Below, one piece after another: positions 1 to 61,222 of a stretch of DNA of 61,222 nucleotides; the first letter of the stretch is position 1; each line of letters begins with the position of its first letter. A program made the position numbers and the translations under genes. Source of the stretch: an uncultured Candidatus Competibacteraceae bacterium (GTDB lineage: Bacteria > Pseudomonadota > Gammaproteobacteria > Competibacterales > Competibacteraceae); assembly GCA_903879705.1 (NCBI GenBank), contig CAIRMO010000067.1, forward strand, positions 1 to 61,222, given 5' to 3'. Under the pieces are notes generated by a model, which saw nothing but the letters and a program-made list of their open reading frames with translations, was not told where the DNA came from and searched no databases.

Positions 1-141
1 CGGGGCCACCCCTCCTTACTCAAGGAGGGGAAAAAGCGATGTACCGTGCTGGTTTTATCCCCTCCTTGGATAAGGAGGGGTGGCGCGAAGCGCCGGGGTG
101 GTTCGAAGCGGCAATTCCACAACTCAGGTCGGATTCCTATA
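1..141. repeat. Dispersed palindromic repeat, left copy
   Basis: Two hairpin units of the form CCCCTCCTT...AAGGAGGGG lie at about 9-30 and 59-80, followed by a second small palindrome GGCGCGAAGCGCC. Bases 58-141 are identical to 58670-58753 (84 of 84 by eye). The first bases look like part of an inverted copy, so this end may be a cluster of repeat units. There is no coding potential that I trust; the short ORFs here are repeat translations. Assembly contigs often end in such repeats. Confidence 0.85.
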
Positions 142-177
142 TCGCAGGAAAATTTAGAGGAGAAAAATTTGCGGGAC

Positions 178-208
178 CAAAAAAACGGCGAGGGTTGCGC
201 CTCGCCGT
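178..208 (-). terminator. Rho-independent terminator of the SBBP gene
   Basis: Read on the minus strand, a 9-bp stem (ACGGCGAGG / CCTCGCCGT) with a 6-nt loop is followed directly by a run of seven T. It sits about 20 bp past the stop codon of the large SBBP-repeat gene. Confidence 0.85.
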
Positions 209-228
209 GGGTCAGGGAAAAAGAGCCG

Positions 229-3200
229 CTATAAGCCGAAGTTGGCTTGGACCGTTTTGGCGGCAGTCATGTTGACCGTGCAAGTCGCGCCGGTTGTCGT
301 GGTGCAGCCGACCCAGCGCTTGAGCTGCTGGCCAGTGACCGGCTTCGCGGTCAGGGTGACGACGCTGTTCAGGTTGAACGGCGCAATGCAGACCGTTCCG
401 CAGTTAATCCCCGCCGGGACGCTGGTTACCGTGCCACTCCCAGTTTTGATCACGGTCAGCTTGGGCTTGAAGGTCGCGGTCACGGTCTTGGCGGTGGACA
501 TGGTCACCGAGCAGGTCGCGCCAGTGGCGGTAGTGCAGCCCGTCCAGCCGGCGAATTGCCAGCCGGTAGCGGGGGCGGCAGTCAGGCTGACGATGCGGTT
601 TTTGAGAACTTGGGCGGTGCAGATCGTGCCGCAGTTGATGCCTACCGCTGCGCCATTCACCGTCCCCGTGCCGGTCTTGACGACGGTCAGTTTGAAGCCG
701 GGACCGAAGTTGGCGGTGACCGCCTTGGTGGCGTTCATCAGCACCGTGCATTGGGTGGGTTTACCGACGGTCGGGGTGCATCCCGTCCAACTGACCAAGG
801 CTGAATTTGCCGCCGGGGCAGCGATGAGGGTGGCGGTGGCTCCGGCCAGGAAGGCAGCGGTGCAGTTGGCACCCACTCCGCAGGTGATTCCCGACGGGAC
901 GCTGGTCACCGTGCCGCTGCCCGTGCCGGTTTTGGTTATGCCCAGGGTGTAGGCCGTCAGGGTGTTAACGGATGCCCGGCTGTTGTTGGTCTTGTTGCTC
1001 TCCTGAATCGCGTTATACGGATCGGCATACGCGCCCAGATAGTAGACCCCGCTGACCAACCCTTGGGGCAGGTTGAAGGTGCTGCTGCAAGGGGCGGTTA
1101 CACCCGTGGACAGGCTGCTGAACTGGCAGGAGTTGCCGACCAGGGTATCCGTTGCGGGATTAATATCCCGATTCGTCGAGAGGTATAGGCCGACCCGGAA
1201 TGCACCGGCGGCAGCGGCACCCTGGTTCTTCACTTGCAGGGCAAAGCTGACCGTGCGACCGGCGGTTGCGGGAGCGCTGAAGGTGAGGGCTGGCACGATC
1301 AGATCGGGTAAGGTGGAAATGCTAAAGGTCGCGGTGACATTCATGGCGGCGGTCATCGTGACCATGCAGCTAAGATTCAGGCCACTGCAAGCCCCCCCTG
1401 ACCAGCCGGCAAACATAAATCCGGCATTTGGTACCGCCGTCAATATCACCGTCGTACCCTGGACGTAGCTTTTTGTACAATCCGTACCGCAGCTAATGCC
1501 GGCAGGAATGCTGGTCACCGTACCGCTGCCCACGACACTATTATTGCTCACGGTCAAGAGAAACGACGGCATGGCGAAGTTGGCGGTTACCGTCTTGTCG
1601 GCGTTCATCAGCACTTGGCAAGTCGCCACTGTACCCTCGCAACTCCCGGACCAACCGCTAAAAACCGATCCTGATTTCGCCGTCGCCGTCAGCAACACCG
1701 ACGTGTTTGTTGCGTACCTTTGGCAGTCCGCGCTGCAATCAATGCCCACCACTGGAATGCCCACCGGGGCACTGGCCACGGTCCCGTTGCCAGTTCCGCC
1801 TTTGCTCACAGTCAGCATGAACGTCGGGGAGAAACTGGCAACCACCGTCTTGGCGGCATCCATGGTCACGACGCAGGTCAAGGTCGACGTGCCGGCACAG
1901 GCACCGCTGCCGCTGCCACTCCAACCGACAAACAGGAATCCGGTCGTGGGAACCGCGGTAAGTGTGACCACGGTTCCGGTGGGATAGCTGGCGCTGCAAT
2001 CAGCATTGGGGATTAAAACGCCATTCACGATCTGACAGGCGGCGGTTTGACCGATGCCCTCCGGTATGCTGCTCACCAAACCAGAACCACCGCCTTGCAA
2101 CTGAACGGCCAAGCTGAAATCGGCATTAACGACGGGAATACTGAACTTGGCGGCGAACGCATCAGCGCCGCCCGAATAACTCCGATAGGGCGTAATAGGA
2201 CCAAACGTGAAACCAGCGTTGGGTGAGTTGGTATAACCCACCATATAGACATTGTTGGAGAAATCCTTGGCGATGCCGCGCCCGGAATCATTCTCCGCGC
2301 CGCCCCAGAAACTGGAATAGGTTAATATTGAACCCGCGTTGATTGGAGGATCGGCTGAGGCGTCATCGGCGTTCAGTCTGGACAGGAATGCTTCACCTTT
2401 GGCCCAAAGGCTGTCATCGGGACTGACCATTGGAAAATCGGGAGAGTAGGTTTCACCGGCGACATAGGCATTACCGAAACTGTCTACCGTGATGCCATAA
2501 CCCACATCATTCGCATAACCACCGAGATAGGTGGCGTAAGTTAGCGTGAATGCCGTTGCCATATTATCGGTGTACTTGGCGGCAAAGGCGTCCTGCGAAG
2601 CCGCCGGGCCATTAAACGTGGTGTCGTAAGCGCCGGTTGTCGCAATGCCCGATGCGGAACTGGTATAGCCAGTGATATAGACGCCGGTTGCGTCATCGCG
2701 GGCAATCGCCAAGCCGCGTTCGCTACCAGGACCATTCAGCGTCGCGCTATAGCTAATAGCTCCGGTTGCATTGACCTTGGCAATAAAAGCCGCTTCGTTC
2801 GTGGTATTAGCGCAGAACTCGGTGCCAATCAAACCAGTGCTAGTGCAGAATCCAGTGATATAGGCGCTCGTCCCTGCCGCATCCAACACAATCCCTTGTC
2901 CACGGTCATTGCCGGCAGCGCCGGTTAATGTGCTGTATATCAGGCTGCTGCCATCCACAGCGACTTTAACGATGAAAGTATCTTCGCCAACGGCACTTGG
3001 TCTAGTCGTAATTCCCGGAAAATTAGCACCAGGGAAATTATTGACTGGATTAGTACCCGCATTCGCTGAACTGGTGTAGCCGGTCACATAAGCCTGACCC
3101 AAGGTGTCCACCGCAATCCCATAACCGGCTTCGTTTCCGGTACCACCCAGATAGGTTGAATAACCGAAGGTTCCACTAGCATTAATTCTGGCGACAAAGG

Positions 3201-4797
3201 CATCTTGGGTGCCTTGAAGGGCAGTAGCTCCTCTAACCCGCAATTGGAATGTTTTACGTACGGTACCAACAACAGTAACCACTCCTGACGGTATTTCATA
3301 CGCCAGCCTAACAATGAAATTATAAACGCCAGCTTCATCAGCGGTCGGGGTTCCTGACAGTACACCTCCTGTGGTCAAATTGAAGCTGGCTGGCACTCCT
3401 GACAAGTTTTCAAGCGCCCAACTAAAAGTTGCGCCAGTCGGTGCCGTTGCGGTAAATGTAACGCTGTAAAAGTTTCCTGGAGTAGCCACTGGCAACGGTG
3501 AATTTGTTACGATGGCTACAGTGCTACCAGATTCATTAACTGAATCAGCGTTTGTTCTGATCACTAATGGGAAATCATCCGAGTTGGTATAACCCGTGAT
3601 ATAAGCATTACCCACGCCATCCACGGCAATGCCATAACCGGATTCATACGCGTTGCCGCCAAAATAGGTCGAATAGATAATAGTGCCGGCAGCATCCATG
3701 CGGGTTACAAAAGCATCAGTGCCTCCACTAAAATCTGGATTGAGGCGGATACTCGTAATCGGAAACCGCGTAGTTAAACCCTTTATATTCGCATTATTCG
3801 TACTGGTAGAGCCGGTAATATAAGCAACGCCTGCGGCATCTACTGCAACCGCATAACCATAATCATCCCCGCCCACCAGCGTATTATCATCCGGCGCACC
3901 ACCTACAAACGTGAAATACACCAGCGGGTCAATCACCAGCGGCAATTCCCGGTCATAAGCCGCAATCTCAAAACCCACCACCGGCTCATTCCCGGCGGAC
4001 TCCCGCAACACATAACCACCCGCCACGATCTGCCGTTCGCCATTCACCACCTGATAAATCGTCGGCGACGAATGCAATACCTCTCGCCCGGCCACAGTGA
4101 TTGCCAACTCCCCATTCGCATCCAACCGCATAGCCTCCGCTCCAGCGAAATTCACCGCGATCTGCTGCGGATCCGCTCCGGGGGCCACCACAAAGTCATA
4201 TTCCAGTTGGCGCGGATTGCCATACAACACCCAATCGACGCCCGGATACACCTGCGAATAACGCACTTTGGCAAAATTCGGCACCTCGGTCTGCCAATGT
4301 TGCGGATCGTTGCCTAAGTAGTAATTGCTCCGTCCCGGCAGCGCTGCCAGCCCTTCTACCACCGGCTGCGGATTGACTCCCGCGCCCATCAACTGCATCC
4401 GCACCACCGCCGACTGTTCTGCCGTCTGGCCGCGCACCGCCAGCACCGCCTCGTTCGAGGTCAGCAACAACTGATAGCCCGGCGCCCGCGCCAGGAATTT
4501 CACCGTGTCATCGGTCTGGCCCCGGTTCGGCTCAAAATGCAGCGGTCTCCGTCCGAACGCCTCCAGCACCCGCGCTTTGGTATCCGCCGAGGCCGGCGTC
4601 AGCGTCTGATTTAGCGTCGCCCGCCACTCCAGCGGTTGGGTCAAAGCCACCTCCGGCCCGCGCAATAATCCATCGAACCAACGAGCATTGGTCGCTGCCG
4701 CCGCGCCTTGTCCCAAGAACGCCGTGGTCATCAGCACCAACAGCAGCGCCCACAACCCCATACCGAACCGACTACGGACTATCCAGTTGCTGATCAT
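229..4797 (-). CDS. Large exported SBBP-repeat protein with CARDB and Cys-paired repeat modules
   Basis: A 1522-aa predicted surface or secreted protein. Residues 1-35 form a signal peptide (hydrophobic core, AAA at the cleavage region). About 85-290 resemble the domain that precedes SBBP repeats (motif FEPNRGQTD). About 290-900 hold SBBP beta-propeller-like repeats with signatures such as YSTYLGG, GIAVD and AYVTGYT, interrupted near 420-520 by one Ig-like putative domain (motif GGVLSGTPTADEAG). The C-terminal third has six repeats of about 75 aa, each with paired cysteines and a GWSG/GWTGC-like core; a CARDB domain (about 1160-1280) sits between repeats three and four. Function is unknown; adhesion or a cell-surface role is inferred from the architecture. 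It lies downstream of another giant exported protein and ends in its own terminator. No sorting signal or anchor is visible. Confidence 0.9.
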   Translation of the reverse strand: MISNWIVRSRFGMGLWALLLVLMTTAFLGQGAAAATNARWFDGLLRGPEVALTQPLEWRATLNQTLTPASADTKARVLEAFGRRPLHFEPNRGQTDDTVKFLARAPGYQLLLTSNEAVLAVRGQTAEQSAVVRMQLMGAGVNPQPVVEGLAALPGRSNYYLGNDPQHWQTEVPNFAKVRYSQVYPGVDWVLYGNPRQLEYDFVVAPGADPQQIAVNFAGAEAMRLDANGELAITVAGREVLHSSPTIYQVVNGERQIVAGGYVLRESAGNEPVVGFEIAAYDRELPLVIDPLVYFTFVGGAPDDNTLVGGDDYGYAVAVDAAGVAYITGSTSTNNANIKGLTTRFPITSIRLNPDFSGGTDAFVTRMDAAGTIIYSTYFGGNAYESGYGIAVDGVGNAYITGYTNSDDFPLVIRTNADSVNESGSTVAIVTNSPLPVATPGNFYSVTFTATAPTGATFSWALENLSGVPASFNLTTGGVLSGTPTADEAGVYNFIVRLAYEIPSGVVTVVGTVRKTFQLRVRGATALQGTQDAFVARINASGTFGYSTYLGGTGNEAGYGIAVDTLGQAYVTGYTSSANAGTNPVNNFPGANFPGITTRPSAVGEDTFIVKVAVDGSSLIYSTLTGAAGNDRGQGIVLDAAGTSAYITGFCTSTGLIGTEFCANTTNEAAFIAKVNATGAISYSATLNGPGSERGLAIARDDATGVYITGYTSSASGIATTGAYDTTFNGPAASQDAFAAKYTDNMATAFTLTYATYLGGYANDVGYGITVDSFGNAYVAGETYSPDFPMVSPDDSLWAKGEAFLSRLNADDASADPPINAGSILTYSSFWGGAENDSGRGIAKDFSNNVYMVGYTNSPNAGFTFGPITPYRSYSGGADAFAAKFSIPVVNADFSLAVQLQGGGSGLVSSIPEGIGQTAACQIVNGVLIPNADCSASYPTGTVVTLTAVPTTGFLFVGWSGSGSGACAGTSTLTCVVTMDAAKTVVASFSPTFMLTVSKGGTGNGTVASAPVGIPVVGIDCSADCQRYATNTSVLLTATAKSGSVFSGWSGSCEGTVATCQVLMNADKTVTANFAMPSFLLTVSNNSVVGSGTVTSIPAGISCGTDCTKSYVQGTTVILTAVPNAGFMFAGWSGGACSGLNLSCMVTMTAAMNVTATFSISTLPDLIVPALTFSAPATAGRTVSFALQVKNQGAAAAGAFRVGLYLSTNRDINPATDTLVGNSCQFSSLSTGVTAPCSSTFNLPQGLVSGVYYLGAYADPYNAIQESNKTNNSRASVNTLTAYTLGITKTGTGSGTVTSVPSGITCGVGANCTAAFLAGATATLIAAPAANSALVSWTGCTPTVGKPTQCTVLMNATKAVTANFGPGFKLTVVKTGTGTVNGAAVGINCGTICTAQVLKNRIVSLTAAPATGWQFAGWTGCTTATGATCSVTMSTAKTVTATFKPKLTVIKTGSGTVTSVPAGINCGTVCIAPFNLNSVVTLTAKPVTGQQLKRWVGCTTTTGATCTVNMTAAKTVQANFGL

Positions 4798-4914
4798 TGG
4801 TTTTACCCCGGTAGATCATGAAGCATGAGTATATTTCAGCTTAGTATAAACCAGCGCTATGAGTTTCCGGTTGCCCACCGAAAAAATGGGTCCTTAAATT
4901 TTGTTGTGATAATG

Positions 4915-4965
4915 ACGAGTCGTTCTCGTTCCCACGCTGGACCGTGGGAGCCAGGCAAACGAATA
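4915..4965. repeat. Short dispersed palindrome (GTTCCCACG type)
   Basis: The hairpin TCCCACG-CTGGAC-CGTGGGA at 4930-4949, flanked by GTTCTCG and CAGGCAAACG, resembles a palindromic intergenic repeat common in proteobacterial genomes. The rest of the 307-bp gap 4798-5104 holds the upstream region of the SBBP gene, including AT-rich TATACT-like hexamers near 4830-4850, and the terminator of the gene ending at 5105. Confidence 0.5.
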
Positions 4966-5035
4966 AATACAAAATCTATCGGTGGACGGTATTAGCGGTA
5001 GCCTTACACCTTTACAACCATCCTCCGAGCCGCCC

Positions 5036-5064
5036 ATAAAAAAACCCGCCTTGTGGGGCGGGTT
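5036..5064 (-). terminator. Rho-independent terminator of the giant lipoprotein gene
   Basis: On the minus strand an 8-bp stem AACCCGCC / GGCGGGTT with a 6-nt loop is followed by a T-tract. It lies 41 bp past the stop codon of the Ig-repeat lipoprotein gene. Confidence 0.85.
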
Positions 5065-5104
5065 AAAGGAAATCAGCAGCGCTTCCTTGCGCTGATTCCG
5101 GAGT

Positions 5105-8100
5105 TCAGTTTGGATTAGCGCACGTTGTCGCGAAACCATATGGACTCGGATTACCTGGCGGACTTACCCCCTCGGCTGCCAGCTTGCTGGCCAGAATCGG
5201 CAGGATAAACCGAGCAGTCTCAGTCGCCTGGGAACCTGCCACATTGGCCCGTGCGGTCAATTCCTCCCGAACCCACTGGGCATACTGCTGGGCATACAGC
5301 ACGTCAAAGTACGCAAAGCCCGTGGCATCAGTCGTCAAACTGGTCTTGGACACTGTCGCCACATTACCCGGATCCAACCGGCCATTCCCATTGAAATCCT
5401 CGCCCGGATCGAGAATGCCGTTCTGGTTGAGATCCTCGTTCAGGCAACTCGCCGTAATCACCTGAGACCACGGGGGAGTAGCCCCCTTGGTTACTTGCCA
5501 ATAACCCTTGGCATAGGCATCCAATCCAGTCGAGGTCGCCACGGGCACGACATTCAAGTTGATCACCGCATTCGCAACCGGCAACCCTGCCGTATCAGTC
5601 ACCAACGCGCTATAAGGCAACGCGAACGTCGTGGTCGTAGGCTCCGCAATCAGATTGCCCGTACCGAGGGTTATGAATAGCGCCTGCTGAGCCACCGTCA
5701 GCGTCACCTCTCCGATCACCGGGAAACCAGCCACCGCGGCATCCACCTTGACCCCGTTCAACGCACTCGGCGAGGAGCTGGCGGTATACACCGTGCTGGC
5801 TTGGCCGAACTGGTCAGTGATCTGCGACGCTGGACTGATCGCGCCGCCGGTCACATCGGTCAGGGTAAAGTTGACCGTTACCCCCTTGACCAGATTGAAA
5901 TTCACATCCCGAACCGTCGCGGTAATCGTACTGGTCTGGCTGATACTCGGCGGCACGTTTACGCTGATCGTGGACGGGGCCGCCTGCAAGGTCATTTGGG
6001 TCGGAGTGGTCGCCACGAAGTTGACCTGCACCTGGGTCTGGATCGGCAATCCCGAGGTATCGGTGGTCTTGGCCGTGATGACTGCGGGCCCCGCGTTATC
6101 TGAGCTGATCGTGGTCGTCGCTTCACCCGCCGCATTCGTCACCGCTGAAATGGTCGACAAGGTCCCGCGGGTGGTCTCGAACGTCACCGTCTTGCCGGCG
6201 ATTCCAACTCCACTGCTGGTCAGTTTCACTGTCAAGGTCTGTGGCGGCGTCACCCGAGGCGGCGTGCAGTTGGTATTGATCAGGCACACATCCGGTGGGT
6301 AACCGGTAGTCGCCAGTGGATCCGGCACAATGAACGCAAAGTTATCAGTCGCTACGCTCAGCGGATGAGTACCCGTAGCACCCAGCGCTGTAGCGACGAT
6401 ATTGCCCGACACATTGGCCGTCACTTCCACCGTCGCCTGACCCGCCGCGTTGGTCACCGGATTGGGCGGATTCACCGCATTCCCTACCGGCTCAGACGTC
6501 ACCGCCAAGGTCTGTCCGCCAATCCCTACTCCCGCCGAGTCATTCAGGGTAAAGAGGATAGCCACCTTACTGCCGATCACCGCCGAGTTCGGGCCGGAAC
6601 TGGTGATGGTTGTCCCCACCGCCGGCACCACTACCGTCCCCTGCTTGACCGGGTTGCCGGCGCTGGCCGTCACTGTGATGTTACGATTACTCTTGTCGCC
6701 CGGCGAAGTCAAAATCGCGGTCGCGGTACCCGTGTCATCGGTCACCGCCCGGACCACCTGGATCGTGCCATTATTGGTGGCGCTGAACGTCACCGTAATC
6801 TCCTTCAACAGCACATTGTTGGTATCCCGGATGACTGCGGTCAGATTGACCGGAGTCAGGCCAGAGGTTGCCAACTGCGGCGGATTGGCCAGCAACACCA
6901 CGCTGCCCACATTGCCGCCACCGCCACCACCGGTGATCGTGATGGTAAAGACGCCAGTGCCGGTCGCCTTATTTTTGTCGGTTGCCTGCACCGTGAACAG
7001 GAAAATACCAGCCGTCGTTGGTGTCCCGTTGATTGAACCGTCCGCAGGCAGTGGTGGCAATCCAGTCGGCAGGCTGCCGGACAGAATCGCGAAGCTATAC
7101 GGCGCAGTCCCGCCGGTCGCGCTGAGCAGGGCGTTGTAAAGCACATTCTGCGGCGCTGTCGTCGGGCCATTGAACTCGACGGTCAACGCCGTTCCCTCGC
7201 TGATCGTGAGGGTGAAATTACCGGTGCCGGTCGCGCCCTTGCTGTCAGTGACCTTCGCTGCGATCACAAAGATTCCTGCGGTCGGCGGGATTCCGCTGAG
7301 GGCACCCGTCGCTGGAGCCAGTTGCAGCCAAGCCGGTCCCACCAAAATCGCGAAGGTATATTGTGGAGTGCCGCCGGTGGCCGTGAGCAGGGCGTTATAG
7401 GCCCCGTTCACCGTTCCTGTCGTTGGACCGACCAAGGTCACCACCAGCGGCGTAGTGGGTGTCCCGGTACCGACCACAATCGTGAACGCGGCAAAACCCG
7501 TGTTATTGATCTTGTCAGTCACCTTGGCCACGAAGCTGTAGCTGCCCTCCTTGTTCGGTATCCCGCTGATGACCCCGGTGTCGGCGTTCAGCGTCAGCCC
7601 CGGCGGCAGATTGCCCGTCCCCCCCACAATCTCAAACTTGTAGGGCAGGATCCCGCCGACCGCCTGCAAAATGGCGCTGTACGATTGAAGTAGCGTCGCG
7701 GTGGTCGATCCCACCAGCGTCAGCACCAGCGCCTTTCGCTCGCCGATCGTAATGGTGAAATTAGCAGTGCCGGTCGCGCCGCTACTGTCGGTGGCCTGCA
7801 CCACAAACGGGAAACTGCCAACCTGAGTCGGCGTTCCCGTAATTTCGCCCCCACCCACAAGAATGTTCAGGGTCAATCCCGGCGGCAATGTGCCCGTCAG
7901 AATCTTGAAGGTGTACGGCAGGGTACCGCCAGTGGCCGTCAATAAGCTGTTAAACGGCATATTCAGCGTCCCCTCACTGATGCTCAGGGCCACCTTCAGC
8001 ACACCTTCGGTAATCGTGATCATGAAGTTTTGGGTTCCGGTCGCGCCATTCTTGTCCTCGGCCTGCACCGAGAACTGGAATGCTCCGACTTGGGTCGGGC

Positions 8101-10606
8101 TGCCGGCGATCGAGCCATCGCTCTTCAGCGTCAGCCCCGGCGGCAGCCAGCCAGCCGGCTGAGTGAAGGTGTACGGCTCGGTACCCCCGGTGGCCCTCAC
8201 CAGCCCGTTGAACGGAGCGTTCAGCGTCCCGGTGAGCGGGTTCAACGTGAGTATCAGCTTCCCTTCCGTGACCACGATGATGAAATTACCGGTGCCCGTG
8301 GCGGGCGTAGCGGCGCTGTCGGAGGCCTGCACCGTGAACGGGAAGGTTCCGACCTCGGTCGGGCTACCCGACATGGAGCCATTGCTATTCAGGGTTAGAC
8401 CCGGCGGCAACTTACCCGCCAGCACGCTGAATCTGTACGGGGCAGTACCGCCACTGGCACTTACCACGCCGCTATAAGGCGCGTTCAATGCCCCGTTTTG
8501 GCCACTGAACGTCACGGTCAGCGGGGTGCGCTGACCGATCACGATGGTAAATCCGGCAAACCCAATCCGCTTCTTGTCGTCGGTAACCTGCACCACGAAG
8601 CTAAACGCTCCGTCGAGGGTCGGGGTACCGGAGACCGATCCATTGGGATTCAGATTCAGGCCCGGCGGTAATTGCCCGGACAGCAGCGACCAAACGTAAG
8701 GCGGGACTCCACCATCGGCGAGAAAGACGGCACTGTAGGGCTGGCCGACCGTGCCCGCTCCGCCGGTAAAGGTGATCTTGAGCGCATTGGGTGCCGGAAC
8801 CGCCACACTCAATGTGTATTTGGCAGTGCCAAATGCTGCAGTCTGGAACGGGAATTCGTATGCACCTGGCCCATCCATTTCGACCACGACATTGGTCTGG
8901 CCCTCAGCGTTAGTCTTGCCAAACGCACCTGATGCCGGATCGAAGGTCAGCTTGTACAAACCAGCGGCGCTAACATTGCCCAGCGCGATCGGCACGTTCG
9001 CCATCGGACTGCCTTCGGCGTCGGTCAACCGCAGGATGCCTGTGCATTTGGCTTTCGCCTTATCGAACTCAAATGTGCAACTGAACAGGCCATCCATCTG
9101 GCCGGCACCGGGCGCGTTGATGGTGATCGTGGCCGGTGCGGCGACAAAATCGGACGTGAAATTCAGCAGGATCGGCTGACTGCCCGGAATCTGGCCGCTG
9201 CTGGCAATCGGCACCGCGGTGCAACCATCGCCGCCGGTGAAGAATCCGCCCTTGTTGCCGGTGATGCCGTTGACCGTCACGGTCGCCGGTCCCGCCGAAC
9301 CAATGTTGTAGCGAATCTCGGTCGCCGGCAGTGGAGAAAACTTCGAGTCGCGCAGGCACATTTGCACGTTCGTGGTGCGATTCGGCCCCAGCGTAGTGGT
9401 CGACACGGTCAGAGTCCGATCAGAACCGTTGGTCACATCCAGGAACACCGATTTGCAGGCCCCGCCGCTGGTATTGCAGGTATTCAGGATGCCGCAGGCG
9501 CTGTAATCGACAGTGCAGGCCACCAACACCGCCGTCTGGCCAATCCGGCTGGCCGGATAAGTCAGCAGGGTATTGGCGACGCCATTGATGTCCGTGAACG
9601 ACGGCGACAACAGCGCGGCATTCTCGGCATGGCCGATGATGTACGGCACGGTCGAACCATTGTTCGGCCCGGCGCTGAAGGGATTGCCCTGGCGGATATT
9701 GAGCGTCGTGGGATTCACCACGCTATCGATGACCCGCACCCCGGTCAGAAACCGGTTGTCCGGGGTCGGATTCTGGGGCGTCGCCCGCCCGTCCAGCACC
9801 AGTCGGTCAGCAGGCCGCACGGTCTTGTTGATGAAATCGCCGCCGGATGCCGTGAACTGATATTGACCTTCTACCGGATCGCCGTTATTGCCGGCAATGT
9901 AGAAGGACCCCGGATTGGCCGGATAACCGGTAATCGGCGCATCGACCATGAAAAAGTTGATCTGGGTATTGGGATTGGTGGGATTGCCATTGGCATCGCT
10001 CACCACCACGCTCACCGAGCGGCTGTATGCGCCATTCTGTAGCGGTGGCTCGCCGAAGCGCGATACGCCGGCGAGTACCGCATTCACATACGGCCCGGTA
10101 AACGACAGCGTCGTGGCCGGGCGCTCTTCCGCTACCACCGTAATATTCACGCTGGCGCTAATAACCTGCTTGGTGTTGGGATCGGTCGCCGAGGCGGTAA
10201 TCGTTACTACGCCGGGGCTGGTGTTGGAATGAAAATAGGCTTGACCAACACCATTGGCTCCGATCACGATCAATTGCTGAAAGCCCTGCTTTAGATCATC
10301 CAGTTTGAACAACGAGCCTTGGGCCGCGTCCCCTGCCGTGCGGGCAATGGTGATGTCGGCGGTCAGCGGCTTACCGCTTTGGGTCACTTTCGCCGTAATC
10401 GTACTGGTATACGGCAAGGCCGGATTTGGCGGCTGGCCGGACAGATTCACCGGGACGCTGGATCGATCCACGCTTACCGTGACGTTGATTTTCTCCGGGG
10501 TGAACCCGCCGTCATCGCCACCTCCTCCGCCGCCGCAACTGGCCAGCAGCACACTGAGCAGCACCAGCCCGAATAACCGGAATATTCCGCCAATCATTGA
10601 AAACAC
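5105..10606 (-). CDS. Giant lipoprotein with Ig-like and invasin-like repeats
   Basis: About 1833 aa when started at GTG 10606, which has AGGGAG 8 nt upstream; ATG 10597 also fits, while the longer frame to 10714 runs into repeat-like DNA. The N-terminus has a lipoprotein signal (LLSVLLASC) followed by poly-Gly, so the mature protein is lipid-anchored. The middle (about 640-1250) has seven tandem He_PIG-type Ig domains with the signature LPPGLTLN...GSISGTPT...F.VQATD. A GGGGGN linker leads to Big_1/invasin-like domains. Near the C-terminus an EF-hand-like run of Asp/Asn residues (DLNQNG.LDPGEDFNGNG) suggests calcium binding. It follows pilQ on the same strand, separated by a MITE-like element. 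An outer-membrane adhesin or pilus-associated role is inference from architecture and position; no enzymatic domain is seen. Confidence 0.88.
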   Translation of the reverse strand: MFSMIGGIFRLFGLVLLSVLLASCGGGGGGDDGGFTPEKINVTVSVDRSSVPVNLSGQPPNPALPYTSTITAKVTQSGKPLTADITIARTAGDAAQGSLFKLDDLKQGFQQLIVIGANGVGQAYFHSNTSPGVVTITASATDPNTKQVISASVNITVVAEERPATTLSFTGPYVNAVLAGVSRFGEPPLQNGAYSRSVSVVVSDANGNPTNPNTQINFFMVDAPITGYPANPGSFYIAGNNGDPVEGQYQFTASGGDFINKTVRPADRLVLDGRATPQNPTPDNRFLTGVRVIDSVVNPTTLNIRQGNPFSAGPNNGSTVPYIIGHAENAALLSPSFTDINGVANTLLTYPASRIGQTAVLVACTVDYSACGILNTCNTSGGACKSVFLDVTNGSDRTLTVSTTTLGPNRTTNVQMCLRDSKFSPLPATEIRYNIGSAGPATVTVNGITGNKGGFFTGGDGCTAVPIASSGQIPGSQPILLNFTSDFVAAPATITINAPGAGQMDGLFSCTFEFDKAKAKCTGILRLTDAEGSPMANVPIALGNVSAAGLYKLTFDPASGAFGKTNAEGQTNVVVEMDGPGAYEFPFQTAAFGTAKYTLSVAVPAPNALKITFTGGAGTVGQPYSAVFLADGGVPPYVWSLLSGQLPPGLNLNPNGSVSGTPTLDGAFSFVVQVTDDKKRIGFAGFTIVIGQRTPLTVTFSGQNGALNAPYSGVVSASGGTAPYRFSVLAGKLPPGLTLNSNGSMSGSPTEVGTFPFTVQASDSAATPATGTGNFIIVVTEGKLILTLNPLTGTLNAPFNGLVRATGGTEPYTFTQPAGWLPPGLTLKSDGSIAGSPTQVGAFQFSVQAEDKNGATGTQNFMITITEGVLKVALSISEGTLNMPFNSLLTATGGTLPYTFKILTGTLPPGLTLNILVGGGEITGTPTQVGSFPFVVQATDSSGATGTANFTITIGERKALVLTLVGSTTATLLQSYSAILQAVGGILPYKFEIVGGTGNLPPGLTLNADTGVISGIPNKEGSYSFVAKVTDKINNTGFAAFTIVVGTGTPTTPLVVTLVGPTTGTVNGAYNALLTATGGTPQYTFAILVGPAWLQLAPATGALSGIPPTAGIFVIAAKVTDSKGATGTGNFTLTISEGTALTVEFNGPTTAPQNVLYNALLSATGGTAPYSFAILSGSLPTGLPPLPADGSINGTPTTAGIFLFTVQATDKNKATGTGVFTITITGGGGGGNVGSVVLLANPPQLATSGLTPVNLTAVIRDTNNVLLKEITVTFSATNNGTIQVVRAVTDDTGTATAILTSPGDKSNRNITVTASAGNPVKQGTVVVPAVGTTITSSGPNSAVIGSKVAILFTLNDSAGVGIGGQTLAVTSEPVGNAVNPPNPVTNAAGQATVEVTANVSGNIVATALGATGTHPLSVATDNFAFIVPDPLATTGYPPDVCLINTNCTPPRVTPPQTLTVKLTSSGVGIAGKTVTFETTRGTLSTISAVTNAAGEATTTISSDNAGPAVITAKTTDTSGLPIQTQVQVNFVATTPTQMTLQAAPSTISVNVPPSISQTSTITATVRDVNFNLVKGVTVNFTLTDVTGGAISPASQITDQFGQASTVYTASSSPSALNGVKVDAAVAGFPVIGEVTLTVAQQALFITLGTGNLIAEPTTTTFALPYSALVTDTAGLPVANAVINLNVVPVATSTGLDAYAKGYWQVTKGATPPWSQVITASCLNEDLNQNGILDPGEDFNGNGRLDPGNVATVSKTSLTTDATGFAYFDVLYAQQYAQWVREELTARANVAGSQATETARFILPILASKLAAEGVSPPGNPSPYGFATTCANPN

Positions 10607-10700
10607 GGTGGGTTCTCCCTTGAGATTTGAAACGAGTAAAGGTTTTCGTAAGCATTCAATCCCCTCGCCCGCCGACGGGAGAGAGGGGAGGAACAATTGA

Positions 10701-10872
10701 GCGATTTCCAACAAAAGAAATACCAGACCAATACACCCAGATTTTACTTGCCGTCATACCCGCGAATGCGGGAATCCAGTAAGCCACCGAAAAGACTGGA
10801 TACTCGCTTTCGCGGGTATGACGAGACTGGGAAATGACCGAACCATTTTTGGATCATCTTTCAGCAAATCGC
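10701..10872. mobile_element. MITE-like palindromic element, copy 1
   Basis: A non-coding element of about 172 bp. Outer ends GCGATTTCC and AAATCGC are inverted relative to each other. Inside lie two near-perfect 28-bp inverted arms (CGTCATACCCGCGAA...ATCCAG and its complement) separated by 16 nt. A second copy with the same ends and left arm lies at 20950-21108. The right end abuts the pilQ stop codon (10874-10876), so it forms the 3' untranslated end of the pil operon. There is no transposase; movement in trans is inferred. Confidence 0.65.
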
Positions 10873-10873
10873 C

Positions 10874-13126
10874 TTAACGCTCGGCGACCGCGCCTTCTTT
10901 CAGAATCTGCGGCGTGACGAAGATCAGCAATTCACGCTTAACGGTTTTTTTTGCATTGTTCTGAAATAAATAGCCCAACAAAGGGATATCGCCCAGCAAT
11001 GGCACTGCGGACTTGGAGTTCGTCTTGTTTTGCTCGAATACCCCACCCAGCACCACGGTTTCGCCATTGTTCACAAGGACGTTGGTGGTCACTTCCCGCT
11101 TATCAATCGAGGGTACGAACCCTCCTCCAGCCTGCGGAACCACTTCACCCACATCATCCTTTTTAATCACCAACTTCATGCCAATTCGATCATCCGGAGT
11201 AATTTTGGGCGTGACTTTTAGCTCCAGGACCGCTTCCTTAAAGGCGGTGGTCGCTGGACCGGTTCCGGAAGAAGGAACCGTATAGGGAATTTCTCGACCC
11301 TGCTTAATCGTCGCCTCCTGATTATCGGCTGTCACCACTCGTGGATTGGAAAGAACTTCACCGTTACCCTCGGTTTGCAAAGCGGAAAGCTCTAAGTCAA
11401 CCAGATAATCTGCGCCAAGAATTGAAAGGGCCACGGCGGGTGCACCCGCCGCCGCCAGATCGACGCCCAAGCGCTGGGCCAGTGGTGGAATCGCTACCGG
11501 ATAAGGCTGGCCGGTGGTGATCAGATTATTGGCAGCGCTGCCAATGATCGTATTGGTCCCGCCCAAACTGCCACTGATGCCAGCGACATTACTGTCGTTC
11601 ACACCCACTCCGGTGACGCCAAACCGCACCCCGATTTCACGCGCAAAATCATCCGTAGCGATCACGACCCGTGAATCAATCATCACCTGCCGGGTCGGCT
11701 TATCCAACTTCGTCACCAGATTGCGTACCTCAGCCAGTTTATCGGGCACATCCTTAACGATGAGGCTATTCGTGCGCTCATCCGCCACCACATCGCCCCG
11801 GGGCGACAGCATCGACTGGCCTTTCTCGCCGGCTTTCTTGAGCAGATCCGCCAATCCTTGAGCTTTGGCGTAATTGACCTGAATGATCTCGCTTCGCAAT
11901 GGCACCAACTCCTGCACCACCTTGCGCGACTCCAAATCCAGTTTCTCGCGGGCAGCCACTTCCTCGGTCGGCGCAATGAAAATCACATTGCCATTCTGGC
12001 GCATCGCCAAGCCCTTGGTGCGCAAAATAATATCCAGCGCCTGATCCCACGGCACGTTCTGCAAGCGCAAAGTCAGATTGCCCTTCACGCTGTCGCTGAC
12101 CACGAGATTCAATCCGGTAAAATCAGCCAAAATTTGCAGAATCGCCCGCACCTCAATGTCCTGGAAATTCAGCGACAACAAATCGCCCTTGTATTTCTTC
12201 TTCGACGGATCGAATTCCGCCTCTTTCTCTTCTTCAGCGGTTGTCTTTGGCGTCGGTGGTTTCACCTCAACGACATAGAGATCATTGGCCTGATACGCCA
12301 GAAACTCGAACGGCGGATTGGGCTTGATGACCAACCGGGCGCTGCCATCCCGATTCAGCGCCTCGATCATCGTCACGGGCGTGGCGAAGTCGCCCACATC
12401 CAGCCGCCGCTCCTGCCCACGCGACAGCGGCGCACCCTGAAAGTCCGCAACAATCTGATTGCCTTCCTGGCGCACGTCCACCGCAATACCCGGATTCGAC
12501 AGTTTGAGGGTAATGATGCCCTGCCCAGCCGGCCCGCGCTTGAAACTGATATCCTTGACATTGCGCGGCCCACCGGCAGGCGGTGGCGCTTCAGACCGCT
12601 TTGCCCCCGCTGCGACCACTGAACTGGTCGCGCTCACCGCTGGCGTTTTCGCCGACGCCACCCCGGCGTTTTCCAAAGTCAGCACCACCACATTGCCCTG
12701 CACTTGCACGGTGTAGGGCACCACCCGGGCCAGATTCAGCGACGCCCGGGTCCGGTCCGCCCCCTCCAGAACGCTGAGCTTGTCCGCCACCCCAACATTG
12801 AGGGTCTGTTGCCGCTCTTTCAGGCCGTTAGTCGTTCCCAGAAAATCCAGCACGATCCGGGCGGGATCATTGATGGTAAAACTGCTCGGCGGTGCCTTGG
12901 GCATCGCCGACAACCGGAACCGGATCTGCAACCGGTTACCCGGCAGCGGGTTGACATCCACCGCCTGGAGTACCGGCTGTTGGCCTGCATCTTGGGCGAC
13001 CGCCCCCGACCATGAACCAGCCAGTGTCACCCCCCAACTCAAGCCGATCACCGCCAACCAGAACAAAATCCCCATTCCGCCCGGTCGCCGGCCCCGTTGG
13101 CTGTTACCTACGAACCTGCTCGCCAT
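10874..13126 (-). CDS. pilQ: PilQ, type IV pilus secretin
   Basis: A 750-aa outer-membrane secretin forming the pore through which the type IV pilus passes. A signal peptide lies near residues 18-45. Two AMIN domains (about 50-140 and 195-285) would bind peptidoglycan. An STN/secretin-TonB short domain is near 330-385, an N1-type domain near 410-480, and the secretin barrel spans about 570-745 with the conserved NPRVVT and VLGG segments. The length fits PilQ of gammaproteobacteria. It is the last gene of pilMNOPQ, 22 bp after pilP. The start follows an MASRF peptide; the preceding sequence GGGGAGAGT is a plausible Shine-Dalgarno. Confidence 0.97.
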   Translation of the reverse strand: MASRFVGNSQRGRRPGGMGILFWLAVIGLSWGVTLAGSWSGAVAQDAGQQPVLQAVDVNPLPGNRLQIRFRLSAMPKAPPSSFTINDPARIVLDFLGTTNGLKERQQTLNVGVADKLSVLEGADRTRASLNLARVVPYTVQVQGNVVVLTLENAGVASAKTPAVSATSSVVAAGAKRSEAPPPAGGPRNVKDISFKRGPAGQGIITLKLSNPGIAVDVRQEGNQIVADFQGAPLSRGQERRLDVGDFATPVTMIEALNRDGSARLVIKPNPPFEFLAYQANDLYVVEVKPPTPKTTAEEEKEAEFDPSKKKYKGDLLSLNFQDIEVRAILQILADFTGLNLVVSDSVKGNLTLRLQNVPWDQALDIILRTKGLAMRQNGNVIFIAPTEEVAAREKLDLESRKVVQELVPLRSEIIQVNYAKAQGLADLLKKAGEKGQSMLSPRGDVVADERTNSLIVKDVPDKLAEVRNLVTKLDKPTRQVMIDSRVVIATDDFAREIGVRFGVTGVGVNDSNVAGISGSLGGTNTIIGSAANNLITTGQPYPVAIPPLAQRLGVDLAAAGAPAVALSILGADYLVDLELSALQTEGNGEVLSNPRVVTADNQEATIKQGREIPYTVPSSGTGPATTAFKEAVLELKVTPKITPDDRIGMKLVIKKDDVGEVVPQAGGGFVPSIDKREVTTNVLVNNGETVVLGGVFEQNKTNSKSAVPLLGDIPLLGYLFQNNAKKTVKRELLIFVTPQILKEGAVAER

Positions 13127-13148
13127 GACACTCTCCCCTGAATCTCTT

Positions 13149-13748
13149 TTATTGAGTCAGCGACAGAAACGCATCCCGTTCCTGCCAGCGTCCCGGACCA
13201 TCAGGAACCAGCTCCTTCAGATCAACCCGCTGCTCGGTCATCCCGACAATCTTGCCGTGGTTATTGCCCAGGTAATTATTTTTCTGCACCCGATGCACCA
13301 CATTGTCGGGAGCCAGAATCAGCGCCCATAAATCGCTGGCACCGCCCATGCGCACGGTGCCCATCATCTTCAGCGACCCCAGCGAGTATTTTTCCAGTTC
13401 TTCCCGCACCCGGTTCGGATCCGGCTTCGGCCCGGTATACGGCGCTGCGTTCGCCGGTCTCGCCCCTCCGCCTTCCTGGGTCATCTCCAGCTCCTCTTCC
13501 TGAGCAAACGGCGCCACCAAAAATGGATCCTTGACACCTTGGGCTGTATAGGCAAACGGCGTATAGGGCTTGATCTCCGGCGGCGGATCCAGCTTCTTGG
13601 CCGGTGTCGTCCGCTTGGTGTCCTCGATGAACTGCTGCAAATCGATCAGATCCCGCTGGGCGCAGCCGGCCAGCCCCGCCATCAATACCACCACCAGTGC
13701 CGCCAGGCCGCGTCCGGCTCCCGCCTGTAAACCCGTTCCCCAGATCAT
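13149..13748 (-). CDS. pilP: PilP, type IV pilus inner-membrane lipoprotein
   Basis: A 199-aa lipoprotein that links the PilMNO inner-membrane platform to the PilQ secretin. The N-terminal signal ends in a lipobox (MAGLAGC). It is followed by a Pro-rich linker and, from about residue 70, the PilP beta-domain that contacts the N0 domain of PilQ (motif VKDPFL near 70, GSLKMMGTV near 120). The start codon overlaps the pilO stop by 4 nt (ATGA), which implies translational coupling. Confidence 0.95.
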   Translation of the reverse strand: MIWGTGLQAGAGRGLAALVVVLMAGLAGCAQRDLIDLQQFIEDTKRTTPAKKLDPPPEIKPYTPFAYTAQGVKDPFLVAPFAQEEELEMTQEGGGARPANAAPYTGPKPDPNRVREELEKYSLGSLKMMGTVRMGGASDLWALILAPDNVVHRVQKNNYLGNNHGKIVGMTEQRVDLKELVPDGPGRWQERDAFLSLTQ

Positions 13749-14428
13749 TTTTTGGCTGCTCCCGGCTTGGCTGTTTCCGGCTTCGGAGCGCTCACCGCCG
13801 CGCCCTCATCCATATACCGATAGGTCTGCAAGGTCGCCTGAATGGTCAACGGCTCCATCCCGCCTTTCACACCGGCCTTCGCTCCGGCCTTGCCACCGAC
13901 CACGCTCGCGCCAGTCAGCGTCGCATTCTCCAGGGTGACAATCCGTGACAGCGCCGCCACCCCGCTCACAAACGCGCCAAACTGATGATAGGTGCCCTTG
14001 GCCTTAATCGTGATCGGCTTGGCTGCGTAAAAATCGCGCGGCTGCTCGTTCTCGGGCTTGAACAACTCAAACTCCAAGCCGTTCTTTTTGCCGGTGTTGG
14101 AGACATCCTCCAGCAGGTCCGGCATCTCGGTTCCGGTCGGCAACTGCCGCAGCATCACCTCCAGGTCCGCCTCCATCTGCTTGAGTTGCGCCCGGAACGA
14201 ATCCAGATTGGCCGTCACCCGCTGCTTTTCGATGAAATCCTGGCGCAGCGTCTGCTCCTCGCGGGTCACCTGATCCAGTTTATCCAGCTGATCGCCGGTA
14301 AAAAAATAATACCCCGCTCCCAGTACGGCAGCGATCACCACCACCGCCAGAATAATCTTGCCCGGCAGCGGCCATTCGCCGGCTTCGCGGAGATCAAAAT
14401 CGCTCAGGTTGATTTGGGACAGATTCAT
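13745..14428 (-). CDS. pilO: PilO, type IV pilus assembly protein
   Basis: A 227-aa bitopic inner-membrane protein. It has a short cytoplasmic N-terminus, one transmembrane helix at about residues 24-44, a coiled coil (about 50-100, LDKLDQVTREEQTLRQ) and a periplasmic ferredoxin-like domain (about 110-205). It forms the alignment subcomplex with PilN and PilP. A Lys/Pro/Ala-rich tail ends the protein. It overlaps both neighbours by 4 nt (pilN stop/pilO start and pilO stop/pilP start). Confidence 0.95.
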   Translation of the reverse strand: MNLSQINLSDFDLREAGEWPLPGKIILAVVVIAAVLGAGYYFFTGDQLDKLDQVTREEQTLRQDFIEKQRVTANLDSFRAQLKQMEADLEVMLRQLPTGTEMPDLLEDVSNTGKKNGLEFELFKPENEQPRDFYAAKPITIKAKGTYHQFGAFVSGVAALSRIVTLENATLTGASVVGGKAGAKAGVKGGMEPLTIQATLQTYRYMDEGAAVSAPKPETAKPGAAKK

Positions 14429-15000
14429 TTTTTGCCTCCCGCACCCGCCGGATCCGCCCCAGGCTTAAGCGGAACGATCAGCTCGAAAACCCGGGCCTGC
14501 ACATTATTATTGACGTTCTTGGTCTCGATGATTTGCAACACCGGCTCGCCAAACCGCTTGGCGCCCCGGATGCCGCGCATGAACTCGGAAATCACCGTAT
14601 CGGAGCGGGCGACCCCATTGAGCGTCACCTGATTGCCGACAGTCTTGAACGCCGTCAGATAAATATCCTGCGGAATCAAGCGAACCAGCTCGTCCAGCAT
14701 CCGCACCATGCCGGGGCGGCTCGCCTGCAAGGTCTGAATGACGTTAAGCCGCTCCACCAGCCGATTTTTGGTCTTCTGTAGTTCCGTCAGCTCTTCAGCC
14801 GCTTTCTTGAGCCGGGCGATCTCGCCCTTCAGGTAGTCATTACGCTGCTGCTGATATTGGATGCGGCTATCAATTTCGGTCTGCACCAGGAACACGATGC
14901 CCATGGCGAAGATCGCCGCCCCTATCAGCATCCCGATCAGCTCACGATGCCGCCGAAAGCGGCGCACTTCGCGCCAGGGCAATAAGTTGATGCGCGTCAT
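14425..15000 (-). CDS. pilN: PilN, type IV pilus assembly protein
   Basis: A 191-aa PilN-type fimbrial assembly protein. The N-terminal motif INLLPWRE binds the groove of PilM in the cytoplasm. A transmembrane helix follows (about 22-44), then a coiled coil (about 50-85) and a periplasmic domain that pairs with PilO. It starts one base after the pilM stop codon. Confidence 0.96.
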   Translation of the reverse strand: MTRINLLPWREVRRFRRHRELIGMLIGAAIFAMGIVFLVQTEIDSRIQYQQQRNDYLKGEIARLKKAAEELTELQKTKNRLVERLNVIQTLQASRPGMVRMLDELVRLIPQDIYLTAFKTVGNQVTLNGVARSDTVISEFMRGIRGAKRFGEPVLQIIETKNVNNNVQARVFELIVPLKPGADPAGAGGKK

Positions 15001-15001
15001 A

Positions 15002-16099
15002 TCAGTCGAAGCTCCTCAACGCCAAGCCGCAGGCCAGTGCCAGCAAGGGCGCATCGCGCAACAGGGCGTTGCTGTTCACCCGCCCGGCGCTGCCCATGTT
15101 CTTGAAGGGATTACCGACCAGAGTGGTGTAACCCAACACGTCAGCAACCACCCGATCCAGGCCCATAATCAAGGCGCCTCCGCCAACCAGCACGATGCTG
15201 TCCACAGTATAGCGACCCGAAACAAACAGGTCCGACGAAAAAAAGAACTGCAACCCGTGGCCGATCTGCTCGGCCAGCATCTGCTTGAACGGCTCGAGAA
15301 TCATCGGGCCGTAGTCATCCGCCAGTTGCCCGGTGCGCTTGGCCTGCTCCGCCTGCTCCCGCGACAAGCCATAGGCCTCGGCAATCCGAACCGTCAACAG
15401 GTCGCAGCCAAAACCCTGCTCGCGGGTGAAAATGATGGAATCATCCTGCAGGATGTACAAGTTAGTCATGGTCGCGCCGATATCGATCAGCGCCGTCAGA
15501 CCTCCATGCGCCTTGCTCAGACTCAGCCCGCCGCCCTCTTTTTTGGGCAGGCCGTCCATCAGCAACCGGAAGGTGTTCTCCAGCGCATAGGCCTCGACAT
15601 CGACAATCGCCGGAATCAGCCCGGCGTTTTTGAGCGTCGCCTCCCGGGTATCCACATTTTCCTTGCGGGTCGCCACCAGCATTACATCCTGCATGTCAGC
15701 ACTGACCTGGGAGGGACCTTTCACCTCGAAATCCAGATAAATTTCTTCAACCGGGTACGGGATGTACTGCGATGCCTCGATCGCGATATTGGTTTCAATA
15801 TCGCTTTCCTTGAATTCCGCCGGCATCGGCACGGTGCGGGTGATCACTCCCGATGTCGGCACCGCAATCGCCACACGGCGAGCCCGGGCCCCGGAGGTGC
15901 GCCATGCCCGCTTGATGGCCTCCGCTATATCGTCGGTATCAGCGGGATTGCGATCTTCCATCACACCCTCGCCCAAGGGTTCAATGGCGAACGCTTCGAC
16001 CCGAAATCGGGTCCCGGAACGGCTCAGTTCGATCAGCTTGACCGCCGATGGACTGATATCAATGCCCAGAATGGGTTCTTTACGCGTGAACAGAGCCAA
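15002..16099 (-). CDS. pilM: PilM, actin-like type IV pilus assembly ATPase
   Basis: A cytoplasmic actin-fold protein that binds ATP and the PilN N-terminus. The fold is seen from ILGIDISPSAVKLIELS (phosphate 1 region) to VLVGGGALIMGL near the C-terminus. I prefer the TTG start at 16099, which gives the family-like N-terminus (M)ALFTRKEPILGIDIS and has GAGG 9 nt upstream. A GTG at 16129 in the same frame would add 10 residues but has no good ribosome site. It is the first gene of pilMNOPQ. The 150-bp gap to the divergent gene at 16281 should hold both promoters, but I could not place convincing hexamers. Confidence 0.95.
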   Translation of the reverse strand: MALFTRKEPILGIDISPSAVKLIELSRSGTRFRVEAFAIEPLGEGVMEDRNPADTDDIAEAIKRAWRTSGARARRVAIAVPTSGVITRTVPMPAEFKESDIETNIAIEASQYIPYPVEEIYLDFEVKGPSQVSADMQDVMLVATRKENVDTREATLKNAGLIPAIVDVEAYALENTFRLLMDGLPKKEGGGLSLSKAHGGLTALIDIGATMTNLYILQDDSIIFTREQGFGCDLLTVRIAEAYGLSREQAEQAKRTGQLADDYGPMILEPFKQMLAEQIGHGLQFFFSSDLFVSGRYTVDSIVLVGGGALIMGLDRVVADVLGYTTLVGNPFKNMGSAGRVNSNALLRDAPLLALACGLALRSFD

Positions 16100-16280
16100 G
16101 TTACGCTTCCTCAAAAATGATCCAACCACGAATCAAACTCGCGTCTCCAAGGAATATAGCAAACAATCCGCTCCAGACGATGGGAACTTTCACGCTCCGC
16201 AAACGGCCTCTTCCAATTCGCCGGTTTTGCCCTGCGCTACCACCGTTCATTCGCTACCATCGCCTTGCCGGAGTTTGCCC

Positions 16281-16889
16281 ATGCCCCATCGCCACCGCGA
16301 AGATCACCGCATCAAGACCCTGCTGGCCCAGGAATGCGCCCGGATCATTGCCGAAGAGGGTATCCAGGATTTTCGGAGCGCTAAACGCAAGGCTGCGCTC
16401 CGGCTGGGCATCGCCGATAAAACTGTGCTGCCGGATAACGCGGAAATCGAACAGGCCCTGCTGGATCATCAGCGGTTGTTCCATGCCGACCGGCAAGCAC
16501 GGCAACTGCGCAGCCTGCGGGAAACTGCGCTGGAAGCCATGCACTTCCTGGCGAGCTTCCGGCCCCGCCTGGTCGGTCCGGCGCTGACGGGAGCCGTCGG
16601 CCTTGATGACGCTATCCGCCTCCACCTGTTTGCCGACACGCCCCAGGAGATTTTGCTGTTCCTCGTGGAGCGCCACATTCCTTTTGAGACCACAGAGCGC
16701 CATCTGCGAATGAGGAGCGGCGTTGAGGTTCATGCGCCCGTGTTTCGCTTCAGCGCGGGCGAGCAGCCGGTCGAACTGACTGTCTTTACGCTATTGGCCG
16801 AACGGGAAGCGCCCTGCAGTCCAGTCAATGGCAGGCCGATGCGGCGCGCCACCCTGGCTGAGGTCAAGGCCCTGCTGGCCGATGGCTGA
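16281..16889 (+). CDS. Conserved protein of unknown function
   Basis: A 202-aa cytoplasmic protein that looks conserved in style but that I cannot name. The ATG at 16281 is preferred because the frame upstream overlaps pilM antisense. The N-terminus is very basic and helical (HRHREDHRIKTLLAQECARI), followed by an Ala/Arg-rich helix and the motif NAEIEQALLDHQRLF. The second half contains an FLASFRPRLVGP / DDAIRLHLFADTPQEILLFL segment that suggests an alpha/beta fold resembling a nucleotidyltransferase-type sensor, but no catalytic motif is certain. It is divergent from pilM. Confidence 0.8.
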   Translation: MPHRHREDHRIKTLLAQECARIIAEEGIQDFRSAKRKAALRLGIADKTVLPDNAEIEQALLDHQRLFHADRQARQLRSLRETALEAMHFLASFRPRLVGPALTGAVGLDDAIRLHLFADTPQEILLFLVERHIPFETTERHLRMRSGVEVHAPVFRFSAGEQPVELTVFTLLAEREAPCSPVNGRPMRRATLAEVKALLADG

Positions 16890-16960
16890 ACTCGAACCGG
16901 CATCATTCCGCCGCCGGTCCGCTGTGCAATGCAATGGTGTCGATCCTTGTCTACCGCCGG

Positions 16961-17233
16961 TCAGGCGGCCTTGACGATGCTGGGATAGGTATCCACGAAG
17001 TGCTTCAGCACCAGCTTGAGCTGTAAAACCTTCTGATCATGTCCTCGCCGGCGTGCTTCCTCGATGTCATCCAGAATGATCCGCTTGATCATCGGGATGC
17101 CTTCCTCGGTATGCACGAGATAGCTGCCCAGTTCCAGCGCCGCCATTTCCGGCATATGTTCGTGCTGGGCTATGGCCTCGATCTCTTCCTCGGTCAGGTC
17201 ACTCAGTGCCACACAATCTTGATAACGCAACAT
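16961..17233 (-). CDS. Small conserved helical protein
   Basis: A 90-aa protein started at ATG 17233, with AGGAG 9 nt upstream; the longer frame to 17356 has no such site. It is acidic and helical (LTEEEIEAIAQHEHMPEMAA) with a basic second half (EEARRRGHDQKV). I do not recognise a named family. It converges with the 16281 gene. No membrane segment or metal site is evident. Confidence 0.75.
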   Translation of the reverse strand: MLRYQDCVALSDLTEEEIEAIAQHEHMPEMAALELGSYLVHTEEGIPMIKRIILDDIEEARRRGHDQKVLQLKLVLKHFVDTYPSIVKAA

Positions 17234-17350
17234 AACATTCACTCCTGAGTCGTTCTGTTTTCTGAAATCCGCGCTAAGGTTAAACCCGACAATCCGTCCA
17301 CACAAGCACAAACCTTCACGGTCCGCGATCCCGGGATTCCGCCAGCCCGG

Positions 17351-17383
17351 CTTCAACCCGCCTTCAACCTGCCTTCAACCCGC
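17351..17383. repeat. Three tandem copies of an 11-bp unit
   Basis: CTTCAACCCGC is repeated three times without spacing; the middle copy has one C-to-T change. It lies in the 319-bp gap between the small gene starting at 17233 and the DUF1289 gene at 17553. Apart from an AT-rich GCTATTATTG stretch near 17510-17520 that may serve the DUF1289 gene, I see nothing else there. Confidence 0.8.
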
Positions 17384-17552
17384 CTGGCCAGGCTCAACCC
17401 TGTATTTATTTTGATTCTTCGCCGGCCAGCGTGAATCTTCTCCACGAACACCAAACCGCCGGTTTTCCCGCCGACCACCCGACCGTGCCTGGATTCGTCC
17501 CTCCTGGACGCGCTATTATTGCTCCCCCGTCAAACGCCGTTCTGAATTCGCC

Positions 17553-17771
17553 ATGATCGCCGATCTGTCCGCGCCGCCCAGCGATAACCCACCCTCGCCC
17601 TGCATTGGCGTTTGCGTCATGAACTTGCAAACCCGATGGTGCGAAGGCTGCTTCCGCACCTTGGACGAAATCGCCGGTTGGTGGGATTACTCGCCCCGCC
17701 AAAAATACGCCGTGATCGCCCAACTGGATGACCGGCTGGCGCGCATCATGGCGGGCGCTCTGTTCAACTAA
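17553..17771 (+). CDS. DUF1289 family protein
   Basis: A 72-aa DUF1289 protein. It has the family cysteine pattern C-IGVC-VM near residues 17-21 and W-CEGCFRTLDEIAGW near 29-42, with four conserved cysteines that could bind a metal or Fe-S cluster. Family members are small and uncharacterised. It is followed after 45 bp by the DUF2889 gene on the same strand, so the two may be co-transcribed. Confidence 0.9.
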   Translation: MIADLSAPPSDNPPSPCIGVCVMNLQTRWCEGCFRTLDEIAGWWDYSPRQKYAVIAQLDDRLARIMAGALFN

Positions 17772-17816
17772 TCGCCGGTACGCCGGCCGCTCTCTACCGC
17801 TTTCAAGGAAACTGTC

Positions 17817-18425
17817 ATGCCGTTCCCTGCCACCACTCCCCGTCAATTACTGCACCGGCGCACGGTTGAATGCCTGGGCTATCAACGTGAAGACGGTCTC
17901 TGGGATATCGAAGGCCGGCTGGTGGATGTCAAAACTTACCCCTTCCCGAATGAAGATCGGGGTGGAGCCATCGAGGCCGGCGATCCGTTGCATGATCTCT
18001 CGATCCGGCTGACGGTGGACGATGAGTTCCTGATCCACGACGCCCAAGCTTGCACCGACCGTTCGCCGTTCGGGCTGTGTCCGGTGATCACCGACCGCTA
18101 CCAGCGACTGATCGGGGTACGAATCGGGCCAGGCTGGTCGTTCAAGCTCAGGGAGCTGTTCAGCGGGGTCAGCGGTTGCACCCACATGACCGAGTTGCTA
18201 GGGCCGGTCGCCACCACAATGTTCCAAACCATTTATGGTCGGCGCTATGACCAGGACGACGCCAAATTGCCGGAAGATCGCCCGCCGCCACAGGTACTCA
18301 ACACCTGCCATGCTCTGGCCAGCGATAGCCTGGTCGTCAGAAAACGCTGGCCCAAGGCCTACACCGGGCCAGAGCGGGCGCTCGACTCGCATCATCGCCC
18401 GTTGCTGGATGAATGTCTGACCTGA
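17817..18425 (+). CDS. DUF2889 family protein
   Basis: A 202-aa protein matching DUF2889. Recognisable stretches are DGLWDIEGRLVDVKTYPF (about 22-40), HDLSIRLTVD, CPVITDRYQRLIGVRIGPGW and GCTHMTELLGPVATTMFQTI (about 120-140). The family is uncharacterised; the conserved His, Asp and Cys residues suggest an enzyme or metal site, but that is inference. It converges with gpsA three bases away, with no terminator visible between them. Confidence 0.9.
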   Translation: MPFPATTPRQLLHRRTVECLGYQREDGLWDIEGRLVDVKTYPFPNEDRGGAIEAGDPLHDLSIRLTVDDEFLIHDAQACTDRSPFGLCPVITDRYQRLIGVRIGPGWSFKLRELFSGVSGCTHMTELLGPVATTMFQTIYGRRYDQDDAKLPEDRPPPQVLNTCHALASDSLVVRKRWPKAYTGPERALDSHHRPLLDECLT

Positions 18426-18428
18426 ATT

Positions 18429-19430
18429 TCAGAGCGTTTCCGGCTTCAAATCCCGCGCCAGCAGAATTTCCACCGCCCGCCGGGGACTCTGGCCGTGGTG
18501 CAGCACTCGATCCACCTGCTCGGTGATCGGCATTTCCACCCGGCGCTGATGTGCTAAACGCAAGGCCTCCCGTGCGGTTGCCGCGCCCTCGACGACCTGA
18601 CCGATCGCCGCCAGCGCCGCGGTGACCGGTTCGCCCCGACCGATGGCCAGCCCGAACCGGCGGTTGCGGGATTGATCATCAGTGCAGGTCAGCACCAGAT
18701 CGCCGATGCCGGTCAGCCCCATGAAAGTCTCCCGCTGACCGCCCACCGCCAGCCCCAGCCGCACCATTTCCGCCAAACCGCGGGTGATTAGCGCCGCCCG
18801 GGCATTGGCCCCGAACCCCAGACCATCGGCAATGCCCGCCGCGATGGCCAGCACGTTCTTGATTGCGCCGCCTAACTCCACGCCGATCACATCGGTGCTG
18901 GTATAGGCTCTCAGACTGGAGCCATGCAGCACGGTCGCCACCCGCCGGGCGTGTTCGACCTCGTCCGCCGCAACGGTGAGCGCGGTGGGCAAGCCCTGGG
19001 CCACTTCGCCGGCGAAACTGGGACCGGAAATCACGGCCACCGACCAGGCTGCGCCGAGCGCCTCAGCCGTGACTTCATGCAGAAACAGGCCGCTCCCTGG
19101 CTCCAGGCCCTTGGTCGCCCAAGCCAGACCTGCACGAGCGGGCAGGTGCGGGCGCAACCGCTTCAGGGTCGCCCGGTACGCATGGCTGGGTGTCACGACC
19201 AGCGCCAGATCGACGCCGACCAGCGCTGCGGCCAGATCAGCGCCAACCGTCAATGTGGCTGGAAACAGGATTCCCGGCAGATAGCGCTGATTTTCCCGGT
19301 TACGGCAGAGCGGAGCGACTTCCTCCGGATCGTGGCCCCACAAGCGCACCGTGTGACCGTTGCGGGTCAACAGCAAGGCCAGTGCCGTTCCCCACGACCC
19401 CACGCCGAGTACCGCAACCGTTGCGCTCAC
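18429..19430 (-). CDS. gpsA: Glycerol-3-phosphate dehydrogenase [NAD(P)+]
   Basis: A 333-aa cytosolic enzyme that reduces dihydroxyacetone phosphate to sn-glycerol 3-phosphate for phospholipid synthesis. The N-terminal Rossmann motif GVGSWGTALA (about 8-17) binds NAD(P)H. The catalytic domain carries GGAIKNVLAIAAGIADGLGFG (about 188-208; the Lys is the conserved catalytic residue) and TRGLAEM. It lies 12 bp downstream of secB at the end of the yibN-grxC-secB-gpsA cluster, an order also found in enterobacteria. Confidence 0.97.
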   Translation of the reverse strand: MSATVAVLGVGSWGTALALLLTRNGHTVRLWGHDPEEVAPLCRNRENQRYLPGILFPATLTVGADLAAALVGVDLALVVTPSHAYRATLKRLRPHLPARAGLAWATKGLEPGSGLFLHEVTAEALGAAWSVAVISGPSFAGEVAQGLPTALTVAADEVEHARRVATVLHGSSLRAYTSTDVIGVELGGAIKNVLAIAAGIADGLGFGANARAALITRGLAEMVRLGLAVGGQRETFMGLTGIGDLVLTCTDDQSRNRRFGLAIGRGEPVTAALAAIGQVVEGAATAREALRLAHQRRVEMPITEQVDRVLHHGQSPRRAVEILLARDLKPETL

Positions 19431-19442
19431 GCCGCATCCAGC

Positions 19443-19916
19443 CTAGTGGATAGCGGCTGGCGGGACGATTTCAGTCTGCTGTTGTTGTTGCAATCGCTGC
19501 ATATACAAGCCGTCAAAATTGATCGGATTGAGCAGCAGGGCAGGAAAGCCGCCCTTGCCGATCAACGAGGCCAAGGCTTCGCGGGCGAAGGGAAACAGCA
19601 GGTTCGGGCAGAAAGCATGCAGCATGTGACCCATCTGCGGATCGTCGAACCCGCGCAGGGTAAACAGACCCCCCTGCTGCACTTCAGCCAGATAGGCAGT
19701 GCGCTCGCCGAGTTTAGCGGTCACGGTCACGGTCAGCACCACCTCGAACAGCTCTTCAGCCAGCGGCGTGGAGTTGGTTTCCAGCCGCACTTCGGTTTCC
19801 GGCTGCCATTGTTCGGTAAAAATCATCGGGGAATTGGGAGTTTCCAGCGACGCATCCTTGAGATAAACCTTCTGGATATCGAAGTGCTGCTGGGGAACCT
19901 GCGGTTGCTCGCTCAT
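19443..19916 (-). CDS. secB: SecB, protein-export chaperone
   Basis: A 157-aa cytoplasmic tetrameric chaperone that keeps preproteins unfolded and delivers them to SecA. The full family length is present, with FDIQKVYLKDASLETPNSP near residues 13-31 and the C-terminal FPALLLNPINFDGLY segment. The very C-terminus (QQQQTEIVPPAAIH) is typical in being flexible. It is preceded by grxC after 71 bp and followed by gpsA. Confidence 0.97.
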   Translation of the reverse strand: MSEQPQVPQQHFDIQKVYLKDASLETPNSPMIFTEQWQPETEVRLETNSTPLAEELFEVVLTVTVTAKLGERTAYLAEVQQGGLFTLRGFDDPQMGHMLHAFCPNLLFPFAREALASLIGKGGFPALLLNPINFDGLYMQRLQQQQQTEIVPPAAIH

Positions 19917-19987
19917 GCGGGATGCCTTATCGATTTACGGGAAAGGAAGGTTGGGAACGCCGGTTATGGTAGCCGGCGCAGTGGATT

Positions 19988-20242
19988 TTAAAGGTTCAAC
20001 AGCGGATCCAGATCGCCGCGCTGGTCCATCGCCACCAGGTCGTCGCAGCCGCCGATATGGCGGTCACCAATGAAAATCTGCGGCACGGTATTGCGCCCGG
20101 TGCGGGCGGTCATCTCGCCCCACAATGCCGGATCGCGGTTCACGTCGAGTACGGTGTAACGGGCGCCTTTGTGATCCAGCAATGCCCGCGCCCGCCGGCA
20201 ATACGGGCAAGAGTCCGCACTGTACAAAACAATGCTCGGCAT
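19988..20242 (-). CDS. grxC: Glutaredoxin 3
   Basis: An 84-aa dithiol glutaredoxin. The redox centre CPYC is at residues 12-15, the cis-Pro motif TVPQIFIG near 53-60 and the glutathione-binding GGCDD near 65. It reduces disulfides with glutathione in the cytosol. It lies between yibN and secB in a same-strand cluster. Confidence 0.96.
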   Translation of the reverse strand: MPSIVLYSADSCPYCRRARALLDHKGARYTVLDVNRDPALWGEMTARTGRNTVPQIFIGDRHIGGCDDLVAMDQRGDLDPLLNL

Positions 20243-20264
20243 GGGAGTGGATCCGGCGAGAAAT

Positions 20265-20696
20265 TCAGGCTTTCTTGCGGCTCACCGGCAAGTGGGCGTC
20301 CTGCCAAGCCGGCAAGCCACCGCTGAGGCTGTGGACATTGGTGATGCCGTTCTTTTTCAGCAGGACGCAGGCGGACTGTGAAGTGGTGCCGGTGCGGCAA
20401 TAGACCACGATCGGTTTATCGCCGGCTTTGCTCAATTCGGCCACCCGATCCTTGAGCGCGGCGAACGGGATATGGCGGGCCTGCGGGATATGGCCGTCCT
20501 TGTAATCGCCCCCTTCGCGGACATCCACGATCCAGGCGTCCTGGTCGTTGATCAGCCGCAGGGCTTCGGTGGGGTTGAGGGTATGGATCCCGCGCAGTTT
20601 ATGCAGAATCTCGTTGCCGGCCAGCATTCCCAGAATGGCGAACAGCGCCAGAAACAGCACCCAGTTATGGACGGCAAATTCGGCGAAATCGCTCAT
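20265..20696 (-). CDS. yibN: Membrane-anchored rhodanese-like protein (YibN type)
   Basis: 143 aa from ATG 20696; the upstream frame overlaps another gene. One transmembrane helix (about residues 9-31) is followed by a rhodanese domain with the active-site loop YCRTGTTSQSA (Cys near residue 100). It is predicted to face the cytoplasm and handle sulfur or thiols. Its start overlaps the stop of the DUF2892 gene by 4 nt, so the pair is coupled like YgaP, in which both domains are fused in one protein. Confidence 0.92.
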   Translation of the reverse strand: MSDFAEFAVHNWVLFLALFAILGMLAGNEILHKLRGIHTLNPTEALRLINDQDAWIVDVREGGDYKDGHIPQARHIPFAALKDRVAELSKAGDKPIVVYCRTGTTSQSACVLLKKNGITNVHSLSGGLPAWQDAHLPVSRKKA

Positions 20697-20926
20697 TTCG
20701 GCGAACAACCCGGTTGATCGCCCGCTTTCGGAACCCCCAGTTTCCACAAGATCAATTCCGCCGGACAGAACCGGGTAACGCCGCTCTGGAACAGGTTCAA
20801 ACCAACAAAGACCGTGAGCCACAACCAATAGCTGCTGTGGTAAAGCGGGCTGGCCGGCGCGCCGAGCAGCAGGGAAATCAGGATGAAAGAGCCGGCCATG
20901 ATCCGGATCATGTGTTCGCTGTTCAC
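20693..20926 (-). CDS. DUF2892 small inner-membrane protein
   Basis: 77 aa from the GTG start at 20926 (MNSEHMIRIMAGSF...), which matches the family N-terminus; an ATG at 20911 is an alternative. Two hydrophobic helices (about 8-24 and 31-49) precede the motif FCPAELIL. The family corresponds to the membrane part of YgaP-type rhodaneses. It is the first gene of the cluster and overlaps yibN by 4 nt. Immediately upstream lie a MITE-like element and an ArsR-type regulator remnant, so its ancestral promoter region may have been replaced. Confidence 0.85.
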   Translation of the reverse strand: MNSEHMIRIMAGSFILISLLLGAPASPLYHSSYWLWLTVFVGLNLFQSGVTRFCPAELILWKLGVPKAGDQPGCSPK

Positions 20927-20949
20927 TGGTTTGGTCTCGAAGAGGTTAG

Positions 20950-21108
20950 GTGATTTCCAACAAAGGTTATACCAACTCAATAACGCCAAAACACTTCACT
21001 TTCCGTCATACCCGCGAATGCGGGAATCCAGCAACCCGCGGCAAGACTGATGACGATCCTCGAAAACAACCCGAACCTCTCGCAGGATCATCTTTCTCGG
21101 GAAATCGT
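20950..21108. mobile_element. MITE-like palindromic element, copy 2
   Basis: About 160 bp with the same outer ends as 10701-10872 (GTGATTTCC and GAAATCGTC inverted) and the same left arm CGTCATACCCGCGAATGCGG. The right inner arm present in copy 1 is largely lost here (only GATGACG remains), so this copy is decayed. It sits between the DUF2892 gene and the ArsR remnant. No ORF is present. Confidence 0.6.
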
Positions 21109-21151
21109 CTTAGGTCTGGAAAGTTGAAGCGGTGATCGACCGGGGCGGGTT

Positions 21152-21307
21152 TCAGCCGCGTTGGCAGAAAACCTCCCGCATCATGCCAATCAACCGCAGG
21201 GTGCCGGGGTGCGCGATCGCTTTGAGCGCCCGGGAGGCCCGTTCAATCTCCTCGTCGTGGCTCATCAGCGAATCCATCGAGAGACTTTTGGCGCCGATTG
21301 ACATCAT
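21152..21307 (-). pseudogene. Truncated ArsR-type regulator
   Basis: A 51-codon frame starting at ATG 21307, with GAGGGG 5 nt upstream. The peptide has the start of an ArsR-family winged helix: SHDEEIERASRALKAIAHP followed by TLRLIGMM, then it stops at CQRG. Normal members run to about 100 aa with the DNA-recognition helix, so the wing and recognition helix are missing. ArsR regulators are often next to rhodanese/DUF2892 genes, which fits the neighbours. The lost part abuts the MITE-like copy 2. The intact start suggests recent decay. Confidence 0.65.
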
Positions 21308-21534
21308 CAAACCCCTCAATTACGCACTCTGCCCGGATCAACCCTCGATCGGGGAATTATGTGAATCAGGATAGCGGAATAGAGCGTCCTTGAGAAGTTG
21401 CGGGAATCACGGGAGGGCGCAACTGGCGAAACCAGCGAGCCGGGGGTATGATCGGGCGGTCAAATTTTCGCAAACTGTTCAACTTTGCCGCCGTTTCGCC
21501 ACCCCCGAACCCCTGAACTAAGGAGGCTTCAAGA

Positions 21535-22287
21535 ATGTACAAAATCGTGCTGATCCGCCACGGCGAAAGTCAGTGGAACATGGAAAACCGCTTCACCGGC
21601 TGGGTGGACGTCGACCTGACTGAGAAAGGCCGCGAAGAAGCCCGCAAAGGCGGCGAGGGGCTGAAAAAGGAAGGCTACATCTTCGATGTCGCGTTCACCT
21701 CGGTGCTGAAGCGGGCCATTCATACCCTGTGGACGGTGCTGGATGAAATGGATTTGGCGTGGATTCCGGTCCATCGGACCTGGCGGCTGAATGAGCGGCA
21801 TTACGGGGCGCTGGCCGGGCTGAACAAGTCCGAAACCGCCGCCAAGCATGGCGAGGAACAAGTCAAGATCTGGCGGCGCAGCTTTGACATCCCGCCGCCG
21901 CCACTGGAGCTGAACGACCCGCGTCATCCGGCGTTCGATCCGCGTTACGCCGGCCTCGACCCCCGGGTGTTGCCAGCCACCGAAAGCCTCAAGACCACCA
22001 TTGACCGGGTGCTGCCCTATTGGCACGACATGCTGGTGCCGACCATCCGTTCCGGCAAGCGGGTGTTGATCGCCGCGCACGGCAACAGCCTGCGGGCGCT
22101 GGTCAAGTATCTCGATGACCTGTCCGATGAGGAGATCATCGCGACCAATATCCCGACCGCGGTGCCGCTGGTCTATGAACTCGATGCCAACCTGCGCCCG
22201 ATCAAGAAAGGCGGTACCTATATCGCCGACCCCGAAGAACTGAAGAAGCTGATGGAAGCGGTCGCCAATCAGGGCAAAGCCAAGTAA
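21535..22287 (+). CDS. gpmA: 2,3-bisphosphoglycerate-dependent phosphoglycerate mutase
   Basis: A 250-aa glycolytic enzyme interconverting 3- and 2-phosphoglycerate. The catalytic motif [10 protein letters not shown] places the phospho-histidine at residue 9. [15 protein letters not shown] follows, then [12 protein letters not shown], and the second histidine lies in [12 protein letters not shown]. Length equals the E. coli enzyme. AAGGAGG lies just upstream of the ATG. The minus-strand ORF over the same bases is a shadow. Confidence 0.98.
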
Positions 22288-22307
22288 GCAATTCCACCGG
22301 TTCCTCG

Positions 22308-22345
22308 CGCCCGGCTTTGGTTTAGCCCCGAAGTCCGGGCGTTTT
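22308..22345 (+). terminator. Probable terminator of gpmA
   Basis: The stem CGCCCGG / CCGGGCG, with an inner GGCT/AGCC pairing and a 20-nt loop region, is followed by TTTT, about 20 bp after the gpmA stop. The short T-run makes it moderate only. Confidence 0.5.
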
Positions 22346-22467
22346 CCCTGTTTCCCCCACCAAAAAATTAAATTCCGGCCCGGCAATTTCCGGGTTTTAT
22401 CGAGGGTCCCATTAACCTGTTACCGGCTTTCCACTTTCCTTTACTGTTTATTTGAGGACTCCCCGAA

Positions 22468-23838
22468 GTGAAAATAAGTGTTGCCACCCGTCATGGTCTG
22501 GCGCTGGCGTTGATCTTTCTGGCGGGCGTTTCGCTGACGACGGTTCATGCCCTGGCCGAAAAGGAAGCGCCGCCCGAGAACAAATTGCCGCTGGACGAGT
22601 TACGCACCTTTACCGGTGTGCTGGACGCCGTCAAGCAGGATTATGTCGAGCCGGTCAAGGATAAGGATCTGCTGGAAAATGCCATTCGCGGCCTGTTGAG
22701 CAATCTCGATCCGCATTCCGCCTATCTGGATGCCGAGGCGTTCCAGGATTTGCAGATTGGCACGACCGGCGAGTTTGGCGGACTGGGGATTGAAGTCGGA
22801 CAGGAAGAGGGCTTTCTCAAGGTCATCGCCCCGATTGACGACACCCCGGCGCAACGGGCCGGCATCCGCGCCGGCGATCTGATCATCCGGCTGGATGATG
22901 TCTCGGTAAAAGGCATGGCGCTGACCGATGCGATTCAGAAGATGCGCGGCAAGCCCAATACCCCGATCACCCTGACCATTATCCGCGAAGGCGCACGCAA
23001 GCCGCTCAAGTTCAAACTGATCCGGGAAGTGATTCAGGTCAAAAGCGTCAAGAGCCGGCTGCTGGAACCGGGCTTTGGCTATGTCCGAATCACCCAGTTT
23101 CAGGCCAAGACCGCCCAGAACCTGCAACAAGCCCTCCAGGAACTGGAACAGCAGAATAAAGCGCCGCTGCGAGGGTTGGTGCTGGATTTACGCAACAATC
23201 CGGGCGGAGTGCTGAACGGCGCAGTGGAAGTCGCGGATGATTTTCTCGACAGCGGCGTCATCGTCCAGACCAAGGGGCGCGGCAACGGCTCCGACCAGAG
23301 CTATAAGGCCACGCCGGGCGATCTGCTTAAAGCGGCACCGATCGTGGTGCTGGTCAATGGCGGCTCCGCCTCCGCCTCGGAGATCGTCGCCGGAGCCTTG
23401 CAGGATCACCGGCGGGCGCTGATCGTCGGCGAGCGGACCTTCGGCAAAGGCTCGGTGCAAAGCATCCTGCCGCTGGGCAACGGCACCGCGGTCAAGCTGA
23501 CGACCGCCCGCTACTACACCCCGAACGACCGTTCGATTCAGGCGGAAGGGATCGTCCCTGACATCAAGCTCAAGCCGCTCAAGGTCACTGCGGACAACGG
23601 CGCCGACGCTGATTCCACCATTAAAGAAGCAGATCTGACCGGTCATCTGCGCAATGACAAAACCAACGGCAAACCGGGAGAAGGCGCGGAAGGTGGGACG
23701 GACCCGGCCAAGGCCGCTGACGGCGATTTGGCCCAGAGCGACTATCAACTGTATGAAGCCCTGAACCTGCTCAAGGGCATGACCTTGCTACACCCGCTCA
23801 AGACCGCGGAAATCACCCCGGTCCCGATCCAGAAATAA
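22468..23838 (+). CDS. C-terminal processing peptidase, S41 family
   Basis: 456 aa from the GTG at 22468, with GAGG 10 nt upstream. It has an N-terminal signal or anchor (about 8-30). A PDZ domain (about 95-170, with EFGGLGIEVG and AGIRAGDLIIRLDD) precedes the S41 peptidase domain, which has LRNNPGGVL and NGGSASASEIVAGAL (catalytic Ser) plus ERTFGKGSVQ (catalytic Lys). It is a CtpA-type periplasmic protease that trims C-termini of exported proteins. The tail after residue 390 is charged and poorly conserved. The next gene (DJ-1) starts 17 bp on, so the two may form an operon. Confidence 0.94.
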   Translation: MKISVATRHGLALALIFLAGVSLTTVHALAEKEAPPENKLPLDELRTFTGVLDAVKQDYVEPVKDKDLLENAIRGLLSNLDPHSAYLDAEAFQDLQIGTTGEFGGLGIEVGQEEGFLKVIAPIDDTPAQRAGIRAGDLIIRLDDVSVKGMALTDAIQKMRGKPNTPITLTIIREGARKPLKFKLIREVIQVKSVKSRLLEPGFGYVRITQFQAKTAQNLQQALQELEQQNKAPLRGLVLDLRNNPGGVLNGAVEVADDFLDSGVIVQTKGRGNGSDQSYKATPGDLLKAAPIVVLVNGGSASASEIVAGALQDHRRALIVGERTFGKGSVQSILPLGNGTAVKLTTARYYTPNDRSIQAEGIVPDIKLKPLKVTADNGADADSTIKEADLTGHLRNDKTNGKPGEGAEGGTDPAKAADGDLAQSDYQLYEALNLLKGMTLLHPLKTAEITPVPIQK

Positions 23839-23855
23839 CCCAGGGAGAATTCTTT

Positions 23856-24398
23856 ATGGCGACCGTATTAGTTCCGCTGGCTCAGGGCTGCGAAGAACTG
23901 GAAGCCGTCACGATTATCGACTTACTGCGCCGCGCCGGCGTGACTGTGGTGGTTGCCGGACTGGAAGAAGGACCGATCACGGCATCGCGGGGCGTCGTGC
24001 TGCTGCCTGACACGACCCTGGAAGCGGTATTGGATCAGGATTTCGATCTGGTGGTATTGCCGGGCGGGCTGGGCGGTGCGGAACGCCTGGAGGCCGATCA
24101 GCGGATTGCGGCGCTGCTGCGGCGAATGACCGAACAGGGCCGTTACGTCGCCGCCATTTGCGCCGCACCCCGGGTGCTGGCCAAGGCCGGACTGTTGAAA
24201 AATCGGGCGGTGACCGCCTATCCGGGTATTCTCGACGGCCAGACGGACCTGCGATTCAGCAGCGCCGCCGTGGTGCGCGACGGGACGTTCATCACCTCAC
24301 GCGGCCCTGGCACTGCGCTGGATTTTGGCCTGACCCTGATCGAACTGCTGTGCGGGCGGGAACAGCGCGATCTCGTGGAGGCGGCGTTGCAGCGGTAG
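23856..24398 (+). CDS. yajL: DJ-1/PfpI family protein (YajL-like)
   Basis: 180 aa. The nucleophile-elbow cysteine is Cys102 in AAICAAPRVL, and the conserved Glu lies in the N-terminal GCEELEAVTI (residues 11-20), as in YajL/DJ-1. Motifs LPGGLGGAERL (about 68-78) and TSRGPGTALDFGLTLIELL near the end complete the fold. Members act as oxidative-stress chaperones or glyoxalase/deglycase enzymes; which of these applies cannot be read from sequence. It follows the S41 protease gene closely. Confidence 0.93.
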   Translation: MATVLVPLAQGCEELEAVTIIDLLRRAGVTVVVAGLEEGPITASRGVVLLPDTTLEAVLDQDFDLVVLPGGLGGAERLEADQRIAALLRRMTEQGRYVAAICAAPRVLAKAGLLKNRAVTAYPGILDGQTDLRFSSAAVVRDGTFITSRGPGTALDFGLTLIELLCGREQRDLVEAALQR

Positions 24399-24545
24399 AC
24401 TCAGAGTTTTCGTCTATCCACCGCAGCATCACCTCATTCGATCCAGCCCATCCATCACCGTCGATAGTTTATCAATGCTACATGATATAAATTTCAGGCA
24501 TCAATTCCCTATTGTTCGGCCAAACCGGCATTGCCGATATTCACT

Positions 24546-25532
24546 ATGACCGACCCACCATCCTCTCGAATACTCCTGATCGACGACGAACCGAACCTGC
24601 TGTTCGGCTTGACCGCTGTGATGAAACGCGCCGGCTTCGAGGTACTCACCGCCAGCAACGGCAAGCAGGGCCTGGAACGCGCCCAGCACGATCATCCCGA
24701 CATGATCGTGTGCGACATGATGATGCCACCGCCCAACGGCTTGCAGCTCAAACAACTACTGGCTGCAGAACCGGCCACCGCCAGCATTCCCTTCATCTTT
24801 CTCACCGCCCGCACCAATATGGCGGACAAGCTGGCGGGACTGTCGAGCGGCGCTGACGATTACATGACCAAGCCGTTCAAGATTGAGGAACTACTTGAAC
24901 GGGTTCGCACGGTGCTGCGCCGTCATGAAGCCGCCCACCAGCAAGGAGTGAACGAGGCCAAGGTCGAAATCGAACAGTGGCGCGACCAGGCGCTGCGGGA
25001 TCCGTCCACTGGCTTGTTCAACCGGCGTTATCTGGAGGAATCGCTGATCCGGGAACTGAGCCGGGCGAAACGGGAAGCGTATCCAGTGGCGCTGACCATG
25101 CTCAACATTGATCACTTCAAACAAATCAATGACCATTATGGACATCCAGTCGGAGACCGGTTCTTGCAGGCTTTAGGTCAGCAACTCCAGCAGCACAGCC
25201 GTCCCTATGACCTTGTCTGCCGCTATGGCGGAGAGGAATTTGTACTGATGTTGCCCAATATTCCGTTCGATGCCGCCTGCCGGCGCGCTGAGCAGTGGCG
25301 CGCTAATTTTCAAAACCTGCGCCTGTGCGATGCGGGCACCGAAATACCGTGCGCCACCTTGTCTATTGGTTTGGCTCTTTTTCCGCTCCATGCTGCGAGC
25401 CCTCAGGCATTGATAGCCAGCGCGCTTCAAGCGCTATACGCCGCCAAGCAGGCCGGACGCAATCAGGTTAGGGTCGGGCAGGCGGATCATCTGCATGATT
25501 TCCCTGATCCATCAAAAACCAGGCCACAATGA
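24546..25532 (+). CDS. Response regulator diguanylate cyclase (REC-GGDEF)
   Basis: 328 aa from ATG 24546 (MTDPPSSR; ATG 24531 is less likely). An N-terminal receiver domain (about 1-125) has the acidic pair IDDE, a phospho-acceptor Asp in IVCDMMMP and the Lys in TKPF. A coiled linker leads to a GGDEF domain with DPSTGLFNRRYLEE and the active GGEEF signature. An RxxD inhibitory site (RPYD) sits 5 residues before GGEEF, so product inhibition by c-di-GMP is predicted. Its stop overlaps the start of the hybrid kinase gene by 4 nt, making that kinase the likely partner. Confidence 0.94.
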   Translation: MTDPPSSRILLIDDEPNLLFGLTAVMKRAGFEVLTASNGKQGLERAQHDHPDMIVCDMMMPPPNGLQLKQLLAAEPATASIPFIFLTARTNMADKLAGLSSGADDYMTKPFKIEELLERVRTVLRRHEAAHQQGVNEAKVEIEQWRDQALRDPSTGLFNRRYLEESLIRELSRAKREAYPVALTMLNIDHFKQINDHYGHPVGDRFLQALGQQLQQHSRPYDLVCRYGGEEFVLMLPNIPFDAACRRAEQWRANFQNLRLCDAGTEIPCATLSIGLALFPLHAASPQALIASALQALYAAKQAGRNQVRVGQADHLHDFPDPSKTRPQ

Positions 25533-27931
25533 ACAATCTGCACGATGTCACTGAACGGCAAACCATCCTGATCGTCGATGACACCCCGGACAATATTGCC
25601 CTGCTGAGTGCCTTGCTTAAGGGGCGCTACAAAATCAAGGCCGCCACTCATGGCTGGCGCGCCCTGAAGATCGCAGCTACCGTGCCATCCCCCGATCTGA
25701 TTCTGCTGGACATCGTAATGCCGGGCATGGATGGCTACGAGGTTTGCCGGCGGCTTAAAGATGATCCCCATACCACCCACATTCCGGTGATCTTTCTCAC
25801 CGCCAAACCGGAGGTGGAAGCCGAGGAAAAGGGGCTAAAATTGGGCGCGGTGGACTACATTACCAAGCCGATCAGCCCGTCCATCCTGTTGGCACGGGTC
25901 GAAACCCACATCACTCTCAAGAACACCCGCCAGTTTCTCCAGAACCAAAACGCCCTTCTCAATGGGCTGCTGGACACATTCCCTTACTTAATCTGGCTCA
26001 AGGATCTCGATGGTCGGTATCAAGCCGTCAACGCCGTGTTCGCCCGGTGCTGCGGCCGGGGACAGATAGAAGAGGTGCTAGGGCACACTGATTTCGATGT
26101 TTGGCCACGCTCCCTGGCCGAAAAATACGTCGCCGATGATCGCCTGGTGATCGCCAGCGGCGAGAAAAAAATTATCGAGGAATTGGTTGTTGATCAGGGC
26201 GTCGCCAAATGGTTTGAAACCTACAAGTCGCCGTTCAGTGACACTGCAGGGCGAATCATTGGCATTGCCGGCTTCGCCCACGACATCACCGAACACAAGC
26301 TGGCCGCGAACGAACTGCACCGTTCCCGGCTGCAATTCATCACCATACTCGACAGCATGGACGCCTTCGTGTACGTCGCCGATATGCAGACCTATGAACT
26401 GCTGTTCGTTAACCGCAAGCTCAAAAACCTGATTAACGATGCCCGCGAAGGCATGCTGTGCTGGCAAGTTTTGCATCAAGACCTGGATGGCCCCTGCTCG
26501 TTCTGCACTAACCCTTTGTTGCTGCAAGCCGACGGTCAGCCCGCGGAGCCTTGCACCTGGGAATTGTACAACTCCCGTACGCAACGCTGGCTACTCTGTC
26601 GCGACCGCGCCGTTCGATGGCTGGATAACCGCTGTGTGCGCCTGGAAATCGCTACGGACATTAGCGAACGCAAGGTGATGGAGGAAGATCTGCGTAACCG
26701 GTTCGATTTCGAGGCGCTGATCGCCAACCTGTCGACCCGGTTCATTAACCTTGATCCCGGCGCTCTGGATTTGGAAATCGAGTACGCCCTGCAGCGGATT
26801 GGCCAGTTTAGCCAGGTAGATCACAGCTATATATTCCTGTTTAAAGAACATTGCCACTACATGGACAACACTCACGAATGGTACGCGGAGGGGATCGAGC
26901 CGCAAAAAGCGGTTTTTCAGAATCTGGAAAGTGCGGGAATGCCGTGGTGGATGGGCTGTCTGGAGCGGCGGGAAAATATTGATATTCCGGTCGTGGCCGC
27001 CTTGCCACCGGAAGCGGCAGCCGAAAAGGCGATCCTGGAACTACAGGGGATTCAGTCGCTGGTAGTGGTTCCGCTGTTGTCAGCCAACCAATTACTGGGA
27101 TTTCTGGGACTCAGCGTCGTGCGCACTACCCGAGTCTGGTCGCCGGAAAGCGTGGCATTGCTGCGGATAGTGGGCGAGATCTTCGCTAATGCGATGGGGC
27201 GGCAACGGATCGAAAATGAGCGGGTGCGACTGGAGCGGATGCGTACCGACTTCATTAACGACGCCTCGCATGAACTGCGCACCCCATTGACGACGATCAT
27301 CATGATGGCAAATCTGTTGCAGGACGGCGGCGATCCGGAAGAACCGAACGAGTATTGGCGGGTGTTGCGCAGCGAACTGGATCGCGCCCGACTCCTGATC
27401 GAGGACCTGCTGACCCTGGGACGGCTGGAAAGCGTAGGGATAAATCTGGAAGCGCAACCCCTGGACATTGCCGAAGTCATTGAACAGGCGCTACAAAGCG
27501 TGTGGCCACTGGCTCGGGACAAAGGCATTGAGCTGGCGGTGGATTTGCCGAAACCGTTGCCGCCAGTATTAGGCAATGCCTATGCCTTGTTGCAGGTCTT
27601 CGTCAATCTGCTGAACAACGCCGTCAAGTTCACTATCGATCGGGGGGAAGTCGTCGTCCGCGCCACGACCGAGCTGAAAACCATGGTCGTGACGGTGAGC
27701 GATACCGGTATTGGCGTCCCCGAAGCGGAGCTACCTCAGCTATTCGGGCGGTTTTTCCGGGCGAGTAACACGCTGGAGCAGGACATTCCTGGCAGTGGCA
27801 TGGGGTTGTACATCGTCAGGGGCATTCTGGACAGTCTAGGTGGCGACATCTCTGTGCAAAGCGTCCTGAATCGGGGAACGACCTTTACTGTACGCCTTGT
27901 CATTGCCGGGGAAAGAGCGGTTGGCGCGTAG
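25529..27931 (+). CDS. Hybrid sensor histidine kinase (REC-PAS-GAF-HisKA-HATPase)
   Basis: 800 aa with no transmembrane segment, so predicted cytosolic. Domains in order: receiver (about 8-125; IVDD, LLDIVMPGMDGYE, TKPI), PAS (about 150-260), a second PAS-like region (about 270-385), GAF (about 395-545), HisKA with the phospho-histidine in NDASHELRTPLTT (about 575), and HATPase_c with NLLNNAVKFT, DTGIGVP and GSGMGLYIV. The N-terminal receiver is unusual in placing regulation before sensing. It is translationally coupled to the upstream diguanylate cyclase (ATGA overlap). The signal is unknown. Confidence 0.93.
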   Translation: MNNLHDVTERQTILIVDDTPDNIALLSALLKGRYKIKAATHGWRALKIAATVPSPDLILLDIVMPGMDGYEVCRRLKDDPHTTHIPVIFLTAKPEVEAEEKGLKLGAVDYITKPISPSILLARVETHITLKNTRQFLQNQNALLNGLLDTFPYLIWLKDLDGRYQAVNAVFARCCGRGQIEEVLGHTDFDVWPRSLAEKYVADDRLVIASGEKKIIEELVVDQGVAKWFETYKSPFSDTAGRIIGIAGFAHDITEHKLAANELHRSRLQFITILDSMDAFVYVADMQTYELLFVNRKLKNLINDAREGMLCWQVLHQDLDGPCSFCTNPLLLQADGQPAEPCTWELYNSRTQRWLLCRDRAVRWLDNRCVRLEIATDISERKVMEEDLRNRFDFEALIANLSTRFINLDPGALDLEIEYALQRIGQFSQVDHSYIFLFKEHCHYMDNTHEWYAEGIEPQKAVFQNLESAGMPWWMGCLERRENIDIPVVAALPPEAAAEKAILELQGIQSLVVVPLLSANQLLGFLGLSVVRTTRVWSPESVALLRIVGEIFANAMGRQRIENERVRLERMRTDFINDASHELRTPLTTIIMMANLLQDGGDPEEPNEYWRVLRSELDRARLLIEDLLTLGRLESVGINLEAQPLDIAEVIEQALQSVWPLARDKGIELAVDLPKPLPPVLGNAYALLQVFVNLLNNAVKFTIDRGEVVVRATTELKTMVVTVSDTGIGVPEAELPQLFGRFFRASNTLEQDIPGSGMGLYIVRGILDSLGGDISVQSVLNRGTTFTVRLVIAGERAVGA

Positions 27932-27962
27932 TTCCGCATCGGGAGGACTACCGACTCAACCG

Positions 27963-29636
27963 CTAACCGTCAGTCGGCCAGGCGCTGATCAGTAAACCAA
28001 CCCCAATCCCGCCCAACAGCCAGGTCAGCAGTGGCGCATTCAGAAAGCTGACCGGCTGCTGAGCGTCAAACCCCAGTAGCACTGCCGCACTGATCATTAA
28101 CGCCGCGCCCACGCCTGAGTGAAAATTCCGCCGATTAGCCCGCCGCATTTCCTGCCGCAATTGCGCCATTTCCTGCTTTTGCAATTGCACGGTCAGTTCG
28201 CCGCCATTCGCTTTACGCAATAAACCATAAATTAGATTCGGTAAATCCGGGGTCTGATCCGCCCAGCGCGGAATGTAATACTTGATACGATTGAACACCG
28301 AACGCGGTCCAACCCGGGCGCGCATCCAGCTTTCCAGAAACGGTTTGGCGGTTTTCCACAAATCCAGTTCGGGATCCAGTTGCCTTCCTAATCCTTCAAT
28401 ATTCAGCAGGGTTTTTTGCAACAGCACCAGTTGCGGCTGCACTTCCATATTGAACCGGCGGGCGGTCTGAAACAGGGTCAGCAGAAAGCCGCCAAAGGAA
28501 ATATCCTTGAGTGGCCGGTCGAAAATCGGTTCCGATACGGTGCGAATTGCTGATTCAAATTCATCGACCCGCGTTTCCGCGGGTACCCAGCCGGATTCAA
28601 TATGCAGTTCCGCCACTCGCCGATAATCGCGGTGAAAAAATGCCAGAAAGTTCTCGGCCAGATAATGCTGATCGGTGGGATTCAAGGTGCCAATAATCCC
28701 GAAATCGACGGCGATATAGCGGGGATCAGCCGGATCGTCGGCATTGACGAAAATATTGCCAGGGTGCATATCGGCGTGAAAAAAACTGTCGCGGAAGACC
28801 TGAGTAAAGAAGACTTCCACACCCCGCTCCGACAGCTTTTTCATATCCACACCGCGTCGGCGCAATTCGGCAATATCGCCGACTGGAATGCCACGAATCC
28901 GCTCCATCACCAGCACATTGCGCCGGGTTTCCGGCCAGAACACTTCCGGCACATACAGAATGGGTGAATCCTTGAAGTTATGCCGCAATTGACTGGCGTT
29001 GGCGGCTTCCCGGATCAAGTCCAATTCATCAAAGATAGTCTTTTCATATTCCGCCACTACTTCCAGCGGTCGTAACCGGCGGCCTTCTTTCCAGTAGCGC
29101 TGGGCCAGACTGGCGATGATGTACAGCAATTGCACATCGCGACGAATCACTTTATCAATGCCGGGCCGCAAGACTTTAACCACCACTTCCCGCCCATTCA
29201 GCAACCGGGCGGTATGCACCTGAGCCACCGAGGCGGAGGCCAGCGGCTCCGGGCTGAATTCGGTAAACAGATTTTCTACCGGCTGCCCGTAAGCTTTCTC
29301 CACAATCGCCCGCGCCTGTTCGCCGGGGAAGGGCGGCACCTGGTCTTGCAGCTTGGCTAACTCCAGGGCGATATCATCGGGCAACAGATCGCGGCGGGTC
29401 GACAGCATCTGGCCGAACTTGACGAAAATCGGTCCCAAGTCCTCCAGGGTCAGTCGGATACGGGCACCGGGAGACAAGTGCTGTTGCTGGCGGGGAACCC
29501 AGTTCCACGGTAGCAGGTGGCGGAGAAAAGCGACCGGACGGAACAGGTGGGTGGCAAACACGATCTCGTCCAGACCATGCCGAACCAGCACCCGGTTGAT
29601 GTGGAGCAGACGCAGCAGTTGGGCAGGACCGAACAT
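27963..29636 (-). CDS. ubiB: UbiB, ubiquinone biosynthesis accessory ATPase/kinase-like protein
   Basis: A 557-aa ABC1/ADCK-family protein needed for ubiquinone biosynthesis. The hallmark KxGQ motif is seen in [16 protein letters not shown] (about 70-85). The kinase-like core has [10 protein letters not shown] (A-rich loop), [10 protein letters not shown] (Lys), [11 protein letters not shown] and AVDFGIIG. Two C-terminal hydrophobic helices (about 510-552) anchor it in the membrane. It overlaps the stop of ubiE by one base and ends the hslV-hslU-DUF971-ubiE-ubiB run. Confidence 0.96.
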
Positions 29637-30385
29637 TAGAACTTATAGCCGCGATGCACCGCGACTATACCGCCGGCCAGATTAAAGTATTGGCAACGAT
29701 CAAATCCGGCGTCCTGCATCATCTGCAATAGCGTCTCCTGATCAGGATGCATCCGGATCGACTCGGCCAGATAGCGATAACTGTCGGCATCGTTGGCCAC
29801 CAGTTGACCCAGCCACGGTAAGACCTTGAACGAGTAAAGGTCATACACCGGCTTCAAGCCCGGCGCGAGCGGCTGGGAAAATTCGAGAATGATCGCCCGT
29901 CCGCCCGGCTTCAGCGCCCGGAGCATCGCCGCCAATGCCCGGGGCTGATCCGTCACATTCCGCAGCCCGAAACCGATAGTGATGGCGTCGAAACTATTGT
30001 CGGGGAACGGCAGTTGTTCGGCGTCCAGTTGCGCGTAAGCCACAGTGCCGAATGCGCCTTCGTCCAGCAGCCGCTTGCGCCCCTCGCCCAACATGCTGGC
30101 ATTGATGTCGGATAGCACCACCCGCCCGCCCGACCCGACCCATGGCAGCATCCGGCTGGTCAAATCGCCGGTGCCGCCCGCCAGATCGAGTACCTGCTCG
30201 CCGGGCCGGAGATTGGCCAGGCTAATCGCAAAGCGCTTCCACAGCCGATGAACGCCCAGCGACATCAGATCGTTCATCACGTCGTATTTATCAGCGACCG
30301 AATTAAACACGCCGGCCACCTTGCCGGCTTTTTGGTCGGCGGCGACGGTTTGGTAGCCGAAATGTGTGGTTTCAGAGGGTTCCAT
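29636..30385 (-). CDS. ubiE: UbiE, ubiquinone/menaquinone C-methyltransferase
   Basis: A 249-aa SAM-dependent methyltransferase acting on the demethyl-quinol intermediate. SAM motif I is [15 protein letters not shown] (about 63-77). Family signatures are [17 protein letters not shown] (about 34-50) and GFGLRNVTD (about 140). Length matches the E. coli protein (about 251). It lies between the DUF971 gene and ubiB on the same strand. Confidence 0.97.
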
Positions 30386-30414
30386 TCGCGCATCCGCTGC
30401 TGGGAAGGAGGAAG

Positions 30415-30771
30415 TCAGGCTTGGCGGTGATGACCGGCTTCGGCCAACCGGCGCAGATAATCCTGCCAGTGGCTCTCCCGGTTCACGCCCAGGTCGTAAA
30501 AGATGTCCCAGGAATACAGGCCGCTATCGTGGCCGTCGTCGAACACCAGCCGCACCGCGTAATTGCCGATCGGATCAATGGCGGTAATGTTGACGTTCTC
30601 CTTGCCGGTCACCAAGGTTGCAGTGGCGGGACTGTGACCGCGCACCTCAGCTGAGGGCGAAAACACCCGCAGGTATTCGCACGGCAACTCGAAGTGCGCC
30701 CCGTCTTCAAAGGCGATTTCCAGCCGCCGCGAGGCTTGGTGTAGCTTGATTTCCGTCGGATGAATGCTCAT
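30415..30771 (-). CDS. DUF971 / gamma-butyrobetaine-hydroxylase-like N-terminal domain protein
   Basis: A 118-aa single-domain DUF971 protein. Conserved stretches are [20 protein letters not shown] (5-24), [18 protein letters not shown] and [15 protein letters not shown]. In other proteins this domain caps 2-oxoglutarate dioxygenases or links to Fe-S assembly; the stand-alone form has no agreed function. It lies 12 bp after hslU and upstream of ubiE, a neighbourhood common in gammaproteobacteria. Confidence 0.9.
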
Positions 30772-30783
30772 GGCCCCAAGCCC

Positions 30784-32118
30784 TCACAGAATGTAACGGG
30801 TCAAATCTTCATCCTTGATCAGCTCGCCCAGATGCGCGTCGACATAGGCGCAATCCACGAGCGTCGCCTGGCCGGCCCGGTCGGGGGCATCAAAGGAGAG
30901 GGTTTCCAGCAAGCGCTCCATGACCGTGTGCAGCCGACGAGCGCCGATATTCTCGGTGCGCTCATTGACCTGGCAGGCCACCTCGGCAATCCGCCGCACC
31001 CCGTCGGGGGCAAACTCCAGCTTGACCTCTTCGGTATTCAGCAGCGCGACATATTGCTCGGTCAGCGAGGCATCGGGTTCAGTCAAAATCCGCACGAAAT
31101 CCTCGGTACTCAGGGCGCTGAGTTCGACCCGAATCGGCAAGCGGCCCTGCAATTCGGGAATCAGGTCGGACGGCTTGGCCAGATGAAAAGCACCGGAGGC
31201 GATAAACAGAATATGGTCGGTGCGCACCATGCCGTATTTGGTGGAGACGGTGCAGCCTTCGACCAGCGGCAGCAGGTCACGCTGCACTCCTTCGCGGGAG
31301 ATGTCCGGGCCGCCGTACTCGCCGCGCTTGGCGACCTTGTCGATCTCGTCGATGAAGACGATACCGTTCTGCTCGACCGCCGCTAGCGCCCGCAATTTCA
31401 GTTCTTCCTCATTGATCATCTTCGCCGCTTCTTCCTCCTCCAGCAGCTTGAGGGCGTCCTTGACCTTGAGTTTGCGGGTACGGGTGCGGCCCGTGTTCAG
31501 ATTCTGAAACAGGCTTTGCAACTGGTTGGTCATTTCTTCCATGCCGGGCGGAGCCATGATCTCGACCCCAACCGACCGGACCGACAATTCGATCTCGATC
31601 TCGCGGTCATCGAGATCACCGTTTTTCAAGCGGTCGCGCATCTTTTGGCGGGTACTGGAATGATCGGGCGACGCGGGTTCATTGGCGAAGCCGACGCTGC
31701 GTGGGCGGGGCAGCAGGGTATCCAGTACCCGGTCATAAGCCGCTTCCACCGCCCGATCCCGGACTTTCTGCGTCTCCTCCTCACGCACCAGCTTGACCGC
31801 CATATCCATCAGATCGCGGATGATCGATTCTACGTCGCGGCCCACATAGCCAACCTCGGTGAACTTGGTGGCCTCGATCTTGATAAATGGCGCGTTCGCC
31901 AGTTTGGCCAGCCGCCGGGCAATTTCGGTTTTGCCCACCCCGGTCGGGCCGATCATCAGGATATTTTTCGGAGTGATTTCGTTACGCAGTTCTGGATCGA
32001 CCCGCATCCGTCGCCAACGGTTGCGCAGGGCAATTGCCACCGCACGTTTGGCGGCATCCTGGCCGATGATGTGTTTGTCCAGTTCCTGGGCGATTTCCCG
32101 GGGGGTCATCTCTGACAT
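30784..32118 (-). CDS. hslU: HslU, ATPase subunit of the HslVU protease
   Basis: 444 aa from ATG 32118 ([16 protein letters not shown]), the same N-terminus as E. coli HslU; ATG 32136 would add six residues. Walker A is [14 protein letters not shown] (about 57-70), the pore loop is [11 protein letters not shown], and Walker B lies in [12 protein letters not shown]. The C-terminal AAA+ lid and the ending LTRYIL, which inserts into HslV, are intact. It unfolds substrates for HslV in the cytosol. It is 64 bp downstream of hslV. Confidence 0.98.
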
Positions 32119-32182
32119 GGCAAGGCTACCATCCACGGCTGATGCGGAAACAAGGCGGCGGGCGGACCGGATTCAAGCCGGT

Positions 32183-32725
32183 TCATGCGCCCGCCAGTTC
32201 TTCAAAGGTGAGATTTTCATTGGTGTAGATGCAGATGCCGGCGGCGATTTTCAAGGCCTGCTCGGCGACGGCGCGAGCATCAAGGTCAGTGTGCAGCAAC
32301 AGGGCCTGAGCGGCGGCTTGAGCATACGCGCCGCCGGAGCCAATCGCGGCCAGATCGTGTTCCGGTTCGATCACGTCGCCGGAGCCGGACAGAATCAGCA
32401 GGTTGTGCAGGTCGGCGACGATCAGCAACGCCTCCAGCCGCCGCAGCAACCGGTCGGTGCGCCAGTCCTTGGCCAGTTCAACCGCCGCGCGGGTCAGGTT
32501 GCCGCCGTGTTTTTCCAGCTTGCCCTCGATCCGCTCGAACAGGGTAAAGGCGTCAGCGGTGCCGCCGGCGAATCCGGCGATGATCTTGTTCTGATAAAGC
32601 CGCCGCACTTTGCGGGCGTTGCCTTTCATCACGGTGCCGCCCAGCGTCACCTGGCCGTCGCCGCCGATCACGACCCGGCCATTGCGGCGAACCGCCAGCA
32701 CGGTGGTGCCATGCAAAGATTCCAT
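32183..32725 (-). CDS. hslV: HslV, proteolytic subunit of the HslVU protease
   Basis: A 180-aa N-terminal-nucleophile threonine protease. The mature catalytic Thr is residue 7, in [22 protein letters not shown] and KVRRLY (Lys of the active site) follow, with [14 protein letters not shown] near 50-63. It forms a double hexamer capped by HslU. A sigma-32-like promoter lies about 70-95 bp upstream. Confidence 0.97.
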
Positions 32726-32791
32726 AGATTGCGCCTCGAAAATGCGGGTGCGGGATTGTACAGCGGGAAGGTGGCTTGTGCTTGGCCTTGG

Positions 32792-32820
32792 AAATTGGGC
32801 CGGTTGGAGGGCTTGTCAAG
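32792..32820 (-). promoter_or_regulatory. Possible sigma-32 (heat-shock) promoter of hslVU
   Basis: On the minus strand CTTGACA (32820-32814) is followed after 14 nt by CCCAATTT (32799-32792). This resembles the sigma-32 pattern CTTGAAA-N13/14-CCCATNT. Transcription would start near 32785, about 60 nt before the hslV ATG. hslVU is a heat-shock operon in E. coli, which supports the reading. Confidence 0.45.
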
Positions 32821-32901
32821 GTGGTGTCCGAAAAAAGGCCCCGATTCCAAGGGGGATGGAACCGGGGCGAATGGGTTATCCGGCTTATTGAACCGGACCT
32901 A

Positions 32902-32994
32902 GTCCGCTCAGGGAGGGAAGCGGACAGGCGTAAGGGCTACGCTTACCCGCTAAGATAAAGGCAATTTTAAAAAGTTCAATACCCTTTATTAGCG
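32902..32994. repeat. Cluster of inverted repeats between hslV and rimO
   Basis: One stem GTCCGCT / AGCGGAC spans 32902-32925. A second imperfect stem, CGCTAAGATAAAGG at 32948-32961 against CCTTTATTAGCG at 32983-32994, has an AT-rich 21-nt loop. The 320-bp gap 32726-33046 otherwise holds only the hslV promoter. This may be a small dispersed palindromic repeat or the 3' structure of the rimO transcript; no T-run supports a clean terminator. Confidence 0.55.
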
Positions 32995-33046
32995 TAGGCG
33001 TTGATCGGTTTCGACCTGTTCGGCGCTCCTTCAAGATGGCCCTTCT

Positions 33047-34399
33047 TCAGTGGCGAGCGATGCAGGGCGGATTACCTCCGACTGTTTCGGCAACCAAGTC
33101 ATGTTCATCAGCGCCCACGATCTGCACTTGGGCAAATTCGCCGACCGGCAATGCCCCGCCATTCTCGACATAAACCACCCCGTCAATCTCCGGCGCATCC
33201 GCAGTAGATCGGGCAATGGCCGTGCCGGTCTCGTCAACGCCATCCACCAGCACAATCAAGGTCCGCCCGATTTTGCCTTGCAACCGCTTAGCGCTGATCG
33301 TCGCCTGTAATTCCATCAGCCGGGCTTGCCGCTCCTGTTTAACCGCTTCCGGGACCGGATCGGCCAGAGCATTGGCAGGTGCGCCCGCGACCGGCGAATA
33401 GGTGAAACAGCCAACCCGATCCAGTTCCGCCGCCGCCAGAAACTCCAGCAATTGGGCAAAATCGGCTTCGGTCTCGCCGGGGAAACCGACAATGAAGGTG
33501 CTACGCAGGGTCAGATCAGGGCAAAGCTCCCGCCAATGGCAAATCCGCGCCAGCGCATTGTCAGTATTGGCCGGGCGCTTCATCGCTTGTAAAATGCGGG
33601 GACTGGCATGTTGCAGCGGCACATCCAGATAAGGAACCAGCTTGCCTTCGGCCATCAGCGGAATCAGATCATCGACGTGCGGATAAGGATAGACGTAATG
33701 CAGCCGCACCCAGACCCCCAGTTCACCCAGCGCGGTAGCCAGCGCGGTCAGACGGGTTTTGAGTGGCCGCCCATTCCAGAACCCGGTGCGATAGCGCACA
33801 TCGACGCCATAAGCGCTGGTATCCTGGGAAATGACCAGCAGTTCCCGCACCCCGGCCTGTACCAGAATCTCGGCTTCCCGCAACACCTCGCCAATCGGTC
33901 GGCTAACCAGATTGCCGCGCAGGTGCGGAATAATACAGAACGTGCAACGATGGTTGCAGCCTTCGGAAATTTTGAGATAAGCATAATGACGCGGGGTGAG
34001 CTTGACCCCCTGCGGTGGCAGCAAATCCAGAAACGGGTCATGCGGGCGCGGCAAATGAGCATGAACCGCCGTCAGTACCTCTTCGCAGGCATGAGGACCA
34101 GTGACCGCCAGCACGCTCGGATGCAGATCGCGGACGGTGTTGCCTTTCGCGCCCAGACAGCCGGTAACAATGACCTTGCCATTCGCCGCCAGCGCCTCGC
34201 CAATCGCGTCCAGCGATTCTGCCACCGCCGCATCAATAAAACCGCAGGTGTTGACCACGACCAGGTCCGCCGTCTCATAGCTCGGCGCAATGCTGTAACC
34301 TTCGGCCCGCAATCGAGTCAAAATCTGTTCGGAATCGACCAGCGCCTTGGGGCAGCCCAAACTAACAAAGCCGATTTGAGGTTCAGAAACGTAATTCAT
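33047..34399 (-). CDS. rimO: RimO, ribosomal protein S12 methylthiotransferase
   Basis: A 450-aa radical-SAM enzyme that methylthiolates Asp of ribosomal protein S12. The N-terminal MTTase domain has three cluster cysteines, in [12 protein letters not shown] (near 15), VNTCGFID (near 51) and VTGCLGAKG (near 80). The radical-SAM CxxxCxxC motif is GCNHRCTFC (near 147-155). The motif DTSAYGVD after the radical-SAM core and a C-terminal TRAM domain (about 375-445) support RimO over MiaB. Confidence 0.96.
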
Positions 34400-34544
34400 T
34401 GAGTTTGTCCATCAGGCTGAAGCCGGACTCACAGCGGGTAGCCAAACCTACAGGAACATGACTGACCGAGACCCTTTCAGTGCAGTACCACAGGCGACAA
34501 TTGACCCTGCCAATAAACGACCACAACCGAAAAGAAGGTTCACC

Positions 34545-36698
34545 ATGACCAGCAAGGATAACCGACGCGCCGCCGACCCTGCGGCAAGTTCATGGTCAGC
34601 GCGGCACCAACGCTCCCTGGAACTCACCCTCAAGCGCGTTATTATGCTGATCGCCTTGATCTGGACGCTCATTATTACCGTGTTGTGGATCATGGATCAC
34701 TGGGTGTTTGGCACCAATTGGGCGGCTGAGAAGATCGTTTCGGTACACTCAACCGGGTTTGCCCACTTGAGCGCCTTCGGCATCATAGGGCTGATCGGAC
34801 TGGCCGGGTTGTGGCTGGCCCGGCTCAGACTGTTAAAAGCGCTGTCCGAACGCGATCAGGCCGAAAAAGCGCTGCGCGAAAGCGATCAATCGTACCGCGA
34901 TCAATTCATCCATAATTCCACAATCATGCTGCTGATCGCTCCAGACGACGGAATGATCATTGAGGCCAATGTGGCCGCGCTGCGTTTTTACGGCTATTCG
35001 CAGGAGCAACTACTGACTTTTCGGATCAACGACATCAGTATTTTCCCCACCGCTGAAGCCCGGCAGGTCATCACCTCCGTTCCCCATGACCAAGGCAAGA
35101 GATTTATATGCCAACACCGTTTAGCGGATGGTTCAACGCGAGATATGGAAGTGTCGTCAAGCATCGTTCAGTTTGGCGAACGCATTCTCCTACACGCCAT
35201 TATCTATGACATCACCATCCGCCAGCAGATCGAGGCAAATTTCCGGGAGGTCAACCACATACTCAAGGAAGCCATGGAGCAGGCCAAGACGGCTAATATC
35301 GCCAAGAGCGCGTTCCTGACCAACATGAGCCATGAAATTCGGACGCCCATGAATGCCATTCTGGGGTTTGCCCAGCTCCTGGAGTGCGAATCCACGCTTA
35401 CGCCCAAGCAAATTGGATATGTCCAGACCATTACTCAGAGTGGTAAGCATCTGCTGGAACTGATCAATGACATCCTTGACCTATCCAAAATCGAGGCTGG
35501 ACGAGTCACCCTCAACCTCACCGATTTCTGCCTGCCCGAACTAATCAACGATCTGGCGCAGATGTTTCTTCCCCGCGCTCATGCCAAGGGTTTGCAACTG
35601 ATGGTTGATCGCAATGACAGCGTGCCGTTTGGCGTGACTGCCGACGAGGGCAAGCTGCGGCAGATCTTTGTTAATCTGATCGGCAATGCGATCAAGTTTA
35701 CGGAAACCGGCGGGGTCGCCATACGGGTCCGCGCCGAGGCGATCCTGGAACCCGCGATCGATCGCCTAGAAACCCTGCGCTTGGTGGTTGATGTGGAAGA
35801 CACCGGGCCGGGAATCCCCGCCGAGGAGTTGAACATGCTGTTTGGCGCCTTTCAGCAGGGCGCAGCCGGTGTGAAGCACGGTGGCACCGGGCTGGGGCTG
35901 GCCATCAGCCGCAGGCTGCTGTCCATGATGGGCGGTACGCTAACGCTCACGAGTCAAGTAGGCAAGGGCTGTTGTTTCCGGTTCGAGGCCTTGATGAAAC
36001 CGGCCGATCTGGTTACCCAACGGCAAAAACCGGTCACCCGGCGGGTCGTCGGTTTGGAACCTGGTAATGGACCATTCCGAATCCTGGTGGTAGACGACAC
36101 AGCGACTAATCGAACCCTGATGGTTAAACTGCTCCGGCCAGTCGGTTTTGATCTCCATGAGGCGAGCAATGGCATTGAAGCCTTGGCGATCTTCAAGCAG
36201 TGGTCGCCTCATGCGGTCCTCATGGATTTGCGGATGCCGGTGATGGACGGCTACGAAGCCACCCGGCGAATCAAAGCAACCAAAACGGGTCGCGCTACTC
36301 CTGTTATTGGCGTCACCGCCAATGTTTTTGAACAGTCCAAAAACCGGATTATGGATACTGGGGTAGATACTTATATCTGCAAGCCGTTTCGGCAGGAAGA
36401 ACTGTTTGAGGTACTGAAGAAAGTCCTGGGTTTGCGCTATTTGTTTGCGAATGAGTCCGCCGGACCCATTGTCCACCAGCCCTTGACGGCGGAAGCCCTG
36501 GCGGCGTTGCCCAATGCGCTTATTCAGGCCATGCGGCAAGCCGTAGCCGCCGGCGACATGGGCCGGCTGACGACATTAATCGGCGACGTGGCAAAGGTTG
36601 ATCTCGCTGTGGCCAGTGGGCTACAGGCGTTGGCCAGCCGGTATGATTACGACCAACTCAATGAATGGCTCCAGCAAGGAAAAGGTGAACATGACTGA
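34545..36698 (+). CDS. Membrane hybrid sensor histidine kinase (PAS-HisKA-HATPase-REC)
   Basis: About 717 aa from ATG 34545 (MTSKDNRR), which has AGAAGG 6 nt upstream; an in-frame ATG at 34458 would add 29 residues with a poorer site. Two transmembrane helices (about 30-50 and 65-88) enclose only a short loop, so sensing is probably through the membrane or the cytosolic PAS domain (about 110-230). HisKA has NMSHEIRTPMNAILGFAQ, and HATPase_c has NLIGNAIKFTETGG, DTGPGIP and GGTGLGLAISRR. A C-terminal receiver carries VVDDTATN and LMDLRMPVMDGYE. The last 80 residues are helical without an obvious Hpt histidine. It overlaps the next gene by 8 nt. Confidence 0.93.
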   Translation: MTSKDNRRAADPAASSWSARHQRSLELTLKRVIMLIALIWTLIITVLWIMDHWVFGTNWAAEKIVSVHSTGFAHLSAFGIIGLIGLAGLWLARLRLLKALSERDQAEKALRESDQSYRDQFIHNSTIMLLIAPDDGMIIEANVAALRFYGYSQEQLLTFRINDISIFPTAEARQVITSVPHDQGKRFICQHRLADGSTRDMEVSSSIVQFGERILLHAIIYDITIRQQIEANFREVNHILKEAMEQAKTANIAKSAFLTNMSHEIRTPMNAILGFAQLLECESTLTPKQIGYVQTITQSGKHLLELINDILDLSKIEAGRVTLNLTDFCLPELINDLAQMFLPRAHAKGLQLMVDRNDSVPFGVTADEGKLRQIFVNLIGNAIKFTETGGVAIRVRAEAILEPAIDRLETLRLVVDVEDTGPGIPAEELNMLFGAFQQGAAGVKHGGTGLGLAISRRLLSMMGGTLTLTSQVGKGCCFRFEALMKPADLVTQRQKPVTRRVVGLEPGNGPFRILVVDDTATNRTLMVKLLRPVGFDLHEASNGIEALAIFKQWSPHAVLMDLRMPVMDGYEATRRIKATKTGRATPVIGVTANVFEQSKNRIMDTGVDTYICKPFRQEELFEVLKKVLGLRYLFANESAGPIVHQPLTAEALAALPNALIQAMRQAVAAGDMGRLTTLIGDVAKVDLAVASGLQALASRYDYDQLNEWLQQGKGEHD

Positions 36699-37788
36699 AG
36701 AACTGGAAAGCGGCACCATCATGGTAGTGGATGATATTCCGGCTAATCTGAAACTGTTGCAGGAGACGCTGCAAGCCAAAGGTTACCGGGTGCTGACCTT
36801 CCCCAGCGGCAAGCTGGCGTTGCGCGCCGCCGCCGGGAGCCGGCCTGACCTGATCCTGCTCGACATCAATATGCCGGAGATGAACGGTTTCGAGGTCTGC
36901 ACCCGCCTGAAAGAGGATGCGGCGCTTAAGGAGATCCCGGTACTGTTCATCAGCACCCTGACCGCGACAGAGGACAAGATCAAGGCCTTTTCCGTGGGCG
37001 GCGTGGACTATGTGACCAAACCCTTCCAGATCGAAGAGGTCTACGCCCGGACTCGGACCCATCTGCGCCTGCGAAAACTTCAGGCCGATCTGGCGCAGTC
37101 CAATCTGGATCTGGAAGCGCGGGTCCAAGAGCAGGTGCGGGAGATCGCCGATTCGCACCAGGCGACCATTATCGCGTTGGCCAAGCTGGCGGAATGCCGG
37201 GATGATGACACCGGGGCGCACGTTGAGCGCACCCAGGCCTTTTGCCGGATCTTGGCCGAAACCTTGCGGGAACACTCCAGCTATGCGGATCGCATCGACT
37301 CAACCTTCGTGACCAATATCTACTACGCGGCGTCCCTGCACGACATTGGCAAGGTGGGGATCATGGACCATATCCTCCTGAAGCCGGGCAAGCACACTCC
37401 GGAGGAGTTCGCGATCATGAAAACTCACACCACCATCGGGGCCAAGACCCTGGAAAGCGCGTGTGGCAACTATCCGCGTAATGCCTTTCTCAACGTAGGG
37501 ATCGTGATTGCCCGCTCTCACCATGAAAAGTGGGATGGCAGCGGCTACCCGGACGGACTGGCCGGCGAGGCGATCCCCCTCCCCGCCCGAATAATGGCGG
37601 TCGCGGATGTCTATGACGCCTTGCGCTCCATCCGTCCGTATAAACGGGCCTTCACCCACGAGGCGAGCTGCACGGTGATTCAGGAGGGCGCGGGGCAGCA
37701 CTTTGATCCCACGGTGGTGGACGCTTTTCGGATGGTCGAAGCCGTGTTTGCCGCGATCCGTGATCGGATGCACGGAGGCGCTGGCTAA
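36691..37788 (+). CDS. Response regulator c-di-GMP phosphodiesterase (REC-HD-GYP)
   Basis: 365 aa from ATG 36691, with AAGG just upstream. The receiver (about 10-130) has VVDD, LLDINMPEMNGFE (phospho-acceptor) and TKPF. A coiled linker (about 135-170) leads to an HD-GYP domain with the HD dyad in AASLHDIGKVGI, then HTTIGAKTLE, HHEKWDGSGYPDGL (the GYP signature) and VADVYDALRS. The catalytic residues appear intact, so c-di-GMP hydrolysis is predicted. The start overlaps the upstream kinase gene by 8 nt, which suggests the kinase is its partner. Confidence 0.94.
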   Translation: MTEELESGTIMVVDDIPANLKLLQETLQAKGYRVLTFPSGKLALRAAAGSRPDLILLDINMPEMNGFEVCTRLKEDAALKEIPVLFISTLTATEDKIKAFSVGGVDYVTKPFQIEEVYARTRTHLRLRKLQADLAQSNLDLEARVQEQVREIADSHQATIIALAKLAECRDDDTGAHVERTQAFCRILAETLREHSSYADRIDSTFVTNIYYAASLHDIGKVGIMDHILLKPGKHTPEEFAIMKTHTTIGAKTLESACGNYPRNAFLNVGIVIARSHHEKWDGSGYPDGLAGEAIPLPARIMAVADVYDALRSIRPYKRAFTHEASCTVIQEGAGQHFDPTVVDAFRMVEAVFAAIRDRMHGGAG

Positions 37789-37979
37789 ATGAAGCGGCGA
37801 TGCCCGGCGGCCATTTATCGAGTGGCCGGTTGAGAAAATCTGCGGGTTTGGCGCAACCTTGCGCGGTCATTGCCGAAATGAGTATATTGCCCAGCTTCAT
37901 CCGCCTGCCGGACCCGACATTCGCCCCGGCCCCGGCGCACCGCTGATCGACTCACCGCATTCGCAAGGTTTCCGCAGTC

Positions 37980-38234
37980 ATGAAAAAAGGCATTCACCCT
38001 CAATACCGCGAGGTGGTGTTCCAGGACATCTCCACCGATTTCACTTTCCTGACCCGCTCCACGCTGACCGCCAAAGATACGATTCAGTGGACGGACGGCA
38101 AGCAATATCCGCTGGTCAAGGTAGAAGTCTCCAGCCACTCGCACCCGTTCTATACCGGTAAGCAGAAGATCGTAGATACGGCAGGGCGGGTGGATCGATT
38201 CCGCCGCAAGTATGGGCTGGCCTCAAGTTCCTGA
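37980..38234 (+). CDS. rpmE2: 50S ribosomal protein L31 type B
   Basis: 84 aa matching the zinc-independent L31 paralogue: [36 protein letters not shown] and VDRFRRKYG. No cysteine is present, as expected for the form that replaces zinc-binding L31 under zinc limitation. It is a single gene ended by a terminator 20 bp downstream. No clear Zur box was found by eye in the 190-bp upstream gap. Confidence 0.95.
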
Positions 38235-38251
38235 TATTGAATTAACTCCGC

Positions 38252-38278
38252 AAGGCATCTCAGGATGCCTTTTCTTTT
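38252..38278 (+). terminator. Terminator of rpmE2
   Basis: An 8-bp stem AAGGCATC / GATGCCTT with a TCAG loop is followed by TTTCTTTT, just past the rpmE2 stop codon. Confidence 0.8.
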
Positions 38279-38469
38279 GCTGGTGATTCGGCGCCGTCCA
38301 GCGGATTTTGCGGCGATGCGGCAAGAGTTCGGGTATGATGGCCGGCGCTTTAAACAAGGCGCGCAAGACGCCAACCAGCGCCAGAATCCCGCCGGAACAA
38401 CCCATCATCCGCATCGGCGCAAGTCCAACCCGGTTCCGGCCTGATCCCCGACTTTTTGAGGTTATTGCA

Positions 38470-39756
38470 ATGGCAACGATTACCTTTAAAGATGACGCCA
38501 CCGGTAAAACGGTGCAAATGCCGGTGCTGGAACCGACCCACGGTCAGTCCGTGGTGGACATCGGCAAGCTGGCCAAGGAATTCGGCTATTTCACCTATGA
38601 TCCCGGCTTCATGTCCACCGCCAGTTGCCAGAGCGCCATTACTTATTTGGACGGCGACAAGGGCGAGTTGATGTATCGTGGCTATCCGATTGAGCAACTG
38701 GCCGAGCAGTGCAACTTTCTGGAAGTCTGCTATCTGCTGCTGTACGGCGAACTGCCCAATGTCGAAAAGAAACGGATTTTTGAAACCAGCATCGCCCGCC
38801 ATGACCGGATTCACGAAAACCTGCGCCGCTTTTTTCACGGCTTCAATTACGACGCCCATCCGATGGCGATGATGACGGCGGCAGTCAGTTCGCTGTCGGC
38901 GTTCTATCATGACCGGCTCAATATCCATGATCATGAACACCGGATGGTGACTGCCCGTCGCTTGATCGCCAAACTGCCCGCGATTGCCGCCGCCTGCTAT
39001 AAGCACAGCATTGGCGATCCGTCGGTTTATCCGCGTGAGGATTTGAGCTACACCGGTAATTTGCTGTACATGATGTTTAGCCGCCCCGGCAAGCATTACG
39101 AAGTCAATCCGGTCGCAGATCGGGCCATGGACATTTTATTCACCCTGCACGCCGACCACGAGCAGAACGCTTCCACCTCGACGGTGCGCCTGGCCGGTTC
39201 TTCTGGCACCAATCCCTACGCCGCAGTCGCTGCCGGCATTGCCTGTTTGTGGGGACCGGCGCACGGTGGGGCCAATGAAGCCGTGATCAAGATGCTGGAT
39301 CAGATCGGCGATCTGAACAATGTTGAAAGTTTTCTGGCCAAGGTCAAGGACAAGAATAGCGGGGTCCGGCTGATGGGATTCGGTCACCGGGTCTATAAAA
39401 ACTTCGATCCTCGCGCCACGATTATCAAGGACATCTGCCATCAGGTACTCGACAGTTTCGGCCACGATCCGCGTCTGGAACTGGCGATGCGGCTGGAAGA
39501 AATCGCCCTGAGCGATCCCTACTTTATCGAGCGCAAACTCTATCCCAACGTCGATTTCTACTCCGGCATTATTTACCGGGCGTTGGGGATTCCGGTCTCG
39601 ATGTTCACGGTGATGTTCGCGATTGCCCGCACCGCCGGCTGGATTACCCACTGGATGGAAATGATTACCGAAAAAGACCAGAAGATTGGCCGACCCCGCC
39701 AGCTTTATGTCGGTGAAGCACGGCGCAAGGTCCTACCGCTGGCCGAGCGCAAATAA
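38470..39756 (+). CDS. gltA: Citrate synthase
   Basis: 428 aa from ATG 38470; the longer frame to 38308 is upstream DNA. It is the type I hexameric citrate synthase condensing acetyl-CoA and oxaloacetate. The signature [14 protein letters not shown] (catalytic His) lies near 295-308, [10 protein letters not shown] near 220 and [11 protein letters not shown] near 260. Length equals E. coli GltA. It is monocistronic, with a strong terminator shared with the convergent carboxypeptidase gene. Confidence 0.98.
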
Positions 39757-39773
39757 CTCCTTCTTTAATAAGG

Positions 39774-39822
39774 GGTCCATTAAAAAAGGGCGATCCACTG
39801 GATCGCCCTTTTTTAATGGACC
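39774..39822. terminator. Bidirectional terminator, perfect 23-bp stem
   Basis: A perfect inverted repeat: 23-bp arms (GGTCCATTAAAAAAGGGCG...) around a 3-nt ACT loop. Each strand ends the GC-rich core of the stem with a T-run, so it can terminate both gltA (plus) and the convergent carboxypeptidase gene (minus). Confidence 0.9.
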
Positions 39823-39849
39823 GGATTTTGGTGCCGTGTACCGGTGCGG

Positions 39850-41103
39850 CTAACTCCGGGGCTTTGAATTTTTGGCTTTGCTGCCCGTAACCGGCTCAAC
39901 CCGGACAGCAACTTTAGGCAGCGCCCGTTTATCCGGCTTGATGGCGACAACCGCTACCGGCTTGCCCTTTGAAGCCTTGGCGGCCATTGCTACGCCTGAT
40001 TTGCCCTTCGGGGCGTTGACTGCCACCGCTCTGACCATCGCCCGGTTCTGCTTAGCAGCGGCGGTTGCCCGAACCGGGGCTGGGGTCGCCCGACGGGAAC
40101 GCGCATCGCGGTCGTCATCGTCATCATTCTCGACCGCCACCCGGCTGCGCTGCCCCGCAGGCAACCGAACCATGGCCATCCTCAGCACGGGTTCGGGCGG
40201 TGCGGGCGGCGGTGCGGCCAACCCATAGCGGGCAAAGCCGTAGTCCAGCAGGTTGCGGGCATCTTGCCATAACGTCCCCCGGCTGGGGCTATTGAAAACC
40301 GCCACAATCAATGGGATGCCACCCCGATCCACCTCGCCGACAAAGCAGTGTCGGGCCTTGAACGTGAAACCGGTTTTACCGCCGCGCGCGCCTTCATATG
40401 ACGCCAGCAACCGGTTATGGGTGACCACCGGCACTAGCCGCGCATTACCGTAAAAGCCCTGCCCCGATTCGATCCGCAAGGCGGCGCTACGGGTGCCAAT
40501 GATGTCGGCAAACAGCGGATGAGTGATCGCCTGACGGAAAATCAGCGCCTGATCATAGGCGGTCGAATAATGATCATCATTCGGCAACCCATGCGGGTTC
40601 ATGAAATGGCTGTTGCGCGCCCCAATCTGCCAAGCCTTGGCGTTCATCAACTCGGCAAAACCGGGAACCGAACCGCCAGCGGCCTCAGCCAGCGTTTCCG
40701 CCGCGTCATTGCCGGATTTCAGCAACAGCCCATACAGCAAATCCTGCGTCAGGGCGGCATCGCCGGGACGCAGCCCGATGCGGCTTGGCGGGGCGCTGGC
40801 CGCCTGCGCGCTGACCAGCACCCGTCCATTGGGATCGAGCCGCTCCAGCGCCACTAGCGCCGTTAACACCTTGGTGGTGCTGGCCGGCGGCAGGCGCAAA
40901 TGCGGCTCTTTGGCAAACAGGACTTCACCGGTCGCGGGATTCATCAGCACCGCAGACAGGGCCGCGACGGCGGGCAGCGGAGCTGCTCCAGTCATTTCCT
41001 GCGCTGAGGCTAAACCGGATGCCCCACCCAGAAAGATCATACCCAGTAGCCAAGCCGGCAATCGCCCAATGCCCAACCGGTCTAAAAAAAGCCTTGAAAA
41101 CAT
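39850..41103 (-). CDS. D-alanyl-D-alanine carboxypeptidase (S11 family)
   Basis: 417 aa from ATG 41103, with GAGG 8 nt upstream. A signal peptide (about 1-35, ending ASAQ) directs it to the periplasm. The penicillin-binding motifs are SxxK in PPASTTKVLTAL, SGN in LLKSGNDAAETLAE and KTG in RGGKTGFTFKA. It trims pentapeptide side chains of peptidoglycan. In place of the usual PBP5 C-terminal amphipathic anchor, the last 120 residues are a basic Ala/Lys/Arg/Pro-rich tail with a DDDDDRD patch. That tail may bind the envelope; its role is unknown. Confidence 0.93.
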   Translation of the reverse strand: MFSRLFLDRLGIGRLPAWLLGMIFLGGASGLASAQEMTGAAPLPAVAALSAVLMNPATGEVLFAKEPHLRLPPASTTKVLTALVALERLDPNGRVLVSAQAASAPPSRIGLRPGDAALTQDLLYGLLLKSGNDAAETLAEAAGGSVPGFAELMNAKAWQIGARNSHFMNPHGLPNDDHYSTAYDQALIFRQAITHPLFADIIGTRSAALRIESGQGFYGNARLVPVVTHNRLLASYEGARGGKTGFTFKARHCFVGEVDRGGIPLIVAVFNSPSRGTLWQDARNLLDYGFARYGLAAPPPAPPEPVLRMAMVRLPAGQRSRVAVENDDDDDRDARSRRATPAPVRATAAAKQNRAMVRAVAVNAPKGKSGVAMAAKASKGKPVAVVAIKPDKRALPKVAVRVEPVTGSKAKNSKPRS

Positions 41104-41246
41104 GCGCTGTACCTCATCGCCATGGGTGATTGGGGCCACGATCAACCGGAGTGGTGGTCACTGACCCGGTGTTGATGTTTCCTTTGCTGGAGACCGGGAC
41201 TATTGTGATTGTAGGCGAAAATTTAGCGAGCGGTTAGCCGCAGGTT

Positions 41247-41999
41247 TTATCGCCGCACGAACGCCAGGTCCTGGACTACATGACCTAGCCGTTGGCCGCG
41301 CTGCTCGAATTTGGTCAGCAACCGCTGGACCGGACGCGGCGCAAAGCCGTGGTCAGCGGCAGTATTCAGCCACTCGGGAGCGCTATTCAGGCTCGCCAGG
41401 ATCGAGCGAGCGTAATCTTCGCAATCTGTGGCAATCAGCAATTGTCCGGCTGGTTTGGCCTTACCGGCCAGCAACGTCATAAACGACGGCTGAATCAAAC
41501 GGCGCTTGTGATGACGGACCTTTGGCCAAGGATCGGGAAAGAAAATCTGAATCCGATCCAGGCATTCATCGGGCAATTGCCATTCCACGATCGCCATCGC
41601 ATCGGCGCATAGAATCCGCAGATTACTCAATTCCAGTTGGGTCGACCGCAGCAACAAGTGACCGATACCGGGGCGATGCACTTCAATCCCCAGATAATCA
41701 GTCTCCGGATCGGCAGCCGCCATCGCCGCCAGCGACTCGCCATCGCCAAAACCGATTTCCAGAACCAGTGGCCCGCGGCGGCCAAAAATCTGCTCTGGCT
41801 CCAGTCGCGCCGCACCGGCGTCAATCCCGAACCGGCTCCATAATTCGGCAAAGGCGCGTTGCTGGGCGCGGGTCATCCGGCTCTCGCGCCGGACAAAACT
41901 GCGAATTCGTTGCAACGAGTCGGATCTGATAGTCAACTTCAAATCAGCCAAGGTGGCCCTGATCGGTAACCGCTCTCTGGAAATATCCGCTAAACCCAT
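41247..41999 (-). CDS. trmB: TrmB, tRNA (guanine-N7-)-methyltransferase
   Basis: 250 aa from ATG 41999 (AGGAG 11 nt upstream); a TTG at 42029 in frame is the alternative. The enzyme makes m7G46 in tRNAs. Motifs are PLVLEIGFGDGESLAAMA (SAM binding, about 85-102), YLGIEVHRPG, IQIFFPDPWPKVRHHKRRLIQ (catalytic region) and ATDCEDYA. It points away from the H-NS-type gene across a 166-bp gap. Confidence 0.96.
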   Translation of the reverse strand: MGLADISRERLPIRATLADLKLTIRSDSLQRIRSFVRRESRMTRAQQRAFAELWSRFGIDAGAARLEPEQIFGRRGPLVLEIGFGDGESLAAMAAADPETDYLGIEVHRPGIGHLLLRSTQLELSNLRILCADAMAIVEWQLPDECLDRIQIFFPDPWPKVRHHKRRLIQPSFMTLLAGKAKPAGQLLIATDCEDYARSILASLNSAPEWLNTAADHGFAPRPVQRLLTKFEQRGQRLGHVVQDLAFVRR

Positions 42000-42058
42000 C
42001 GTAAAATCCGCTCCTGTCTGATCAGGCAACCCATGCCTTGCTGTCGAATTGCTGAAAG

Positions 42059-42074
42059 ATGATTAAATAATCAT
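42059..42074. promoter_or_regulatory. Palindromic site upstream of the H-NS-type gene
   Basis: ATGATTA-AA-TAATCAT is a perfect 7-bp inverted repeat around AA, abutting the -35 region of the predicted promoter. It may be an operator; no cognate regulator is known from sequence. Confidence 0.4.
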
Positions 42075-42103
42075 TGCAGAACCGAAAAAGGATGTCCTAC
42101 AAT
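42074..42103 (+). promoter_or_regulatory. Sigma-70-like promoter of the H-NS-type gene
   Basis: TTGCAG at 42074-42079 and TACAAT at 42098-42103, with an 18-nt spacer, lie about 60 nt before the ATG. The adjoining DNA is AT-rich, which also suits H-NS autoregulation. Confidence 0.45.
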
Positions 42104-42165
42104 GACTGCGTGTTTCATCTCAGTCAATCTCCACCACCCAACAATCCTAAGGATACCTAAAAAAC

Positions 42166-42489
42166 ATGAGCAACTCGATCGAAACCATCGTCAGTGCTTC
42201 CTCCATCGAAGACCTCAAGGCATTGATCAAGAAAGCCGAGGGGGCGATTGAAGAGAAAAAAGTCGGTGAGATCATGACGGTCCGCGAGCAGATGGTCAAA
42301 TTGGCCGGCACGTTAGATATGACTCCGCAGGAAATTCTCGACTTTTCCATTCGCAAGCGCCGGGCGCCAGGCGTCCCGAAATACCGCAATCCCGCTAATC
42401 CCGAACAAACCTGGACTGGACGCGGCAAAAAGCCGGGCTGGTTGAAACAGGCTGTCGATCAGGAAGCACTGCGCATTCCTCAGACCTAA
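42166..42489 (+). CDS. H-NS family nucleoid-associated protein
   Basis: 107 aa. The N-terminal half is a helical oligomerisation region (about 1-55, SIEDLKALIKKAEGAIEEKK). The C-terminal DNA-binding domain has the family core TWTGRGKKPGWL (about 85-96) preceded by KYRNPANPEQ. H-NS-type proteins silence AT-rich, horizontally acquired DNA, which is of interest given the defence island 6 kb away. It is a single gene with its own predicted promoter. Confidence 0.94.
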   Translation: MSNSIETIVSASSIEDLKALIKKAEGAIEEKKVGEIMTVREQMVKLAGTLDMTPQEILDFSIRKRRAPGVPKYRNPANPEQTWTGRGKKPGWLKQAVDQEALRIPQT

Positions 42490-42621
42490 TTTTCATCCAG
42501 GGCGCGTCCCCACCGAACTTGGCGATCCCCTCGCTGACTCTTGCCAGCGACGCGCTTTGGCAGTAACATCCCGGCCGTTTTCGCCTGCTTGAGTCAGGCG
42601 CGCCACATGCAGCACCACCCA

Positions 42622-42695
42622 GCGGGTGTAGTTCAATGGTAGAACTTCAGCTTCCCAAGCTGATAGCGTGGGTTCGATTCCCATCACCCGCTCCA
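42622..42695 (+). tRNA. tRNA-Gly (anticodon CCC)
   Basis: 74 nt with encoded CCA. The acceptor stem GCGGGTG pairs with CACCCGC; the D-loop has AATGGTAGAA; the anticodon loop TTCCCAA is flanked by CAGC/GCTG; the T-loop is TTCGATT. The anticodon CCC reads GGG glycine codons. Confidence 0.95.
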
Positions 42696-42703
42696 TACCA
42701 ATC

Positions 42704-42736
42704 AGGGTTACGTCAGCGCGTAGCCCTTTCTTTTTG
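42704..42736 (+). terminator. Terminator after tRNA-Gly
   Basis: The stem AGGGTTACG / CGTAGCCCT (one G-T pair) with a 6-nt loop is followed by TTCTTTTT, 8 bp after the tRNA. Confidence 0.75.
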
Positions 42737-42759
42737 TCCATTGCTTTTATGCTTGATGA

Positions 42760-43575
<816 letters not shown>

Positions 43576-43705
43576 ACATTGCTAGAGCCGTGCGGCGCGA
43601 TTTGGTAGACTCCGCACTTAGATCAACACCTCTTTTCAGTACACAGTCTTTCCCGGAGCGGCCTTCGCGTCGCTCCCTTATTGTGCGTTTATTCTGGAGG
43701 CTCCC

Positions 43706-44842
43706 TTGAGGAAATCCGCGCTTCTAGCCCTGGAAGACGGCAGCCTGTTCCGGGGCGAAGCCATCGGCGCTGAGGGTCATGCCCAAGGCGAGGTGGTGTT
43801 CAACACCTCGATCACCGGCTATCAGGAAATCCTCAGCGACCCGTCGTACTGCCGGCAAATCATCACCCTGACCTACCCGCATATCGGCAATGTCGGCGTC
43901 AATCCCGGCGACGAGGAAGCCGCCAAGATTCACGCTGGTGGGCTGGTGGTGCGGGATTGTCCGCTCCGCGCCAGTAACTGGCGTAGCCGACAATCGCTGG
44001 AGGATTATCTCAGCGAACGCGGGGTGGTCGCGCTGGCCGGGATTGATACCCGCCGCCTGACCCGCTTATTGCGGGAAAAAGGCGCGCAAAACGGCTGCAT
44101 CATGGCTGGCGATGATTTGAATGCCGAATGGGCGCTGACCTTGGCGCGGACGTTTCCCGGATTGAAAGGGATGGATCTGGCGCGAGTGGTGAGTACCGCC
44201 ACACCTTATGAATGGCGGGAAGGGGCCTGGCAGTTGCACGACAACCGGTTTTCCACCGTCAGCGAGACCCTTTATCACGTCGTCGCCTACGATTACGGGA
44301 TCAAGCGCAACATTTTGCGGCGGCTGGCTGAGCGCGGTTGCCGATTGACGGTGGTTCCGGCGCAAATGCCGGTCGCCGAGGTCATGGCCTTACACCCTGA
44401 CGGGGTATTTCTGTCCAACGGCCCCGGCGATCCTGAACCCTGCGACTACGCGATTGCCGCGATTCGGGAATTATTGCAACGGGCGGTGCCTCTGTTCGGC
44501 ATCTGCCTCGGCCATCAACTGTTAGGGCTGGCCTGCGGCGCGCAAACCGTGAAGATGAAATTCGGCCATCACGGCGGCAATCATCCGGTGATCGATCTGC
44601 ACACCGGGCGGGTGATGATCAGCAGCCAGAATCACGGTTTCGCGGTTGACGAAACCACCCTGCCCGCCAACGTACAGCCGACCCATCGCTCCTTGTTCGA
44701 CGGTTCGCTACAAGGCATCGCCTGCCTCGACCGGCCCGCGTTCAGCTTTCAGGGCCATCCAGAAGCCAGCCCCGGCCCGCATGACGTGGCGTCGCTGTTC
44801 GACCGGTTCATCGCGCTGATGGCCGCATCCCGATCCCGCTGA
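43706..44842 (+). CDS. carA: Carbamoyl phosphate synthase small subunit
   Basis: A 378-aa glutaminase subunit supplying ammonia to CarB. It begins at TTG 43706, placed 5 nt after GGAGG; no ATG fits better. The class I amidotransferase triad is in [11 protein letters not shown] (nucleophile Cys near 271) and [13 protein letters not shown] (His/Glu), with [11 protein letters not shown] between. The N-terminal domain has [14 protein letters not shown] 130-bp leader precedes it and holds a small GGAGCG/CGCTCC hairpin; pyrimidine or arginine control there is possible but not shown. Confidence 0.97.
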
Positions 44843-44912
44843 CCCGCAGTTCAGCACCAAATTTGCTGTTTCTTCTTCTTTTCCGCGTCTTCCGTGGACT
44901 AACGACCTCGCC

Positions 44913-47900
44913 ATGCCCAAACGCACCGACTTAAAAAGTATCCTGATTATCGGGGCCGGACCCATCGTGATTGGGCAAGCCTGCGAGTTTGACTATTCCG
45001 GCGCTCAGGCCTGCAAGGCGCTGCGCGAGGAGGGTTATCGGGTCATTCTGGTGAACTCCAACCCCGCCACGATCATGACCGACCCGAACATGGCCGATGC
45101 GGTGTACATCGAGCCGATTCACTGGCGCACGGTGTCCCACATCATCGCCCGTGAACGCCCCGATGCGCTGTTACCGACGATGGGCGGCCAGACCGCATTA
45201 AATTGCGCCCTCGATCTGGTGCGACACGGCGTACTGGAACAGTACGGGGTGGAAATGATCGGTGCCTCGCCTGACGCCATCGACATGGCCGAAGATCGCG
45301 ACCGGTTCCGTAAAGCGATGGCCGAGATCGGGCTGAAAACCCCGCGTTCTGTCATAGCCCATACCCTGGAAGAGGCGCTGGTCCGGCAACCCGACATCGG
45401 TTTCCCGGCCATCATCCGCCCCTCGTTCACCCTCGGCGGCAGCGGCAGCGGCATCGCTTACAACCGCGAGGAACTGGTCGAAATGGTCGAGCGTGGCCTG
45501 GACCTGTCACCGGTCAGCGAGGTACTGATCGAAGAGTCAGTGCTGGGCTGGAAAGAGTTTGAAATGGAAGTAGTGCGGGATCGCGCTGACAATTGCATCA
45601 TCGTCTGCTCGATTGAAAATTTTGATCCGATGGGCGTCCACACCGGCGACTCGATCACGGTCGCCCCGGCCCAGACCCTGACCGACAAGGAATACCAGCT
45701 TATGCGCGACGCCTCGCTGGCGGTGTTGCGTAAAATCGGGGTCGATACCGGCGGCTCCAATGTTCAGTTCGCCATCAATCCGGCCAACGGGCAGATGGTG
45801 ATTATTGAAATGAATCCGCGGGTCTCCCGTTCTTCGGCGCTGGCCTCGAAAGCGACTGGCTTTCCGATTGCCAAGGTCGCGGCCAAGCTGGCGGTCGGTT
45901 ATACCCTGGATGAATTGCAGAATGAGATTACCGGCGGGCGTACCCCGGCTTCGTTCGAGCCCAGCATTGATTACATCGTCACCAAGGTGCCGCGCTTCAA
46001 CTTCGAGAAATTCCCGCAAGCCGATCCGCGCCTGACCACACAAATGAAGTCGGTGGGCGAAGTGATGGCGATTGGTCGTACTTTTCAGGAATCGATCCAG
46101 AAAGCGTTGCGTGGGTTGGAAATCGGGGTCGATGGCTTCACCGAAATCCTCGATCAGCGCCGCCCCGACCCGCATATCGCCCTCAAACACGAGTTGGGCG
46201 TCCCCGGCCCGCGCCGGCTGTGGTTTGTCGCCGAAGCGTTGCGGATGGGCTATTCGGTCGAGGCGCTGTACGAACTGACCTGGATCGATCCCTGGTTTCT
46301 GGCCCAGATCGAAGAACTGGTGCAGATCGCCAGCGAAGTCCGCGCTCAGGGGCTGGCCGGGTTGCAGCAGCGGGAGCGGCTGTATTTCCTCAAGCGCAAA
46401 GGCTTCTCCGACAGCCGGCTGGCGACTCTGGCCGGTTCGGATGAAACCACCGTTCGTCAATTGCGGAATCGGCTGGATGTGCATCCGGTCTACAAGCGAG
46501 TCGATTCCTGCGCTGCCGAATTTGCCACCCGCACCGCTTATCTGTACTCGACCTACGAGGAAGAGTGTGAGGCGGAACCGACCGATCGGAAAAAAATCAT
46601 GGTGCTGGGCGGCGGCCCCAATCGCATCGGTCAAGGCATCGAGTTCGACTATTGCTGCGTCCATGCCGCCCTCGCCCTGCGCGAGGACGGCTACGAAACC
46701 ATCATGGTCAATTGCAACCCGGAGACCGTATCCACCGATTTCGATACGTCGGATCGGCTGTACTTTGAGCCGCTGACCCTGGAAGACGTGCTGGAGATCG
46801 TCCGCAAAGAGCAGCCGCACGGCGTGATTGTCCAGTACGGCGGCCAGACCCCGCTCAAACTGGCCAGGCCGCTGGAGGCCAATGGCGTTCCGATCATTGG
46901 CACCAGCCCGGACGCGATTGATCGAGCCGAGGATCGGGAGCGGTTTCAGCAAATGGTTCACCATCTTGGCCTGTTGCAGCCGCCCAACCGCGCCGCCCGC
47001 GAGCCGGAAGAAGCAGTGCGGCTGGCGCGGGAGATCGGCTATCCGCTAGTGGTGCGGCCCTCTTATGTTCTCGGCGGGCGGGCGATGGAAATCGTTCATC
47101 AAGAAGAAGATTTGCGTCGCTACATGCGTGAGGCGGTGCAGGTTTCCAACGATTCGCCGGTGCTGCTGGATCACTTTCTCAGTGACGCGGTGGAAGTGGA
47201 CGTGGACGCCCTCAGCGACGGGAAGGACGTGATCATCGGCGGGATCATGGAGCATATCGAAGAAGCCGGAGTCCATTCCGGCGACTCGGCCTGCTCCCTG
47301 CCGCCTTATTCGCTCAGTCCCGCGGTGCAGGATCGGTTGCGGCAACAGATGCGGGCGATGGCGCTGGAACTGGGGGTGATCGGGCTGATGAACGCCCAGT
47401 TCGCTATTCAGGGCGATGCCATTTACATTCTGGAGGTCAATCCTCGCGCCTCCCGCACCGTGCCTTATGTGTCCAAGGCGACCGGACGGCCACTGGCCAA
47501 GATCGCCGCCCGCTGCATGGTTGGGCGCAGTCTGACTGATCAGGGTATCGCCGGCGAGATTATTCCCGCCTATTATTCCGTCAAGGAAGCCGTGTTTCCC
47601 TTTGTCAAGTTCCCCGGCGTCGATCCATTGCTGGGGCCGGAGATGAAATCCACCGGGGAAGTCATGGGGGTTGGCCGCAGCTTCGGCGAGGCGTTCGCCA
47701 AGGCCCAACTGGGTGCCGGCGATCAATTGCCGCGGGGCGGGCGGGCGTTTATCAGCGTGCGCGACGCCGACAAGACCCGGGCGGTCGATATCGCCCGTGA
47801 TCTGGAACGACTCGGCTTTACCCTGATCGCCACCAAAGGTACCGCAGCGATCCTGCAAACCCACGGACTCGATTGCGAAACCGTCCACAAGGTTGGCGAA

Positions 47901-48137
47901 GGTCGTCCGCACATCGTCGATTTAATCAAGAATGACCGGATTCACCTGATCATCAACACCACCGAAGGGAAACAGGCCATCGCCGATTCCTTCTCTATTC
48001 GCCGCGAGGCTCTGATGCACAAAGTCAGCTACACCACCACCCTTGCCGCAGCGCGAGCGACTTGCCAGGCCTTGCGTGAACTCGACAACGCCAGTGTCAA
48101 CTGTCTTCAGGATCTGCACCGGGAACTGCACGCATGA
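44913..48137 (+). CDS. carB: Carbamoyl phosphate synthase large subunit
   Basis: A 1074-aa enzyme making carbamoyl phosphate from bicarbonate, ammonia and two ATP, for pyrimidines and arginine. Two homologous ATP-grasp halves are visible: [19 protein letters not shown] at 12-30 and [18 protein letters not shown] near 563-580. The second metal/ATP site [18 protein letters not shown] is near 840. The C-terminal allosteric MGS-like domain spans about 940-1070. It follows carA after 70 bp, and greA starts within its last 4 nt. Confidence 0.98.
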
Positions 48138-48616
48138 CCAGTCAACGGGTACCAATGACCACTGCGGGCGCAGTTAAACTTCGCGCCGAATTGCATGAAT
48201 TGAAAGCGGTAGCGCGACCGCGCATCACCGCCGCCATTGCCGAAGCCCGCGCCCACGGCGATTTGAAAGAAAACGCCGAATATCACGCGGCCCGCGAGCA
48301 GCAGAGTTTTGCGGAAGGGCGGATCGGCGAGATCGAAACCAAATTGGTGAATGCCCAGATCATCGACATCACCACCCTGCCCTCCTCGGACAAGGTGGTG
48401 TTTGGGGCGACGGTGCGGTTTGTCGACGAGGGCAGTAGCGAAGAAAAATGCTATCAAATCGTGGGCGAGGATGAGGCCAATATCAAACAGGGCAAGATTT
48501 CCTTCAGTTCACCGATTGCTCGGGCGCTGATCGGCAAATTCGTCGGTGATGTGGTCGAGGTCCATACCCCGGGCGGACTCAAAACCTGCGAAATCGTTGA
48601 TGTGCAGTATCTTTGA
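48134..48616 (+). CDS. greA: GreA, transcript cleavage factor
   Basis: A 160-aa RNA polymerase secondary-channel factor that rescues backtracked complexes. The N-terminal coiled coil carries the acidic tip [16 protein letters not shown] (about 37-52), and the C-terminal FKBP-like domain contains [15 protein letters not shown]. The start overlaps the carB stop (ATGA); a second Met at residue 8 (MTTAGAVKL) is a possible alternative start. Confidence 0.97.
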
Positions 48617-48629
48617 CTGACGGTTTGGC

Positions 48630-48659
48630 TTGTCAAAGCCGATCGCTGGTCTTTATAAT
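48630..48659 (+). promoter_or_regulatory. Sigma-70 promoter of tRNA-Val
   Basis: TTGTCA (48630-48635) and TATAAT (48654-48659) with an 18-nt spacer. The GC-rich stretch GCGCGTCCCGC just after the -10 is a discriminator of the kind seen at stringently controlled stable-RNA promoters. The tRNA begins 18 nt after the -10. Confidence 0.75.
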
Positions 48660-48676
48660 GCGCGTCCCGCTTTGAC

Positions 48677-48751
48677 GGGCGATTAGCTCAGTGGTAGAGC
48701 ACTGCCTTCACACGGCAGGGGTCGCTGGTTCGAACCCAGCATCGCCCACCA
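48677..48751 (+). tRNA. tRNA-Val (anticodon CAC)
   Basis: 75 nt with encoded CCA. The acceptor GGGCGAT pairs with ATCGCCC; the anticodon stem CTGCC/GGCAG encloses TTCACAC; the T-arm is CTGGTTCGAACCCAG. The anticodon CAC reads GTG. The BREX island begins about 110 bp downstream, so the gene may mark an island border. Confidence 0.95.
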
Positions 48752-48863
48752 TCTTTCAATGACCTACCTCCGTTGCAATTCCGCATAGCGTTGCGTCATG
48801 ACCATACCGGGCCTGGCGCAGCCACTGGAAAACCTCCAGCAGCGGCGCTCCCGACTCTACCCG

Positions 48864-50942
48864 CTATTGCACCCCCAAGGCTTTGAAGACTGCATCCACC
48901 GGATCGGCGTAGAACCCGGTCTGGAACTTGGCGAACAATTCGCCGGGGATCGTCGGGATGTCCTTCACGCTCGCCATCGGCAGCAGGAGCCGCTTGGCCC
49001 CGGCATCGAAGGCGACTTGCAACGACTCGGCCAGGTTCTCCACCGGGATGATGTTGCCGCCCAGACTCATGCTGCCCAGTACCACCATCTGTTGCTGGAG
49101 CGGCTTGCCGAACACCGCCGAACACAGCGCGACAAACGCCGCCAGGGTCATGGCGTGGGTCGGGCCGGTATTGTGCAGTTCAACCACATGCAGATGGCAG
49201 TCGTGGTCGCCGGCCTTGATCGAGGCGCTGACCCGATGGGAATTCGCTTTGAAGTAGTCGAAGCCGACCTTGATGGCTTCCTTCGCCGCTGAGTTCGAAC
49301 CGAGGCCGGACGTCTTCAAGGTGCCATTGCCCGCCGTAACCTGCGTTTCCAGGCGGTACAGGCCGAGATGCCCGCCAGAACCGGTGGCGACGGTGTGCAT
49401 CACGCCGGGATTGAGCGGCCCGTCTGGAATCAGCGAGCCGCCGCCCTGCTCCGGGACGCTGATGAACTTCTCTTCCAGCGTCTCCGCGTCGATGTAGGAG
49501 AAATGCACGTCGAAGAACTCCATCCCGCCGATTTTCTTCAATTGCTCCTTCACCCGGCGACGCCCCTCTAGGGCATATTCCACGCAACGACGGACGGCTT
49601 CCTTGTCATATTCCTCGTTGGGGTAGAGCAGCTTGAGTAGCCCGGAAACGGTGCGCTTCACCGCAATGGTATCCCGCTGGTTGAGGTCACGACCCAGCTT
49701 GAAATACCGGTTGATCGCATCCCCGAAGTTTCGCTTTCGCAGCTCTCGCAGCCATTCGGCCAGGTAGTCCACGATCAGGCCGTACTGATTGGTGAAGAAC
49801 TCCGGGCGCATCTTCGGAATTTCCCAACCGGGCACATAGGCGTGGAAGCGGTCGAAGAAGGCCGAGTCGATCATGGTGTCGGGGAACGGGGCGAACAGGT
49901 GACTCGTCTTCACCAGGGTATCGACCGGCTGATTGAGGTTGCCGACGAACACCATCGAGGCGTAAGCGTTGATCGCATCCCGGCCCCGGGCGAACGAACC
50001 GGACGCCATGTAATCCTTCATGATCTGGATGCCATCCCGGTCCTTGAACGAAATGCCCGCCACTTCATCGAAGGCCACCACATCCCACAGGCCGACCAGC
50101 CCGACCTGCCGACGCGCCATGTTATAGAACAGGTTGGCGACCGTGGTTTGCCCACCGGAGATCAGGATGCTGTTCGGGCTGATCTCTTTGTAAAGGTGAC
50201 TTTTGCCGGTCCCTCGCGGCCCCAGTTCGGTCAGGTTGTAGTTGTTCTCGATCAGCGGAATCATCCGGGCCAGCAGGTGCCATTTCACCCGCTCCGGGAA
50301 GTTGGTCGGCTCCATACCGGTCGAACGCAACAAAGCGTCGATCCATTGTGGCTCGGTGAAGGCCCGGCGCGCCTCGAACAGCTCCTCCAGATCCATGTTC
50401 GGCATCTGGATCGGTTTCAAGTCCCGCAGCAGGAAGGGCGAGCCTTTCTGATCCTCCTGGAAAAAATACTCCAGCGTAACGATGCTCCAGATGCCGCCGA
50501 CCAGCAGCTTCTCGAACTGCTTGACGAGGGTGCTGGGGACTTCGACCCCTTTGACGCCGAGGTTGCCGAGCAGCGCCTCATACACGTCCCGCTTCTCGTT
50601 GAGCGTGACCGTCACCTTATCGATGATCTTGAGGCTGCCGCGTTCCCGAATCGTGGACTTCACTTTCTCGGCTTCGTCGGGGCGGACGTAGTTCTCGGCC
50701 AGGATCTTTTTGACGGTTTTCAGCCCGGCGGCAATGACGGCTTCGTCATTCGAGGCGCAGTAACTGCCCAGCAGGTACTCCAGAACGTACACCGGGACAT
50801 TGGCCCCTTCCTTGACCCACTTCGTCAAGTCCTTGCGAACGACCTTGCCGGGAAAATGCTGGTTGAGAAGCTCATCGAGATCATGAGACTCCCTCCCGCC
50901 TGGCGGGGGAGGGTTGGGGTGGGGGGTAGTTTCAGAAGTCAT
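48864..50942 (-). CDS. brxL: BrxL, BREX type 1 Lon-like AAA+ protein
   Basis: 692 aa. An AAA+ module has Walker A in GPRGTGKSHLYKE (near 245) and Walker B in VVAFDEVAGISF (near 290). A C-terminal Lon-type domain has Ser in VVLGSMSLGGN and Lys in DAGAKRLLLPMASVKD, the expected Ser-Lys arrangement. In BREX it acts with PglX and PglZ against phage DNA. It overlaps pglZ by 11 nt and is the last gene of the operon. Residues 6-18 (TPHPNPPPPGGRE) are encoded by a dispersed palindromic repeat and are probably not ancestral; family homology begins at about DELLNQHFPGK. Confidence 0.95.
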   Translation of the reverse strand: MTSETTPHPNPPPPGGRESHDLDELLNQHFPGKVVRKDLTKWVKEGANVPVYVLEYLLGSYCASNDEAVIAAGLKTVKKILAENYVRPDEAEKVKSTIRERGSLKIIDKVTVTLNEKRDVYEALLGNLGVKGVEVPSTLVKQFEKLLVGGIWSIVTLEYFFQEDQKGSPFLLRDLKPIQMPNMDLEELFEARRAFTEPQWIDALLRSTGMEPTNFPERVKWHLLARMIPLIENNYNLTELGPRGTGKSHLYKEISPNSILISGGQTTVANLFYNMARRQVGLVGLWDVVAFDEVAGISFKDRDGIQIMKDYMASGSFARGRDAINAYASMVFVGNLNQPVDTLVKTSHLFAPFPDTMIDSAFFDRFHAYVPGWEIPKMRPEFFTNQYGLIVDYLAEWLRELRKRNFGDAINRYFKLGRDLNQRDTIAVKRTVSGLLKLLYPNEEYDKEAVRRCVEYALEGRRRVKEQLKKIGGMEFFDVHFSYIDAETLEEKFISVPEQGGGSLIPDGPLNPGVMHTVATGSGGHLGLYRLETQVTAGNGTLKTSGLGSNSAAKEAIKVGFDYFKANSHRVSASIKAGDHDCHLHVVELHNTGPTHAMTLAAFVALCSAVFGKPLQQQMVVLGSMSLGGNIIPVENLAESLQVAFDAGAKRLLLPMASVKDIPTIPGELFAKFQTGFYADPVDAVFKALGVQ
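50889..50929. repeat. GC-rich palindromic repeat inside the brxL start
   Basis: CCCTCCCGCC-T-GGCGGGGGAGGG forms a hairpin, followed by TTGGGGTGGGGGGT. It is of the same general kind as the dispersed repeats at both ends of the window. Translated in frame it gives the PHPNPPPPGG peptide at the BrxL N-terminus. Confidence 0.7.
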
Positions 50943-53547
50943 CGGTGAATGCCCGGTTGATGATCACTTCGACGCTCTGTTGTTCGATACCGGTGTCGGC
51001 ATCGCGCAACACGAGGCGGTATGGCGTCTTTTTATCGTAGCGCCGGTCTTTCAGGACGAAGCTGACCCACTGCTTGCGTTCATCCAGGTGGCTGGAACGG
51101 CTTTCAAACTTCACGGTTTGGAGATCGGTCACCGGCTCCTCGCCTTCGTAGACGGCCATTCTCAGGGTGATCGGCTTCACCCGTTCGCTGACCGGCTCCA
51201 TCTGGATCAACTGGAACCGATGCTGAGCGGTAGTGATCCGGTGGCTGCTTCCCAGCACATGAACGTCCACGGGCCGGGTTCTCGTTTCGCCCCGGCTGCC
51301 TTTGTCCTTTTTGTGCCTGACCGTGATCACGGGGATCACGATCTCCTGGGGCATCGCGCCGCCATGAACAAAGCGTGCGCCACCCACGCAGTGAAAGACG
51401 TTCGCGCCTTTCGGAATCCAGAACTCCAGGTTCCCCGTGACCCCGGCGGTCAGGCGCAACTGGCCGCGCCAGGCCGAATCGTGATCGTGCAGCGGCTGGC
51501 CAATCAGGTAACGCTTCTTCGCCAGCAACGTGCCCGCCGGTTGGTCCTTGAGCGGGCTTTTATCCGTCTCGACCCGGGCGGTTTCGGTGAACAGGAAGCC
51601 GTGATCGGCGGTGATGACGATGTAGTTGCCGTTCAGGTTGTTGATGATGTGGACGACCAGCGCCACCAGTTCGGTGATCGCCGTCCGCACCGCCGCGAAG
51701 GTTTTGCCTTCGGTCTTGCGGTCATCGCCAATGGCATCGACCGTATCGTGGTAGATGTAAATGACCCGCTGGTCCTTCACAAACTCCCGGCCCTCTTCCT
51801 TCTTCTTCGCCATCAGATCGTCGTACTGACAGGCCAGACCGCCGACGGTTTGCAGGATACCGTGCCGTTCACTGGCGATGCTCGATTGGCCGTCCACCAG
51901 CACATCGGTCCCGCGGTAGGCCAGGGTCTGATGCGGCAGCAGGCTGGCCATGCCGAGAGCGGTGTACGACGGCAGCACGCCCAGTTGTGAACTCAGCGTG
52001 GCCTCGAAACGGTATTTGCCATTCAGTTCAGTGGTGAGTTCCTGGGCGGCTTCGTAGCGGAAGGCATCGCTGATGATGACGAAGGCCCGGCGGTTCTCGT
52101 TTTCATCCAGCCACGGTTGCACTTGGCGGTCATAGAAGCGGTACTGGTTGGGCACCTGGGGGATCTGCCAGTGGGTCAGCAGGCTGCCGGGCGGTTCGAT
52201 GAACCGGCCCCAGGCCAGGGCCAGATCGGTCAAATAGCCATTGACGTAATGCGCCTCAAGGTCGGCCCGCAGTGCTTTGACGATGTCCCACCCCTGCTCT
52301 TCTGCGGTATCGGCGGCTTCACCAAAGCGCCGGTAGAGTTGGTCGAAGCGGTAAAGCTCCTGCTCGTAGGCGCGGTAGAGCGTGGCGGCGTTCGGGGCGG
52401 CGAAGCCTTGCGGGTGCAAATTCCGTAAGGCAAAGAAGTCGGCGGCGGCGATGAGCGCCGCGTAAACGGCGTGGAAGGCTTTGCGGGGGGCGGCGATGGA
52501 ATCGGCCAGGTTCGGCGAAGCCCAATGCCCGGTTTGCCGACGGGTGGCGATGGCCCGCACGTCCTCGGCGTTGATGGTGGCGGCGGTGGCCTGAACCCGT
52601 TCCCGCAGGCTGCGGGCGATGTGCTGCTCGACCGCCAAAAAAGTCATCACGTCGGCCAGAGGGGCAATGTCGAGATCGGACAGATGATCGTCGATCCGCA
52701 GCAGCATCGCGGCGGCTGCCGACAGCCGGTCATAACTGCTGCCCTTGCTGCTGGAATCCCGCCACTGCGCCAGACAGATTACAGCGCTGGCTCGACCGCT
52801 GGGGGGCAGGCGCAGACTCCGCAGGGCTGGCGGCGGATCGCCCTTCAGGTGGTGGGCGTAATCGGTGAGCAGCAGCCGCAGCAGAAAGTTCTTGAGGGTC
52901 GGGTGTTCTTCCGCATAGCCAAAGGTCGCGTTGACCATCGCCCAAAACGGGGTGGCGAGGTCAAATTTCTCCAGTGGCTCCCAGACGGCGGGCGGGTGGT
53001 CGAGGTCGATGTTCTCCTCGGGCCAGGCGTGGAACAGGGTATGAATCAGGTTGAAGAGTTCCGGTGGGTCGGCCTTGATGACGACGGCGATCATTTTGCG
53101 GTCGAGGTCGGTGGCAACATCTTCCGCCGTGACCAGCGCTTTGAGCTTTTGCAGCCGCTCCTTGGCGTCGAAGAAGGGGCGGCGTTCGGCCAGGTGGGTT
53201 CGCAAATGCTGGTGGGTTAGCCCCAAGTCTTGCAGCAGGATGCTGGCGCGATCCGCCTGGAAGCGGCGACTGTAGAGCCGGATGTCGAGCAGCCAGTCGT
53301 CTTCATCGTCCGGTTCGGCGGTGGGCGAATAGAGCAGGAACTTGCCGTCGGGTTCGTCGCGCTCCAGCCGAATCTTCGTTTCCAGCGCCCCGACTTCATC
53401 CAGCCGTAGCACGGTGACGCCCTCAAGCATGAGGAACGGCAAGGTGTTCTGAAATTCCTTGTCGGGGTCGTTCCAGAAAACAATCCGTTGCCCTTCGTCG
53501 TTGAACAGGCGGGCGAGTGCGGTCTGGATTTGGTGTTGATCGTTCAT
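50932..53547 (-). CDS. pglZ: PglZ, BREX type 1 alkaline-phosphatase-superfamily protein
   Basis: An 871-aa BREX core component. The N-terminal region (about 1-130) contains DEGQRIVFWNDPDKEFQ. The phosphatase-like PglZ domain begins near 480 with FVIISDAFRYEAAQELT (metal-ligand Asp) and includes VITADHGFLFTE (Asp/His ligands near 635). PglZ is required for BREX methylation and exclusion and has nuclease or phosphatase-type chemistry. There is no strong ribosome site before the ATG. It is preceded by DUF29 after 16 bp and followed by brxL with an 11-nt overlap. Confidence 0.95.
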   Translation of the reverse strand: MNDQHQIQTALARLFNDEGQRIVFWNDPDKEFQNTLPFLMLEGVTVLRLDEVGALETKIRLERDEPDGKFLLYSPTAEPDDEDDWLLDIRLYSRRFQADRASILLQDLGLTHQHLRTHLAERRPFFDAKERLQKLKALVTAEDVATDLDRKMIAVVIKADPPELFNLIHTLFHAWPEENIDLDHPPAVWEPLEKFDLATPFWAMVNATFGYAEEHPTLKNFLLRLLLTDYAHHLKGDPPPALRSLRLPPSGRASAVICLAQWRDSSSKGSSYDRLSAAAAMLLRIDDHLSDLDIAPLADVMTFLAVEQHIARSLRERVQATAATINAEDVRAIATRRQTGHWASPNLADSIAAPRKAFHAVYAALIAAADFFALRNLHPQGFAAPNAATLYRAYEQELYRFDQLYRRFGEAADTAEEQGWDIVKALRADLEAHYVNGYLTDLALAWGRFIEPPGSLLTHWQIPQVPNQYRFYDRQVQPWLDENENRRAFVIISDAFRYEAAQELTTELNGKYRFEATLSSQLGVLPSYTALGMASLLPHQTLAYRGTDVLVDGQSSIASERHGILQTVGGLACQYDDLMAKKKEEGREFVKDQRVIYIYHDTVDAIGDDRKTEGKTFAAVRTAITELVALVVHIINNLNGNYIVITADHGFLFTETARVETDKSPLKDQPAGTLLAKKRYLIGQPLHDHDSAWRGQLRLTAGVTGNLEFWIPKGANVFHCVGGARFVHGGAMPQEIVIPVITVRHKKDKGSRGETRTRPVDVHVLGSSHRITTAQHRFQLIQMEPVSERVKPITLRMAVYEGEEPVTDLQTVKFESRSSHLDERKQWVSFVLKDRRYDKKTPYRLVLRDADTGIEQQSVEVIINRAFTDDF

Positions 53548-53563
53548 TGTCGGGACGCCAGCA

Positions 53564-53995
53564 TCATTCCGGCCACCAGTCCCCGGTTATCTGTTCGACA
53601 ATCAATGGGCAGGTTTTCGGGAATGTGGTCAAGGGCAAGCCGGTTTCACCCGCTGCATTACGCCGGGCGCTTGAATAAATATCAGCCAGTAATTCGTTTA
53701 ATTGTGGGCGCAGGCTGGGGCTGTCTTTAATCTGCCAGGCGATCTGATCGCGTCCATTTTCAATCGAAAGTCTCCAACGGATTCCACGTCGTTCCGGTTG
53801 ATATTGCCACTTGAGTAAATGCATGGCGACATTTAATAAATAGTTGCGTAATGCGCCCTTGTCGCGTCGGCCCATGCTGTCAATTTCCTCAATGAGATGT
53901 TCTACATCCAGTGTTGACAATGCGCCTTTTCGCAGTAAATCGGCCTGCTGCTGTGTCCATTGATAGAAATCGGATTCGTAAGTTGTTGTGGTCAT
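53564..53995 (-). CDS. DUF29 family protein
   Basis: A 143-aa DUF29 protein: YESDFYQWTQQQADLLRKG (about 6-24), LDVEHLIEEIDSMGRRDK (28-45), NYLLNVAMHLLKWQYQPER and SWR-type middle, ending in FPKTCPLIVEQI. It is mostly helical with no known catalytic motif. The ATG overlaps the stop of the Phd-type antitoxin gene by one base (TAATG), the arrangement normally occupied by a toxin. It could be the partner of that antitoxin, but this is inference. Confidence 0.88.
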   Translation of the reverse strand: MTTTTYESDFYQWTQQQADLLRKGALSTLDVEHLIEEIDSMGRRDKGALRNYLLNVAMHLLKWQYQPERRGIRWRLSIENGRDQIAWQIKDSPSLRPQLNELLADIYSSARRNAAGETGLPLTTFPKTCPLIVEQITGDWWPE

Positions 53996-54417
53996 TACGG
54001 CATATACCCCGCAAAATCCTTCAAGTGTTCCTCGTCATCCGAAATGATGGTGATCATGCCTTTCCCCAGCCCAGGCGCCGGACGTTTCGCAAAGCCCTCC
54101 AGTGGCGCATCGAAGTCTGGAGCCATCCAGTGCTGGGTGTCTTTCGCTGTCCCCGGCTGGCAAGGCCAACTCGTCCGGGGTGGCTCAGTTATATATTCCT
54201 CGAAGTCTTTCAGATGCTCGTCGTCATCGGACACAATCTTGATCATGCCGATACAGTTCCCGGCTTTGCGGGGCTGCCGTTTCTTGACGGGTTCGCCCTT
54301 CAACTTGACGACCGGTTGTTGATTCCGGGTAATAATGATTTCCTGGCCCGCTATTACTTGATCGATCAAGTCTTTCAGGCTGATTTGAGTTTCTTCAACG
54401 GTGATGGTCGCTAACAT
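53995..54417 (-). CDS. Phd/YefM-type antitoxin with three tandem tail modules
   Basis: A 140-aa protein. Residues 1-45 form a Phd/YefM-type DNA-binding and dimer domain (TVEETQISLKDLIDQV, EIIITRNQQPVVKLKG). Ordinary relatives are about 75-85 aa and end with one toxin-binding tail of the kind GMITIVADDEEHLKDFEEYM or WMAPDFDAPLEDF. Here I see three tails in a row: MIKIVSDDDEHLKDFEEYI (about 58-76), QHWMAPDFDAPLEGF (about 94-108) and GMITIISDDEEHLKDFAGYM (about 119-138). GGAG lies 8 nt before the ATG. It is followed not by a PIN gene but by DUF29. Confidence 0.85.
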   Translation of the reverse strand: MLATITVEETQISLKDLIDQVIAGQEIIITRNQQPVVKLKGEPVKKRQPRKAGNCIGMIKIVSDDDEHLKDFEEYITEPPRTSWPCQPGTAKDTQHWMAPDFDAPLEGFAKRPAPGLGKGMITIISDDEEHLKDFAGYMP

Positions 54418-54433
54418 GGGGATTTCTCCGTGG

Positions 54434-54868
54434 TTAATGCTTCATATCGAACGGTAAATCACGCATGAGTACCTGAAATCCCATTTGCCGAAAATGCTCG
54501 TCGGTCGTTAATACTTGATAAATCCCTTTCCTCTTCATCACCAGATAAGAAATACAGTCAATTAATCCCCATTCTTTATCGGATCGTTCTCGATATAACC
54601 GCAGAGCTTCTTTGTAAAGTGGTTCGGAGAGTGGAGTAATTTCGACAGTGACATCATTTTCTAGTGCATCGAGCAACTGAATGGCTGCACTGCGATAGCG
54701 AACCTTAGAAAGCGCATTGCCAATTTCCAGGAGAATAGCGCGAGTAGTGACTAGATCAATCTGATTTTCTTCAAGATAACTAGCCAACGCCAAAGCTCGA
54801 TCATGAAAATCATCGGTTTCCGAAATCAACGCAATCGCATAAGCTGTATCGAGGAAAATTTCAGTCAT
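54434..54868 (-). CDS. PIN-domain toxin (VapC-like)
   Basis: A 144-aa predicted endoribonuclease. The PIN acidic residues are in place: EIFLDTAYAIAL (Asp7), LLEIGNALSKVR (Glu near 50), EWGLIDCISYLVM (Asp near 104) and TTDEHFRQMGF (Asp near 122). It is paired with the AF2212-type antitoxin, whose stop overlaps its start by one base (TAATG). Base composition is more AT-rich than in the flanking pglX and pglZ genes, so the pair looks like a later insertion into the BREX operon. Confidence 0.92.
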   Translation of the reverse strand: MTEIFLDTAYAIALISETDDFHDRALALASYLEENQIDLVTTRAILLEIGNALSKVRYRSAAIQLLDALENDVTVEITPLSEPLYKEALRLYRERSDKEWGLIDCISYLVMKRKGIYQVLTTDEHFRQMGFQVLMRDLPFDMKH

Positions 54869-55089
54869 TATTTAACATCCCCATATAAATAATCATCCAG
54901 ACGGGCTGACCAATCAGGGGGGCCTTTTATTTTGATTTCCCGCGCAGTATTCAGGAAGGAATGTCGAGAGCAGGGAGTTTCCGCAATAGGTTCTATCGTT
55001 ACTCGCACACGAGTATTCACCGCCAGCGCTAATGGCTGATCAGGTCGAATGACTTTACCATCAAAAATTGCTTCAATTGTTTGAGTCAT
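54868..55089 (-). CDS. AF2212-type antitoxin of the PIN toxin
   Basis: A 73-aa protein with the family N-terminus MTQTIEAIFDGKVIRPDQPL (small beta domain) and a C-terminal tail GPPDWSARLDDYLYGD that normally wraps the PIN toxin. GGAGG is 9 nt upstream of the ATG. It is 19 bp after pglX and coupled to the PIN gene by a one-base overlap. Confidence 0.88.
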   Translation of the reverse strand: MTQTIEAIFDGKVIRPDQPLALAVNTRVRVTIEPIAETPCSRHSFLNTAREIKIKGPPDWSARLDDYLYGDVK

Positions 55090-55108
55090 GAATTAATTCC
55101 TCCGTGGT

Positions 55109-58100
55109 TCAGTCGTCGTCTTTGCCGCCGGTAATGGCCTTGGTCTCGGCCAGTAAATCGCCGAACTTGCCGTAGTTCACCTTCACGCCGTCATCGAGAT
55201 CGAGGCTGATTTTCTGGTCGGCGGCGTGTTTCAGCTTTTCCTCGAAGACCGCGAGTTCGGCCTGCTGCTTCTTGAGATCGTCCTGCTCTTTCTGGAGTTG
55301 CTTGCGGTGGCTGGTGCTGGTGGCTTTGACCTTGTCGCCTTCGAGTTGGTCAATGCGGGCGGCGATTCGGCCTTGGAGCGGGAGGACGTATTCGGTACGC
55401 ATCCGGGCGAGTGTGCCGACGTGGTAGCGGTGCAGGTAGACGAGGCATTGGAAGGCGCGTTGTTTGCCGCTGGAGAACAGCCAGTAGATGGGCCGCTTCT
55501 TGTAGGTTTGGAGGTGGTCTTTGTAGAAGTCGGTCAGGAAATACTTTCGCAGGTCTTTGCCGAGCGCTTCCTCGATGAATCGGAGGTTGTCGGTGAGGGG
55601 GGCTTCGCCGAAGGTGGCGCGGAGGAATTCGTGGGTGCGGTGGGTGGCGTCATCCGGGAAGCCCCAGTCGGTTTGCAGCAGGGGAATGATGCCGTCGTCG
55701 TCGGCGGGGAAGGTCGGGTATTGGCTGGGATCGAAGCCTTGATTGCCGCTGTGGGCGTAGATCAGGCCTGGCTGGTCAAGGCAGTAACGGCCCATCATGC
55801 AACCGATGGCGTAGGAGAGGAAGGCGGCGATGTCGCGGCGGGCGTCGGGGCGGGCAAGGGTGATTTGCGCTTCGGGGACTTCGGGCTGCAATTCGCCGTC
55901 GAGGCCGTAGGCGGCGATGAAGAGCCGGTTGTTTTCCGTCTCCAGCTCCTGCATCCGGCGGATGGCGGCGATGCAATGCGCCTCCCAATTCCGCCAGCTC
56001 GCCTCCAGCTTTGCGTCCTTCAACTCCGTCCGTAGCAACGGCAGGTCGCGAAAGTCCCAGCTGGTTTCAAAATCGCACTCGTCCACTTGGGAAAGCTCGA
56101 TGCACTCAGCCGCGATTTTGGTGATTTGTTCGACCGGGACTCTTTCAAAATTGACTACGGGAATGTTGTTTACGTCATCTTTCTGTGTGTTCAGCGATGG
56201 ATTGAGGACTTTCAGTAGCTTTCCAACCAACAACGTATTGAGCAGAGCAAGAATTACAGCACGAAGCTGAGCCTCGGGAAATAACATCGCGCCTTTCGAG
56301 TCAAAAACAGCGCCGTAGTCACTTAGTCGAAACGTAACCATTCCACTTGTGATTCCACCCCAGGTAATACCTGTCCGAAAATACCATTCCTCATTTGCAG
56401 CACGCCAAGGAAGGCGGCTACCAGCAGGATAATGCTGATTCTTAATGTCGTAGCCATCAGCCCGCCAATTGATCACAATTGAACGATTGCCATACCATTT
56501 TTTGAAGCCGCCCCCTTTGTTGTAGGGAAACCAAGTGTACTCTGTCATATTGCCCGAGGATCCAACTCCGAGTCTTGCGCGGTCGACCTCATGCCAGCAC
56601 CGAAGGAATCGTTCATTGTCGCCCGTCTCTACACCACGGCGTGCCTCAGAAAAATCGCCAAGTGGCTTTCCTCCATCAAAGATGCGCAGCATCTTCTCGC
56701 TCAGCCAATATGCAATGGGAGTCCCTGGAATACGTCTGAAGCTTGTCGCGCAGGAGCGATAGAACCAACCGCAATGAGGATTAGCAATAGCCTCCAAAGT
56801 TTTTGGCCCCTGAATCTCACTTCCTCTGAAATCCGATAGTCTGACAAACCCCCCAAGATAGTTTGGTTCTAAGCCATTTTTTAGAGTAAACGTGCAAATT
56901 GGAACTGTGGCCCCATCGAAACCAGAATACTCTAATTGAACCAGAGTAGTGATTGTTGTGTCGTTGATGAGCTTATCCCGCAGCTTTTCATAAGAAGAGA
57001 TGAACATCCAAACGAACGGGGACATGAATCCCATATAGCCGTTAGCAAATGCCAGATTTAGGGAGCGGACAATGAAGGCGGAAAAGAGATCTGATCTGTA
57101 ATCTGCATAGGTGTCCTGAAGAAACCGTTTCAGCGATGTGTTCATACCGCTTGCCCCCATATACGGCGGATTAGCTACGACGACGTGATACCGCTGAGTG
57201 AGCGCCTCGGCTTGTTTGAGTACGCGCAAGACTTTGAGATGCGTCTCACGCAGAAAGAGCAGACCGCCGAGATCCTTCGCCTCAATGGCGCGGCGGGCGT
57301 TGGCGATGGCCGGTTCGTCGAGGCACGGCTGGATAAGCGAGCCGAAGTTCTTCGCCTCCTCGAACTGGTGGAGCAACTTGAGCAGGGGCTGATTGAACAG
57401 GTCGCCCAGCCCGAGGGCGTGGCTGTAGTCGCGCAACTCGTTTTCCGCAAACCGCACGTCGCACAGCTCGATAATGTTTGGCCGGACCAGGTATTCCGGC
57501 TGGAAAAAGCGCCGGGACTTTTCCCGCGCCTTGAAGACCAGGGCCAGCCCGGCAAGCTGCGCGGCGCGGGGGCAAATCTCCAGCCCGTGCAGATTGTGCC
57601 GCAGGATGAGGCCGGGAATCTCGGTCGGCGCGTAGCCTTCCTCCTGGTAGATCAGGGTGAGCAGGTCGAAGGCGTAGGTGAGCATATGCCCGCTGCCCAC
57701 TGCGGGATCGCACAGGCGGATGTCCTCGGGCCGGGTGATCTTGAGAAAGTCGGTCTCGGCTTCGCCCTCGATGTAGTAGGGCATCTGCTCGCGCAGCCGG
57801 GAGCCGGGGCGATTCAGCAGCCAGAGCCGACCCAGCGAGTTTTCGACGAGATAGCGGACGATCCAGTGCGGGGTAAAAAGCTGGGTGACTGCGGGAATGT
57901 CTGCGGTAGGCACCGCGCTCTTGCGGGCCATGACCTGATCCTTCCGCTCGGCGATATAGAACTGATAGAGCCAGCCCAGCACCTCCACGCTTTCGCAATC
58001 TTCCGCATCCAGATTGCTGACCAGCTTGCGAATCAACGAATCGGAATGCAGCAGGTTATCGGGCAGCAGCAGTTCGGTTTCGTCGTCAATCCGCTGAAAC

Positions 58101-58597
58101 AAGAACGGCATGACCCGGTTGAGGACGTTGCATTGGGCCACGAGCAGCAGGCGGTACAACTCAGCTTCTTTATTCCCGTCCAGTTTGAGATCGATGACGG
58201 TTTCGCGTTTCAGGCCCGGCAAATCGACATGCTCGGCGTATTGCAGAATTTCCGGGGTCGGCTTGCCTTCGGGATGGCTCAATACCCGATAGCCATGATC
58301 GAGATAGTCATGCAACTCCATAAACCGGATCGCCACCAGCCGATTGAACCAGGTATACGCCAGCGCCTCCATCGTTGACTCGAAGCCGTGCCGCTGGATA
58401 CGGTCTTCAAGCGCCTTGCGCTTCTGGGCGACGACACGGGGAAACTCCCGGCCCGCGATGATCACCACATCGCCCCGTTCCACCACTGGCTCGATTTTAT
58501 TCGCCGTCAGCCCGTAATAGGCCGCCCGATCCGTCATCGCCTGGATGAAGTCCCGGCGGGCTTGCGGCGCGTAGTTTTTCAGTTGGTTGCGATTCAT
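55109..58597 (-). CDS. pglX: PglX, BREX type 1 adenine-specific DNA methyltransferase
   Basis: An 1162-aa BREX-1 methyltransferase that marks host DNA at a non-palindromic site and is needed for phage exclusion. SAM motif I is RLCDPAVGSGHMLTYAFDLL (near 290), the catalytic NPPY lies in VVVANPPYMGASG (near 478), and the C-terminal region ends with RTEYVLPLQGR and a coiled coil rich in Lys and Gln (about 1085-1135). Full family length, no frameshift seen. It has no clear ribosome site; the bases upstream of its ATG include one copy of a 15-bp direct repeat. Confidence 0.96.
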   Translation of the reverse strand: MNRNQLKNYAPQARRDFIQAMTDRAAYYGLTANKIEPVVERGDVVIIAGREFPRVVAQKRKALEDRIQRHGFESTMEALAYTWFNRLVAIRFMELHDYLDHGYRVLSHPEGKPTPEILQYAEHVDLPGLKRETVIDLKLDGNKEAELYRLLLVAQCNVLNRVMPFLFQRIDDETELLLPDNLLHSDSLIRKLVSNLDAEDCESVEVLGWLYQFYIAERKDQVMARKSAVPTADIPAVTQLFTPHWIVRYLVENSLGRLWLLNRPGSRLREQMPYYIEGEAETDFLKITRPEDIRLCDPAVGSGHMLTYAFDLLTLIYQEEGYAPTEIPGLILRHNLHGLEICPRAAQLAGLALVFKAREKSRRFFQPEYLVRPNIIELCDVRFAENELRDYSHALGLGDLFNQPLLKLLHQFEEAKNFGSLIQPCLDEPAIANARRAIEAKDLGGLLFLRETHLKVLRVLKQAEALTQRYHVVVANPPYMGASGMNTSLKRFLQDTYADYRSDLFSAFIVRSLNLAFANGYMGFMSPFVWMFISSYEKLRDKLINDTTITTLVQLEYSGFDGATVPICTFTLKNGLEPNYLGGFVRLSDFRGSEIQGPKTLEAIANPHCGWFYRSCATSFRRIPGTPIAYWLSEKMLRIFDGGKPLGDFSEARRGVETGDNERFLRCWHEVDRARLGVGSSGNMTEYTWFPYNKGGGFKKWYGNRSIVINWRADGYDIKNQHYPAGSRLPWRAANEEWYFRTGITWGGITSGMVTFRLSDYGAVFDSKGAMLFPEAQLRAVILALLNTLLVGKLLKVLNPSLNTQKDDVNNIPVVNFERVPVEQITKIAAECIELSQVDECDFETSWDFRDLPLLRTELKDAKLEASWRNWEAHCIAAIRRMQELETENNRLFIAAYGLDGELQPEVPEAQITLARPDARRDIAAFLSYAIGCMMGRYCLDQPGLIYAHSGNQGFDPSQYPTFPADDDGIIPLLQTDWGFPDDATHRTHEFLRATFGEAPLTDNLRFIEEALGKDLRKYFLTDFYKDHLQTYKKRPIYWLFSSGKQRAFQCLVYLHRYHVGTLARMRTEYVLPLQGRIAARIDQLEGDKVKATSTSHRKQLQKEQDDLKKQQAELAVFEEKLKHAADQKISLDLDDGVKVNYGKFGDLLAETKAITGGKDDD

Positions 58598-58603
58598 TGG
58601 GAA

Positions 58604-58618
58604 GGTCTGTCAGTAGGT
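58604..58618. repeat. 15-bp direct repeat, copy A
   Basis: GGTCTGTCAGTAGGT just upstream of pglX; an identical copy lies at 59077-59091. The two bracket the vapB / vapC-fragment / 84-bp repeat segment. Confidence 0.8.
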
Positions 58619-58669
58619 GGTGGTGGCGGGTTGAAGGATTATAGGTTTCCCGAATGAATTGTAAATTTT

Positions 58670-58753
58670 TCCCCTCCTTGGATAAGGAGGGGTGGCGCGA
58701 AGCGCCGGGGTGGTTCGAAGCGGCAATTCCACAACTCAGGTCGGATTCCTATA
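58670..58753. repeat. Dispersed palindromic repeat, right copy (84 bp)
   Basis: Identical to bases 58-141. It contains the CCCCTCCTTGGATAAGGAGG hairpin and the GGCGCGAAGCGCC palindrome. Its right end at TCCTATA fuses in frame with a VapC coding sequence, which it truncates. Confidence 0.9.
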
Positions 58754-58816
58754 GATAAAGATATTGGAATCCAGATAAATTTTATGTCCCTGTAAAGCTT
58801 GTCTTAACGACGCCAT
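58736..58816 (-). pseudogene. VapC (PIN) toxin truncated by a repeat
   Basis: The frame starts at ATG 58816, overlapping the end of the vapB-like gene, and reads MASLRQALQGHKIYLDSNIFIY, a PIN-domain N-terminus with the first catalytic Asp (DSN). It then runs into the 84-bp repeat (RNPT, stop). The remaining ~110 residues are missing, so the toxin is dead while its antitoxin gene remains. Confidence 0.8.
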
Positions 58817-59046
58817 GAATCCCGCTCCGCACGGATGAAATCATCAATTTGAGTCGCATTTTCAAAACAGCCCCGCGCCTGACCGATCAACTGAGTCAAT
58901 AATGGCGGATTTTCCCGCTTTTCATGCTTGATTTCATCATCATCCAGCGGCCAGAAAATGGTTTCAATCCGACGATGCTGTAAATCAGCCGGAACTGGGA
59001 TAAAAGCGGGTGCATCTTCATAAACAATACGCGCAGGATTCATCAT
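58804..59046 (-). CDS. VapB-like antitoxin (orphaned)
   Basis: 80 aa, with GGAG 5 nt before the first ATG (a second ATG follows directly). The sequence PARIVYEDAPAFIPVPADLQ and the ending IDDFIRAERDSWRR resemble antitoxins encoded just upstream of PIN toxins, including the overlap of their 3' end with the toxin start. The downstream VapC is truncated, so this gene appears orphaned. Confidence 0.75.
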   Translation of the reverse strand: MMNPARIVYEDAPAFIPVPADLQHRRIETIFWPLDDDEIKHEKRENPPLLTQLIGQARGCFENATQIDDFIRAERDSWRR

Positions 59047-59076
59047 TAAATCTCCTTTATTTCGTCCAATGAGTAG

Positions 59077-59091
59077 GGTCTGTCAGTAGGT
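59077..59091. repeat. 15-bp direct repeat, copy B
   Basis: GGTCTGTCAGTAGGT, identical to 58604-58618. It coincides with the point where the HEPN reading frame is cut. Confidence 0.8.
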
Positions 59092-59142
59092 CAGCGCTGC
59101 CAACAACTGATCGCGGGAACTGGCTAAAAGGGGTTCAATACT
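59082..59142 (-). pseudogene. HEPN-domain gene remnant
   Basis: Starting at an ATG that overlaps the nucleotidyltransferase remnant's last stop (ATGA), the frame reads MSIEPLLASSRDQLLAALTY and then stops. This resembles the N-terminus of HEPN partners of MNT nucleotidyltransferases. The rest of the domain, including the RNase motif, is absent. Confidence 0.5.
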
Positions 59143-59360
59143 CATTGCAGCCGCACTCGTTCAATTCGGTCGATAAAATCCTGTTTTTCGGGCGTCATCA
59201 TGTCCGGGGGTTAATCACGACGACATCAATTTTTTCCTCACAATGGGAAAAAAACCGGACGGCAATCGCCTGTACAGTCTCAAACGCTGGCGCGTCAGTC
59301 AGCAATAGCACGTCGATATCACCGCCACGCCGGTTCGGATCGACTCTTGTATTTTGATCA
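59143..59360 (-). pseudogene. MNT-type nucleotidyltransferase remnant, frameshifted
   Basis: Without a start codon, the minus strand encodes RVDPNRRGGDIDVLLL (the polymerase-beta-like GxxDID motif) through EEKIDVVVINPRT and a stop near 59200. Removing 2 nt there would continue into MTPEKQDFIDRIERVRLQ. So both the N-terminus (with the usual FGSR) and the frame are lost. Together with the HEPN remnant it marks a decayed MNT-HEPN toxin-antitoxin pair between brxC and pglX. No other feature is seen in the 343-bp gap 59047-59389. Confidence 0.65.
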
Positions 59361-59389
59361 TTTTAGTGGCGAGATCAATCTGAGATCAA

Positions 59390-61114
59390 TCAACGAATCT
59401 GCACCCGCTCGTTATTAGCAATCGCCTGCTCCAGCGCCATGCGGAGTACATCAAGAAAGTCATTTACTTCAGCAGACGATTCCAGATAGGCAGTCTGTAT
59501 CAGATCAGCCGGTCTAACGACGCGCTGCTTTTTAACTATAGGTTGATCTTCTTGTATTCCGTGTTCCTTCTGTGTCAGTCCGTGGCGCTCAATCCGTTCA
59601 ATAGCCGCATCAAACGCCTTGACCGCTTCTGCTTCGGCTTGAGCGATGTGGGCCAGACTGCCTTCCTGTTGAACCTGCGCCTTCAACGTCTCCAGCGGTT
59701 GCAGACAGGCAGCCCGCAAGCTGGCATCGCCCTGAGCCTGAGCCATATCCTGATTCAGCGTGGCGATGTGGGTGTCGATTTTGGTCAGCGCCTGAGTCCG
59801 CCGTCCCGACAGCAAAGCCGTATTCACCGCATCGACCGTGCTGATCAGCGCCTCGGCTTCCTTGATCAGTCCATAAGGACTTTTCGCCGACAAAATGTCC
59901 TGCATCCGCCGGAGCGCCGGCCCGGCCCGGTCATCTCGTTCCAGTTCCAGCCGGTTGAGTTGGAAAGCGCTGTGGGCCTTGCGCAGTTTCTCCCACGTCG
60001 GTTTCTGCGAATCGTAAAAATGCTTCAGGTCGTGGTACGAGTCGCCTAGGTCGCGCAGCGCGTTCTTGAGGGTGTTAAACCGCTCAATGAACGGGCGGCT
60101 GTCCTGGTCAGCCAGCAGCGGACTGATCAGCGTCAGCCCTTGGCTGATGTCGTCCTTGCCCGGATAGCTGCCGGTGTCGGCCAACGGCTGATAACCTTGC
60201 AGGGCAATCTGCCAGTCCCGCAGCTTGGTTTGCAGGAAAGTCATCAAGCCGTCTTCGCCGTCCGGCCCCATTCCCGCGAACAGGTCTCTGCCGAGACTGC
60301 GAGCATTTTGGATCGCCTTGGGATCCGCCGTTTCCTTCTTGCGAACGACAATCTTGCGGCGTTTGGCCGGCGTGGTGATGGCGTCATACACCTTGTCGAT
60401 GGGCAACAAAGTGGCATCCATCATCAGGTTGATCTCGCTCAACACGATCAGCCGGGCCACCAGCAACAGCACTTCCTCTTCCGGCCAGCCGTAGGGACGC
60501 AGCGCATACCGCTTTTCCAGCAGGTCGTGCAAAACCACTGGCTGGCTTTTCAGCGAACAGAGTTGGAGATAGCCACGCAGGTCATCGAGGGCTTCCGGGT
60601 TGTTCTCCCCGGTCTGAAACAGCAGGCTCTCTTTGGCAATGTCATTACTGCGGAGAACCGCTTGCACTTCCTTCAGCGGATCAGCAGAAAGACGCTTGAG
60701 GAAGCTCATTTTGCTGAAGGTGTTGTGGATGAGGTACTCCATCGCCTCGGTCAGCGCCGCCAGTGGCGTTGTCGCCTTGAGCTTGAGTGCTTGCCCGGCC
60801 ACGAACGTGTCAGCGGCGGCCAGCATTTCCCCCAACAGGATGGTCAGGCGGTTCCGGCGCTGGCGGTTGTCCTCAGCAGCGTCCCGCAGGATGCGTTGGG
60901 TTGACTCATTCAGCGTGCCGTCGTTTTTGCGGGAGACGTATTTTTCGGTCTGGAGATAGGCGCGCAGTTCCCGGCCCAGCCGCTCGTCATTGCCGAGGCG
61001 AATCAGCACCTGACCGCCCTCCGCGCCGCTGGCGAGGATCGCCTTGCCCTTGTCGATCCACTCGTAATCGTCCGCCAGGGGGGCAGCAATTCCCGGTCTC
61101 TTGAAAAGTTCATT
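59390..61114 (-). pseudogene. brxC: BrxC, C-terminal part (5' truncated)
   Basis: The open frame from 61114 to 59390 encodes about 574 residues of a BREX P-loop protein BrxC. A GTG at 61009 is only an internal candidate start, because homologous-looking sequence (ADDYEWIDKGKAILASG) continues upstream. BrxC proteins are usually about 1,100-1,250 aa with Walker A near the N-terminus; neither Walker motif is in this part. The frame meets TGA at 61115-61117, where the DNA becomes AT-rich. The remaining region is helical with long coiled segments (about 330-480). Downstream gene order (pglX, pglZ, brxL) supports the call. An intact N-terminal half may lie beyond the break. Confidence 0.85.
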
Positions 61115-61222
61115 TCAAACAAGGTATTATGAAAAGTAGTTTTCTGACCTTGAGTTAAGGTTTTAGCGTTTTGGCTCTATACATGACAAAAATTGTAACT
61201 CATTGATTTTAGGTTAAGCCGC
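61100..61222. other. AT-rich sequence breaking brxC, possible insertion-element end
   Basis: From about 61100 to the end the sequence becomes AT-rich and non-BrxC, with stops in all useful frames. It could be the terminal region of an insertion sequence or a recombination junction. I see only one edge, no transposase and no paired inverted repeat, so its identity is open. Confidence 0.5.

Follow-up and report, generated by a model that had tools for sequence, protein, structure and literature searches.

Related elements and systems

Several described elements and loci come close to the one reported here, and they are compared below as the cited papers describe them. RUP of Streptococcus pneumoniae is a 107-bp non-autonomous element that targets TA and whose ends resemble those of IS630-Spn1, the IS630 element resident there, and the Correia/NEMIS elements of Neisseria have TA at their ends, occur in two size forms and yield base-paired transcripts (PMC2229807). 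Sigma-70-like promoters have been reported in Correia elements and other MITEs in a review (PMC10969869). The MITEs of Candidatus Thiomargarita nelsonii carry TATAG at both ends and are mostly intergenic, and such ends have been linked to IS630 (PMC4853749). On the plasmids of P. syringae, two direct copies of MITEPsy2 recombine and thereby delete DNA (PMC6354349). Finally, BREX loci harbour auxiliary PIN, HEPN and HEPN-MNT toxin-like nucleases, which are embedded among the other genes (PMC12839542).

The element that we describe, a MITE of 114 bp, resembles RUP, by description, as a non-autonomous element with a TA target and IS630-type ends; it differs by its pair of GC-rich inner hairpins and by occurring also as a 206-bp double form. 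By description it shares TA ends, two size forms, base-paired transcripts (as predicted by folding) and (predicted) sigma-70-like promoters with Correia/NEMIS; in contrast to these, its parent family could be identified as IS630. TATAG ends are likewise shared, by description, with the Thiomargarita MITEs, for which no parent IS was found. In the account of MITEPsy2, toxin-antitoxin systems select against the deletion, whereas here the toxin is the part that was lost. With respect to the auxiliary BREX nucleases, one embedded module has lost its nuclease here, and another PIN/antitoxin pair is open. The present case, in which a MITE marks the place where vapC was lost, combines known kinds of element and event and is not a new system. 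MITE-bounded loss of a toxin from a defence operon was not found in titles and abstracts among the matches listed, which is no proof of its absence.

A truncated toxin gene within a type 1 BREX operon

The analysed stretch of DNA (the window; 61,222 nucleotides, with its end, position 61222, on the brxC side) contains brxC, brxX, pglZ and brxL together, and the operon is accordingly of the BREX type 1. Reading along the minus strand, one meets the C-terminal portion of brxC, a spacer that contains remnants with broken frames, the VapB-like gene, the initial 22 codons of vapC, the repeat and brxX. The features are:

55109-58597, minus strand: brxX/pglX, BREX-1 adenine methyltransferase, 1162 aa, intact (NF033452, 1379 bits, cut-off 500)
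58604-58618, minus strand: 15-bp direct repeat ACCTACTGACAGACC, copy before brxX (exact search of the genome)
58751-58816, minus strand: remainder of vapC, 22 codons, broken off within the TAT codon of Tyr22 (reading frame)
58804-59046, minus strand: VapB-like antitoxin gene, 80 aa, open (ORF; relatives precede PIN-like ORFs)
59077-59091, minus strand: 15-bp direct repeat ACCTACTGACAGACC, copy before vapB (two exact copies only in the whole genome)
59088-59366, minus strand: frame-broken remnants in the brxC-vapB interval (read in frames)
59390-61009, minus strand: brxC, C-terminal part (NF033441 positions 638-1172 of 1173, 308 bits, cut-off 400)

The BREX-1 methyltransferase model was matched by brxX across its length. 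Beyond brxX, still on the minus strand, there is a PIN protein, an antitoxin-like protein and a DUF29 protein, followed by pglZ and brxL. All three proteins of the brxX-pglZ interval (53564-54868) are open, including the second PIN/antitoxin pair of the operon (53995-54868), and the antitoxin-like member, a DUF2281 protein, scored 58.9 bits with the NCBIfam VapB model, against a cut-off of 60. The remnants upstream of vapB have a motif that possibly points to an MNT/HEPN pair; this name was dropped, as the pieces given to Pfam, one of them also to NCBIfam, yielded no match. The two copies of ACCTACTGACAGACC flank the unit of vapB, vapC stub and MITE, and our guess is that the pair represents a duplication formed as the cassette entered.

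The vapC frame, which runs downwards from 58816, reads MASLRQALQGHKIYLDSNIFIY, followed by RNPT and a stop, and its start overlaps the antitoxin gene at 58804-58816. The stub (23 residues given) did not match PIN models and thus holds no complete PIN domain, and the 80-aa antitoxin had no match in Pfam and NCBIfam. We therefore name the stub VapC on the basis of context: relatives of the antitoxin are directly followed by a PIN-like ORF in 12 of 13 loci, as read from the ORFs, and the two of these ORFs that were put through Pfam were both PF01850. The overlap and these relatives together show the arrangement of VapBC, in which the gene of a PIN toxin lies downstream of the antitoxin gene and overlaps it. 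The 13 loci were recovered in a second scan of the contigs of named genomes, the best relative (50% identical) being found in a Hydrogenophilales MAG; in a Geobacteraceae MAG (L227) the PIN-like ORF after the antitoxin relative is short (81 aa). Within the family the nearest relatives of the antitoxin were 36-42% identical in a five-sequence alignment. Matches were present in four of the 39 family genomes (own genome included, the other three weak) and in one of the 369 class genomes, namely the own genome, and there were none in viral contigs, plasmids and the first scan of named-genome contigs.

The original prediction had vapC cut after 22 residues by a dispersed repeat, with the antitoxin upstream intact. 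Both statements agree with the above, as the 22 codons end at 58751, where the repeat takes over, and the ORF at 58804-59046 is open over its 80 aa. It had also proposed to look among relatives for an intact vapBC at this site. The search was negative throughout, in the 39 genomes of the family and the 369 of the class as well as in viral contigs, plasmids and the two scans of named-genome contigs. Matches to brxX occurred in four other family genomes (G013, G033, G031 and G024). The brxC-brxX junction, which was read in G013 alone, shows the two genes 8 bp apart and without cargo; brxC of G013 is apparently cut on its 5' side. Since the entire cargo is missing there, G013 gives no view of the state before the loss.

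The repeat is a MITE of an IS630-type family

The 114-bp element is a non-autonomous MITE and belongs to an IS630-type family with TA as its target. Its parts are:

58640-58753, no strand assigned: MITE, 114 bp, ends TATAGG ... CCTATA (from copy ends in genome G005 and the own genome)
58640-58665, plus strand: far terminal inverted repeat, variant end TATAGGTTTCCCGAATGAATTGTAAA (end-pattern search)
58666-58753, plus strand: 88-bp stretch, 99% identical to 206-bp copies, the repeat of the original prediction (genome search)
58671-58706, no strand assigned: inner hairpins CCCCTCCTTGGATAAGGAGGGG (58671-58692) and GGCGCGAAGCGCC (58694-58706) (sequence, folding)
58728-58753, minus strand: near terminal inverted repeat TATAGGAATCCGACCTGAGTTGTGGA (identical in 25 of 26 bases to the end that flanks the IS630 ORF on contig C54)

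The inverted ends are diverged, TATAGG versus CCTATA, and lie at a TA; the outer TA is presumably a target duplication of the IS630 type. Of the 84-bp dispersed repeat that had been predicted, the dispersal and the edge at TCCTATA were borne out. The unit is 114 bp, however, with its other edge not at about 58670 but at the TATAGG at 58640, the 84-bp stretch being the part in common with the 206-bp copies.

The 88-bp stretch had 73 matches in the own genome; among the matches listed, at least 24, query included, spanned query positions 1-88 at 94-100% identity, and the remaining ones were partial or represented second arms of the same copies. A second copy of the stretch in the window (positions 54-141) is 99% identical, the window starting within a cut-off 206-bp MITE. 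Both ends of the element were seen in eight copies of G005 (112-113 bp) and in own-genome copies of 113, 133-134 and 205-206 bp, and several G005 matches spanned query positions 1-114. The ends that these copies have in common are of the form TATAGSNWTCC...AGTTGTGGAA. When up to two mismatches were allowed, the end pattern had 88 matches in the genome as against none for the reversed control, in line with many dispersed copies. TA finishes 43 of the 46 ends of the 23 complete own-genome copies scored, and thus stands at both sides of the element, in a set that was collected via TATAG-like patterns and excludes the own-genome copies L021, L030 and L039; six of the 43 ends keep the TA despite a change in the two bases next to it on the inner side. 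Over the family, the 114-bp sequence was matched in 26 of the 39 genomes (own included), in many to the core only. The MITE RNA, taken as the brxX sense strand, folds at -45.5 kcal/mol (z -6.0 against 200 shuffles), and a single sub-threshold Rfam match (E 0.65) was located outside the element.

The parent family was traced via the first-ORF protein of an IS630 element on contig C126, after DDE_3 as a probe had given no match in the own genome. The ORF following one end match on C126 hit the IS630 model (3.6e-10, under its cut-off), and its protein had matches in 11 of the 39 family genomes. All three own-genome matches adjoin an TATAGGAATCCG end; as the query copy had been located through this very end, two of the three are independent. 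The copy on C54 has an end equal to that of the MITE in 25 of 26 bases, so that the MITE has its terminal repeats in common with an IS630 element from its own genome. At all 18 loci read, at least one end was present within four mismatches, using a loose pattern without control. Of the three own-genome copies, two are cut short by the end of their contig and one has decayed. G034 has a complete element, 1112 bp long and bounded by TATAG at either end, and its transposase (341 aa given) matched NF033545 with 154.8 bits (cut-off 100) and DDE_3 at 1.4e-11.

Apart from the window copy itself, the left-end pattern was matched exactly only once (C12); three further matches, with two mismatches each, are ends of 133-134-bp copies. 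A hybrid origin of the window copy, with the end of one subfamily and the body of another, would fit a deletion by recombination but is not proved.

Toxin loss at a second MITE

A similar situation was encountered on contig C92, where a 206-bp copy (G000:C92:59892-60097; L035, L196) lies between a gene of 77 aa and the ATG of an hsdR-like gene (ResIII 6.2e-17; HSDR_N 0.0011, under its cut-off). The same two neighbours are separated by 1.13 kb in G013, and the interval codes for two PIN proteins (4.1e-18 for the one, 1.1e-9 for the other) and contains a further, small gene that is putatively Phd-like by its motif. The 77-aa gene (83% identical between G013 and C92) had no match in Pfam and NCBIfam; it is termed antitoxin-like on account of its position before the first G013 PIN gene, which overlaps its end. 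The MITE junction on C92 corresponds to the TA of codon 3 of this PIN gene, and the two MITE flanks seem to derive from TA sites about 1.1 kb apart. As to the hsdR start in five other relatives, G028 and G030 have CCTATATG without a MITE, and G027, G006 and G016 have no CCTATATG. We consider C92 the best evidence for MITE-bounded toxin loss, suggestive as the single case besides the window; the toxin could also have been lost there before the MITE arrived.

Six of 19 own copies could be matched on both flanks in a comparison with 20 stretches from relatives. For four of these (L198, L200, L202 and L207) there is one relative with just 11-46 bp between the flanks and nothing large was lost, and a clear loss was seen for the C92 copy (L196) only, which means that MITE-linked deletion is not the rule in this genome. 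A clean empty site was absent from the same comparison, and one with a TA duplication was absent among the matches listed in a search with the joined flanks of 16 copies against 39 genomes. The remaining one of the six, an apparent loss of an aquaporin gene on C126 (L197; gene present in G027), was dropped, as its polarity is unclear and the gene stands beside yfiH in none of six other relatives. On C47 an end of the MITE falls on a TA within a parA-like gene that lacks its start (L199, compared with L178 of G027); this case was left out of the tally since its left flank has no counterpart.

How the junction may have arisen

The gap between the element and brxX measures only 42 bp (58598-58639) and contains nothing PIN-like in three frames. 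This is too short for the remainder of vapC, which is therefore absent from the site. The earlier view that the element moves or recombines into coding DNA holds in so far as a repeat of the mobile type cuts vapC, but a simple insertion would require room for the rest of the gene on the far side. It is probable, in our judgement, that an IS630-derived MITE and a deletion associated with it took away the toxin from a module that lies within the BREX-1 operon. In such a sequence of events, vapC and its antitoxin would have been carried as cargo between brxC and brxX, the MITE would have ended up in the Tyr22 codon, and a MITE-bounded deletion would have taken the remaining part of vapC, the outcome being the order antitoxin, toxin stub, MITE and brxX. 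The deletion could have come about by recombination of two co-oriented MITE copies or by aberrant transposition, which are indistinguishable here; the former would also account for the unequal MITE ends. No relative was found that has the undeleted vapBC at the BREX site, so that we infer the deletion; we likewise infer by which mechanism it came about, in which order the events took place and that the TA was duplicated.

A less likely course, to which we would nevertheless give a real chance, is that vapC had already been truncated by ordinary decay and that the MITE landed later at the TA of the broken end, without any MITE-linked deletion. The frame-broken remnants of other genes in the spacer upstream of vapB are consistent with it, as is the lack of a large loss in four of the six copies matched on both flanks, and an ordinary deletion ahead of the MITE is equally possible on C92; it demands, however, that at two independent places, in the window and on C92, the break coincided exactly with the TA at which the MITE sits. 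That the junction is an assembly artefact, in which two MITE copies were joined at their common 88 bp, appears very improbable. Several contigs do end in or at 206-bp copies (e.g. C119, C110, C100, C78 and C49), but the outer order of brxC followed by brxX is the natural one and the order brxC-cargo-brxX agrees with that in G013, which argues against a misjoin at the repeat; moreover, ACCTACTGACAGACC is present on both sides and nowhere else in the genome.

Another possibility, a tentative one based on consensus scoring, concerns why the MITE was retained: its far end might drive brxX after the cargo had split the operon, as a portable promoter of the Correia kind. The predicted site is:

58638-58665, minus strand: predicted outward promoter TTTACA-N16-TATAAT, made up of the MITE end and flanking AT and facing brxX (consensus score 11/12)

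It is of a sigma-70-like type, and the transcription start deduced from it would be about 34 nt from the brxX ATG. Between 58400 and 59500 there are four promoter-like sites versus 1.2 (sd 1.1) in shuffles, the site at the MITE end being the best, and the far end ranks as joint best of 46 ends. A -35-like hexamer at a constant spacing of 16 bp is found across the 46 ends of the 23 copies. Scores of at least 9, at least 10 and 11 were reached by 10, 4 and 2 of these ends, compared with 4.6%, 0.7% and 0.1% of simulated ends in which the TATA was fixed. On the other hand, the reading as a portable promoter is a consensus prediction only, the constantly spaced hexamer may be a transposase-binding sequence, and a clear Shine-Dalgarno sequence was not seen before brxX. 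Furthermore, with two of 46 ends scoring as high, the chance of meeting one here by itself is about 4%.

Taken as it stands, the locus shows how a BREX operon can lose an embedded toxin and keep its core genes open; it gives the MITE family a parent family, IS630, and provides a candidate promoter at brxX that is open to test. It is a rather remote prospect that MITEs repeatedly disarm toxin modules in the phage-defence operons of this genome, with loss of the toxin, retention of the antitoxin and the next defence gene, and a MITE end that can serve as a new promoter for the latter. If true, this would be a route by which BREX and restriction operons lose backup suicide effectors while the core defence remains unbroken, and if the pattern were to hold in more genomes, it would help to explain the patchy occurrence of auxiliary nucleases in defence operons.

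Two minor observations relate to the other MITE copies. The middle of the 206-bp form is inverted in L018 and L026 relative to L019 and others, as if the hairpin halves recombine. In addition, L026 (C30) and L029 (C92:4505-4592) have near-identical right flanks that are offset by about 20 bp, and the TA that is occupied by the MITE on C92 (L029) is uninterrupted on C30.
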